Of a stretch of DNA of 64,000 nt, positions 1-64,000 are shown piece after piece (position 1 is the first letter of the stretch; each line of letters begins with the position of its first letter). A program made the translations under genes and the position numbers. The notes beneath the pieces are model-generated. The model was not told the origin of the DNA. It saw nothing but the letters and a program-made list of their open reading frames with translations, and did no database searches. The DNA is from Daphnia pulex (Eukaryota; Arthropoda; Branchiopoda; Diplostraca; Daphniidae), in contig NC_060027.1 in NCBI RefSeq assembly GCF_021134715.1, positions 496,001 to 560,000 on the forward strand, given 5' to 3'.

Positions 1-428
1 AATGACACGCATCACACCGCCCATCGCTTACCTCCCCCCTCCACCACCCTATTGATTGTCATTCAGCCACTTAATTGATTTGATCCCCCCTTTATACCTT
101 TTATATTTAAATATCGCATCGTATTGTACGTGATATTTGATTTGCCTTTCAACGCCCAACAATAACAGTGATGGATCGATTAGACAAGGCCATTGATCCG
201 CACACGATGAAACTGTCCGGATTTCTATTTGTCATCTTTTTTGGGGGTTGAAAACTAATCAAGTATCTTTTTTCTGTTGTTGTTGATCAACTCTCGAGGA
301 ATGTTCCGGTTATCAAGTTGCGCCGTAATTTTTTTTTTGCGGCTGGAATATTAATGGATGGATGGGTTGCTTCTTTCCGTGTTATTCGGATGCGTCTTTT
401 TGTTACGTCAAAAAAGGGAGAGTGGGGT

Positions 429-442
429 GGGGGGGGGGGGGG
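429..442 (+). repeat. Poly-G run (14 G)
   Basis: Uninterrupted run of 14 G, preceded by GGGG and one T. It is a homopolymer microsatellite and could form a G-quadruplex in single-stranded DNA. Confidence 0.9.
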
Positions 443-2194
443 TTATTGTGCGATCCATTTGGATTCGGCGTCATGGATGAAACGTGAAATCAATAGCATC
501 GTGATGCACCGACATATTACAGAAAAGAAAAGGGGTAAAAACCATTGCAAATCTAATGATACCAATATCTTAGTTTTATTCGGTTTTCATTCGATTTGTT
601 TAGTTTTTTTTTTAACCCAATCATTTGTGTTGAATATATGGTTCTTTAAGACCAATTCAATAAAAAAAAATTTTGAGTCCATTTTTTACTCATTTTAGCA
701 ATTTGGCAAATGCAAATCTGGCCCAGATTACTGCAATGTAGCGAACGACACATTTTTTTCTTTAAGTTTTAGAGAGATAAATCTTAAATTTAAAAAAAGC
801 CTACAAGGAAAATACTTTGTGCACTTTCACAACGGACATTTTATGAATTTTACGCAGGTTTCTTGGTCGTAATTTTGTAAACCTGAGCGTGAATTATTTT
901 TTATTGTTCAAAGCTGACAGAGGCAGGCGTGTAGACGCAACTTTTTCCTTGTTAGAGTTGAGGTTGACGTCATCTTGACTGAATTAGACGAAAACCTGAA
1001 CCAAATTGATTAAAGCATCAGTTGAGACATCTGTTATCCGTATTGAACTTAAAGACACTTGAATACTTCAGCTAGTTTAATTTGTTTTTGTTTGTTTTTG
1101 TTTTTTAAATCAAATTTGGAAAGGTTACACGTGTCGTCTTTCCGTAATGAATTCAACAGCCGAGTTCATTATAGTTTTCCATTATTCCCCGTTACCATCC
1201 CGCTGAACGCCCCCTCTCCGCATGCCACCTCGTTTCAATCAACCCCCCTTCAGTCCTTCACGTCCGCTACTTAAAAAACCTTCGCGTTGCCATGACAACC
1301 AAAAAATGGCTGTCGCTCCAGACACCCGCTGCTTTTCAGTTTTTAAATTTGATTGCCAATTTAGAGATTTTTCCAGACGTGAATTTGTGTGTGCATACAT
1401 CTTCTCGTGTCGGTGGTTCGTGTTGTTTTTCATTCTCGTTTCAAGTGATGATGACAAGTATCGATTGATTAGCCGCTCTCCTCTCACAGTTCTTCCCTTG
1501 CACATCACCGGGCAAAAAAGAAATCCCAAAGTCGTTGAAACTTCAATCGATTATTTTGATTTTCTTTTTTGATTTGATTTGATTTGTCAAGAACTTGGTC
1601 GCAGTCGTTAGACGAAAATTGCCAAATAAGGACGAGCTGTGCAGAGCTTATTGGATTTTCTTCTTCTTCTTTTGGGGTCGAGACAGTCCGGACTCTAAAA
1701 CTCCACCCCGCACAAGTTTCATAATAATACCCCGTACACACAGGATATAGGAGAGAACTGTCGTTCACAGTTGATTCGTGATTCATCTTTTTCTTTTTTT
1801 GTAAGTTGCTGAATTGATTTGAGCCCCCACGACAGAATGAAATGAAATTGCCTAACCCAAATCCAAACTTTTGAGTTATAGCATATAGCGGCTGTTTTAT
1901 TGGTACACGTATGGGTGAACGCGTTGATTAGAATGGATGGCCTCATGGCCCTTACTTTTTTTTCTGGGTTACCCAATCATAATGGTAGTACGTCTTTTTA
2001 AAAACAGAAACAAAAAAGGAGCAGTCGTGATATGTTTTCGCCATTAGTTATCGCGGTGGTAGGACTAATCCTTATTTTTGTTTTCATCTCTCCCATTTGC
2101 TCGTCTACTTGGTCTAGATCCCATCCCCCACTCGTACCGTATTACCAATTGTGTCGCTAAGCTGTCACCGTAAAAAGAGGGGCAGTGGGGAGGA

Positions 2195-2207
2195 GGGGGG
2201 GGGGGGG
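2195..2207 (+). repeat. Poly-G run (13 G)
   Basis: Second long G run of the upstream region, in a purine-rich context (GGGG-A-GGA before it). Nothing links it to a gene. Confidence 0.9.
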
Positions 2208-2994
2208 TTTAGTGTGGGTGGCCGAAATGCGCTCCAGATCGATCCATCGATCCCGCCCGCACACAATAGTCTCTCTCCCCCTTTCATTTCCTTTTTTTAT
2301 TATTATTTTGCATGGACTTGTTGTCGTCTAGTTCCACCCAAACCGATCGTTATTAGATAGTTTAGACGTACAAACAATCGAGATATGCAAATGTGCATTG
2401 GAAAGAAGAGATGAACCAGTGACAGGATTTTCCAACTTTGTGTGTCCGCCTGTGGCTGATGGCTGGCCGTCTTTGAGAGATTCACCCCACTCGACGGTTG
2501 GTTTCTGCCCGCATCGCTCTACAAGTGGGCGGTCCGAGGGGATGTACTCGAAACACATCCATCCACATCATCCACCGAGAGAGAGAAAGGGGAAGGAGTT
2601 TGGAGTTATTCCGATCCTGAAATTGTTTTCCTCCTTTTTTTGATATTATTAACGATGGAAATTTCACGCATGGCAATTTGACCTGCAGCTGCCGGAATGG
2701 CACGCATCCAAACTCTCTTGAAGGAAGAAGTTCTGGTACGCTGTGTTCTTCCATCATCATCATTCCATTCCGCCCGATGGAATAATTGAATAGTTGACGT
2801 GTTAAGTCATTGTCGTCTATCTCCATCCGTTTGTTCTTTGTACATTTGATTATTCCGGCTCTCTCTCCCGTTTAAACCGGAGGATTCAAATGAAAAGTGA
2901 GAAAAAAAAACTGGACCTGTGGCGCCTCTATTGGCCGGACGACCCAACTTTTCTGATAAGGCCAGTGAGGTTTGGTCTTACCCAACTTTCACGG

Positions 2995-3525
2995 CACACA
3001 CACACACACACGGCCACAGCTGATAGATAGCGAGAAAGAGAGAGTATTGAGCGGGGGATCTGCTGTTGGTTATGTGAAAGAAGAAGAAGGAGAAGAAAGG
3101 GCGGAGTTGGGCTCGGCACAGTGTGTGTGTGTGTGCGTAAAGAATAGGTTGATTCAACGTTTTTTAGTACAGGCCCTTTGCTCCTGCTCGCCCGAGTTGC
3201 TCGGACGATTCTCTCCCATTCGATCCACGTCAGTTCCGCCGAAAGTATCTTTCGGATTTTTTTTACTCCCAACAACTCAACTGATAATAACATCCAACAA
3301 CAACCACCGAGTCTGGGTATGTTTGGTGTGTGTGTGTGTGTCTGGTTGATTGTTGGCGTTTAGCCTTAGCTACTACCTGTGTGTGTGTGTATAGCATTAC
3401 TTGTTGATGGAAGCCGATTGGCAGCCAATGGCTACGCAAAGAGATTCGGGATTTATCGCACAGGGTTGGAGGGGTTTGATCAACAGTTGCCACAGTCACC
3501 CGCCCACTTGTGTGTGTGTGTGTGT
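2995..3525 (+). repeat. Cluster of five (CA)n/(TG)n microsatellites
   Basis: One CA tract (2995-3010) is followed by four TG tracts (3120-3135, 3326-3341, 3379-3390, 3509-3525), each 6-8 dinucleotides. They lie 0.2-0.75 kb before the start codon of the b561 gene. Such tracts can adopt Z-DNA and vary in length between individuals. Any regulatory role is inference. Confidence 0.85.
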
Positions 3526-3741
3526 TGGTGTCCATTTGATAGCGAAAAAGCTGTTCTATATTTGGCTAATTCCTTTTTTTCTATTTGGTATACATTTAGG
3601 TTTGAAAACGATCCAGCAAGCGGGAAAAAAGCTGTTGCCCGGATTGTGTTGTTGTTGTTGTTGTCTGCCGCTCTAATAAATTCCGGATCGACTCTGGACT
3701 AGATTGGCTAAGCCTCGCAATTCGGGGAAGAAGAGACAAAT

Positions 3742-5190
3742 ATGAATCGATTAGCCAACGAGTCTGAGATGAAATGGATGCCGTTGCTCTACGGGGTGAC
3801 GGCCGGCCTGTCGAGTTTGGTCGTCGTCCTCATGCTCGTCTGGACATTTCACTTCCGCGGCGGATTCGCCTGGCAGGATTTCCCATCCATCCAATTCAAT
3901 TGGCATCCAGTCCTCATGGTCGTCTCTTTCATCGTCCTATACGGTCACGGTATTATTGTTATGATTATGATTACTCATTTTGGATCGCTCTATCTTTCAA
4001 TTCACTTGTATCTTACTACTAGACACTAGACAGTCCCACATTGATCTCGTCTAATCTAATTACGGAGTCTGCCAAGGCCCGCTAATTTAATTGATTCAAA
4101 GTTACACATTGGGCTGTTGCTGCTCGACGTCTCCCCCAGGAAATTTCAGCGACACGCACACAAACTGTTTTCATTAATTTCAACAAAGTTTTTCGCTCGG
4201 GGGGGTTACTTCGGGATTGATGGGCAGACGGGGCCGGGCCGGGGGGAGAAGAGACTGGAAAACGAAAACTTTGTCGTCGGCAAAAACTTTGTCGAGTTGA
4301 GTTGCCATAGACACCGTCAATCTGTTTAGATTTGTTTTTTGAAGTCGATGAATTTCCAGCAGCTCCACGGGATCAGATGTTTTGCCCTTTCCAAATATTT
4401 TTCTTTTTGAAGTAGAAGAGATGAAAGAAAAATTGCTATTCTTTTGAAACAATATCAAGAGATTCGTGGAACGTGGTACTATTTATTCGCCGTCCCAAAA
4501 TGGATGCCATATTTGATAATGTTGAAAGGATAGTAATAAAACGGAATTGCTTTTTACTTTATTTTGAAATTTTGATTTAGGCATTTTGGTGTACCGTTTG
4601 TTGCGTAACGAGCCGAAGAAGAAGCTGAAATGGCTTCACGCCGTCATGATGATGACGGCCCTTTTGCTGGCCTCCATCGGACTCAAGGCCGTCTTCGACT
4701 CGCACAATCTGGCCGAGCCGCCCATCGACAATTTGTACACGCTGCACAGCTGGATCGGTCTGTCGGCCGTCATCTGCTTCGCGCTCCAGTGGCTCTTTGG
4801 CTTCGTCTCGTTCCTCTTCCCCGGCGTCCGTCACTCGCTCCGCGCCTCCTACATGCCACTGCACGTCTACGGTGGACTGATGATCTTCGGACTGGCCACG
4901 GCCGCCGCCCTCATGGGTCTCTTGGAGAAGGCCATTTTCTCCAGGTAAAATGATTATTCGCCCACTTTTCTTGATCTGTATCGAGGCTGCCATTCAATTT
5001 GGGACGAAATTCCACATTCAAAAGGGTTTCGTACGCTCCTTTGACGGCCGAGGGGATCCTCATCAACTGCACCGGAGTGGCCGTGGCTTCGCTGTCGCTC
5101 CTCATCGTCTACATCGCCACACGGTGGCAGTACAAGCGGCAACCGCTGCCCGAGGACGAACTTCTCCTGGCCGATCAATTGGCCGAATGA
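3742..5190 (+). CDS. CYB561: Cytochrome b561 (transmembrane ascorbate-dependent oxidoreductase)
   Basis: Three exons, 3742-3949, 4581-4944 and 5025-5190, join in frame to 245 aa, the usual size of the animal family. Known role: this six-helix protein with two b hemes passes electrons from cytosolic ascorbate across the membrane of secretory vesicles or endolysosomes, regenerating luminal ascorbate or reducing ferric iron. The conserved heme-ligand and core histidines are visible as WHPVLM (exon 1), KWLHAVMM, LHSWIGL and LHVYGGL (exon 2). YGHGILVYR spans the first splice junction, and SYAPLTAEGILIN precedes the last helix. The C-terminus is short and acidic (PEDELLLADQLAE). The start at 3742 fits the family N-terminus and has an A at -3. 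Donors CACG/GTATTA and CCAG/GTAAAA are good. Which b561 paralogue it is cannot be decided here. Confidence 0.93.
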
Positions 5191-5751
5191 TGAAACTTCA
5201 TTCAAATTTCTTTCAGGCGACACATATTTAAAAACAAAAACAAAAAAACAAGTAGGGAAAAGTCAAACCACAAAAGAAAGAAACACACACTTATTCTATT
5301 TCTATAGAGGCCGACGTGATTGATTAATTATGTGACAGAGGGTTGTGTTTGTTTTTAAAGGTGCTTAAGAGAAAATTTGGATCATTTTTTTCGCCCAGTG
5401 AAATTCCCAAATTAATTTGCTTTCATTCCTTCATCGATTCCAATTTTAGTCAAGGGGAAATTCCTTTTCTTTGTTTTGATATTAATCAAGGGTTTGTCGA
5501 TCTCCTCCAAATGTTACACAACTGTTTTGATTTTATTTTTCTAAGTGTTTTGATTTCTATTGAATTCAAAATTGGCGCTAGCACGGTTGCCGATTTTTTA
5601 CGAGAGAGTTACTTCGGTGTGTAATTTCCATTTCCAAATATTTCAAATACATTCTACATGTTGCAGCAATTCGACCATGTCCGTCGTCGTTGAATCGGTT
5701 AAATAACTAAATAATTATTCCATTTGTAATAATCCATTTCCGTTTGATATA
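5191..5751. other. Convergent 3' intergenic region
   Basis: This stretch separates the stop codons of the b561 gene (+) and the SLC7-like gene (-), so it holds both 3' untranslated regions. It is AT-rich. I see no gene, and no polyadenylation signal that I would assign firmly to either side. Confidence 0.6.
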
Positions 5752-8131
5752 TTAAATTTTGTAGTAGGGTTGGGGGTAGACTGCGATGCTGGACGACGTG
5801 ACGTTGAGGTTCATCACCGCTTCAGGTAGAATGCGTAACTTGTGTGCTGGGTTCCTGCTGCGAGCGATTGGCATGTCGCCCGTTTTGACATTGCCACCAA
5901 TTCCGCCACCCTGGCTGAAATTTGAATCTTGCAATTTGAAATTGAGACGACTGTGGCCATAACCGTAGCCGAAATAGACGGCCATTCCTGAACGAGAGAG
6001 CGGGAGTGCATTCACAACTGAATTTAGACAATGATTTTGTATGTTTGTACCTGTTAGGAGCCAGAGTGATGAAACAATCCAGGACAGGGCCGGTAATTGG
6101 AATAGCATGATGCAGTGAAACAGCGTCGATCCGACCGGAATCCACGGAACACACGGCACTTTGAGCGTCGGATTGCTGCTCGTCAACCTCTGCGGATGCG
6201 TCCAAATGACAAACAGGATGACATTGTAGACGACGAACGAGCACATGGTGATGGACATGGAGAACCAGTTGGGGTCGCTGATGATCCAGCGCATGGCCAG
6301 CGACGTGACGAGGATGACGATCGAGACGGCCAGCAGCAGGCACGACACCCTGGACGAAACTCGACTTGCATCCACTTCCGGCGACTCTTGGTTGTTGACC
6401 ACCTCCGACCCGTTCCAGTGCATCACCGTCGACACGTACATTTGCGTCTTGTAGTCGTCGACGGCCGCGTCAATGTCCGTCTCGTCCGACTCTGAATCTT
6501 CCGCTCGAATTTGCTGGGACGGCTGAGACGACGGCTGCCCGTCGGCCAGCACGTCGTAGCCGCCGTTCTGGCGACCCTTCCGGCCTCCTCCGCCGCCAGC
6601 CCTCGTCTTGTTGGTTGGCTGGGACAGTTGACGCGTGGAAGAATAGCTGCAGTATCGTCTGAAGGTGACGGCCACGCCCAGGATGGAATCCAAGCCAAGG
6701 TGGACGAACGCCAGGATGAAGATCAAATTCAGAGTTGACACTGTCAAGTGCAAGCCGACGGAAATGAAGCCGTGCACAATCAAAACCAATTTCGGGTCGG
6801 CCGCCAGCCGCTTCCAAATGAGTCCGTCGGCCGACATTTTATTGATTTGACGTTTGGAATCTTGAATCGCCTCCACCAGCGACAGGGAGCCGACCAGGAT
6901 GCAGCAGCACGAGAAAATGGCAGCAGACCAATGAGGACCCGAGGCCAGGCTCATCCAAATTTCCAGCAACGGCGATCCGCTTTTGATGTGGCCGAAAACG
7001 CTGTGCATGGCGTAGATGTCAATTATGACGTCGTCTAGCTCTGGAGTGTATAAATATATATGTCCAGTGAAACTTACCTGGGCGGTAAGAAGCAATGGAA
7101 GATGGACATGATGACAAAGAGGAACAGGGTGGAGCAGTATTGAATTCCGAGAAAAGCCGACATGAGCGACGACTTGGTGAGTATGTGAGTCTCCTTGTTT
7201 TCCGGCTTGAATGTCATGCTCAACAATGCGGCAGCCATTAGGAATTCCTCTTTGGAAGACACCTGGGCAATTCGACAAACTTGTGTTAATCACAATGACA
7301 AACTCCAAGACTACTGTTCTAGTTGACTATATTCAACTTGCATCGATGGATGGCGGATGGTGATGTTGGACTTCACTTTCCGGCAGAGTGAAACTTCCGA
7401 TTTGTGACATGAATAGGAAAATGGCCATCACGGTGAACAGTTTGATTGCCACGGCAAAGGGCGTGGTCATCTGTAAGTAATTCATTCATTATTTCAAAAA
7501 TTTCATTTTCGTTTCATTTTAAGATTCACCTTCAGACCGAGCAGGACAAACAGGGAGACCATCAATTGGGCTATGATACCAAACGAATCCTCGTTGACGA
7601 ATTGGAAATCGTACTGGATCAACGTCCGGCCGAATACCAGGACCAGAACCGATCCGACTCCGCGGGCCACCAGAGCCGCCACAGCTCCGCGACTCAGCAA
7701 CTGGATCCATCCGTAAAGGTGAGCGGCGAATTCGCCCATCATTTGGTAGGTGCAAATGTACGGGCATGCCGACGTGTTGCGTCGGCAGGTGAGAAACTCG
7801 TACCTGCACAACTCTGAATCAAACAACGTTGGCGTTTTTAATTGAATTTCTACTTGTCTTTAGAGTGACGTAATAATCAAACTGCACCTGAGAGAAGGGA
7901 AGCGATGGAAGCGACGAAAACGGCTGCCAGGAGCGTCGACGGAGCGAGTAGAGCTGAATAGGAGAAGACGATGAAATATCCGACGACCAGCGGCGGATTA
8001 GCCGTCTGCAGCACGGCGTTCAAAAGCGTCCGCGAGTGGGACGAAACGGAAGAGGATGTCGCCCGGTGCAAGCCGTTGACGTCCAGCGGTCTCTTTCGAA
8101 GCAAACGAGAAAGTTTCACTTTGAAAATCAT
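5752..8131 (-). CDS. Divergent cationic amino acid transporter-like membrane protein (SLC7/CAT family)
   Basis: Six exons read on the minus strand: 8131-7888, 7813-7530, 7470-7342, 7262-7078, about 7040-6051 and 5987-5752. Family signs: QMMGEFAAHLYGWIQLLSRG matches the helix 3 region of CAT proteins (GEL..F..GWN.IL). SKRQINKMSADGLIWKRLAADP matches the R.IYAMA.DGLLF..L motif. The C-terminal block LKVPCVPWIPVGSTLFHCIMLFQLPALSWI...GMAVYFGYGYGHS matches the CAT C-terminal domain. Oddities: the helix 1 motif GxGxxxGxGIY that forms the substrate site is absent. A Gly/Ser/Gln-rich linker lies at about 6480-6620. Intron 3 seems to be GC-AG (ATCGAT/GCAAGT). The exon 4/5 junction would need a 37-bp intron and does not keep frame, so a frameshift or mis-modelled junction remains there. 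CAT proteins carry Arg/Lys/ornithine; whether this one transports anything is doubtful. Confidence 0.7.
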
Positions 8132-8888
8132 CTCTCTAGTTTTCGTTTGGGTCTAATTATTTGGCCAGGGCTCTGCTGCCGAGCGTTTCTGGGTGAACAC
8201 TGGGTGGTTGTGCTTTTCCATTAAGGTGGAGGGGCGCAGAAACGAAAGTATTGTAACAGGATTTCGTTGAATTTATTTACGTCAGAGACGGAAGCCGTAC
8301 GACGAGTTTAATATCCGTCGTTCTTTGGACTTGAACCGTACTATACACCGTTGTAGCCCCCCCCTACTGTGTAATAATAAATAATAAGTCTGCCAACTGG
8401 AGGTAAGCGAGGTAACTTTATACCCCTCTCCAGAAGGGACGTCTTGGGTTCTTAATTTAATTTTATTTTTTAAACTTAAATAGCGTCAATATGTGTCATA
8501 CTCATAGGTGGGAGAATTCAGCAAAGTTTCAGCAAGTGTTATTTTGTCCATTCGATAAAGTCTGTTGTAGGTGTGTTCAAAGTTTTCTCAAGTTGACTAT
8601 TCTATAGGTTATAGGCATAGTCTGAACACGGTAAACTCTATAATTTAATTTAAAAAAAAAAAAAAAACTAAGTTTGTTGAGTGTCGAGGTTGCCATCAGA
8701 GCAATAGGGCTCTTTCACATCTGTTTTATTTAGCCGATTTATCTGGCAACGCAGCATGGCGCCAGTCTTTTTTAGCGCAATAATGTAATGTCGAATATTT
8801 TTTGCTTCTGCATCCCAACAGCAAGGCTCTACTGTTTTGACAAAAGTGTTTCTTCTGTGTTAAAATTTTGTTTCTATTATTAACTGAA
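8132..8888. promoter_or_regulatory. Divergent intergenic region between the SLC7-like and THAP genes
   Basis: The SLC7-like gene starts leftward at 8131 and the THAP gene rightward at 8889, so both promoters should lie in these 757 bases. A 16-A run is near 8651. I see no clear TATA box at a fitting distance for either gene, and no coding sequence. Confidence 0.45.
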
Positions 8889-10596
8889 ATGAGAATTTGT
8901 CATGTTGCTAAGTGTGGACGTAAGACCAGTGATGGTGTCAAATTGTATTCTTTGCCACAAAACAGTGTTCGTCGTCAGCTTTGGCTTGACAAGATTAAAC
9001 GTAGGGAAGCTAATCGTAATACCAAAATCAATAATATCAGTATATGCTCAAAGCATTTCTATGGAGGTATATTTCTATCAAGCTAATAGTAAATTGCTAA
9101 TACATACTCTGTTGTGCTATATTAGGGAAACCTGCAAAAGCTATCTACCCGAGGCATCCAGATTTTGTGCCATCATTGTTGTTAGGAGATGAGCCACCAG
9201 AATTAATAGACTCTCCTCTTCTCTCTGTAATTCAGGATCATTCTTTGCCGATTGGTAATATTCAAACTTCCCAAATTTACAATTGTCTGTCTGTCAATGT
9301 TAAGCATTTTATTTTGAACTATTAGATGAGCTTGATCAACACAACATTCCAAGTAATTGCAAAGAGAGTTTACACACAACCATAGAATGTGAACTTCCCA
9401 GCGATGATGACCCATCTGAGACTACATTACATCTAGATTCATTATTATGCCATGAAAGTCTTTCACAGAGTGGTAAAGTGATTACAATTTTTTTTCTTGC
9501 TTATTGCTTGCCTAATGCCTCATCTGTAGATGATTGTAAAGATATAGACTGGGTTCCTTCGCCGATGATATATGATGTCGTTCCAGAATATTTTGTGGAA
9601 TGTATTCTAAACGATTCAGAAGGTATTTCTTGTCTTATTCATCTTTTTAATTATCAAATAAACTTAAATTTTTCATTTTTGTAACTTCTCACAGATCCAC
9701 TTTCGTTACCTGATGGAAGTGATTTGCCCAATCCAACTACAAGTGTTCCAGAATCAAGCATCAATTTTTCTAGCCCAAGCCACACTTTTCTTCTTACAGT
9801 TGATCGGCCTTTAACTCACCACATCGTCGTTCAGGATAAAATTTCTATACCCAATAAACCCACACCAGTTTGGCTAAATTTGAATTGCTCTCTGAGCAAT
9901 ATGGTCACACCTACGGTGCCAAATGATCGAATGGAGGTTAGTTCTTCTGCGTCTTGCAAGTTATTAGACCACAGCTACGTACTGGTACCTCCAAGATTAC
10001 CTACTTCTCCAGGCGAGAGCGCTGCTGCGTCATCTACATCGCACAATTCCCAATCAGCTACATCTCAGGAACCACAAGAAAATGCTGCCCCATATGAATC
10101 TGATCACAATTACGTTCTTCGTTCTTCTTCGACCCCTACTGTGAATGAGGAGGAAAGTCTTCATTTGGATATGGCAGGTTACCACAACTTCATTGAAGGT
10201 GTCGCTACTCCTACAGCTGAATGGACTTGGTCTTTCAACGAACGAAACAACAATCTAGTGTGTTCTTGTCATTTTTTTTCCCATGACGGAGTGATGACTA
10301 TCAAATCTGTGAAGATTATCACCATGAACAAAGTTGCGTTGTATCTGAATGCAAAACCAATTACGCCTCAGGATATCCAATTAGAGTTTCGAAGTAAAGC
10401 TGAATTAGCCAAAATTCTTGAAGATTTCCATCACCGAAAAATATGTCAAGGAATCGTGGATGATTCGCTAGCAGATGTCGAAGTGACGGATAAATGTGCT
10501 CGTAACAAGGAAGGCAATTTGTGGCGCTCAAAAATGCGCATGGAAATAGCTGGTTCCAATTTATGTTCATCATGCCGCCGTTTTATAGATTATTAG
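8889..10596 (+). CDS. THAP-domain zinc-finger protein
   Basis: Five exons (8889-9066, 9126-9254, 9326-9472, 9530-9622, 9695-10596), all splitting after the first base of a Gly/Asp codon, give 482 aa. Residues 1-85 form a THAP-type C2CH finger: MRICHVAKCGRK with the CxxxxC pair, the LYSLP turn, W in QLWLDKIKRRE, C and H in ISICSKHF, then GKPAKAIYPRHPDFVPSLLLG, the arthropod variant of the ending AVPS box. The family binds specific DNA and arose with P-element transposases. The middle is acidic and Ser/Thr/Pro-rich. The C-terminal 140 residues (EWTWSFNERNNNLVCSCHFF... to CSSCRRFIDY) hold several Cys and I do not recognise them. No transposase catalytic domain is visible, so it looks like a host regulator or a domesticated remnant. 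A frame over 10950-11165 may be a further exon, but nothing supports it. Confidence 0.82.
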
Positions 10597-11480
10597 AAGA
10601 TAACCAAGAAATAACCAGACAACCAAGAAATTGAAAAATTCGAAAGAAGATTACAAATTGAAGCTGCGTTCCACCGAGCGAACGCTGAAATGAGCAATGT
10701 CTAGCAAGTTGAGGTAAATTATTATTGGAATACTTCCTTGAATAATCCTTAAACATTTATCTTTGAATTTCTGGCTCTTTCAGGTACCATGGATGGTTTG
10801 CGCAAAGAAAGGAAGAAGCTTTACTGGAATAGCCGCTTGATGTAAAAATAAATAAGCTTCTAATAAGCCCAAAGTAATAAAAAATTGAAACAGTCGATAA
10901 TTTCCCTAGTTAATTTCCAAGAATTACTCACTTTTAGGAACAGCTAGTTGTGAAAACAATGATGTCCAAAGCAACAGTGAATCCTGGAAGAAACGATTGG
11001 TTCGGTGCAATGCGTTACGATCCCGAATTTCTCAAAGAATGTTTGAGAATCACACAACAGATCTCGGTGATTCGAATAAATCAACACAATCGAATCCACT
11101 TAATGTTTTCGCCAAATAAAATGTCATTGAACAATCAAATGTGTAAAATGAATGTTCTGACATAGTAAGGAGATGTAGCTGTTTTTTTTTTTTTTTTTTT
11201 TCCTTTTTACAAAAACTAGGAAGCCGCTGCTATTTTACGTTGTTCAATCACAGGAATCCGAGTTTCTGATTGGTCCCTAGGTTTCTTGGCTTATTTCGGT
11301 ATTTCGTCTGCTTCACGCCAATGCAGACTACAAGTCTACAACACTCACGAACCAGTGCAAAGGACCTGACAGGCTGACACAGGAGATAAATAATTGAAAG
11401 TCATGTTGTGATAATGATAGCTTGGGCCGTTTCTTAAATCAACTAGTTTATCAGAAATTGGTGAAGGATCAAAACTCGCA
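10597..11480. other. Intergenic region, THAP gene to SERHL-type hydrolase
   Basis: The first 350 bases are probably 3' UTR of the THAP gene. A short open frame at 10950-11165 codes for 71 residues with no similarity I know. A run of about 20 T lies near 11180. The promoter of the hydrolase should be in the last 250 bases. Confidence 0.5.
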
Positions 11481-12646
11481 ATGGAACCAACGGTTGAACG
11501 AGGACTGATTTTTAAAGAAGAAATTCAAATTCCAACACTTTGGGGATACCTTGCAGGTGGTTATATAAGAATAGAAGTGTTTTAGGGAGAAGAACTGTTA
11601 AGTACTTTTATTAGAAACTTGAAAACACTATCATTGTATTTATTTTAACTAAGCCAAGGTATGGGGGCCTGATGATGGTGTTCCTGTTTTGGCACTTCAT
11701 GGATGGCAGGATAATGCAGGAACGTTTGACACTCTTGCTCCTCTGCTTCCATCGAATATCAGACTAGTTTGCCTTGATTTTTGTGGTAACAATAACTAAA
11801 TATTAATAATTGTTTCATCTGTCGTGTATTGAGATTTTCTCATTTAATTAGGTCATGGTCTTTCGTCACATTACCCACCAGGAATGTTTCTCAACTATTA
11901 TGATCATGTCTATCATGTAAAACTAGTGATAGATTATTTCAAGTGGAAAAAAGTAAACATTTTGGGACACAGGTATTAACTTAATTGGACATTGAAGTTA
12001 AACAATTCTTTAATCAAATTCTTTTTATTTATTGGAATATAGCATGGGAGCAATTACTGCCATTTTCTTTGTTTCCATGTACTCAGAATTAGTGGATAAG
12101 CTCATCAGCCTTGATGCAGTCAAACAACTTTCATCCTCTGCTGAATACCTACCTGCTCGTATGAAGGGTGTTTTAACCAATTTTCAAGAAATTGTTGAAA
12201 GACTCCAACAGGGACCCTTATCATCTGTGTCTTACGAGGATGCTCGCGAAAGAGTTGTCAAGAATTACGGTGGATCCATTGACGAGAAAGATGCTGATGT
12301 CCTTCTTAAGCGCGGTTTGCGTAAATTAAGTGACGAAGATGAATATGAATTCACTCGCGATTTGCGCTCTACCGTTCGTCCGTATCTTTTTAATGACTTT
12401 ACTACTGAACAGCTAAAAGCAGTGGCTCGTGCTATCGTATGTCCGTTTTTGCTTATAAAAGCTAAAAACACTTCAACGTTTGAACCAAAAGAATTGTATC
12501 GGGAGTTTTACGATATCTACCGCGATGCCAGCGAAGATTTTCGTTACGTAGAAGTTGAAGGTAGACACCACGTCCATCTATCTCATCCAGAGTTGGTTGC
12601 TCCCATAATTAGTAATTTTCTGTTTCCTGTGAAATCTAAACTCTAA
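11481..12646 (+). CDS. Serine hydrolase-like protein, alpha/beta hydrolase fold (SERHL type)
   Basis: Four exons (11481-11556, 11654-11785, 11852-11972, 12043-12646) join in frame to 310 aa, close to the length of vertebrate SERHL/SERHL2. Landmarks of the fold: LALHGWQDNAGTFDTLAPLLP (oxyanion-hole HGW block, residues 36-56), CLDFCGHGLSSHYPPG after beta 4, and the nucleophile elbow GHSMGA, whose Ser codon is split by intron 3. The catalytic His is probably in EGRHHVHLSHPE near the C-terminus, before the family-typical VAPIISNFL ending. The acidic member may be D in SLDAVK or a later residue; I cannot settle it. Substrate unknown; mammalian relatives are placed in peroxisomes or perinuclear vesicles. 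The start MEPTVERGLIFKEEIQIPTLWG agrees with the family start. The 5-kb head-to-tail set with the THAP and DCTN2 genes has no evident functional logic. Confidence 0.9.
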
Positions 12647-13415
12647 TTCGGGTTTGAATTTGTGCCACACAAATTAAACAAAACCGCCCATAGGTTGTTA
12701 AATACAGGTTGTTTGCAATGAGTTATATTCGCAACCCTTCTGCGCTCTAATTTTTCTACTTACAGGTACATTAGTTACGTCGTAATGACAAATTTAAAAG
12801 TCTACGTTATTATTAAGTCGAATTATTTTACATATAAATTTCTATTCCTCTGACTAACTTGGATTTTTTTATGACGTCAGTGCTCTATGGTGAGGGGGAT
12901 AATTTTGAGACATAGATTACAATCATTGTTTGAGATAACGAAATGATGTAATACGTTGGATTTTAGATATCATCTTTCTATGTGATGAATTGAACATGAA
13001 CAGCATCGAAGAGTGCAACACTGCAACTAGGCTAGAGCGGATATTTTATTTATTTTTGGAAAGGGTTTCAAGACAGTCAAGAAATACAAGATGCGATACT
13101 ATATGGAATTATCTGTTATTTCATTTAATTCATCAATATTCATCATTGCATCGCGCAGGAATGCAGTGTGATACTGACGGCTGACGGTTTTTCGATTTAA
13201 AAAAAAAAGTAGACGGGTTCTTTCGGATTTGTGGTTTCTTTTCCTTAGTGCTGATTGCGGCCCACAGAGGCGCTGAAAAACACCCAATTTCTTATTATGA
13301 CTCAGAAGTGGCAGATGGAAAGGTAGGGCGTTGGACTCTGCTGTTTATCAAAGTAAATTATTTGTCAATTTTCTGTGACAACTCCAGACGACAGGTGTTC
13401 CTAAAATTGTTTAAA
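12647..13415. other. Intergenic region, hydrolase to dynactin subunit 2
   Basis: AT-rich, with short unsupported open frames only. It should contain the hydrolase 3' UTR and the DCTN2 promoter and 5' UTR. A 10-A run lies at about 13200. Confidence 0.55.
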
Positions 13416-15136
13416 ATGGCTGATCCCAAATACGCCGCACTGCCTGGAATCGTAATCAGTTATAATCAAATCACGTGTTTTTATTGCTAAAGATGTTATT
13501 TTCGTCTAATAGGCGTATGACCAACCTGATTATTATGAGTCTGAAGACGTGTCTGAGTCATTCTCCAACCTTAATAACCAAGTAAACCAGACTATTACAT
13601 GCCTAAAAATTAGATTCTGGTAATATTATCACATAACAATGTAGGATCAGAGTGATTGTGTTGAAAAGCTCAATACAAATGTCACAGAGTCTTATGCAAA
13701 ATTTCAAGGGCACTGGTTGTCATCTCAGAAAGCAGATTTCTCGGGAAAGATTGGTGTAAAACACAATGCTGGTTATACTTCTTGGTTGGTACAATAGATT
13801 TCTTTTTAGTCTTGGTTTACACATTTGTAATTATATCCTAGGAATGGACCATATGAGTTGCAAGCAGAAGGTGAAAAAGAATCTCCTATTGAAAAGCTAA
13901 ACCGTCTCAAGTGTGAAGTTGTGGAACTCCAACAAGAAGTTCAACAATCTGTAATATTCTTTAAACTCTAAACTGTGTATTGTAAATGAGCTGTTGATTA
14001 TTTAGGTTACTGGATCTGAAGAATCAGGGGATCCTAGCAACTTAGCCATGCAAGTTGCATTTCTTCAGAAACAACTAATGGAAATTAAAATAGATGAAGT
14101 TGGCTTCCCTAAACCAGAGCTTTCTACAAAAAGGTTACAGATTATTAATAAATGTGTAAACCCCTTTATTTAAATGATTTTAATTACAGAAAAATTTTTG
14201 AGGATCTGGAAACTGTTGGAAAAACAGCAGGTGATGATCAGGGCAAACTTTCTACAACTGACCCATCCAAGATTGTTTACCAGTTGCAGTTTAAACCACA
14301 ACAGATTAAGCTAGATCTTGCTTCCAAAGAAGCCAATATGCTACAGAGACTGGAAAAACTGGAAAGTTTATTTGGGGTCCCTGATAAGATGGTAACCTTT
14401 TGTTAAACTTCTTTTCATTATTTTGAAGTGAAACCACTGATGTTTAATTTTTACTTTTAGAATCAGCTTTGTGCGGAAACTGGGCAAAAATGTGTGAGTG
14501 ATGCTGTTAGATCAATATGTTCCAAGGTAGCTCTTTTAGAACCAGCTCACCTAGACCAGGTAATTGCACTAATTATTGAGTATTTTTTAGTTATGTACCA
14601 GTGACAAATTGACAGCCATATAAATATTTGTTGACCATTAGGTTGAAGGTCGTCTTGCTGTCTTGATGTCTAAACTTAATGGCATAGCCAAGGAACATGG
14701 ACCCATTGAAGACAGCAATGTATCAAGAATGGTATGTAATTTTATCGATTGATCAGTGATTATAATAAAAATTTTTACATTGCTATTGGTAGGTTAAAGA
14801 ACTGTATGAAGTTGTGAAGCAGCTAGAGCCTTTGATATCTCTATTACCTTCAGTTGTTGATCGTTTGTCTTCTTTGAAAGTGCTCCATGATGGCGGTAAC
14901 TATTTAAAACAAACATATTTGATGGTTAGTTTTAATTTCATTTAAAAATTATTTATTTCATAGCTGTCAACTTTTCCCAAACTATCGGCCAAGTCGAAAG
15001 TATGCAATCCAACTTAGATCTGGCAATCCAAAATCAACTTCAGCTATTAACGGATATCCAAGAAGGATTGTCTACAAATGTCCAAGCAATGAAAGCTTCT
15101 ATTCAAAAATTAGATGATAAACTGTCACGCAAGTGA
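13416..15136 (+). CDS. DCTN2: Dynactin subunit 2 (p50, dynamitin)
   Basis: Ten short exons (13416-13451, 13513-13581, 13645-13784, 13842-13950, 14006-14133, 14190-14391, 14461-14559, 14642-14731, 14793-14895, 14964-15136) join in frame to 382 aa; human DCTN2 has 401. The N-terminus MADPKYAALPGIAYDQPDYYES is the hallmark of the family. It is followed by the YAKFQGHW...ADFSGKIG block, the GPYELQAEGEKESPIEKLNRL segment, then heptad-rich coiled coils to KLDDKLSRK. Known role: p50 joins p24 and p150Glued in the shoulder of dynactin, the cofactor that makes dynein processive on microtubules; excess p50 breaks up dynactin. At exon 3 the donor must be TTG/GTTGGT, because the next GT two codons on would hit a stop. 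The gene ends 340 bp before the big palindrome and looks untouched by it. Confidence 0.95.
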
Positions 15137-15477
15137 AGTTGTTGTCTTATTTACCTAATCTCTTATCTATAATTTGATTCAACTTATTGTCAAAAATTTA
15201 CCATAAAATGAATGATTACCAAAGTGTGATGTATTTTTATTAGTGCGATGTGTTAACTCAGACACTTTAAAACAGGAGTACAGGCTACGCTTTCCCGTCA
15301 AACAGTTTCAAAAGACAGTTGGATTTCGTTGCCATCGGTTATTTGTAAATTGCAACCGTACAGTACGGTTACAATTAGAGTACGGTCCGTACTCTACGCG
15401 TAAGTATATACGTAGGTATCTCTTATAATTGCCACTAGAACTTAGCTCACTAGCCGCAGTTTTTATCACCTGACTCT
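15137..15477. other. DCTN2 3' flank with two small palindromes, abutting the large inverted repeat
   Basis: Two short inverted repeats sit side by side: 15354-15370 (AACCGTA, 3-nt loop, TACGGTT) and 15377-15395 (AGAGTACGG, 1-nt centre, CCGTACTCT). The outer edge of the palindrome arm begins about 80 bp further on. I see no gene. Confidence 0.7.
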
Positions 15478-15659
15478 GGGGAATCCTCACTCATACTCGA
15501 GGTAACTTTGCAGTCAACATGTGTGAGGAATTTTAGATTCGTTACATTTTTTTTGCATATCTTCGCTGTGATTTTTTGCATGCAAATCAACCTGCAGACA
15601 GGTTGGCCAGTTTGTCCAGATAGGATGTCCTTCTCGCTTGAAGGTCGCGGGAAACATTA

Positions 15660-16130
15660 CGTGTAAAACTATCAATGCGGTGGTGTAGAGGTTGGGTGAG
15701 AATAACAGTGTTTCGTCATTATCAAAGCAGGGTCAATAGCCGCAAGGGTAAGCTATTTGGTATTCATTTTGATTTTTGTAGACCCATCCCCAGCAACGTC
15801 AACCTAAAGAAGGAAAGGCGAGTTTGCATTTCCTTCACTCTCGAAGGTCACGGAGATCATTACGTAAAACTGGCATGCGGTGGTGTAGAGGTTGGGTGAG
15901 AATAACACGTGTTTCGTCATTATCAAAGCAGGTACAAAAGCCGCAAAGGTAAACTATTTGGTATTCATTTTGATTTTGGTTTTTGTAGACCCATCCCCAG
16001 CAACGTCACCTGCAAAAGGAAAGGCCAGTTTGCATTTCAATCGAAGGTCATGGAGATCTTTACGTAAAACGTGTCATGCAGTGGTGTAGAGGTTGGGCGA
16101 GAACGGGACATTTTACATCATTATCAAGAA
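15660..16130 (+). repeat. ~200-bp tandem repeat, left arm (about 2.3 copies)
   Basis: The block GTGGTGTAGAGGTTGGG recurs at about 15680, 15880 and 16081, a period of 200-201 bp. Each unit also holds GTTTCGTCATTATCAAAGCAGG, the phrase CTATTTGGTATTCATTTTGA, GACCCATCCCCAGCAACGTC and a GAAGGTCAYGGAGATC block. Copies differ by small indels. It lies directly upstream of the TATA box of the decayed gene array. Confidence 0.85.
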
Positions 16131-16174
16131 GGTAAAATAACCGCAAGGCTTAAGAGGAGGGGTGAGAAAAAGTC

Positions 16175-16183
16175 GTATAAAAG
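16175..16183 (+). promoter_or_regulatory. TATA box of the decayed secreted-protein gene array, left arm
   Basis: GTATAAAAG, followed some 20-30 bp on by the purine-rich start of a presumptive 5' UTR and about 115 bp on by a relic first exon. The mirror copy is at 25465-25473. Core promoter by position and sequence only. Confidence 0.5.
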
Positions 16184-16199
16184 GAGAGAGAAAAATCGA

Positions 16200-16560
16200 C
16201 AGGGATCAGTCGAGCGAGTACCTCCGACACGGTAAGAGCTGCAGTGCGCTATTTGCCATCAGCTGCATTCTTCATCGTATTATCAGTTCTCAATCATAGG
16301 TAAATTTTCTGTTGTTACATGGAGTCATGTATCAATTTCTATTGCGTTTTCTCTTTGTTAATATGCCAGTTATTTTTGCGCATTAATATTTAAATTATTC
16401 AATGTCTAGTCGTGTATAGGGGCAAAGAAAAGGCGATAGAAATCAGTCGAGTGAACATCTCCGATATGCAAGAGCAGCAGTGCACCATTTGTCACCAGCT
16501 GCATTCTTCTTCGCGTTACCAGTTTTAATCATGGGTAGATATTCTGTTTCTAACCTGTAG
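16200..16560 (+). pseudogene. Two orphan first exons of the Tyr/Thr-rich secreted-protein family, left arm
   Basis: Two copies of a 5' exon module: AGTCGAG(C/T)GA, then a pyrimidine-rich GCTGCATTCTTC block, then the start codon at a splice donor. In the first the start is lost (CAATCATAG/GTAAAT near 16297). In the second ATG at 16531 is kept (ATGG/GTAGAT), but no matching second exon follows before the next copy. They are remnants of tandem duplications. Compare the intact layout ATGG/GTAAAC at 16787 with its second exon at 16885. Confidence 0.6.
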
Positions 16561-16786
16561 TTTTTAACGTTGTTAATCATTCCACTTTTTTCTATATGTT
16601 GATATCCCAGTACTATAATTAAATATTAAAGTTAAATTTTTTTAAAGTTTCTAGTTAATTATGGCGCCGTGCTGTTACCAGTTACTAGTCGTTACTCGTT
16701 ACCAACTGTGCTCTTCTTTACATTTATACACTTTACACACTTATCTTTACCAACTGCATTCTTCATCGCATTGCCAGTTTGATATC

Positions 16787-17217
16787 ATGGGTAAACATTT
16801 TTACATGGAGTTGTGAATCAAATTTCTATGTGTTAACATGCCAGTTATAATTTCATATTAATGTTCAAATTTTTAATTGTCTAGTAAACTATGGCGTCGT
16901 GCTGCTGTTGGGTCTTGTATCGTTGATGGCTGGTTCAGCCACTGGTGTAGCGATGTCTCCTGGGTATGGCGGATAACAAATCGCAACGCCGCCACTATTA
17001 CACAACATACGACACGACCAGTTGCTACACCAAGGCCTTTAAGTATTGCACCAAGGCTCCAGGTTAATATATAACAACTTATGCAGCCCTGAGCTACTAC
17101 ACCGAATCCCCGCAGTATTTTTCTTCCCCGAGCTACACTACCAAAGGGTCGATTACTACACGGATGCTCCAAAGTACTACACCACCAAAGCACCGTAGTA
17201 CTACACAACCACATATC
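16787..17217 (+). pseudogene. Decayed Tyr/Thr-rich secreted protein gene, copy 1, left arm
   Basis: The first exon is ATGG at 16787-16790. The second exon starts at 16885 after CTAG and continues in frame to give a clear signal peptide, MVNYGVVLLLGLVSLMAGSA, then TGVAMSPGYGG and a stop (TAA) at about residue 31. Beyond the stop, another frame resumes the repeat body: HYYTTYDTTSCYTKA, SKYCTKAPGYY, TTYAALSYYTESPQYF, SSPSYTTKG. A 2-base loss after GGCGGA explains the break, and a further shift follows near 17160. The repeat style (YYT-KAP-EYY) is that of secreted or cuticle-like structural proteins in branchiopods; that link is inference. A second signal-like module follows immediately (copy 2). 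Confidence 0.7.
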
Positions 17218-17412
17218 ATGGGTAAATATTCTGTTAAGTGGAGTTTTATTATGCCAAGAACAAAATATACAAATTATTCATTGCCTAGTAGTATGAGAGG
17301 AGAGAAAAGGTGAAATAATTCAGCAGCCGAGTGAACATCTCCGTCACAGCAACAGGAACTGCCGTGCACTTTTTGTCATCAACTTCATTCTTCGTCGTAT
17401 CACAAGTTTTAA

Positions 17413-18163
17413 ATGAAGGTAAAATTTCCCCATAGGGTACTGAATCAACTATACTTTATTTCTATTTGTTAATAAACCAGTACCATAATAGGAAATTAAA
17501 TGTTAAAATTTATTAATTGTCTAGGGAACTATGGCGTCGTGCTGCTGTTGGGTGTCGTATCGTCGATGGCTGGATCGACCACTGGTGTGCCGATTTCTCC
17601 TGGGTGCGGCGGACTTCAACAACAACATACGCAACAACCGGATGCTACACTGAGGCCCCCAAGTGCTACACCACCAAGGCTTCAGAGTATTAAACCGTAA
17701 CTGATGCCACCCCAGTTTATGTTGGCCCGAGCTACTACGCAGAATCTCCGAAGTATTTTTCTTCCCCGAACTTCACTACCTTCACTATACCGCCTCCTTA
17801 CCAAACAACAACGTCAACACCTACATACTAACGAAGGGAGCGGAGTACTACACCACGCAGGGAGCGGAGTACTACACCACGCAGGGAGAGGAGTACTACA
17901 CCACGCAGGGAGTGGAGTACTACACCAAGGCTCCAGTTTACTTCACTACAACCCACGCTGCTCCAGAGTACTGCACTGATGTTCCAAAGGACTACACCAC
18001 CAAAGGCATCCGAATATTACATCACTACTTTCGTTACTACCAAATCCTACACCGAAGCTCCCAAAGCACTTCTTTGCCCCGAGTTACTACACCACTAACG
18101 CAGCCGAATAACACCCCAAACTACGATTCCGCAATTTTCTACATGGAAATTCCTTATTATTAG
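17413..18163 (+). pseudogene. Decayed Tyr/Thr-rich secreted protein gene, copy 2, left arm
   Basis: First exon ATGAAG at 17413. The second exon (from 17525) holds the signal-peptide block YGVVLLLGVVSSMAGSTTGVP in a frame that the first exon no longer feeds. A frameshift after the Gly-Gly turn moves to a frame reading TTTYATTGCYTEAPKCYTTK, then SEY-stop, then TVTDATPVYVGPSYYAESPK and so on to TPTY-stop. The 24-bp EYYTTQGx repeat array follows in yet another frame, then KAPVYFTTTHAAPEYCTDVPK and a final shift near 18005. At least three frameshifts and two in-frame stops make it non-functional. The lesions are the same in both palindrome arms. Confidence 0.75.
17837..17932 (+). repeat. 24-bp coding minisatellite (4 units), left arm
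   Basis: Four back-to-back copies of GGAGCGGAGTACTACACCAC plus GCAG, starting at 17837, 17861, 17885 and 17909. In its own frame each unit reads GAEYYTTQ; units 3 and 4 have E or V for A. Confidence 0.9.
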
Positions 18164-20605
18164 AGCCGAAATTTCTACTCGGGGTTATTTATATGTATCG
18201 GTTATTTTCATGGTGATTGGTCGCTGGGAATCAATTGTTGATCTTAAATGAGAAAAAAAAGGTTTAATACGGGTATGTTTTTGTAAGACTTGGTTAGTAA
18301 CTTCAAGCCTGTTAACATTGCTACAGGTGTCTTTTGTGTTGGATTTCTTCAAGGCCAGTATGCTTGCTGAGTTATAAATTATTTTATGTTAGACTACTGC
18401 CTTAGTTACACTCATTGTTCTTGTGGCTTGACGATGACTTTAAGGGCGAAATAAGAAAGAAACTTGTAACCGTTGATTTTTTCAAATCTTACAAATAAGA
18501 GGCAAGTGACTGACCTTTGTATAAATGAAAGACTTTGAAGTTGAGAAAAATATATTGATACAATTCCTAAACAAAACTTGGTATTCATTTAGAAACAATG
18601 AACAAAAGACTTGAAAAAGAATTGTGTTATATTGTCCCACCTCCACCCACAATTCCACCACATTTTACAGTCACATACATACATACACATATACATACAA
18701 TAAGATAACCCATTGCCTGCCACGCCATACAACCCGTAGGTTGCTCTCTACTACTCTACGCGCCACGTCAGAAGGATCCATGACCAAGTGGGACTTGCCA
18801 TTGCTGACAAGTCCGTGCTGAAAAGGGGGAACTATGGTGCATTGCCTGAAACAGGCGCCTTGCGGCAGATTTTGGGCTTGGCGACTCTCCGACCCCGCGG
18901 CTTGTAAACCACGAGACCGAACAGCGCGGCCCGTGCTAAGGAGCTAGGGGAGAACAAAGGCGTGGCAGCCAACGGGTTAACTAACACTAACACAAACGAA
19001 ATAATACCAACAATACTATGATCCACGTTGATGACGAGTCTCGGAATTCCATCTTCTCGACGTCTCCTCTGCATTACCTGAATAAAGACAAAACAATTTT
19101 TATTTAGTGACATGCCAATTAAAGTTACATTATACAGATAGAAACAATAATCAGGTTTTTAAGCTCAAAGATTTAAAGATTCAATTTTTTTAACTTAAAA
19201 TCAAGCTTGCAATATTGAGAACAGTAAACAGAACAAAGCTCACTTGCTAGTCTTGAAAAAAAAATTCCGGAAGTATACCGGAAGTAACCACAGCGCCTCA
19301 ACCATTAAGCTGTCGTCAAATTAAACCACATATTTGTGATCTCCATGAAATTTGGGGTCGAATAGGTATGATTTAAACGAAATCCAAAATTTGGCCAAAA
19401 TCGAAAATTTTCCTGAACTATAGTTCAGGAAAATTTTCAAAACCGGAAGTACGAAAACGTAAAAAAGATTACATGAACTTTGTCACAAATTTGATGAGGA
19501 TCACGAATATGTGGTTCTTTTGCTCCTGGAATGAATATTTACTGAACTACTGACTGAAATGAGCAAACCGGAAGTAAAAAAAAAAAAGCAATTATCGAAA
19601 ATTTAACAAGTGAGCTTTGTTGCTGGAATAGTAATCGTCAGTTATCACTAAATATTTCAACAAAATAACTGACAATAAATGTTTAAAGAGATGTGCAAAG
19701 TAACTGAAACTGACTGTTTTGACAGCTGCAAATTATCAAAAAGCCATCTAGCGTTGGAAAAAAGAAACGTCCAAGTAAAACTTCGTTTGAGCGTAATAAA
19801 GCCCTGATTTTGGAAACTATATCACAGACAGAGTCTAACGCACCTAGACTATTAATAGATAACCTACGAAAATAAGTCAATTGTTGGGTACCTGGGCATA
19901 ATCCCGTGGTGAGTGACTCCAGGTGTGTAACAGCGGACGGAAGCGATCACTGAAGGTGTCCAGAAACTCGCCAAGTCGCCAATGAAGTAAAACAAATTGT
20001 GTTTAGAAGCAGTGAAGCTAGATGAGCGAAGATAAGCATGGAGAAGAACGTTGATGGAAGTCCCTCTTCCGTCATGGACAAAGGTCAGCATGGGCACAAG
20101 AATCTCCGTGCCAGGACCACACGATTCCATAAAGAAACTGCGTGCTCTGTAAAATAAAATGTTTCACATTAATGAAAATATAACAAAGAATAAAGCATAT
20201 CAATCTTTACCTTTTCTAAGAAGCACACTGAAATGTTCATGATGAAAAAACCGTAATAATGATCACAGCAACCAACAGCATTACTCCACGTGTTGAGATA
20301 AATTTCCTGATTCTCAAGAAAGTGTCATGAAGTATTGCAGTAGCATGGTGATAGGTGGTTCACTCTTCATGTCACTGAAACTCTAAGTGTAAATGGGACA
20401 AGGAAATTCTCTATGTTATTTACAAATTTACACAAATTTACCTATGAAAAATAACTCTGTACCTATGTCTTAGCTGGGTTGCCTTCTAAAAAAAAGTAAA
20501 AACAGCCATAACAACAAACATGCTGTTGCAGGGTACGCCACCAAAATTGCGAGATTCAGAAAAGATCCTATGGTTCAAGATTACCTATGTTACATGAAAA
20601 TCTGT
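18164..20605. other. Inner half of the left arm: no recognisable gene
   Basis: Contains three open frames on the minus strand: 19113-18832 (93 aa), 20130-19864 (88 aa) and 19880-19683 (65 aa). The first two are flanked by acceptable splice signals (TTTATTCAG before the first, TTTTACAG/AGCACG and CCAG/GTACCC around the second). I recognise none of them. A module at about 19255-19580 has five GGAAGT/ACTTCC boxes around a perfect palindrome. The open frames may be exons of an unknown gene or transposon debris. Confidence 0.5.
19403..19438. repeat. 36-bp perfect palindrome, left arm
   Basis: GAAAATTTTCCTGAACTA followed exactly by its reverse complement, with no loop. It sits among ACTTCCGG/CCGGAAGT boxes at about 19266, 19279, 19444 and 19569. 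Confidence 0.9.
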
Positions 20606-21041
20606 ATTGTAATAGTCTGGTAGCAGTAATGGGGAAATACCTTATCTCTGCACATTTCTATTCCACTATATGTGAAACATCAGTTTTAGGCTTTTGGCTG
20701 CATGAGGATTAATGGATCAAAATTGACTGAGCGCTAAGTCAACTTGTTGGAATGACTGACAGTATGCATCTAAAATTTGAAGAAAAAAAATGATACAGTA
20801 TATAAATAAGGAAACTAGGTAAAGATAAACTTACAAATGAAATATGATACAAAGTTCAATTTGGTAATTGAAATCACAGGAATAAAGTATAAATTTGCAA
20901 CAATTTCGCCTCGTTTCACCATGAAAGAACAACAACATGGGCGAAATTAGCGACATCTGGTAATGAGTTTTGAATCAAGTTGCCAACTCAAAACGAAATT
21001 CTTCAAAACTCATTACCAGATGTCGCTAATTTCGCCCATTT
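20606..21041. other. Spacer of the large palindrome
   Basis: Unique sequence between the arms. Its first 65 bases (to about 20670) continue a repeat that is also present, in the same orientation, at 26669-26738. The left arm plus these bases is therefore the older arrangement, and the right arm joins at a new breakpoint at 21042. The last 100 bases form a separate hairpin. Confidence 0.7.
20937..21039. repeat. 38-bp perfect inverted repeat with 27-nt loop at the arm junction
   Basis: 20937-20974 (ATGGGCGAAATTAGCGACAT and 18 more bases) is the exact reverse complement of 21002-21039. Its axis (20988) differs from that of the large palindrome (20823.5), so it is an independent hairpin. It ends 2 bp before the right arm begins. 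Confidence 0.95.
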
Positions 21042-23483
21042 ACAGATTTTCATGTAACATAGGTAATCTTGAACCATAGGATCTTTTCTGAATCTCGCAA
21101 TTTTGGTGGCGTACCCTGCAACAGCATGTTTGTTGTTATGTCTGTTTTTACTTTTTTTTAGAAGGCAACCCAGCTAAGACATAGGTACAGAGTTATTTTT
21201 CATAGGTAAATTTGTGTAAATTTGTAAATAACATAGAGAATTTCCTTGTCCCATTTACACTTAGAGTTTCAGTGACATGAAGAGTGAACCACCTATCACC
21301 ATGCTACTGCAATACTTCATGACACTTTCTTGAGAATCAGGAAATTTATCTCAACACGTGGAGTAATGCTGTTGGTTGCTGTGATCATTATTACGGTTTT
21401 TTCATCATGAACATTTCAGTGTGCTTCTTAGAAAAGGTAAAGATTGATATGCTTTATTCTTTGTTATATTTTCATTAATGTGAAACATTTTATTTTACAG
21501 AGCACGCAGTTTCTTTATGGAATCGTGTGGTCCTGGCACGGAGATTCTTGTGCCCATGCTGACCTTTGTCCATGACGGAAGAGGGACTTCCATCAACGTT
21601 CTTCTCCATGCTTATCTTCGCTCATCTAGCTTCACTGCTTCTAAACACAATTTGTTTTACTTCATTGGCGACTTGGCGAGTTTCTGGACACCTTCAGTGA
21701 TCGCTTCCGTCCGCTGTTACACACCTGGAGTCACTCACCACGGGATTATGCCCAGGTACCCAACAATTGACTTATTTTCGTAGGTTATCTATTAATAGTC
21801 TAGGTGCGTTAGACTCTGTCTGTGATATAGTTTCCAAAATCAGGGCTTTATTACGCTCAAACGAAGTTTTACTTGGACGTTTCTTTTTTCCAACGCTAGA
21901 TGGCTTTTTGATAATTTGCAGCTGTCAAAACAGTCAGTTTCAGTTACTTTGCACATCTCTTTAAACATTTATTGTCAGTTATTTTGTTGAAATATTTAGT
22001 GATAACTGACGATTACTATTCCAGCAACAAAGCTCACTTGTTAAATTTTCGATAATTGCTTTTTTTTTTTTACTTCCGGTTTGCTCATTTCAGTCAGTAG
22101 TTCAGTAAATATTCATTCCAGGAGCAAAAGAACCACATATTCGTGATCCTCATCAAATTTGTGACAAAGTTCATGTAATCTTTTTTACGTTTTCGTACTT
22201 CCGGTTTTGAAAATTTTCCTGAACTATAGTTCAGGAAAATTTTCGATTTTGGCCAAATTTTGGATTTCGTTTAAATCATACCTATTCGACCCCAAATTTC
22301 ATGGAGATCACAAATATGTGGTTTAATTTGACGACAGCTTAATGGTTGAGGCGCTGTGGTTACTTCCGGTATACTTCCGGAATTTTTTTTTCAAGACTAG
22401 CAAGTGAGCTTTGTTCTGTTTACTGTTCTCAATATTGCAAGCTTGATTTTAAGTTAAAAAAATTGAATCTTTAAATCTTTGAGCTTAAAAACCTGATTAT
22501 TGTTTCTATCTGTATAATGTAACTTTAATTGGCATGTCACTAAATAAAAATTGTTTTGTCTTTATTCAGGTAATGCAGAGGAGACGTCGAGAAGATGGAA
22601 TTCCGAGACTCGTCATCAACGTGGATCATAGTATTGTTGGTATTATTTCGTTTGTGTTAGTGTTAGTTAACCCGTTGGCTGCCACGCCTTTGTTCTCCCC
22701 TAGCTCCTTAGCACGGGCCGCGCTGTTCGGTCTCGTGGTTTACAAGCCGCGGGGTCGGAGAGTCGCCAAGCCCAAAATCTGCCGCAAGGCGCCTGTTTCA
22801 GGCAATGCACCATAGTTCCCCCTTTTCAGCACGGACTTGTCAGCAATGGCAAGTCCCACTTGGTCATGGATCCTTCTGACGTGGCGCGTAGAGTAGTAGA
22901 GAGCAACCTACGGGTTGTATGGCGTGGCAGGCAATGGGTTATCTTATTGTATGTATATGTGTATGTATGTATGTGACTGTAAAATGTGGTGGAATTGTGG
23001 GTGGAGGTGGGACAATATAACACAATTCTTTTTCAAGTCTTTTGTTCATTGTTTCTAAATGAATACCAAGTTTTGTTTAGGAATTGTATCAATATATTTT
23101 TCTCAACTTCAAAGTCTTTCATTTATACAAAGGTCAGTCACTTGCCTCTTATTTGTAAGATTTGAAAAAATCAACGGTTACAAGTTTCTTTCTTATTTCG
23201 CCCTTAAAGTCATCGTCAAGCCACAAGAACAATGAGTGTAACTAAGGCAGTAGTCTAACATAAAATAATTTATAACTCAGCAAGCATACTGGCCTTGAAG
23301 AAATCCAACACAAAAGACACCTGTAGCAATGTTAACAGGCTTGAAGTTACTAACCAAGTCTTACAAAAAAATACCCGTATTAAACCTTTTTTTTCTCATT
23401 TAAGATCAACAATTGATTCCCAGCGACCAATCACCATGAAAATAACCGATACATATAAATAACCCCGAGTAGAAATTTCGGCT
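21042..23483. other. Inner half of the right arm: mirror, no recognisable gene
   Basis: Carries the plus-strand twins of the left-arm frames: 21517-21783 (88 aa), 21767-21964 (65 aa) and 22534-22815 (93 aa), with identical translations. Identity at protein level fits any very recent duplication and does not by itself show selection. Confidence 0.5.
22209..22244. repeat. 36-bp perfect palindrome, right arm
   Basis: Second copy of the 36-bp palindrome at the mirrored position, also perfect and also flanked by ACTTCCGG boxes. Confidence 0.9.
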
Positions 23484-24234
23484 CTAATAATAAGGAATTT
23501 CCATGTAGAAAATTGCGGAATCGTAGTTTGGGGTGTTATTCGGCTGCGTTAGTGGTGTAGTAACTCGGGGCAAAGAAGTGCTTTGGGAGCTTCGGTGTAG
23601 GATTTGGTAGTAACGAAAGTAGTGATGTAATATTCGGATGCCTTTGGTGGTGTAGTCCTTTGGAACATCAGTGCAGTACTCTGGAGCAGCGTGGGTTGTA
23701 GTGAAGTAAACTGGAGCCTTGGTGTAGTACTCCACTCCCTGCGTGGTGTAGTACTCCTCTCCCTGCGTGGTGTAGTACTCCGCTCCCTGCGTGGTGTAGT
23801 ACTCCGCTCCCTTCGTTAGTATGTAGGTGTTGACGTTGTTGTTTGGTAAGGAGGCGGTATAGTGAAGGTAGTGAAGTTCGGGGAAGAAAAATACTTCGGA
23901 GATTCTGCGTAGTAGCTCGGGCCAACATAAACTGGGGTGGCATCAGTTACGGTTTAATACTCTGAAGCCTTGGTGGTGTAGCACTTGGGGGCCTCAGTGT
24001 AGCATCCGGTTGTTGCGTATGTTGTTGTTGAAGTCCGCCGCACCCAGGAGAAATCGGCACACCAGTGGTCGATCCAGCCATCGACGATACGACACCCAAC
24101 AGCAGCACGACGCCATAGTTCCCTAGACAATTAATAAATTTTAACATTTAATTTCCTATTATGGTACTGGTATATTAACAAATAGAAATAAAGTATAGTT
24201 GATTCAGTACCCTATGGGGAAATTTTACCTTCAT
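23484..24234 (-). pseudogene. Decayed Tyr/Thr-rich secreted protein gene, copy 2, right arm
   Basis: Mirror of the 17413-18163 copy. Every frameshift and stop noted there is present here, and the open frames have identical translations. The decay therefore predates the inverted duplication, or conversion has copied it between the arms. Confidence 0.75.
23715..23810 (-). repeat. 24-bp coding minisatellite (4 units), right arm
   Basis: Reverse complement of the left-arm array with the same four units, including the variant third and fourth. Confidence 0.9.
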
Positions 24235-24430
24235 TTAAAAACTTGTGATACGACGAAGAATGAAGTTGATGACAAAAAGTGCACGGCAGTTCCTGTTGCT
24301 GTGACGGAGATGTTCACTCGGCTGCTGAATTATTTCACCTTTTCTCTCCTCTCATACTACTAGGCAATGAATAATTTGTATATTCTGTTCTTGGCATAAT
24401 AAAACTCCACTTAACAGAATATTTACCCAT

Positions 24431-24861
24431 GATATGTGGTTGTGTAGTACTACGGTGCTTTGGTGGTGTAGTACTTTGGAGCATCCGTGTAGTAATCGAC
24501 CCTTTGGTAGTGTAGCTCGGGGAAGAAAAATACTGCGGGGATTCGGTGTAGTAGCTCAGGGCTGCATAAGTTGTTATATAATAACCTGGAGCCTTGGTGC
24601 AATACTTAGAGGCCTTGGTGTAGCAACTGGTCGTGTCGTATGTTGTGTAATAGTGGCGGCGTTGCGAGTTGTTATCCGCCATACCCAGGAGACATCGCTA
24701 CATCAGTGGCTGAACCAGCCATCAACGATACAACACCCAACAGCAGCACGACGCCATAGTTTACTAGACAATTAAAAATTTGAACATTAATATGAAATTA
24801 TAACTGGCATGTTAACACATAGAAATTTGATTCACAACTCCATGTAAAAATGTTTACCCAT
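24431..24861 (-). pseudogene. Decayed Tyr/Thr-rich secreted protein gene, copy 1, right arm
   Basis: Mirror of the 16787-17217 copy: same signal peptide, same premature TAA after the Gly-rich turn and same later shift. It differs by a few substitutions (for example TCTAAG for TTTAAG near 24608, and TATTATATAAC for TAATATATAAC near 24580), which lets a 115-residue frame stay open from 24682 to 24335. Confidence 0.7.
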
Positions 24862-25086
24862 GATATCAAACTGGCAATGCGATGAAGAATGCAGTTGGTA
24901 AAGATAAGTGTGTAAAGTGTATAAATGTAAAGAAGAGCACAGTTGGTAACGAGTAACGACTAGTAAGTGTTAACAGCACGGCGCCATAATTAACTAGAAA
25001 CTTTAAAAAAATTTAACTTTAATATCTAATTATAGTACTGGGATATCAACATACAGAAAAAAGTGGAATGATTAACAATGTTAAAA

Positions 25087-25447
25087 ACTACAGGTTAGAA
25101 ACATAATATCTACCCATGATTAAAACTGGTAACGCGAAGAAGAATGCAGATGGTGACAAATGGTGCACTGCTGCTCTTGCATATCGGAGATGTTCACTCG
25201 ACTGATTTCTATCGCCTTTTCTTTGCCCCTATACACGACTAGACATTGAATAATTTAAATATTAATACGCAAAAATAACTGCCATATTAACAAAGAGAAA
25301 ACGCAATAGAAATTGATACATGACTCCATGTAACAACAGAAAATTTACCTATGATTGAGAACTGATAATACGATGAAGAATGCAGCTGATGGCAAATAGC
25401 GCACTGCAGCTCTTACCGTGTCGGAGGTACTCGCACAACTGATCCCT
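25087..25447 (-). pseudogene. Two orphan first exons, right arm (mirror copy)
   Basis: Reverse complement of the left-arm orphan exons, with the same lost start codon in the outer copy (CCTATGATTG on the plus strand where the initiator should be). Confidence 0.6.
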
Positions 25448-25516
25448 GTCGATTTTTCTCTCTCCTTTTATACGACTTTTTCTCACCCCTCCTCTTAAGC
25501 CTTGCGGTTATTTTAC

Positions 25517-25988
25517 CTTCTTGATAATGATGTAAAACGTCCCGTTCTCGCCCAACCTCTACACCACTGCATGACACGTTTTACGTAAAGATCTCCATGA
25601 CCTTCGATTGAAATGCAAACTGGCCTTTCCTTTTGCAGGTGACGTTGCTGGGGATGGGTCTACAAAAACCAAAATCAAAATGAATACCAAATAGTTTACC
25701 TTTGCGACTTTTGTACCTGCTTTGATAATGACGAAACACGTGTCATTCTGACCCAACCTCTACACCACCGCATGCCAGTTTTACGTAATGATCTCCGTGA
25801 CCTTCGAGAGTGAAGGAAATGCAAACTCGCCTTTCCTTCTTTAGGTTGACGTTGCTGGGGATGGGTCTACAAAAATCAAAATGAATACCAAATAGCTTAC
25901 CCTTGCGGCTATTGACCCTGCTTTGATAAAGACGAAACACGTGTTATTCTCACCCAACCTCTACACCACCGCATTGATAGTTTTACAC
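25517..25988 (-). repeat. ~200-bp tandem repeat, right arm (mirror copy)
   Basis: Reverse complement of the left-arm array, with the same phrases in opposite order. CAACCTCTACACCAC recurs at about 25553, 25754 and 25956. Confidence 0.85.
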
Positions 25989-26295
25989 GTAATGTTTCCC
26001 GCGACCTTCAAGCGAGAAGGACATCCTATCTGGACAAACTGGCCAACCTATCTGCAGATTTACTTGCATGCAAAAAACACAACGAAGATATGCAAAAAAT
26101 GTAACGAATCTAAAACTTCTCACACATGTTGACTGCAAAGTTACTTCGATAATGAGTGAGGATTCCCCATATTCCAACTATTTTTCCAAACTGATTTCAA
26201 GACGTCGTAAAAGACCAGTAGCGGCAACAAGCGCCATCCATTGACCACAAGAACTAAATTCATAACCTTAGTGTTTGCAGATCTGTCGGAAAGAA

Positions 26296-27235
26296 TAAAA
26301 TGATTATTGGTTATGGATTAAAAAAGTTAACAATGTTTCCTTTACTTTCCTATTACATATGTTTTCATGTACAGATATGGTACATGTACATACACATGGC
26401 AGGTTATTCACTTCACACTCTTCATGTCTCTGAAACTCTAAGTGGAAATGAAACAAGGAAATTCTCTACATTATTTACAAATTTACACAAATTTACCTAT
26501 GAGAATTAAAACTGTACCAGTGTACCTATATCTTAGCTGGTTTGCTTTCTAAACAGAAGTAAAAACAGCCATGCCATAACAACAAACATGCTATTGCAGG
26601 GTATACCACCAAAATTGCCAGATTCAGAAAAGATCCTATAATTCATGAACAAGAATACCTATGTTATATGAAAATCTGAATCGTAATGGTCTGGTGATGG
26701 GGAAATACCTTATCTGGCACATTTTTATTCCACTATAAAAACTGGGAATAGGGTAAACAGAACAGCAAACACGATGCAATAATGGGGTGAGAATGACGTC
26801 AGTGGCATCACAATTAATCACTCACAAATTCATCTAATGTAGCATTGGTTTTAAGGCCTTCAGCTTGGCCAAATCATGAGAAGGCACATGTGTAGACTTG
26901 ACCATTCTCGTATTTCTACTAGGTTTCGCAAAATAGTGGCCTATATAAAATAGTATTTCATAACATGATTATTGGCTGTATGGATTTAAAAAATAAAATT
27001 GTTTCCTATTATTTTTCTGTACTCATGTACAGATCTGGTACATGAACATACACATTGCAGATTATTCACTTCACACTCTTCATGTCACTGAAACTCTAAG
27101 CAGCAATGGGACAAGGATATAACCTATGTTATTTACAAATATAAACAAATTAACTTATGAGAAATAAAACTCTACCTATCCCTCAGCCTTCTAAACAGAA
27201 GTAGAAAGTAGAAACATCCATAACAACAATTGACG
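26296..27235 (+). repeat. Two diverged direct copies of palindrome inner-arm sequence
   Basis: Unit 1 (about 26300-26740) and unit 2 (about 26965-27232) share GATTATTGG, a GTACAGAT.TGGTACATG box and TTCACTTCACACTCTTCATG, at offsets of about 658-665 bp. Both match left-arm 20352-20670 in direct orientation (CTGAAACTCTAAG, AAACAGCCATAACAACAA), at clearly lower identity than the arms show to each other. They are members of one dispersed repeat family. Confidence 0.75.
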
Positions 27236-27237
27236 TT

Positions 27238-27266
27238 ATTGGAGAGTCCGGATTACGGACTCCAAT
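27238..27266. repeat. Short inverted repeat around GATTA
   Basis: ATTGGAGAGTCCG, then GATTA, then CGGACTCCAAT. The arms pair over 11 bp with a 2-nt bulge. It lies just where the repeat unit ends and could be a terminal repeat of a small element, but I see no partner copy. Confidence 0.5.
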
Positions 27267-30200
27267 AGATTTTTCCTACTAATTAGGGCCTTTAGGGGTA
27301 ACGGACATCCGGGTGTTCTCACTTCGCAGTATGAAGAATGCGGAAGCAGTGTTGCTAGTTCTCTTTTTACGAAGCTCAGTTGAGCGCGTAAAAACTGACA
27401 TCTAGCGAGTAGCGAGCAAAATAAAAAATTTGTATTAAATTGAACTGAATTGGCTGACAGTTAACTGACAGTTAATGATGGTTAAGATATCAAATCATTT
27501 TCATCGTGATTATGAAGGTCATCACTCCTGATTTTCCGTTTTGTGTTCTGTCTCAACCCAAGGGGATGCCAGGTTTGCCAGCAAGCGCAATAAATAGCCA
27601 GACTGGGAGGAGAAAGACGAGTCGGGAGACTCCACTTCATCAAGTTAAGTGCTGAGTGGGCTGGCTTTTAGAATTAGTCGAAATAGCAAACTCAATCACG
27701 GAATAGCCTGATTTTTTTTTGAAATATTTTGCGTTTGTCAATAGAAAATAACTAAATAAGTCAACCGGAAATGAATCAAAAGGAAGATGTGAATAAAAAG
27801 CTATACACGAAGCGGCATATAGACGTCATTGAAAAGTTTACGCAAGTTTCGATTATTGACCGATTGGGCGTTTCAGATCTGCAATAAATAGTAGGTTACA
27901 CCGTTGAATTTTTCATAGCAAGTTCCGGTTCAATTAAAACATTTTTTTTTCCCAATAGTCAACAGGAAAGCCAAGTTTTAATTGGAATTCTCATCAATAA
28001 TGGACTGGGCGAGAGCTGCTGGGACATTATTCTGCAGGAACGGATTTGAGTAATTCAACTGCTGCTGATGGAGAGCGGGAAGCGTCTTATTTAGCTCTTA
28101 CAGCATTTGAAGTATGTCAAATGAATAGTTGGAGTGTGCAGAGACTTATTGCGAGATGAGTCAACTACTACACAGACAAGAATTGCTGCCACAAACTTTG
28201 ACAGCAGGAATGCGTACATCCAGCAAAACTCTGACGAGAATTCCAATCAAATTCAAAGTCAATTTGCATTGACGACTGTAATAATAGTCTCATTCACATA
28301 GCTGTGTTATATCCATCATCTTCCGCTGCTATTTGTGCATTGTCAAAAAGTCAACGATGTAGTACACACGCTGAGAAGCTGTATGCTAATAAACATCCGG
28401 AGGGAAGGCGCCCAGCATCCGCCATTCTTATTTAGCTGCATATAATAAGGGTCTCAATCAAAAATGACAGGAGCGAGCTTGATTAATGAGAGACTAGATA
28501 TCTGTAGTACACAGTAAAAATAATAACATGCATCTATATAATAAACAGACTAATTAAGAAGGCTTAGCGTTTGTATCAATATCCAAAAACTATAAATAAC
28601 TAAAGGCTTATACTCTGGTGTCACTCTAAATTAATTCCTTGTTTTTTTTTCCCTGAAATTTAATAGAGAAATAAAAGTAAATCCATCAAATCTTTCAATT
28701 TTTCCTGATTTACAGGAGCTGCTCATCAGCTCGAGAGAGTCGAAAAAGGAACAAAAGAACGTGACAGAAATAGGATCTTTTTTGGGGGGGTCTCACACGT
28801 GGACTTTGTAATATACGACCAGCGTGATACTAGAGACCTTGATGTATACAGTTGATTTGCATAGAGCAAAGGAAGGAAGCAGCTCGGATTCAAATTGAAT
28901 AATATAATGAACTCTTCTAGGATATTGATTCGAGTTTAACAGCCGCACACGCAGGAGTGGTGGGGGGTATAATAATAAAAAAAAGTCCTATATGCTGAAT
29001 GCGTCGCAGTTTCTATAAATGTAACGAAGGAAATCCTATTATACACCCCACAAATCTGTCCAATCCAGCAGCATGCACAGCGTATACAACAGCAGAGGCA
29101 ATACGTGCGACGGTGCTGTATGAGGATCGGGTTATGGTATCAGCAACACCAGCATCTCAGCTCTTATTAACTAGGAAAGAATAAATCTATATATGCGGAT
29201 GACGGACCTCTTGGGGGGTGTCGCCGGAATTCCTCCATTTTCTATCTCTCTCCGGAAATAAAATAAAGTTGATCCTTGTGCTGTGGCGCTGCTGACGACG
29301 TCACTGGCTATATGAAAGGGTGGCTAAAAACATTTATTCGATCGAGACACAAAAACCAATTGAAACATTTCCCTGGAAACTGGCCAAAACTTTTGAAACA
29401 AGTTGGAGAACGAAGAAATCAATTAAGTTGCCGGGGAGTTATTTGAATTGATTTTCATATTTCTTTTTCAATTTTTAAGTTTGATATACAAACCCACGTG
29501 TTTTTACTATAGCCGAATAACTAGGCCACGCAACATGACGTGCCGTTGAGCAATCTGCCCGTCTCCAGCTAGTAGAAATAAGCGGGTCGTCTATTTTTCT
29601 CCTTCCTTCACGAAATGGAGCAATAAACGGGCCCAGGATAAAACGCGGACCTTGAAGTGTACAAACCGAGAAAATATAGTACGGGACACAAAAGGGAAAG
29701 TATTTCCGTGTCCGTAGAAATATCTCTCTCTTTTGGGTACGACGACGGCCGGAACTGATGTACAAACAAACGACGTTAACAGCTCAGCGGGCGGCGCAGC
29801 AGTAACAACTTTGAGGCAAACGCGCGGACCTTGTGCGTTTGTTTCCTTTACTTGATGGTATCCCGCACGCTCGACGCGGTCGTGAAACATTCCCGATCAA
29901 AAAAAGGGAAAGTATAGTAAAAATAAAATAAAAGTTTGAACTATTCAACAAGTTTAGATAAGTACTAGGCTGTATATGTTTTATACCTTCTTTGCGTTAT
30001 TCCCGTGCCGGGCTGTATACAGCAGTGTGTAAATTTACTCTCTAATAGCTAACAAAGATTATATGTGCAAACTGATTACATGTTTCCCGAAGCTTTTTAG
30101 CCATGTTTTCTTTTTACAGCAATAAAACTAAGAATTATAAAACACGACCCTTTTCCCATGTAATGGCTTAAAAGACCTTTTAAATATGATATAGAATCAA

Positions 30201-33200
30201 TGTTGTTGTATAACAATGAATTCCGCTGAAAAATTCCGAAAGTTTGAATAGACAATCGATAAATTTCATCACGAGGCGGGTCGCATTACATAGAATGGGA
30301 ATTCGCTGGCGGATTCTGCCGACATACAGTCGAAAGTTTCCCTTGTGTGTGTAGATCAAACTTGTATGTGTGTGCCCAACGCCTTTTTTTAATAAATTCG
30401 AGGAAATTTGGAAATGAATCTCTCGAAAGAACATCCCAAACTCTTCTGTTGTGTTTGATCAAATGAAAAATAAAAAGGGGGATTTCTGGGGATTTCCCCC
30501 CGGCGGATTTCCCAAGGTGCCGCGACGCTGGATGCACTGGAGCGTTCAGTTGTGCGCTGAGAGAGAGACTGTGTGTGTCCCCGGCACAGGAGAAACAGCA
30601 TCAGAAGAAAGCATAGCTCGGATGAGCAATTATAACCACCATCCATCCAGCTACTGCTGCTGCAGTACAGTCTAGAAAGCGAGATTGAAATGTCTAATGT
30701 CTTTGACGTCAACGTCGAAAGATGTCCCTTTAATGAATGCGGAGCGCCAGCTGAGCCAAAGGTTGATGAGCGTCTACAGATTGTTGATAAGAAATAGACG
30801 CAGCACTAGCTGCTCTTTACTGTACCTCGCCGTGTACAACCGGATACGAATCGCATGTATCTTTATCGCTGCGTGCTACTACTACTACCACACACATAGA
30901 TAGATAGATGGATATGTTAGTACCTGCTGCTGGCGGGGCCCGGTGGAGTATGTCGGAGCCTGCGCATGGCTGATGCCGGATTCGTTGTAGCGTCCCGTCG
31001 ATCGACGCCGGCAGATGCGCTTTGAAGACACACACACACACACGCATTCTTGATGTGATTCTCTGTGTAGACACACTGGAACCGACTGGCCGGTAGTCAA
31101 CCAGTTCCAGTTGATTCTTTGATCGGGAAGCATCGCGCATCACAACTGGCCAGCTCTCATCCATTCAATCCCTAAAATAATAAATAAATTGTAACAAATA
31201 TTCATAGTTGTAGTCGATTGCGTGATTGGCGTTTCGTGTGGAGTGTCTTACTGTGCCGGTGCGGAAAAACTTTTGAGCCGCAAAATTGAATTTCTCTTTT
31301 TAAAAAATTTTTATCCGATGGATACGACAAGACAATCGCCATCGATCACAATAAGCGAATCCGCCAGTAAGCCATTCATAAAAGATGCTGGTTATTAATT
31401 GCGCCGTGCTCATTGGTGCTGGCCCTCGGCATTCGATTACCCGTCGAAGGTGAGTCCAGTCTTCCACTGTAAATGAAATTGAGATAAATCCTTAATCCTG
31501 AGTCTAGAATTATTCAAGTCATATTACCTATACAGTACACTTCTTGCGCCCCTCTATATATCCACATAGACTATTCATTGAATTAAATATGGAAAGAGCG
31601 ACACTGATGGCTCGATTGCCAGCAGGACAGCACCCGGTCGCTGACGCCATCGTTTGCTGTGCGTCAGCAAAAGAAAATGTCGAGCCTAATGTACGAATAA
31701 GACGGGAAAGAAAAGCGAGAGAGATCATTGGTTATATACGTTCTATATAGTAACAAAAGGATAGGAAAAAATACCCCCGGAATACATGGTCCGGTGCCTA
31801 CCGGCAGCTGCTGCTGCTGGGAATCTTATGGGCGTCGCATAGAAAGTTATTTAGTTCTGCTGTACATGGTTTCCTTATTCGCGCCGTCTTTCCCTATTGG
31901 CTGCTGCTGGAGGCTCTCCGTGAATCTGGTCCTAGATATATTCTTTCACCACGTCTTCCCTTTGTTGACGAAGACGGATGATGCGATTGTCGCTCGGTGG
32001 AAACGGGCAAAAATGGAATCGTGAGCGGCGGTGGATAGATCCCACTGCCAGCAGAAAATAGATATAAAAATCAACCATCAAGGAAAGTATAAAAATATAA
32101 ATATATATACACATCAGACCGGCAAAGATTTATGGTGTAGACACGCCCGAGCGTCTATCAACTGATGATGGCGAATTGTGTAGTAGTACACACAGCACCT
32201 ACAGGAAATAGGTGGCCGGCAACGTCAGCAACAAAGGAAATCCGTGGTAACAAACACACAGCACATGCACAAGTTGTATGTATGGTGTGGCTAAGTAATC
32301 AAAAGACACAGCAATTGCCCAGAGAGTGAGAAATTGGTTCCTATAAAATAAAAAAAAAAGAACAGCAACATATAGGTAATCTTTAGATCTATAGGGCCAG
32401 CTATGTCGTCTACAAGTTTTCTCTCGTTTGTTATATTTATCTCTTCCAATCGGCTTGCAAAAAGTTCTTGGTGACAATGGAAGTTATATTGTATACTTGA
32501 ATCGTGGCGGCTCATTATGAAAGCTTTGAACCAACTTTGATTCCTCTACACGACTTGGTTATATAAGAATAGAGAAACCATTGCGTTCGGCGTGAAAATC
32601 GTAGACTATCAAAATCTATTCTGTAGGCTATTAATTGAACCCAATGACTTTGTCGAATAGAATAGGAAATTTGATCGCGTTCACGTTTATGGCCAAGGTG
32701 TGGTCTTATTCTAATTGCCGCAGTATACTACAATGGGATCAAGATTGCTGCAGTCGTAATGTATAACAATGGTCTCTATACATTATTAGTTTGTGGTGAA
32801 ATTCCAACTTTGCCCAAGTTTAGGAGCTTTAGAGTCAGTCAACGCCCATATACGAACAGATAAGGGAAATTGATGCGTTGTTAGGGCTCAAATAATAATG
32901 CAAATGGGCAGAAAAGCTTAGACATAACACAGGCTGGCGTTGAAACTTTAGTTGAAAAAACAAACAAAATAAAACTTAATTCAACAATTTGGTTTTCTCA
33001 AACAAGATAATAGACTAAAAAATGTTCAGTTTGATATTCAGTTTTATCTTGTTTTTAAACTAAATAAAATGCTTAATAAGGATTTCCTAGTGGAATTGAA
33101 AAACCTACGTGATTCTGAACATTGAAGTTGCTTCACCAACCGCAGAACCACCAAGTGACTTGTTCACATGGGTTATGTTGGACAAAAAAAAACTTTGATA

Positions 33201-36200
33201 TTCCTGAAATGATGCTTGCATAATTTTATTCGAATTAAGCCACGGTGGCCTGATATCACCCTAGCCTCTGACAAGAAAAAAAGCTATGTCTGTGCTACCA
33301 GCTCTGTACAATACAAAATAATTCTCACTGAGTTTAACAAAATGAAGACAAACATACCTGCAGCGAAACAGTAACAAAACAATCGATTTCCTTGTAGGTC
33401 AAGAAAAGTATTTTCTCACATTTTCAAAAATTTTAAAACAGAAAAAGACGGTTCATAGTCGTTCGCTAAATTGTTGTCTGCAATCTGGGATAGCGATTGG
33501 CCGCCGAGGTTTGCATTTGCCAAATTGCGAAAATCAGTCGAAAATTGACGCAACTTTGTTTTAAAATTATTATCGAGCTTTTAATTGAATTTGTCAAAAA
33601 AATTAAATTAAAATTAAAAATAAATTAAACTAAATAAATCGAATAAAACCGAAAAATACCATAAAACTAGATATTGGCAAAACTAGATTTGCAACGCTGT
33701 TATTACAGGCGCCGGATTATCTGATCTAAAGTTACGACACACATTACACATATGTTTCATAATTCTTGGATTACCGAATCGGAATTTATTTTGATTGTCG
33801 AGCTTGCAGTTAACTCCAGCAGCAGCTAAGCCCTTTGGGCTAATGGCCTTCAGGGCTTTTGGATTTGGTCGTTTGTGTTGCTCTTCTTTGATGCGTGTCA
33901 GAATTATTGACGAGCCTAAAAACATCACGTCGTGTTGCGGCGACCTTAACCGCGGTCTCTATACATATTAAGGTCTTTGCTCATTTATATTTAATACAAT
34001 TCACATCGACGGTTCAAGTCGATACAGCGTAGGTACTAGGTAGTATAGCTTATTGATAAAGTTGACTAGGTGCAATTACAAATCGATAATCTGATAGATA
34101 TCTTGATGCGGGTACACATTACCCTTCAAGGTTCACAAACTTTCAACAGTCCATTCTTTTTCAACTGACTAAAATAAAAATAGGATGTGACCCTATTGTC
34201 GAATCGACCTATACATAGAAATAAATCGCCTGTAACGTCAACAAATAAAAATTTCGATGTCTGTATATCAACTTGGCCTTCCTTTTGTGCATTATATATA
34301 TGGACATGAGCCTAATCGCAATCACGTCACCCGTACAACGAGAAATGGCCGTCTGGATATATTGCAATGTAGCTATAAATGTCTGAGAAACATGTGTGTC
34401 CTTGTCGCTTGATATGGTTGTCTATACCAGCAGCGCTTATAACTGAGAGAGCAATTGGTCGTCTATAATATAGCCAAGTCAGCATGCGAATCGAACTTGT
34501 TATATACCTATTGTATATGCTACATATATATAGACTATAGTCTATGTGAAAAATAAGACGCCATAGCTGGTAGAAGAAGGGGATTACATATTATATACGA
34601 GCGTTCGAATTTTCAAATGCATTTCCAATGTGATGGGCGTGTGGCGTGACGTGAAAAATCAATCAATCGAGCGAGGGGCGCCGAGCGTTCTTTATTTCTC
34701 TGCCATCGGCGGAATTTGTTGTTGTGTGACTGACTGTACACTATATATATCGTATGGCTAAAATCACTCGGCATGTGTGCTGCGATTCAATGTATCGAAC
34801 TGTCTCAAAATGCATATTTTATATAATAGGGTTTTGTATGCGATAAATGTCAACTGAAATACATTTCGCTTAATAGACACAAAGGCATCGATTATATCGC
34901 GCTAGTTTTTATTCGCAACCCCCCGTGGGGCTGTACATGTATTGTCTTATCATTCACAGTGCAGAAGCAAGTCGGCACGTATTTGGAATTCCTGGCCAAT
35001 TTTAAAGCGCAATTGCCCCGAGGGGAGCAAGACGCCATCTTGGTGTCACGTCGCCGCCGGGGGCTGTCAAAACAAAAGAAACGTTTCAAAATGATGACGC
35101 GCATACGAAATATAATATATCTAAAACATTTCTCACCAAATCATTTAATTCAGCTGCTGCTGTCGCCGGAAGGGGGATAGTGTGTATACCGTCTGTTACT
35201 TTGTGATGAGCCGCAGGAAATGAACGCGTGCAACTTTAGAGCTCTTCTTCTTCTTCCTCCGTATGATATGTAAAGACGCGGCGACGTTCTTATTCATCAG
35301 CCAAAAGGACGAGAGCGCAGGGGCTTGAAATAATGAGCTTTCACTTTCGCCTGGGTGGAATAAGAGAGAGAGAGCTACAGAAACCTGCTCCGGCGTCTTG
35401 GCTGCTGGTCTATAATCTCCGCTAGACATCGGCAGTCCCCATCATCAGTGCGAAATCCATTCAAAATGGCTGATGATATTCCGCAGCGGAATATCTCCCT
35501 CCCTATATAAGATGTGCGTGGATGTTTATATGTTGTCTGCTTGATATATATAGGTGCAGCACTGTATAATAGCTCATTATGCGGCTTGGCAATTCTCGGA
35601 ATATATAACGGGGAAAAATATGAAATGGCCTATATCGGCTGTGCGCCCATAAAAATGTTGATGGTCGTTATATTACTTGATTCATCACACACATCTGCAT
35701 AAGCAGGGCTGCTGCTTTATCTGCATGTGTCGATCTGTTGTGCGATTTTCTCATTTCTTATATAACTTGCGGCAAAAGTTGTTTGGCTTCTGCACGTTTT
35801 CCAAATTGATTTCCACGGAATATTGTCAACTCACAACGTTGACAATTGGTTTTAATCTATCTTACGTTATTTCCTCAGGGCGCGGATTCGTCTCCAGCAA
35901 CCGGAAACTTTGTTCCATCTGCTTTTCCCGGCCCTTTTGTCCTACATAATTTACGACGTTGAATATTCTCCTTTCAGTACTAAATTCTTCCAGACACACT
36001 ATATGTGTGCGCTGCTGAATTTTTGTTCGTCCAATGAAAACGCCCAGAATAAAATTACAATTAGAAACGTGAAACTTTCCGTGCGTCAAACAGCTGATCG
36101 ACTTTGATTATTAGGAGAATCTAATGCAATCGTTGATTGCACAATCAAAAGTTTCCACATAACAAACAAAAAAGAATAACATAATAGACAGAAAAGTCTA

Positions 36201-39200
36201 AATAAGAATCGAATAGAAATCAGATTCAAAAATCTGTGACTCTCACACCGCCGAGCGTTATTATTCCGTATAGGAAACAAAAGGGTGTGGCCAAATGCCA
36301 AGCGAATGCGAACGACCCAGTGCTGCTGTACACGGTAGGATATATACAGTGCGGGAGTAAATATTAGATTTCGGCGGCTTGCCAATCACCGTTATATAGA
36401 CGACAGCACATCCTCCGTGTTCAAAAGAGAATAAGAGCCAGCAGCGCTGGTGCTGCGGATATAATTTATAGGCATGTCCCGCGCATTTATAATAAGTGCC
36501 GGCGGGAGAGAAGGAGCTCGGGACAAAACGCCAGACGGGAAAAATTGAAGACAAGCACGTCTGCCAATTTTTTCTCCCCTCCTTCGTTCACTCGTATCTA
36601 TAAAGAATGGACGATGGAGGATGCGGCGCTATTCCAATAACTGTAAAAACACAGATCGACAAGGAAGTCATCCAGCTCTATATATAGCGCGTGCTGGATG
36701 AACAAGCATCCAGTCGTCCCCTTTTAGTCGCCTCTGGCTCTCTACTTTCCCACGTTCTCGATTTTATATATTCGGTCGAAATTCTTATTTATGTCGTCAC
36801 ATCTATGAATATGGCGGGGGCGATAGCCGGGACTACAAATCTTCGATTTCACTATTTGTCCAGTCAGAAAATCTCTTCTCTTTTGATTATCGATCGACGA
36901 GCTACTGCTGTATTATTCGGTTTTCTGCATCTTATTATTATTATCCTCTCGGTTTGAATGCGCGTCCCGCGGATTAAAGTGGCTGAAACTATAGACGCAC
37001 GCAATATGTGCTGTGTATAAGCCAGCAGCATACAGACTGTGATGCTGGGCTGCTGCTGTTGGGTCTCGTTACAATCAAGACCTCTTGGGAAAAACCTCTC
37101 AAGGAAATTGCGACTTATAACATCTAGAGAGAGACCCGATGCTCTGCTAAGACTATAATTTCCAGCAGAAAAGCGAGAAATGATATATGTACAGGGATAA
37201 TTGTCTTTCCATTTAAGTCTAACAATATAGTGTGGGAGTTGATGGCGGAGTTGGGCGGCCTTTAAAAGTTTGACGTGTTCTAGGTCGCGGTAATCTCTCC
37301 TGGAAAAAAAGTCTGAAAATACGGCGAAGAATTAACATAAAATATGACCCGTCACATTTATATAATACGCGGCTAATGTGGCGGTATAGCAAAGTTGCTG
37401 CACAGCTGTGTTAGAATTTATATAACGTCATCATACATTTTGACTCTTCATGTACAAAGCTCGGCAATCAACGTGAATGTTGATGACAAAGTTCAGCAGT
37501 ACATGAGCAATATAACTCTGTGCTCTGCCATCATCATTATCTTAATGTGCTGTGATGACGGCCAGAGTATTATTATAATAGACTGGACCGGCAAAACTTT
37601 CTCTTTTTCACGCGCTAACTTGATATGACCCAATGGTCGTGTGTGTGTTTCATATCTTTTATAGCTTGGACATTTATTTCTTCAAACGGTGACGTAAAGG
37701 TCATCGATCATGGTGGTCATCCTCGTCCGCTGTAAAAAAGAAGAAGAAAAATGGTTATTGATGATTATATTTTTGTAGGTTCACCGCACCCTAAATAATA
37801 CGAGCCAATATTCGGCTATAGAAATAAATAAGACTCTGCTGCTGCTGGGTTATCATGATGATGGCAAACGTCAGTCTCTTCTCTATATATTGAATTGTTG
37901 CATCAGTGAACCCAATTCCTTCCTATAGCCTATTCTTTTGTGTGCCGTATAGAGAGCTTCAAGAGGCATTCACCGAAATCTCGGCGAGTTTCTATTTCAT
38001 CTCACACCATCGAAACCTTTTTTTCCCTTTGCCATTGTGAAACGATCGATTGTCGGAAAAAAGTCTCTTTCTTACTTTGGCACCAGCCAGGAAATTCAGA
38101 GTGAACGAAATCCAAACGCACGGGTACATTCACTGCGTTATTTCAGATTCAATTTTCACCGCATTTTGGTTCACAGTTTGATGGGCGCTGCGTTTAACAT
38201 GTACACAGATGTCGAGTTGATGCATCAGCGATAATTCGATAGGTGTCGCCCAATTTCTTTCCATCAACTATTAGCGCGTTTTTCAAAATTTAAACACGAC
38301 TGGCATATACCGCGTGAAACGCCTGCGGGTGACTGGGGGCTAAATCACGGTCGCTCTCAACTTTTTTCTATCCGAAATATTAAAAAAAAAGAAATCAAAA
38401 TCTGACTTTTTTTAGGGAGAAAAGAAACTATCGGAATATTTCCGGTGGCTAGTGCGTCACAAACGACAAGGGAAAATAAAAAAAACAGACGGATGTATAT
38501 GTACACACATCACATAAGCGCAAAGTTTCTCTTTTTTTCCGTCCCGAAAAACTTTGGGAAGGGAAACCCGTTGAGACCAACTGTTTCCCGTCTTTTTTTT
38601 TTCTCCCGCTCTCTAAAGTATTTGTGCAACAATATTATTCAAATCGAGAGGAGTAGTGAAGGCAAAACACATTTCAAAAAAAAAAAAACTGTTTATCAAA
38701 TCGAATCACAAGCGCCGCTCTTCTTTTCCCGCGGGAATGAAATAAAAGACGAATAAGGTTGCCCGCTGTCACGGCGCACAGCAAAGCCGGGCGTCGGTTA
38801 TAGATATAAATTTGGCGGACCCTATATCCAGCAGCAGCGCTATGTATAATACATCCTCGGAAAGGTATGTGCTGTGTGTATATATAACGCTGGCAATTTA
38901 TCGCTCTGCTATTTATGTATGCACACATGCAGAGCACACACGGATATATTGATATTTCGAGTGGATTTCAATGTAGATGTGCACACCACGGGAATTTACT
39001 AATACGATTTTATTGAAAGGCCTTTTGATGAAAACAGCACCGAGTTCACTTTTCCCCTGTGCTGGCCAGCAGGGTTTTATTTGGCTAACGAGAAACTTAT
39101 GCTCTGAAAAGATAAATGCTGGATGAAATGTGTTCTATATCAAGTGCGACTGTTCATTATATTATTCGCTTTTGTTTCCCCGTAAAGTTTTCTGGACTGG

Positions 39201-40793
39201 ATATTATATATCGTAACTATATATATTTTCTGGGCCGTTTTTCGGCACGGTGCGCTGGTTACGTAAACCCAGATTATAGCAATTGCGCGTATCCTTTTCA
39301 TCATCCCCCCTCCCGCTGAAAACTTTTTGGTTGGAGCTGCTCTATAAACTTTCCCGAGTTGTGAAAATTCAACCCACAAATAATAATGAAAAAGTCAAAC
39401 TGAGAGTAAAATGGAAAGAGTTCCTAGAAAAAATCGATCCATATTAGACTCTACTCGCCATACCAACTGAAACCGTAGAAAATTTGATTGAATTAAAGCT
39501 ATATAGGTCTACTTGGACGACCTTGTATAGCCGTTCGTGTCGTATACAACTCTATACAAGGTCCCCTTAAAAGTGATGGTACACATGCGAGACTACCTAT
39601 TTGGGGTGGCTGGAAAATGGGCCAGCACGCGATATAGTTTTCTATATAGTAAGATGTAATATACCATAAGACGCAGCAGATGAAGGATGGAACCCTGGAG
39701 CTCTGGGCCGGCGATGGACTCCCACGAGAATGCGGGAGAAACAAAAGGACTCGGAGCGGAGGAGTTGAGATACTATAGACGTCATCAATTGATAGACGGT
39801 GCCCCCATTTCCTTGGCGTGACAGATTTCCTAGATAGATAAAAAGAACGGATATAGAATTCTGAATCAAAACACTTTCACGACATCCATCGGCTCTTGCC
39901 TAGAGAGAAATAAAAGAAACTTTTTAGAAGAGAGGCTCTTTTTTCCGTCTTGCATTATTGTCGCTTATTGAATTGGCTCTCTGACAAGCATTTGATGTCG
40001 ACCTTAGAACCGTTCGGACTGCGTGAGTGCTTCCCGTCATCCATAAAGATGGCGGGCCGGAGAAGAAGAAAGAGATGCAAATTGAATTTCGGATTCAAAA
40101 GAGTCTCTCACGAAAATATAGTTCACGGCCTTCTTTTTATAGTTGTAAGTGCGGCTGCTATAGACGATCAGATGTACACGATATTTATAGCTTCTTATCG
40201 TCTATGTAAATGTCAAATATCCGTCGAGGATTTATAATGTGTAACTGGCAACTCACCGATGGGCTTTCTCGTGTTGACCTAGTAAAGGAATGATGCAACA
40301 TCTTGAATGTCTATATTGCCGTTTCTGTTATCCAACCGTGTGGCTATACAGCCACTCACGCTCCATTCACTGACGCAATGTGTGCAGCTGCAGCAGCATC
40401 GGGTCTACATCAGATTGTCAATCCATTTGGAATGGGTGTTGTATTCCGTATAGTAGACGACCCGGCGTGTAGTACTGTTGGGCAATATCGATTTTAGGAT
40501 TTAGTTCCGGGCAGTAGACACTATAGCAAACTATTAGAGAGAACGTACACAGTCATCGATGAGGATTTAATCGGATTAAATTGCGTCTAATGTGTTTGAT
40601 TATTGAATTATATACGTTACGCGCGGGTGGATAGGCACAGCTGCTGCGTTTTGGACGTCCCGGACAACGGCAAAGTGTCCCGCTGGATCGACTAATAGAA
40701 CAGACGAACGAATCATAAATCGACAAGTTTCAGCGAATTAAAATTGAAGCAAATTTACAATTTCGATTGGGACCAGCTGATATTGATTCCATC
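27267..40793. other. Gene-poor region upstream of the receptor gene
   Basis: About 13.5 kb with no gene I can support apart from one doubtful relic at 28.0-28.3 kb. It is AT-rich with many TATATA runs, CTG/CAG triplets and short frames that change strand every few hundred bases. 5' untranslated exons or distant enhancers of the receptor gene may lie here. A small frame at 31318-31370 ends at a perfect donor (CCA/GTAAGC) but has no partner exon that I can identify. Confidence 0.5.
28022..28310 (+). pseudogene. Possible relic of an alpha-2-macroglobulin/thioester-containing protein
   Basis: The frame from 28022 reads GHYSAGTDLSN...ADGEREASYLALTAFEV, which recalls the 'LTAFVLISLLE' helix of the alpha-helical thioester domain of A2M/TEP proteins. 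In the next frame NFDSRNAYIQQNSDENSNQI and QSQFALTTV resemble the following 'A..YLE.N...I.D.YALAIV.YAL' segment. Stops and at least one frameshift interrupt it. These are innate-immunity protease traps. The match rests on short motifs and may be chance. Confidence 0.3.
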
Positions 40794-43700
40794 ATGAAGC
40801 TTCAGATGATGTTGGTGATGATGATGATGCCACTGTTGGTCTCGAGTCTGATTCCAGCCTCCATTTTCCGGCCGCCTTTTAACTTCACTTGGCCGACGAA
40901 GAAAGCCTCCGATGTGGAAGGTGAACTCATCCTCGGTGGACTCATGATGATCCACGAGAGGCAAGAAAATTTCACCTGCGGTCCAGTCATGCCTCAGGGT
41001 GGCATTCAGGTACAATTCCGTTCAATAATTTCGTTCGTGAAAATGGGCTGCTACCCAATACTTGTAACTTTTGTTCCATCAACGTGAATTAAAAAAAAAA
41101 GGCGCGAAAATGAGCAACACGATGTAGAACCTCTTCCATCGACGAAAATACTGACAATGAGAACAATTCAATCGAAGCTGCGTTGCAATTCCAACATTGA
41201 TTAAATTAACAATTGTTTATAAATATTAAAAAAATTGCTTAAATAAAATTCCCTCATCACCCTTTTATTAATTTTGATTCAATTTCAAATACTTTTTTCT
41301 GGCATTTGTGATTGCCATGCCATTTTCCATCCTACTCCACATTTTTTTCTGAGTCATTTTGCAACCTTGTTCCAGTTTCCGGTCGTCCAAATATCTCATT
41401 GTTATGTTTTTCGTTGCTGGGGAAGGTTCTCCATCATGTTGCTCATTTTCGCGCCTATTTTTAATCACGACTGCGTTGATTTGATGGAATATTCGGATGT
41501 TTTGGGTAATTTTGGGCAAATTTCCCATTTCTAATTTGTTATATTAGTAGGTTTGTGGATGAATTATTGAAATGCCTTTTTCTCCCACTTCATAAGCTAA
41601 TTTAATTTCACAGCATTTGATATGAAGCATAGCTATTTTTGTCGATACTTAACTTTAATTGTATGTTGAAACTGAGACTGTTACATTTCCCTTCATTTGA
41701 CTTTACTTTGCTTTTGGAATTGAAATACGTAAAAGATAAGTGAAAGAGTACTGTATATTGGGTAGTAGCTACAGTATACACATTTACTCGTTCAACTTCT
41801 ATATTGATCTTTTATCATTTCCAAGGCGTTGGAGACTATGCTGTACACCATTGACCAAGTCAATCCAATACTATTAAACACAGTCGGTTTCACCATCGGC
41901 GCCCACATCCTGGACGATTGCGACAAGGACACGTACGGACTGGAACAAGCTGTCGCTTTCATCAAAGGTAATTATAAAACACATTGAACGTAGTAACGTC
42001 TAGCCTTTGCTTACTAATGAATGCGGATTAGATTATAGCCCGATGCGTAATGTATAGCCGAGGCTAATAGGCTCGTTATCCAACAGTATTGCCATCAGTT
42101 CGTCATCATTCCTTGTCCAGCAGATCACACAATGGTGTAGTGTATTTTCCCACTTACTTTACGAGCCCATGTAGACCATTAATTGGATTTATGCGATTTA
42201 TGTCCACTAATGAGATCTGCAATTCTATTCCATATCTACTCCCGTCATTAGCGCAAATCGACAAAAGAAACCGTGATAATGTTATACTATCTCTTACTAT
42301 ACACAATACCGTGAACCCGACACTGTGCAATTCTCCCAACAACGATATAAAAGGTAAACACATCAAATGACGCAATCCGAAACTGCTCCTGACGTCCCCA
42401 ACAATTCTAAATATTTTCGTCTATCCTTTTCAATAATTAGGTCATCGATTCGCTTGTTACAAAAAGAGTTCTATCAACACACAGTTAATTAGTGCGTTTA
42501 TTTACTTTTTTGAGTGTGTGACAGCATCTTAAATAAAAAAGGGTAAAGCAAACAGCTAGTTTTTAAGTCGATGCACATCAAAGTGGTTGGGGGGGCCACC
42601 TGAACTTATCTATATAGTCTCTCTAAAGTGCCGAGCCGGCCCACTCAGTGCGTTGCTGGATGTTGACTATTTGAGCAAAACGATTCACGCGGGGATTTGC
42701 TGTATAAGCTGCAAGTGGAAAGAGACTTATTGGTGAAGAGTGGGAGCATTCGACGCTCTTTGGATTTTCTCACAGGGCCATTCAGAATTGCTCCCGCTAA
42801 GTGGAATTGCAGTAGTATAGCGCCGGGCGGCTACTCGAGTGGAAGAAGAAAAAACAAATTGTCGAGTGCTCAAATAAATTATATCGACGTGAATTTCATG
42901 GCCATTATTGTCAAGGATTCGAGTTGGTTGGCAGCCAGTCATAATTTCACTGTATGACCCACATCATGTGCTAATTTGGTTTTCATATGTGCAGGTTCTA
43001 TCAATAATATCGACGACACGGAATACAAATGTCTAGACGGGACCGTGCCGGACGTGAGGAACAAAGTTATCTCGGGCGTCGTGGGAGCTTCGTCTTCGGG
43101 GACGTCCATCCAAGTGGCCAATCTTTTGCGACTCTTCAAAATCCCGCAGGTACCTATATATACCAAGGATCGATCCTGGTGGACGACAGCTCAAAATGAT
43201 TTGCACGCTTTTCCTATAGGTTTCCTTCTTCTCGTCGAGTCCGGAGTTGAGCAACAAGCAGCGCTTTGAATATTTCACGCGAACAATTCCATCCGACCAT
43301 CACCAGGTGATGGCCATCGTCCAGATGATCCGCTTCCTCAAATGGTCCTACATTTCCATCCTCTACGAAGAATCCACTTACGGCATTAAGGTAATAAACT
43401 TGAGATATTTTTTTACTTGGTTAATTGTGTTTATTCGGTGTATTAATCAACATTCCGCGCTATTGATCGTAGAGGAAATGCGCAAGCTATTCAAAATAAT
43501 CCATTAATAAGACCGACTATACGGCCGGAAGAGCGGAAAAGGTTGAATAAGTTAGGTTAAGGGCTAAGTTAAAAGAAGAAGAAGAAGGAAAAAGTGGATG
43601 GATCGTTAGCCGGAATATATACGGTAGCGAGGAAGTAACAGCAGATGTCTTCAGCATTCAACTAATGATGTCTCTACATCTCTAACGCAGTCGTCGCCCA

Positions 43701-46700
43701 TTGATATAGCGGGTAAAGTAGTAGACCGAAAGTAAAGGATCGCTCCGTCAATTGATAGACGGATGGGGTTCTATATAATCCGCACGTGTATAGCCATCAA
43801 AACGATAGCGCCCACTCTTTTTCGCTTACCTCCCAGACACAAACTTGAGTCTTTTTGGTAATATCCCGTGATCCTTTGGTAGCAACGCAATCAACTTGTT
43901 TTCAAAGAATTTATGTGCCACGTCCTGGACCTCTACAACTGCCCGATAAGTAAAAGGGGGTAAAACAAAAAGACCCGAAACGAAAGTTGTTTTCATCGAC
44001 ACAAAATGTTTTTTTCCCTCGACGATGAGAATATAAGGAAGGGCTCAAACTGTCTCGAAAGTTTCTTCCCGCCGAGCTGCTGCGGGAAAATGCTGGAAGC
44101 AGTTAGTAGCCTACCGTCACGCCCCGGTTGTTGTACATATACTACTTGGAACCAACCACTCGGCGCCGTAAACATTTCTAAAAAAAAGGCCTTGCGCCAA
44201 GATAATATCAGAGGATCTGTTCAATTCGTCTTGTGCATTTAAATAGTTCCTTAACACGTCTCTCGGATAACTTTGTTTGATACCAACTGAATTTTCCTCG
44301 GTAGTACTAAAGAATAGATAAAAGGGAATATGTGCAGAGAAACAACAAAGTGAGAAGAAGAGCGACTAGTGGAATGAATACGGAATCTTTAAGAGAGTGA
44401 CGATCGATCGATTCTTTAGTGTGCCGTAACCTCATCATCGGGAAGTAATAATTGGTTGGCTGCTCGTCCAACCAGGTAAAATGTAACCAAATTCAATCAT
44501 TTTCCTTAATTATACGGCCATGCATTTTCCAAGCCGTTTGGTTAGAAATTTTTGCTGAGCTTTCAGGACGCAACTGAAAACAACCGCCGGATTTCTTCTT
44601 CTTTCCCTTTTTTCTTTATGTTTTAGAAATGGCGTAGACCGGGCGCTTACCGTATTATTTAAACGATTTTTCCTAGAAAGGTTTTTTAACTCTGCGACAC
44701 TATTTAACTCTAAAATAAAAATATTCCGGCGCACACACACACGTCGTCGCTGCCTAAAATTCCAGGAATTTCAATCACTTAATAGGTAGACCTGCTTTAT
44801 TTCGGCTCATTAATATGTTGTCTTGTGTACTGATCAAAAGGAAGCGAAAGAGGGGGAAACATGTCAAAAGCTTTTGATCAATAGTGATGACGGGTGCCAA
44901 TATTTGTCTGGTGGCCAATACATAGTCTCGCATAAAAGCAACCCCTCCGCGAAAGCATTAAATTTCCATTTGGCCCTTCAATGCCGTCACGCCCCGCTGA
45001 AGTCCCCCCTTTAGACTATACATCAACTACTCTTTTGAATAGATATATAGATGTATGCGGAAACTTTGTGATCGACTGCTCAAGCATTCAGGGCGTCTGA
45101 TGGATGACAACACTCGATCTTTCTGGCTTGATATTATATAAATACGCATCTGCTTGCAAATGGATTCGCCCTACAACGGTTCAATATCCAACCAATGTTG
45201 ACTCTGCCATCATATATAACATCTTGGAAAGACTCATGAAACGCATTTCTCGATTTGTTGACAGGCGTTCGAGGAGCTGGAAGTGCTGCTGGCCAAGAAC
45301 AACATTTGCATCGCGGTCAAGGAGCGGCTGGTCAAGGACTCTGGGGTGGCCGGCGAGGCGGCCTACAACGGCATCGTCCACAAGTTGAACTCGAAACCCA
45401 AAGCCAAAGGAGTCATCATCTTCGGGTCGGATCAGGAGGTGTCGGGAGTGATGCGGGCCGTCCGGCGCAACAATCTGACGGCCAATTTCAATTGGATCGG
45501 CTCGGACGGATGGGCCGGCCGCCTCCTCGTCTCCGAAGGCAACGAGCCCGAGGTGGAGGGAACGTTGGCCTTTCTGCCGCAGGCTCATCCCGTCAGAGGA
45601 TTCGACAATTATTTCCTCTCCCTCACGCCGCAAAACAACAAACGAAATCCATGGTTCATCGGTTAGTTGCCCAATTTTATTCTATACTTTCTGTTTTTTG
45701 CTTTTCCCCGCTAGGATAAGGATTCCCTCCCGGGGGGAATTTTTACATCGATGTCGGACAAACAAGAAAACTGAGTCCCTTTTCGAAATCCAATTACTTG
45801 TATCGCCTGTATTTTGATTTCATTAACCTTCACATAATATTTAATTGGCAATTGGTTGGCGAACAGAGTAGGAAAACAAACAAGTATCTAATTGGTTTGC
45901 TTGTTGTCTGTAATTAAACAACAATAGAATTTTGGGAAAACCATTTCCAATGTCGTTACCCATCGAGTCCGCCAACTCCTTACAATCAGGTAAGCCACAC
46001 AGAATGTGCAATTTCACATGCCTTGTAGTTACATTCCCAGCTGTGTTTCCGGCCGAGGCTGCAATTTAATATCAAAACACATATGGAATGCTCATTGTTA
46101 ACGCCAAGTTATCTCGACGGCATTACTTTTTCTTCTCGATCTTATTTCTAATTGGCTCAATCTTGTTGGACAGGATTGGCAACGGATGTGCACAGGTCGG
46201 GAGAAACTCACTCCCGAAAGCGTCGAGTTCGAGGGGCAACTGCAATACGTTTCGGACGCCGTCTTGGCGTTTGCCAACGCTTTCAAGTACGTACCCCCAC
46301 TTTGAACCCAATAAAGTCGACTCTGTGAGCTGCTGAGAGAAACAAACAGAAAAAGGGACTTGATTTATACCAGAGAGCCAACAGCCAGAGACTATTATTA
46401 ACAAAATCGAATAAAATGGCGTCAAGGCCGGATCGATGTAATCAACGACCTTTTCTTTTCTTTCTTTTTTGTATTTGAATCCATCCATTATCACAGGGAC
46501 ATGCACCAAACTTTGTGTTACGGTCGCAAGGGCCTCTGCAAGGAAATGTTGCCCATCGACGGCAGCGAACTGCTCAAATATCTGAGACGGGTCGAGTTCA
46601 CAGGTGAGTTTCATTTTGTTTCGCCCATCAAAAGATTCGAGCGCCACATTATTCTTTGATGGCCGTGATGAAATATGTAAAAACAAAGTGACTAACTATT

Positions 46701-49700
46701 CGATACAAAACATCCAGGATTAAGCGGCGACCGCTTCCAGTTTGACGAGTACGGCGACGGCCCGGCCCGTTACGACCTGATTCATTTCAAGCAAGTCTCA
46801 CCCGGTCGATATCGAAGACTGCGGATAGGCGAGTACCACTCGGGCCAACTGAAACTCGATACCAACGGTATTGGACTCTTCCACACGCACTCTCTATACG
46901 TGTTATTGCGTCATATTATAGACAAAGGATATAACGTACACCAAAGGCAGAAAGGGGATGAAATGATAGACTCGTGATGGTAGAGACTCTTAATGAAACG
47001 TCCTTATATTTCTATAGGCTATACGATACATTGTTGTTTAGGCAACCCTTTGGGTCTTTTGTCGATCTTTTTCATGTTGATTCCCAGTTCTCCAATTTCC
47101 GTCTTTATGTTTAAGGGTTGTAGCCCAAAGCTTACGCGTGTACATGGAGCTCAATAACCATTTGTTTGTTGCGTGGCTAGCAGCCTAGCTAGAAGTAAAA
47201 GAGTATTATAACCAAGTTCACCTAGACAGTTATTAACAACTTTCGTCAAAAAGAATAGGTCCCTTGTTTAGCGCAAACTTTAATCGTTGCGCTCAACTTC
47301 GTAGTAATTGGCCAACTTTTCCCTTCGGCCGCTGTCCTCCAATTAAATTGACTGTGACTTAACGAAGATTGCCCTTCAGTGTCCGCCTGTGTAGGTAGTC
47401 GTTAAACATTGGGGTTTGAAGTGTTTGGGTACTTTACACACTGATTTATCGCTGTTGTAAGAAGCTTAGAGAAACTTTTTAAAAAGAGTCACTGTGTGCT
47501 GATAGATGTCGGCTGTGATAAATTATTATTTATATTATTGTTTTGTTTTTTTGTTTCTCTCATTGTTTTTTTGTTGTGTCTTTGGGCCAATTCTATTACG
47601 TCACTTCTCAGAGCTGCGATTTAGGGGAGACCGGACGACGCCGCCGGAATCCATTTGCAGTCGCCCGTGCAATGCGTCGCAGGCCAAAAAGTACGTGGAA
47701 GGCGAAGGATGTTGCTGGACGTGCGTCGAATGCGTTCTCTATCAGGTAAAGTACGACCCGCTTTTCTCCATGCCGTATAATATCTGCTCCTTTGTGTGTG
47801 TGTGTGTTTGTGCTACTGTCGAATCGCATGCTCCTGTAATAAGGAGAGCCGGCTGGACCCACATTCACTGGTCATTCGGCGGGACGACGACACGCTCGGG
47901 AGACAACCAAGGAAATGTGCGGCCGTCCGCCGGCCAAGGGATTGAATTCCCTTCAGACGTTAGGGCACGACATTGCATATATTTATGTTGAGAGAGTCAA
48001 AGTATTAAAGGAAGAAAGGGGCATGAAATCAATGTTCCCTCGTGGCCGTTTCATGGCCAACAGGAACAGATAAAAAGACCCACAAAACTTTTTAGTTTGG
48101 CCATAGAACGGACCGTTGGATTTGTTGTTGCATCACTCGATCCCCTACATGCGGATCGATGGATTTCAAATAAAAGAGAAAATGGTACCACTGCGCCATC
48201 TGCAAGAGATTTTCTACAACAATTTTTTTTTGTTTTTCCATGTTTTGGCCAAAACAGATCCGGAATCCGGATGACGAGACTCAATGTTCCGCTTGTCCAC
48301 TCGGAACTTTACCCAACGTCGAGCGGAGTCAATGTCTGACCATTCCGGAAGTCTACTTGCGACCCGATTCCGGATGGGCCATTGGGGCCATGTCCTTTTC
48401 TGCCGTGGGAATCGCCCTCACCTTCACGGTACACAAATTTCATTATTTTATTGAATTGAATTTAAAATAGACGAAATAATTATTAACTCAATTGAAATAG
48501 GTTTTGGGCGTGTTTCTGCGTCACAATGACACGCCGGTGGTGCGAGCGTCCGGACGGGAATTGAGTTACGTTCTGCTGAGTGGCATCCTCCTCTGTTACA
48601 TGGTCTCGTTCCTGTTCGTTTTGCGACCGACGGACGTCGTGTGCGGAGTCCAGCAGACGGCCATCGGCCTCTGCTTCAGCGTCGTCTACGCCGCCCTTTT
48701 CACCAAAACCAACCGGATCGCCCGCATCTTCCGCGGCGGCAAGAAATCGGCCGGACGACCGGGGCTCATCTCACCCAAATCGCAGCTGGCCATTTGCGGC
48801 GGACTGGTCGCCATTCAAGGTACGATTTGTTTCATTTCTCGGAAAAGCTTCAAGGTGAGTGCGGCAAAAAGGGAACGTACTACTCCAAGCCATTAAGTTG
48901 ATTTGAAGTATTTTTCGGATAAAGTCATTACTCCAACGAGCTGGAATGATTCCTGGGGGTAAATCTGTGGCACATTTTTTCCCGTTGCCTTTTCCCAAGG
49001 TCTGGTGTGGACATATTGATTCATGGCCGGTATCCAATTTGGTCTGGGACTGACATCCGCCGCAGCTGGAAACAAAAGGGAAGACAATGAACAAAGGAGA
49101 AAGAGGCTTAGTAAGACGACAAATACTACAAGGGGCGATCGTGGTGAGCCAAAAGGAAGTCAAGTACACGTATCGCTGGTGTCTTGTCGTATAATTGACA
49201 TCTTCAGGATCATTGTGACTGACGGCCAATAGAACGGCGCCAGCCACACACGTATAAATCGCCAGCGTCGTCGGCAGTTTCATTCGTCGCCGGACAGAAT
49301 TGGCTCTGCAGGTCATCGAGTTTCCCGGTGAACGACGTCAGGTTATGAATGAGCAAGTTAAAAATGTCTGATAGGCCCGTCTAATTGGATAAATCACAAT
49401 ACGAGTAGTTACCCGTTCATCTCATTGACGGGCATTCCACAATCAGCTTCAGAAATATTGGTATCGATCCTGGTTTGAATGTTAACGCCGTTATCATCGA
49501 TTTTTTCAAATGGAATCAAATTGGGATGTTAGACGCTTATGTGTATGGGATAAAACCTATTCCGCTCACTCCGGCCAACCGTACACTAGTAGGATTGAAA
49601 CCATTGTCGATTGCCCAGTCATCCTTGTAGCATACCACCAGCATTCAGATGGTATTTTTCTCTCCAAATAGGACTTTTAAACGATTGAAATCGGATTACA

Positions 49701-52700
49701 AACTTACAACCTCCAGCAATTCTTATTCCTTCCTTTTTTAAAAATGGTCCGGTTCCCCCGGTTACATTCTTATAACTAAAAGTTATCAACTTGAAATTAT
49801 TTTTATAGGGACGATCGCTCGCTTGAAAATGTTCTTCCATGTACTAACTACATCACCATGACTATATAGCGATTGTTAATCGACTCGGCATCTAGCTGAA
49901 AAGCAACTCTGAATGTACAGCCTTAGGTAGAAGCTTAGTGTGTTTAGACCGTCAGCGCGATTCCTTTTTTTAATATTTACTAAAGTTGAGATATATCGCC
50001 GACAAACGTTCCACCCGAAGTTTTCCTCCCAGCGACCCCTTTTTTTAATATTTTTCGTCCTCCCTTTGAATATTGTAACGGCGCACCCACCTACGCAACT
50101 CATCGAGGCAAATACGTAATATTCTGATTTGGCTGAGCGACAAGATCGGAAAGTTTGGTGAGCCGCGTTCCAAGAAAAATGGTGGGACCAGTAGGTGGGA
50201 TCGATGTTGTGGAAGATTTTGTCTTTTTACTTTGTCAGGGCTGGTTGATAGATGGCGTCAGCTGTCTCCATGGGAAAAAGAAAAGAAAACATAATCGGGG
50301 CTATGCTTTTTTTGCTTCTCCCAATTAGTCTATCTATAATAATTCCTTTGATTTACCCAATAGAAAGAAGATGGATGAGACCAAATGAACACATTGAATA
50401 CGATTTGTATTGATTATGACTGTGCAGCTGCAATCGTAATTTATACGAGTTAATCAGTGAAGGAGATTAGGTATTTAGATTTGTACTGCAGTCCTTTGGC
50501 TCTGTCTAGCCGCCAGCATGTACTTTGCGTTCCGTTAGAGACATCGCTGGATTTCTAGAAAGTACTCATATTATACCATAAGAGGTTTATGCATCTCGAA
50601 CGACCTGTATTGTACCCTGCTTTCTAGCTGAGCTCTCAGTCAGACAGACATCAATCAGACATGTGCCTGAGGTTCGATATTTCCCGATATCTCAACTTCT
50701 CTATGCTCCCAACTTTGCCATCGAATTAGTGATTCATTAGCTCACGCCGAGGCCTTGCCTAACGTCTTCCCCTGAAGGATTCGTCTCAACTTCCGTATTG
50801 TTAATAATTCAACTTTCGAGCTGAAACCCGTCGTCTCAGAGTAGTTCATCCTGTCGAAACCTCCAAGTAGACTAGTCTACCGCTCTGAAAAGGTCAAATG
50901 TTGTAAAGAACTAAAACTAAAAATGTTCGTCTCATGCACAGCATGGTTTTTAAAAATTCATTTTTAATTATTTTGCACAGGGCTCATCTTGCTGACGTGG
51001 CTGTGGGTCTCTCCGTCGGTGGCCAGACACGTTCACCCAACACGTGAAGACAATCTCCTCGTCTGTTCCTCATTCACAGACGCCTCCTACATGATGGTAA
51101 AAGACACCCGTGCAATCAATTGCCAAACTCATATGTCACCTCAATTGTCTTCTTCTTTTCTCTGGTGAATGAAAGGCGTTCGCTTATCCGATCCTGTTGA
51201 TCCTCCTCTGCACCGTCTACGCGGTGGTCACGCGCAAAATTCCCGCCGCTTTCAACGAGTCCAAGTACATTGGATTCACCATGTACACAACTTGCGTCAT
51301 CTGGCTGGCCTTTGTGCCCATCTACTTTAGGTTGGTTCATCTCAACTTATAAATAAATGACTTTTGATTTTATTCTAATCTTTCCCCCTTTTTATTTTTC
51401 TGGTTCCGTCTCCTTCTGTCCGGCGGTTGACAGTACGGCCAGTCATCTGCCACTGAGGATCACCAGTATGAGCGTCACCATCAGTCTGAGTGCCACCGTC
51501 ACGCTGGCCTGCCTCTTCTCTCCAAAACTTTACATCATCATCTTCCATCCGGAGCGCAACGTCCGACAAGTAAAAAAAAATTAAAATGCCGCCAAATTTC
51601 GCTCCTTTTTCTGACATTTAGTGTTTCACTAAATTACTCTGCAATAATGTTTCCTTAACTAACGTTATGCCTTAAAAAAAACTCACGTAAAAAATTTAGA
51701 AGGGGGATATAGTCTGCGGAAGAAAAAAGGAGGCTATGAATCAGGGCCAAAAAAAGGGGTGGAGTGCGGCAGTTGAGGTCCATTGAAAGCGCGAGTTATA
51801 TGGCGCCGATACGACGACTCTATTTCCAAATGTTTTTGAAAGGCGAGTAGCCGCTCTTACACAAGTCACCGGCGGTACATGCTCTGAATTCGAGACTGTG
51901 TATAGACTATTGAGATGTTGACGAGGGGCCTATAACATTTCCCATACATACACACACAGAGTAGAAAAAAGAAACAAGTTAATGACAACCATTTGTCAAT
52001 CGATTGCGGAAGAAGCTCCGAGCTGGAAATGGGCAAACAGAAGCTATATTCCACCACACGCCGGTTGACGTATAAGAAACGATACTGCCGATAGCCCCGC
52101 CCATTCTGTTTAAAGACGAGTTAGTTATGGCCGCTTATGCTTGGGCAAACGAAGAACATGCAAGCCACATCACAGCATTTCAAATTCATTAATATTGATT
52201 TGTGTGCCTATACTCTTTTTTTTTAAGGCTTTGACTGTGCCGACGGCCAAGGCCTCGATCCAGAAGAATTCCAGCCCGTGCACCAACAACGGACATTTGT
52301 TGAACAACGGTACGTCGTCTTTGTTTAATGATTTCAACTCGAGTTATAAAATTACAAACGATGATCCATAGTTTATTATCACACATGCAGGAGCGAATAA
52401 GACGACTGAATCTGTCAGAGGTCTGATGGCTTCTTCCGCTATTCAACATCCATCGCCGACACCTTCGCTGTCTTCTTCCTCTCAACAGCCACCGCAGCAG
52501 CAGCAGCAGCAGCAGTTGCTCTTTCCGGTAGCTCATCTCCACACGGAAGTCGTTCCTGGACAACCCTACGAAGGCGATCTGACGGTCAAAGTCATGACCA
52601 ACAGCGGCACCATTTCCGTGTCTCGTGTTCATTTGACAGATAAAATCCATCACAACAGCATCAACAACAGCAGGCACAGTCATCACAGAACACCCTTCCG

Positions 52701-52716
52701 GCACGTCTCACTGTGA
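40794..52716 (+). CDS. Metabotropic glutamate receptor-like class C GPCR with altered ligand pocket
   Basis: Seventeen coding exons join in phase to 983 aa: 40794-41009, 41826-41967, 42995-43149, 43220-43390, 45265-45661, 45928-45989, 46174-46286, 46497-46603, 46718-46867, 47612-47745, 48258-48428, 48501-48819, 50981-51096, 51176-51330, 51434-51569, 52228-52309, 52391-52716. Order: Met-rich signal peptide; venus-flytrap domain (to about residue 490); nine-cysteine domain (CSRPC...[11 protein letters not shown]...[10 protein letters not shown]); seven helices ([77 protein letters not shown]); and a Ser/Gln/His-rich tail with a CAG-coded Gln run. Alpha-amino-acid contacts are kept (Ser cluster near 156, D197, Y225, D309). 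The glutamate side-chain contacts R78 and K409 of mGlu1 are M66 and L437. That pattern fits the insect DmXR/mangetout receptor rather than a true glutamate receptor. Family assignment is firm; subtype is inference. Confidence 0.94.
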
Positions 52717-52857
52717 ATTAAGAGAAATGATATTTCGGCTGATCTCATTTCTTTTTTTGTTTTTTTAACAATTCATGTCATTCACGATGATTGTTGCACT
52801 GGCGCAATTCAGAGAACTGCGTCCATCATTCAAACGTTTTTGCCTCTATCTCTCGAT

Positions 52858-52974
52858 AAATAAATAACAAACCTATAATACGCATACAAACAATAAAAGC
52901 TAATGTCGTCTATCCTGTTCGTTTGTAAATTTTAAAGAAATGTAATTTGCCTTTATTCCCCAGTCAAAAATAAA
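52858..52974 (+). promoter_or_regulatory. Candidate polyadenylation signals of the receptor gene
   Basis: AATAAA occurs at 52859-52864, 52892-52897 and 52969-52974, 140-260 bp after the stop codon. The last is 25 bp before the left end of the DIRS element, so the element may supply or disturb the cleavage site of transcripts using it. Confidence 0.55.
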
Positions 52975-53072
52975 GATTGTAATAATGTCTGTTCTGATAC
53001 AATTTGTAAATTGTTCGAGCGAGCTTTAGCTCGCGATGAGCAATTTGGATTGTTGGGGGAATGGAGTGAAGA

Positions 53073-53193
53073 CATTGACTGTGTGCGACCTCTATATTTC
53101 AGCTGCTTCTCAGCAAACAAAAGAACAACAAAAACGGGGGATAGGTGAGAGATGGCGCTCAGGTGGGCGGACCTTTCCCTTAGACACATCAGA
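53073..53193 (+). repeat. Left inverted terminal repeat of the DIRS element
   Basis: Runs from ACATTGACTGTGTGCGACC to CTTAGACACATCAGA. Reverse complement of 55625-55744, with no mismatch seen over about 118 bp. Confidence 0.9.
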
Positions 53194-53264
53194 ATTGGAA
53201 GCAAAAACAAACTGTGGATCTGGCTTAACGGAAAATGTGTAAGGTGATCCATGGTTCAAATGGC

Positions 53265-55595
53265 CTATTTGTTGTTGTTGTTCTGATCGCCTTTATTGGC
53301 GGGATTGGGTGAGCCACGGTCGAAATTGGATCTGCGGCTATCATTGTTGTATCTAGCAAAAAGATAGAAGGAAAGAGGAATTAGTGGGCCGTCAATAATC
53401 AGATGCTGCACCTAATTCAAGTTAAATAATATAATGATAACGGGAATGAAGTGGGCGGGATGGGTGGTTAGAAGACAGTCAATGTCTTCACTCCATTCCC
53501 CCAACAATCCAAATTGCTCATCGCGAGCTAAAGCTCGCTCGAACAATTTACAAATTGTCGGTAAATTCGTTCGACATTGACTGTGTCTTTAAAGCAAGAT
53601 ATAATCAGATATAATAAGATATAAGATAAGACCCCCTGATGGTCGACAGTTACCAACGCCTGATTGAAAATTGGAGCTCGTGGGAGCCCTGCTGGACTGT
53701 GTAACATGGATGCGCCACCAAATCGGCATTTCGTCTAAAAAGGCGTCAATACTCTTTCATACGAATAGTTGTCGGAGGGTTCCTTCCCACCGTGCTGCAG
53801 CTCTTGCTGGAATGAAAATTAACAAGGAAAAGCTAATACCTCCTTGACGCCAGACAACAGAGAGTTGTGGTTCCGTTGCTTACACCAACTGCTCCAAGCG
53901 ACCTCAGCGGACTGGTATGCAGGGTGCGTATTCGATCGAATTGCTCCCAGTATGAGCTCGATAATTTCCTTCGGAAAGGTTCGTTCTTCCAGACAACTCC
54001 GGAGAACCACCGAGCGATAAAACAGATGGATTCGTTCCTGTCAATGGATGACCCTCCCCCAACGGGGAGATCAGCCTACTTGGATGGGAAGAGAAGGAGC
54101 GGAATTTCCGTTGCTAGCTCTATCAGGGACGGGAGGTCAGTGGTGTTGCTAGGGCAATCTCGGCTAGTTTCCTAGTCCTTATTCGTTTCATACTGCCCCC
54201 CTCCCTTCTTTAAAAAGGATGCATCCGACGCCCTGGACAAATCCGTCGTCGGGAAAACTGAGCGGACGGCCAGATGTAAAATCTGCCTTTGAAACCACCC
54301 AAGAAGGATTTCTAAGAGCCTCTTGTAAACGTGCCGAAAGCGTAAATTGCTCTCTTGACCTGATCAGATGATCATCCGGTTTGGAATCTAAGGGGATCCG
54401 AAGAGCACGGAAGTGTGCTGGGGCAATTCTATACCCGTGCGCCGAGATTAAAATCTCATCCCAATAAAGTTCGAGGCGAAGGTCGTTCTTCCGCAGGAAG
54501 GTTACCACTCCCCTTGCTAGTCTGGTGAACGCCCATCACATTGAGTTTAAAACGAAGGAGGGGGGGGGCACGAATTCGAAGAAAACGCCCCCATTTAAAC
54601 TGAAGGAATTTCAAAAGGCCTTCAAAAATAGGAAAAAAAATTGAGACCGACAAGTATGAGTCAATCAAGTTCAACTTGGTGAGCCAACCCGCTCCCGAAT
54701 AATTGGACGGGATCACAAATAGAATTTAGTTGTAGATATGGGGCCACCGTTGATAAATTCCACCGATCGAAAGCCGGTCTTGACAATTTAACATAAAAAC
54801 GCGCTATGCGTCCAAGAGAAAAAACCCATAAAAGGAAAGGAGAATAGATTGGACATACCGAGATCCTTTAAAATTGGAATAGCGACCGCCTGAAGATGAA
54901 GGGGGGTGGCTGAAATCGCGACTCGATTGGCGTTGATCATGACCACCTTTAGATCCGGGCGCGCGAGGGGCTCCCGCGTTTTCGAGAGCGTTCAGAGTTT
55001 TCACTTGCTCGACCAGGGCCTGGGTGAACTTCGGACCGAAGAGGTGTTCTCCACCCGTTGGCAGGACAGCTTTGTCGTCTAGCAGTCCAATATTCTGCGG
55101 GTAGATTTGGGCCAGAATGTTGCGGCGTCGCGCGTTCGTGATGTCGTGGTACACCACCGCCCAGAGCTTCAGAGCTGTTTTGACCGCCTTGGCGTCGGCT
55201 CGGGATTTCTTCTTTTTCTTGAGCCGACTTGCTAGAAACATGATGGGCTTGACTAAGTCAAGGATCTTGAAGGTTTGATTTCTGTAGATTTTCTCGATTG
55301 GGTCGATGTTGACCTTGGCTGCCGAAGATGACTTAACTGCCTTCAGCCGGATGTAGAATGCATCATCTAGATTGGGGTTGATCAGCAGGTCGGCGTTCTT
55401 CTTTAGCTTGGGTCTAAAGGCCTCTCTAGCACTTTTCGCTCGAGTGTCATCTAAACCCGATACGACCCAGTCGGCCAAACTAGCTGACTTTTCACTTGAG
55501 AGACGAAATTTCTTTACGCCTCCTCTTCTTGATGAGTCGGAGCCTGAACTACTAGAATTTGAGCTAGAATCGCTTGACTGTTCGGGATCCGACAT
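53265..55595 (-). CDS. DIRS Gag-like protein, probably spliced from two exons
   Basis: Exon 1 (55595-54859) codes a Ser-rich acidic N-terminus (MSDPEQSSDSSSNSSSSGSD), then a basic, helical body (DWVVSGLDDTRAKSAREAFRP, LINPNLDDAFYIRLKAVKSS, FKILDLVKPIMFLASRLKKKK) of the kind seen in DIRS ORF1/Gag, and a Gly/Ser/Arg tail. At GGATCTCG/GTATGT a good donor interrupts the tail. The acceptor TTTTTGCTAG/ATACAAC at 53353 restores the frame into exon 2 (53352-53265), YNNDSRRSNFDRGSPNPANK and so on, of the same Arg/Asn/Gly-rich style, ending in TAG. Joined length is 274 aa. The 1.5-kb intron would remove all RT and recombinase sequence. Unspliced, the frame ends at 54804 after 263 aa. The splice is inference from frame, sites and composition. 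Confidence 0.65.
53476..53583. repeat. Internal complementary region of the DIRS element
   Basis: 53476-53557 is complementary to the left end (53000-53081) and 53554-53583 to the right end (55737-55766). The two parts overlap by a few bases at the virtual circle junction. In the DIRS model this block acts as a splint for joining the ends of the cDNA. Confidence 0.9.
53819..54010 (-). pseudogene. Tyrosine recombinase fragment of the DIRS element
   Basis: MVLRSCLEERTFPKEIIELI...SNTHPAYQSAEVAWSSWCKQRN resembles the helical core-binding domain of DIRS tyrosine recombinases (a '...R.ST...Y...W..W...C' pattern). The frame stops at 53819, and no catalytic domain with the R-H-R-Y residues follows before the internal complementary region. 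Confidence 0.55.
54188..54716 (-). pseudogene. DIRS reverse transcriptase fragments, frameshifted
   Basis: Two overlapping frames. 54716-54456 has KLNLIDSYLSVSI...KFLQFKWGRFLRI, corresponding to the 'DLKDAYLSVPI...FLRF.W.G' palm motif. 54508-54188 has LRLELYWDEILISA, corresponding to 'L.LYLDDILI.A'. The catalytic YxDD reads YWDE, the first Asp of the palm motif is Asn, and the usual sequence between the two blocks is largely missing. The copy cannot encode an active enzyme. Confidence 0.7.
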
Positions 55596-55624
55596 GATGT
55601 TTGCACAACGAGAGCGAAAAGAGA

Positions 55625-55744
55625 TCTGATGTGTCTAAGGGAAAGGTCCGCCCACCTGAGCGCCATCTCTCACCTATCCCCCGTTTTTGTTGTTCTTTTG
55701 TTTGCTGAGAAGCAGCTGAAATATAGAGGTCGCACACAGTCAAT
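55625..55744 (-). repeat. Right inverted terminal repeat of the DIRS element
   Basis: Starts TCTGATGTGTCTAAGGGAAA and ends ACACAGTCAATG. It lies directly upstream of the Gag start codon at 55595, so it should hold the element's promoter. Confidence 0.9.
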
Positions 55745-55766
55745 GTCGAACGAATTTACCGACAAT

Positions 55767-56849
55767 GCAAATCGAATACAAAAATCGGCCTAACACTCGG
55801 ATCCAATCCGCCGGAATTGGTCCCGCCGACGGGAAAATGTGCAACAAACAAATATCGGTGACTTATGATTTAATATTTCAATTTTTTAATACTGTGTAGG
55901 CTTTTTGTATCGTCACATATTTTCCCGACAGGGAAGGGATAGGCCTAAATGTGTACTGTACCGCCCTTATTAGTTTAAAGCATCCAGCCGGAACCGCAAC
56001 CCGTTTTAACTGATTCCTGGGCACACAGCACACAGCACAACAACCGGCGCTCGGTGCTTTACTTGACGGTGGTCACCGCTCATTGAACACCCCCCTTCGT
56101 CTGCTTATACATACACAGTTACACACATGACACATATGCTTGGTATGTAATACTATAATATGTTAGGATCTGGTAAAGTATACTCACCGTTTAGCCAATA
56201 ATAACAGACATTAAAAGATGTGTTCCCTTTTGGCTTCCAAGAAGTGTAGGGTCTTATTGTGAGGTCTTAAAGTAATTATTGCGGGTTTCGTGCAAATTGT
56301 TACTTTTATCTTGACGGTAGCAGGACGGTAGTTGGGGGTGGGGGAATCGATTTTTTGATGTTTTCTAATCGTCGTAATCGATATCTTAAAGATGGCTAAT
56401 AATTAGAAGATTAGAGACGTCTGCTTTGGAATTTTTTACAAGTTGCGAAAAAGAGACCAAGTTTAAGTTTAAGTTTTAGAAAAGTTAAGAAAACGGTTAG
56501 GTTAAAGGAAACGGAACAATAGTTTTTTTGGAAACGTACGTGGCTGCACGAAAAATAGCAGAACAAACAAAATTCCGAAATATGTTCGTCGTGTGAACTC
56601 GTGGCATATCCATTCTCTCCATTCCATGGTGTTTGGCAGGTAAATCAACTAAGAATAGCTGCAACCAGAATGATTATTGAGAGCTTAAATAGAAGAGTGT
56701 TATTCCAAATGTGTGAAATGTTGGTTGTTGATGGTGAGGTCATTTATCATGTAAGCCCCCTGTCGATGCATGGTACTGATGGCAGTTTGTTTGCAATTAT
56801 TTTCTTTGTGCAGATTTGGGGACTGAGTCAGCCATCGTAACCACAAGAT
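55767..56849. other. Non-coding region right of the DIRS element
   Basis: AT-rich. A frame at 56601-56840 begins MAYPFSPFHGVWQVNQLRI but resembles nothing known. A promoter for the small gene that starts at 56850 may lie in its last few hundred bases. Confidence 0.5.
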
Positions 56850-57316
56850 ATGCAAGTTTTGCTTGTACTGGTATTGGCCACAGCAACAATCTCAATCTCA
56901 TCATCATTGCTTGGGTAATGATTTGTGTTGCTTTCATTCCTGCGACTTGCCAGACATTTGAATGATGCATGACTTGCAGTGCATTGGGCCTACATGGGAA
57001 CCTTTAATTCTCCCATTTATTAAAAATTATGCTTTACCAACCGTCTCAGTGTTTTCAACTTTTCCTTACTTGTTTCTGTAAATGTTTTTCGTAACCCAAT
57101 TTTTATTTTTGATTTAGATAAACAGCATCCCGTTTGAATGGAGAAACTACCCATGTCGGTCCAGTTCTTACCCTGTCTGCATAAATGTTCTCGTGTATGC
57201 CCATGTGTGTGTGGGTGTATTCACGAGGACTCCCTATCCCGACTGTGATGGATTCCACTCCTCATCAAATGGAGCACTTGTGGATGGATGTCTGGCCGTA
57301 TTTCCCAGGCATAAAG
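56850..57316 (+). CDS. Putative small secreted cysteine-rich protein, Kazal-like (3' end not found)
   Basis: Exon 1 (56850-56914) codes MQVLLVLVLATATISISSSL, a textbook signal peptide, and ends at CTTGG/GTAATG. Exon 2 (57126-57316, acceptor ATAAACAG/CATCCC) continues in frame: IPFEWRNYPCRSSSYPVCIN, then VLVYAHVCVGVFTRTPYPDC, and DGFHSSSNGALVDGCLAVF. The spacing C-x6-PVC-x5-Y-x3-C recalls a Kazal serine-protease-inhibitor core (C-x6-PVC-x6-Y-x3-C), one residue short. The exon ends HKG at a donor (AAAG/GTAGGA), and I could not find the next exon with confidence. Either the gene is longer, or this is a chance open frame. Five Cys are seen, so one or more partners would be further on. Confidence 0.4.
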
Positions 57317-60300
57317 GTAGGACAAATGTCTTATCTATTCTTCTTCTGTATTCCTCCTTGTTTGATTTGATTCGGACTCGAATCATCCGCCCGTGAATTT
57401 CAATTCAAATGGCAATCCCGACCGAGTCCACAGCTGAAACCGTTTCATAATACCCCCAGCAATGCGCAATGTTTGTACGGCTCTAATATTATTATTATAA
57501 TAACGCAGTGTAATAAAACACGGCTATACAAAACCAAATCAAACAGAGAAACAGAAAGGGATGAAATGATGAATGTAAAACTCACGCCGAATTAAATCAC
57601 CCCCAGTCAAATTCAATACCCCAATATTGTCTGGAACGCTGGGTGTTTTTCTTTCCATTCTGACGATTGTTACATTTGATTTATAGCGTTCAGTTTTCCT
57701 CTCTCTCTCTCTCAAGAGTCAAAGAAAAAAACAATTGCCCCAACGTCTTGGTGGGTCTGAACATATTTTATCCCCTCGTTCAGCTGTGCTGGGCTGACTG
57801 CCCTTTTTGACGACACTGTTGTTGTACTGTACATGTAACCTTCGTTATGCCGGTCTGTTGCTAGCCATCGGTGATGATGAGGCACGCTCGGCTCGCGCGT
57901 GAACCATCAGCGTGTCCAATGCGTCTACACCGAGCAGCAGACACGCAGCCAAGAAAACATTTCTTCTCTGCTAACCGGTGCTGTACGGGTATAGGAGGGC
58001 CAGAGTCTAAATAAAAATGTAAATAACGGCCAAGTTTAGAGAGAAAAGAAACAACAACATAAGGAAAGCGTCTCTAAATCGAGAAGAAGAAGAAGATGAG
58101 GTTCGGGCGCGAGCGCTCGTTTCTGCTCGAGCGCGCCAAAGCGTGGCAGATTCGAATCAGCGACGGTCTTCCTCCTTCTGCTCTTTCTGTTCATCATGTC
58201 GAAACTCGAAATATCAAAAAGTCCCAGCTCTACTATATAGATCCCAGCAGTTCAAAACAAAAAAGAAAACTATTCCGTGTCTATTCTTTATTTTTTGAAA
58301 TTTTTGTGTAAGAACATTATATTAAGTGCGTATAGCGGTCGACAGGCCAGGGCGTCCTACATCTCATCTCCAAACTGACAAGTCACAATGATGTAGAGCA
58401 TGATGCAAGTGTCTTAACATATTCTATTGAGAGTAGTAGCACCCAAATTTATTTTTAAATTCCATCGCCAAGTTTTTGACGCGACGCACAACAGTTGGCA
58501 TGTTCGTGAAAAATTCTTCCCTGGCGGTTATAAATTTTTCTATGCGGTCCCTCACCTCCAAATGGCGGAAACATGTTTGAAATTCTTGAATAATGAAAGA
58601 CAATTTCATAGTTAGCCGCTGCTGCTGCTGCGCTTATTCGATTCGGCCGATCTAATAATGTAAGACGATGAGGCGCATCACCTTGTTGAAATGCGACTGT
58701 GAAATGAATTCGTCCCGTCGATAATTGCGGCCTCAAATTGAAACAACACGCCACTTTTGTCTTCTTTTTTGGTCTTATTCATCGCTGATTTACACACTTG
58801 TGCTGCCTTCTGACGCCGCGATGTTTTAGCTCCGCATTTTGACAAGAGCCGGAATCCGGTGCTTCTATTTGCGTATACGTGTAAAGGACAGGACATATGC
58901 ATCATCCGGATGTGTTTTGGGGAAATGAGAGAACAACCTAATCAGCTTTGATCTATTCCGGCTCTTTTTTTTTTTCTTTTCTTGTTCCTTTTAACCGCCG
59001 CTCCGGATTGGTGAACACGAGAAATGTCAAAAGACAAACTCACTTACATATATACCCTTGAGTTGTCTGTGTGATTCGGTTCAACAGCCCAGCTCGTGAC
59101 CCCGTCAAATAGCATTACAAGTTCCCTCCAGGCTGGCCTAGGCCACCCAACACCCAGCCGCTTCGCCACATGTTGGGTCGTGTAATAATGTTGTCACACA
59201 ACAGGCGGATGGCGGGCGACATTTCCGTCTTCCCCGCACAACATCAGTTCAGTATCCATTTAATTTTTTGAATTGAATTCAAAGCGACTTTCAGATAAAT
59301 CGTAGAAATCATCGTTCTGTTATAGTTGTATAAAATGTGACAACTTAAAAGGACCGCCCACAGTAGGTAGGCACCTATAGGCTCGTATCGGGATCCTGAT
59401 GTGTGTGCGGTAACAAAAGAGAAAAGCCGGAGGGGAGTGGTGTGTATAGTTTCACAGTATAGCTTCACCTTCAACCGGAAATACTTCATAATTATTTATA
59501 TAGCTCTGCTCTGGCGTGTGTGTATATTGAAATTGACTCGTCGGCCATCCCCCCAAAAAAACATTTTCACTTTACTTTAAGCTTTAACCCTCCCCCCAAA
59601 AAATCTCTGTCAAGATTAATTTAATAATCATTAGCTCGGGATCCTTCCTGTGTGTCTTTGAGAGTCTCTAATACGTTGTGTTTTATTATAACGTCATCTA
59701 ATACCTAATTTATTCTTTATTATTATTCCCCCCTTTTTCTTTTAAACTTTTTTATTTCTTGTGTGTGTGTGTGTGTGGACTGAGAGCTAGCTGTGTGGAA
59801 TCGTTTTGTTTGAGTGTGTCGGCATCATTGGCGGCGGGGCTCAAACAACTTTTCTTTTTTAACGCCAAAAGAAAAGAAAAATGAGGAAAAGGAAACAATA
59901 ACCAAAAAAGAAACACGGGAGCCAACCCGAAAGGAAAAAAAAACTTGTAATATAATGTCGAGTTATTAAAAAGAAAAAAGATGTAGCTATTAGTAGACGT
60001 GTAGTACAAGAGGTGAGCCCCAGAGTGTAGAATGGCCGATGGTGTGGGCGAGCAGAGGCAAACTCATTTGTCACTCTGTTAGGGTCCTCCTCAACTTGAT
60101 GTCGGTGTGTGTGTTATGTCCGAAAATGATTAAAAGATCCCCCCCCCCTCTCTCTCCACATGATGAAAAAGGAAGCGCCACATTTGATGATCCTTTTTTA
60201 TCTTTCAAATTTTTTCGATTGTTCTTGTGGCCTTTTTCTTTCTTTTTTCGCCGCTAATAAATTGACGGACCTTGTTTCTATCATCTTGTGAAATTCGCAA

Positions 60301-63300
60301 ATCTTCTTAAATGACTTAAATAGTTTAAGTTGGATCGAATTTGAAGTTTCTTTGATGTTAAAATAAAACAATAGAGGGGCGACTGGCGGGCTGAAAAATC
60401 TACGCGATGGACGAGAAACTGAATGAATGAAAGTCGTCGCCATGGAACCCGAAATGTTCTACCCTTGGTCTTGTCATTTTGAACATTTGGTTTTTACGAG
60501 AGATGGGAGATTCCCCGAGTGATATAATAGTGTCGTCTTCTTCTTCTTCTTCTGTATTGTTGTAATATAAAGACAAAGGCCAGGAAGCGTGCTTCAATTG
60601 CTAATTGCTATAGGCACCCGGGCCGGGTGAGGATACGCTTGTTAGCCCGTACGGCACGTTATTGTCGCCGTTGTGTCGTCGTCCGTTTTCTTTTCAACTT
60701 TTTTAAATTCTTCGTTGCTGCTGCTGCTGTTGCCTCCAGACATTTTTTTTTTAACAGCTGCAAGTTTTTATGATGAAGTAATATGTAATAATGTCAATCA
60801 TTTTAAAGTTGATGAAAATTCGGATTTGATTTAGCCTGTTGAAAAGATGAATGGAGGAAATGTGAAGGAAACGTATTGACATCCGCTATTGTTTGGCGTC
60901 GAGAAAGCGAGGCGCCGGCCACTTTTTCTCGCTGTGTGTACATATCAAAAGACACAGCAGTCTCAGCCATCGGTCCCAACTGAAGAAATTCTCAAATAAA
61001 AATTTCGCGCTCTGATTGGTTGGGAAAATTCATTTTTTAATAAAAACCAAAAGAACAACAACAATACACAGCGTGTTGTTGTTGGACCGCGGCTATACCG
61101 TCGAAATTTTCAAACAAACAAAAAACGGACTTTCATCGGAGTCCATTTTTGTTGTTTGATTTTTTTATGATAGGCGAAAATATGAATCGAAACATAATAC
61201 AAAATAATAAGAGAACTCGGTTTGACACTCACTGCCTATTGCCTATTGATTCCCTTTCGAAATGCAAATAGACGCATTATGTAACTTACATCTCAGCCTA
61301 CCCTTTTTCTAAAGTGTCCGCCTCGGCGCTTGCAGAGTTGACAAAATGACCTGTTGGACGCCAATGAATGAACCGACATGGAATTATTACACAGTCTGCT
61401 GATGTACTAGGCCGAGCCGAACAATAGCCGTGGGGGCTTAACAAAAGAAGATTCAAGGGATTATATGTCTACTCCATTTATTGTTATTCACAATAGAATA
61501 ATAACCGGCCAGGGGTGAAAAATAAAAATAGGAGAAAAAATGATTGTAACATCCAATCCAAGAGAGTATATATATCATAATAAATCGTTATTTCTTTAGA
61601 CTCTCTCGTCGTCGTGTAGACCCTCTGAAAAGAGAACGACAGTCTCTTTTCTTTTTTCAAGCCCCCGCAACTGCTGCTGTTGTTGTTGTTGTACTCGCCA
61701 TTTTCCACCCAGTCATTGCCTAATTGTTTCCCAGCAACGCCATCGAATATTATAAGAACAAAATCTAAAGGAAATGAACCACCAGCTTCTCTCTCTCTTT
61801 TTTCTTTTCTTTTCGGTCGAGACAATCCCATCATCATCCCCGCCTTTTCCTTACGCGCCGGCATTGATTCCTTTCAAATTTTCCTTTCATTTTATTTTGT
61901 TATTTTTTTGTTATTTTAGCCTTTAAAAAATGTTTTCTTTTATTTTATTTTTTCTTATCATAGTTCTAGATGTTATATTATTTGTTGCCTTGTGTATGTG
62001 TGTGTTATCGACACTCTATTCTCTCCCGGAAAACTGTTTTTTTTTTTTTATTATTATTCTTTGTATAAATAAATCTTCTGTGTATAGACCAGTCAGCCGC
62101 ACTGTGTCCTGGCATTTCCGGTCAGTTCAGCTCATTCAAACTTTTTTTAAAAAATTCTTTTTCATCACTATAGTCTTTGTTCTTTACATCCTTTTCACAG
62201 TATTTTTTTAATTTCAGACTTTCCAAGTCGAATAAAAATCGTGACACATTTTTTTTTTCGTTGTCGTCAAAGTTTTGAAAAAAAAAACGAAAATTTGAAA
62301 TTTTGAAATTTTGAATTTTACCGCCAAACCAGTTTTATATAAGTTTCTCTCGTGTCTAATCATTAAGTGGCGGGGTCATCAATTCCACCCGGTATAGTCG
62401 AATACAAAGGACCGTTGTTGCATCTTATGAATGAAGCTACTATTACACCTACACACGTGTAACACACATAGGTCCCCTGTATAATAACCACCGCTAGATC
62501 TTACGCATAGGTGTTTGTTTGCCTTGTGGTGGTTTGTTGGTAACACGTCAAAGAAAAGAAACAAACTTTTATTTTATTTTATTTAAAAAATGGAGAGAGG
62601 GGGGGGGGTGTGTTCCAGGTGTGCTAATTGCGGTCTCCTCTTGTTTCGGCGCTTTTTTATTTTCTTACGTGCCGTGCGCCGAGCTGTTTTGCCGAAAGGG
62701 CCCAAATGGATGGTCGGATGGCCGCCGCGGTGGCGGAAGCCTCTTGTTAAACTGAAACCGCGCACCAGCACCAGCAGCAGCAGCAGGCAGGAGCCAGCAC
62801 AGCACATAACACTTCTTGAACTTGCACCTCCCTCCATGTTTTACTCCCCCCAAACAAAAAAATTTAATTACTCGAGGGTGCCCCCGCTTCACCGGTGGTT
62901 GTGTGCTGCTGATACACCACCACCGGCTGCTGTTCTATCGCGCTGTGCGTGTTAGACGTTCTTTTATATTTCCAACACCCGACACTTAATTCTCCTTTTT
63001 TTATTTTTAAAACATTTGATGGCCACCCAAAACCCCTTTTGGCCTGTTGTTCTCCATTTGGGAGCTAGAGAGAGAGTCTTGTCTGAAAAGACATAACTCA
63101 CCCGTCTTGTTGATTTTTTATGTGTCCAACAACCCAACCCGACCGAATGTTCAGACGTTGTTGTTTTGTTGGATTGTTTGAGCTACCTTGTTTCAATTCG
63201 TTTGGGCGATGAATTGTTGCGTCCGCACAGCCAGAAGTCTCCCCCCTTTTTTACCTGTGTTACAGCATCTGTTGTACACCTTTTCTATTCTATTCAATTG

Positions 63301-63646
63301 AATTATAGCCAACCAATAAATAACTGACCAATTTTTTGTTTTCTGTGTGTGTCTGTTCGAAAAAAAGTTTCAAATTGAAAATTTTAGTTTTGAATGCCGA
63401 AAAAAACAGTTCAACTGTATTATTTCATCCGAAATGATTCTTTGTACAGGTTACACATAATTAGAGGAGGAGAGGGGTGGTATGATAAATGGTAGAAATA
63501 ATTTGTTTGTTTGTTATTACCCAACTGACCAAATATTTAAATTTTAAATTTAGAGAGAGAGTGAAACAGAGTCAAAAATAATATGTCAATTTAGATTCAA
63601 TTGGAATTTTGTGATGATTGTTGATATTGATTGTTTTTTTGTCTGT
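57317..63646. other. Long non-coding stretch between the small secreted gene and the right-edge gene
   Basis: No gene that I can support. It contains low-complexity T- and A-rich runs, a (CT) run near 57700, CTG/CAA triplets and short frames on both strands. Because the right-edge gene runs leftward and stops at 63647, the last one to several kilobases may be its 3' UTR. The last exons of the small secreted gene could be near 57.4-58 kb. Confidence 0.5.
59760..59777 (+). repeat. (GT)n microsatellite
   Basis: Nine GT dinucleotides in a T-rich context. No gene adjacent. Confidence 0.85.
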
Positions 63647-64000
63647 TTAGTACCACCCGTACATGGAGGGGAAGGTGGCGTGATAAGGGGCGGCCCGGAC
63701 GCCGTGGTGGATGTGTCCGGCGACGGCGGCGTGAGCGGCGTGAGCGGCGGAAGAGCAATTGATTCCGTCGAACGAGTAATTGCTCACGGCGGCGGCAGCG
63801 GCGCAGTGATTCAAATGTTGTTGCTGTTGTTGCTGCTGTTGTTGAGCCGCCACCTGCAACTGCTGTTGTTGTTGCTGTTGCTGCTGCTGGTGTTGCTGCT
63901 GCTGCTGTTGGAGGTTGTTCCAGCTCTCCTGGGTCGCCTGGTGGTGGTGCTGGTACATTTGGTACTGGACGTGATGGCTGTCGGTCGGGTAGCTGGGCGA
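63647..64000 (-). CDS. C-terminal part of a Gln/His/Ala-rich protein (runs off the window)
   Basis: Open from the window edge (codon at 64000-63998) to TAA at 63649-63647, at least 117 residues. It reads SPSYPTDSHHVQYQMYQHHH, then ATQESWNNL, two long Gln runs separated by LQVAA, then HLNHCAAAAAVSNYSFDGIN, an Ala/His-rich stretch and the end YHATFPSMYGWY. Such polyQ, polyA and His-rich tails are typical of arthropod developmental transcription factors. The DNA-binding part would be outside the window, so I do not name it. The Gln runs are mixed CAA/CAG, which tends to be more stable than pure CAG. Confidence 0.7.
   Translation of the reverse strand, partial: SPSYPTDSHHVQYQMYQHHHQATQESWNNLQQQQQQHQQQQQQQQQQLQVAAQQQQQQQQQHLNHCAAAAAVSNYSFDGINCSSAAHAAHAAVAGHIHHGVRAAPYHATFPSMYGWY

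Follow-up and report, generated by a model that had tools for sequence, protein, structure and literature searches.

Most work on long palindromes concerns sex chromosomes, on which more than one cause operates at the same time. Foldback or long-TIR DNA transposons are another group of sequences with long inverted arms, which occur as dispersed copies and have a hairpin-forming centre. In Daphnia sex is set by the environment, and Daphnia pulex includes both cyclically sexual and obligately asexual lineages. Among the systems described so far, the ampliconic palindromes of the mammalian Y and X chromosomes have near-identical long inverted arms and undergo arm-to-arm gene conversion, according to the sections of the papers drawn on here (PMC8981503, PMC7953838). 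In the corresponding sections, the inverted gene blocks of the springtail Folsomia candida and the rotifer Adineta vaga are discussed as structures that help gene conversion in parthenogenetic animals (PMC5490193, PMC7953838); for F. candida, a wide Ks range is taken there as evidence against concerted evolution (PMC5490193). The portion used of a multi-species palindrome screen states that D. pulex was omitted, being one of three species without annotation (PMC7953838), and the titles and abstract openings of the papers listed gave no description of palindromes in Daphnia.

The present work deals with a window of 64,000 nucleotides of D. pulex (NC_060027.1, positions 496,001 to 560,000) and with the palindrome found in it. 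An earlier note had treated this palindrome as a single locus, a view that is rejected here: genome searches with the arm gave at least 36 inward-facing arm pairs on 10 of 13 contigs, and the window palindrome is one member of a dispersed family. This family resembles the mammalian X and Y palindromes in its near-identical inverted arms and in the conversion inferred between them. It differs from them in its distribution over those 10 contigs, in the sharing of a centre type by many pairs and in its gene content: the arm copies of a gene, named here YYTT for its Tyr-Tyr-Thr-Thr repeat, look mostly broken, whereas histone genes at the C10:3949k palindrome are intact. The same note had drawn a link to sex-chromosome ampliconic regions. 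Since the inward pairs are so widely spread and sex determination is environmental, a sex-chromosome role is not supported, and the YYTT copies, being mostly broken, do not favour such a region either. The palindromes of F. candida and A. vaga are likewise inverted blocks in invertebrates, detected as collinear genes in the parts of those studies used here; unlike F. candida with the wide Ks range given there, D. pulex has arms that are alike locus by locus. Foldback or long-TIR transposons share with the D. pulex family the long inverted arms, the dispersal and the hairpin centre. Unlike them, the family has variable outer limits, its arms grow into neighbouring DNA, and 10 palindromes lack a target-site duplication at their ends, although element ends may lie elsewhere. 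It constitutes a replicated set of at least 36 inward pairs, spread over many chromosomes and carrying genes that are mostly broken, and its host has sexual and asexual lineages. As a family whose members each have two nearly identical halves, it is a test case for how palindromes spread and stay self-alike outside sex chromosomes, and it would permit direct tests of the conversion rate, the need for sex, the escape of the centre, and the growth and spread of palindromes.

The window palindrome is 10.7 kb long. BLASTN of the window against itself aligned the left arm (15477-20606, plus strand) with the inverted right arm (26169-21041, minus strand) at 99.221% identity over 5132 columns (E = 0), with 35 mismatches and 4 gap openings; the arms are thus of 5.13 kb, separated by an asymmetric spacer of 434 bp (20607-21040). 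This self-match confirms the giant near-perfect palindrome of the earlier note, whose coordinates (15478-20605 and 21042-26168, spacer 436) were correct to 1-2 bases. The arm-to-arm alignment that it had proposed was also made, and this global alignment contains 40 differing columns along the long inverted match. The outer 2 kb (15477-17476, plus strand) hold 38 of them and the inner 3.1 kb only 2, a spread as uneven as which was obtained in none of 100,000 random placements. The clustering holds when neighbouring differences are merged (34 events) and when the outermost 150 bp are left out (25 events). The left and right flanks of the palindrome are unlike each other, and a 24-bp array motif is present four times in each arm.

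The spacer of the window palindrome is not neutral filler. It contains the left-arm remainder of a repeat called here X (20607-20976), of which the right arm lacks the mirror copy, about 330 bp in length, and also the axis hairpin (20937-21039), a self-inverted match at which X and inverted X join tail to tail. This hairpin is the symmetry axis of the palindrome family; its predicted folding energy is -44.4 kcal/mol, where shuffled sequences average -9.1 (z -13.3). The spacer stretch is found on both sides of the axis at C11:635k, C11:2364k, C7:10624k and C10:3949k. The whole inner copy of X runs from 20361 to 20976 on the plus strand, and X is also found inverted at outer arm ends and elsewhere in the genome. 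Past the right arm there is an outer X copy (26416-26737, plus strand) with 84.2% identity to 20361-20670, which has matches in the outer portions of further loci of the family, and a second partial X at 26960-27187.

Seventeen loci were read, the window included: 13 near-identical palindromes, one diverged palindrome (L030, 90.5% over 1830 columns), one probable decayed palindrome (L034) and two single arms (L029 and L031). The near-identical and diverged palindromes represent 14 of the at least 36 inward pairs. Family counts are lower bounds, each family search having scored 40 of 253-742 first-look candidates; the family has at least 13 members, and its total is probably a few dozen. Among the 100 inner-arm copies listed, the pairs within 8 kb were 30 inward, 0 outward and 0 same-strand, in a count that merged same-strand matches within 1.6 kb and mostly omitted small secondary matches; another genome search supplied the remaining 6 inward pairs. 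The general plan of an arm, as the sequences show, consists of an outer X, at least one mostly broken YYTT gene, a repeat-rich stretch and an inner X; the two arms are joined by their tails where two inverted X ends form the axis.

Three types of centre were distinguished by a pattern search for the junction. Type A, that of the window, is found at four loci, all on C11; type B at ten (eight on C10, one on C7 and one on C8), with the centres at C10:2217k, 2822k and 2859k belonging to unpaired copies; and type C at six (two on C7, three on C9 and one on C12). Reversed control patterns gave 0 matches. Two of the three types, B and C, occur on more than one chromosome, and conversion between loci could partly account for the common centres. 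These data also bear on an assembly or library artefact, produced by fold-back reads from missed adapters or by mis-joined haplotypes. Such an error would be in keeping with evidence taken from a single assembly sequence and not from reads. However, the 40 differing columns of the window arms include both substitutions and indels, the two flanks of that palindrome differ, centres of the three types are shared among 20 loci, and of the 11 near-identical palindromes with the 24-bp motif, 8 have unequal motif counts in their two arms; an artefact is therefore unlikely.

Arms resemble each other more than they resemble the arms of other loci. In trees that drew on 14 loci, all from one assembly, the two arms were mutual closest relatives at 11 of 11 testable loci for the inner segment and at 9 of 9 for the outer segment, and the window arms were sisters in both. 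Inner-arm identity is 93.5-100% within a locus, and to other loci it has means of 89.6-92.1% and best values of 92.3-99.3%. Next to the axis, a region of about 500 bp has an identity of 88.3-97.7% at all nine assessable loci, in each case less than the majority of the remaining bins in the same arm; the bin adjoining the central one is the lowest (83%) at C9:8482k. The inverted pieces of the centre have 82-85% identity at C4:3579k and C7:267k, where the arms have 98.4-100%. Outer-edge bins are also low, 84-95% at C7:10624k and 75-98% at C10:3949k. Close to the axis, pairing of the X copies by locus fails at C11:3300k, C7:9930k, C9:8482k, C4:3579k, C7:267k and C10:2987k; part of the central divergence may therefore go back to two X copies that already differed, and need not reflect age.

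The arm trees, the uneven differences and the diverged centres make it very probable that gene conversion maintains the likeness of the window arms, one of the two usual cases (recent origin or conversion) given in the earlier note, whose link to sex chromosomes is not supported. Besides, exchange between palindromes has left what looks like a sign in the inner arm part (18777-20576, plus strand), which is 97.3-100% identical per 300-bp bin to the C11:635k palindrome, 118 kb away; the window bins in 15477-18476 are 78-93% identical to it. In this comparison some bins, over the arm as a whole, aligned only partially. On the other hand, many recent and independent events, each an inverted duplication of one of the dispersed single arms, could produce high arm likeness within loci with no conversion at all, single arms do occur (L029, L031), and a very recent duplication could be an alternative source of the long stretches free of differences. 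This explanation is improbable, since the window differences are not uniform, diverged centres lie beside near-identical arms, axis junctions are common to several loci, and no outward or same-strand pairs were seen among the listed copies.

From the sequences compared, it is likely that the palindromes spread as palindromes and that arm-to-arm gene conversion keeps each of them uniform. The ancestral palindrome would have arisen at inverted X ends, where a hairpin could fold back and prime the copying of one strand into a mirror. Its centre would later have been shortened by deletions, which would be expected if a perfect long palindrome is unstable, giving rise to several centre types. Whole palindromes of one centre type would then have been copied elsewhere, to other chromosomes too, by ectopic copying driven by homology or breaks and not by a transposase. 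At each site the arms would pair and overwrite each other by gene conversion and so stay nearly identical, and the region near the axis may escape because it lies in the hairpin turn. Repair copying that overruns an arm end would join neighbouring DNA to the palindrome, as proposed for 2 kb at C9:8482k and for the histone genes at C10:3949k, and palindromes in which conversion has ceased would decay, leaving either a diverged pair or a single arm. It is a rather doubtful but conceivable extension that the palindrome is selfish and largely non-coding, its hairpin axis starting fold-back or break-driven copying that rebuilds the arms of a site as identical ones, gives rise to new palindromes on further chromosomes and carries neighbouring genes. 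If true, this would be a selfish DNA structure spreading by repair, without an enzyme of its own.

The outer ends bear on a different kind of mobility. A non-autonomous, foldback-like mobile element with terminal inverted repeats of giant size could jump as a palindrome and have its arms renewed at each jump. It would account for one asymmetric centre on different chromosomes and for arm pairs that are only inward among the listed copies, and it would need no intact cargo gene. An outward-facing X tail is present at an outer end at 7 of the 17 loci, and a defined element would give these tails too. However, the outer limits of family homology vary between loci, and palindromes reach into neighbouring DNA: the C9:8482k palindrome extends 2 kb past the family homology, with arms 100% identical over the 1870 bp searched, and other copies of this extension are found only on C9, with pieces on C12 (all 5 of 5 candidates scored). 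Target-site duplications are of 0-1 bp at 10 of the 13 near-identical palindromes, as judged at palindrome ends that are not always the ends of the family sequence, which continues past one palindrome end at some loci, the window included. No transposase was seen in a scan that covered a single ORF of a window arm and a single insert from a C7 centre. An element of this kind is unlikely, and an ordinary transposon with defined ends is not favoured.

Concerning the contents of the window arms, the left arm carries a first YYTT copy (16160-17240, plus strand, exon limits set by eye), mirrored by arm symmetry at 24407-25487 on the minus strand, in which a signal-peptide-like frame from about 16881 stops after about 31 codons. 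The second copy (17300-18163, plus strand) has a signal-peptide-like frame from about 17524, open for 58 codons, a 24-bp tandem array (17831-17927) in a different frame, and an open stretch of 152 aa (17705-18160) that recurs in the right-arm mirror (23484-24347, minus strand) at 23484-23942. This stretch matched no Pfam family, and one viral-contig scan gave no relative of the YYTT stretch. Conservation within the family is highest in the repeat-rich mid-arm segment (18310-20360, plus strand), which is 80-98% identical to the copies listed. Searches of Rfam (at gathering score), of tRNAs with ARAGORN (bacterial settings) and of a plasmid collection gave no matches. The window YYTT copies are disrupted in both arms. 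Across the family, 43 signal-peptide matches were obtained at 15 of the 17 loci, the C10 loci giving none, and 3 of the 43 continue as frames of at least 150 aa when read to the first stop without intron modelling. As most arm copies look broken, selection on the YYTT protein is an unlikely cause of arm identity. The arms of C10:3949k contain intact histone H2A and H2B genes; the DNA captured there is also present in the left flank of C10:2987k and therefore is not unique to that palindrome. At L034, a long open YYTT frame sits at the expected place of the left arm.

The giant near-perfect palindrome described in the earlier note was confirmed by BLASTN of the window against itself, in which 15477-20606 aligned with inverted 26169-21041 at 99.221% over 5132 columns, leaving a spacer of 434 bp. 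It is genuine and belongs to a large family of dispersed palindromes. Its arms differ by substitutions and indels, and the flanks are unlike. Each family arm carries at its inner end a copy of a repeat, X (20361-20976 in the window), and the axis of each palindrome is the tail-to-tail meeting of two X copies; the window has a spacer because its right X lacks about 330 bp. Folding of the axis hairpin gives -44.4 kcal/mol, compared with an average of -9.1 for shuffled sequence (z -13.3). Two MITE-like inserts, with inverted ends of about 21 and 14 bp, were recognised by eye in the arm (18707-18981 and 19234-19627, plus mirrors), and the second contains a perfect 36-bp palindrome at 19403-19438.

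The genome (133,188,837 bp, 13 contigs), in which the window occupies C11:496001-560000, was searched for arm sequences, and the resulting counts are lower bounds, as each family search gave 253-742 first-look candidates, of which 40 were scored. A query with the arm's outer 1.2 kb, for which 40 candidates were scored, hit 23 loci; 17 of them are inward pairs spaced by about 8-16 kb, and 6 are apparently alone among those scored. With four family variants as queries, and same-strand hits within 1.6 kb merged, the inner arm yielded at least 100 distinct copies; among the matches listed these form 30 inward pairs and 40 unpaired copies (three of which are members of pairs found with the outer arm), with neither outward nor same-strand neighbours within 8 kb. 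The outer-arm search alone added six inward pairs, giving at least 36 in total, and the palindrome is therefore a family member rather than a lone locus. These pairs are spread over C2, C3, C4, C5, C7, C8, C9, C10, C11 and C12, so the comparison with sex-chromosome ampliconic regions fails on location.

Seventeen loci, the window among them, were read, and these cover 14 of the 36 inward pairs; they are named here by contig and position in kb. All ten picked as pairs proved to be palindromes. The arms of C7:10924k match at 98.9% over 3.8 kb, and its centre (L018:3-2894) holds an insert that bears an open RVT_1 reverse-transcriptase frame, by appearance of non-LTR type. C4:3579k and C7:267k, picked solely by tail-to-tail X repeats, are palindromes too (98.8% and 98.4-100%). 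Among four single-looking loci, C11:294k and C5:6573k each show one arm alone over the 10 kb that was read, C7:9930k is a diverged palindrome (90.5% over 1830 columns), and C7:8550k is probably a decayed one, with a long right arm and, on the left side, short inverted pieces 73-80% alike over 192-296 columns.

Trees of arm segments bear on how the arms are kept alike. For the inner segment (window 18900-20350), taken from 14 loci, the two arms were sisters at all 11 loci where both were present, identity being 93.5-100% within a locus and 92.3-99.3% to the best match at other loci. For the outer segment (15840-16530) arms paired by locus in nine of nine cases, one of them at support 0.84. Segments below 900 bp (inner) or 500 bp (outer) of the query were dropped (the right inner of C7:10924k, both outer of C10:2987k and C12:9699k, the right outer of C7:9930k), and C4:3579k, C7:267k and C7:8550k stood outside the trees. 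In the window, 38 of the 40 differing columns lie within the outer 2 kb of the arms; none of 100,000 random placements was as uneven in a Kolmogorov-type test, and the result stood when neighbouring differences were merged and when the outermost 150 bp were left out. Very probably the arms are homogenised locus by locus, and the earlier note's analogy of arms kept alike by gene conversion holds on the arm trees and the clustered differences.

The roughly 500 bp adjoining the axis are 88.3-97.7% alike, below most bins of their own arm, at all nine assessable palindromes, a set that leaves out the window for its deleted right X and C7:10924k for its insert. At C4:3579k and C7:267k the inverted pieces around the centre agree at 82-85%. 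This pattern fits an old axis escaping conversion, and ancestral differences between X copies may also contribute. Near-axis X copies pair by locus at C11:635k, C3:11255k, C7:10624k, C12:9699k and C10:3949k, and do not at several others. Low bins at the outer edge (84-96% at C7:10624k, 75-98% at C10:3949k) and the lowest bin of C9:8482k (83%), which lies beside the central one, speak against a simple picture. At a rate of 2.30-4.53e-9 substitutions per site per generation, as given in PMC12926508, centres that differ by 2-12% would be, very roughly, millions to tens of millions of generations old, and arms that differ by 0-1% no more than about two million.

Pattern searches allowing up to 3 mismatches distinguished three classes of axis junction: type A has 4 loci, every one of them on C11; type B has 10, on C10 (8), C7 and C8; and type C has 6, on C7 (2), C9 (3) and C12. 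Controls with the patterns reversed matched nothing. The types are apparently different central deletions; longer X tails are retained at C4:3579k and C7:267k. The asymmetric centres (B and C) common to different chromosomes argue that the palindromes spread as palindromes. Type B centres lie at C10:2217339, C10:2859739 (one inner arm each among the matches listed) and C10:2822439 (none among them), which are possibly half-lost palindromes. Counts of an array motif are unequal between arms at 8 of 11 near-identical palindromes with the motif (for example 18/25 at C11:635k, 12/16 at C11:2364k, 1/12 at C7:10624k, 11/3 at C9:8482k) and equal at three, the window included. Fold-back reads are a poor explanation of the palindromes, since neither unequal counts nor centre types common to 20 loci are expected from them.

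The window inner arm (18777-20576) is 97.3-100% alike per bin to C11:635k, 118 kb off, against 78-93% for bins of 15477-18476, some aligned partially. The conflict between inner and outer trees is in line with this, which is read as a sign of exchange between palindromes. Some palindromes have apparently grown into the DNA beside them. C9:8482k runs 2 kb beyond the family homology, with arms 100% identical over the 1870 bp searched, a sequence found elsewhere on C9 only, plus pieces on C12. C10:3949k gives a 16-kb palindrome alignment (98.5%) with histone H2A and H2B genes inside, and its outer DNA is common to the left flank of C10:2987k. These genes lie within the arms in C10:3939961-3959960, and eight type B centres fall in C10 1.85-3.95 Mb, which may be a histone cluster built upon such palindromes. 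Outward-facing X tails stand at the outer ends of 7 of the 17 loci. Judged at the palindrome ends, past one of which family sequence sometimes continues, no target-site duplication above 1 bp was present at any of the 10 palindromes examined out of 13 near-identical ones. A mobile element is a less likely source.

Within the arms lies a gene, in one or more copies, that starts with a signal-peptide-like sequence and contains Tyr-Tyr-Thr-Thr repeats (YYTT). No Pfam family was found for the window stretch, and a repeat stretch of C7:9930k scored 19.1 bits against Cornifin, far below the cut-off of 34.8. A 28-aa window query gave 43 matches at 15 of 17 loci; with each frame followed up to its first stop, three of the 43 lay in frames of at least 150 aa (one arm of C7:267k, one of C9:8482k and the start of L034, the C7:8550k locus, 431 aa). 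The last frame, open for at least 431 aa at L034:1-1293 (C7:8547001 onward), lies at the expected left-arm site of that probable decayed palindrome and is a candidate for an intact gene of this family. As few frames are open and both window copies look broken in each of the two arms, selection on the protein is probably not what keeps the arms identical.

Among the matches listed from the open-licence literature there were no papers on Daphnia palindromes. PMC7953838 reports a screen of 23 parthenogens in which A. vaga had 19 palindromes and F. candida 16 (its table has 15), and places D. pulex outside that screen; PMC5490193 gives a wide Ks range for F. candida blocks and argues against concerted evolution there.

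The window also contains a 2.7-kb element (52999-55747) whose inverted ends, 123 bp long, match perfectly (53071-53193 / 55625-55747). It has a second perfect inverted match of 84 bp (52999-53082 / 53475-53558), and its minus strand bears a 276-aa ORF that matched no Pfam family. We take it to be reminiscent of a short DIRS-like element.
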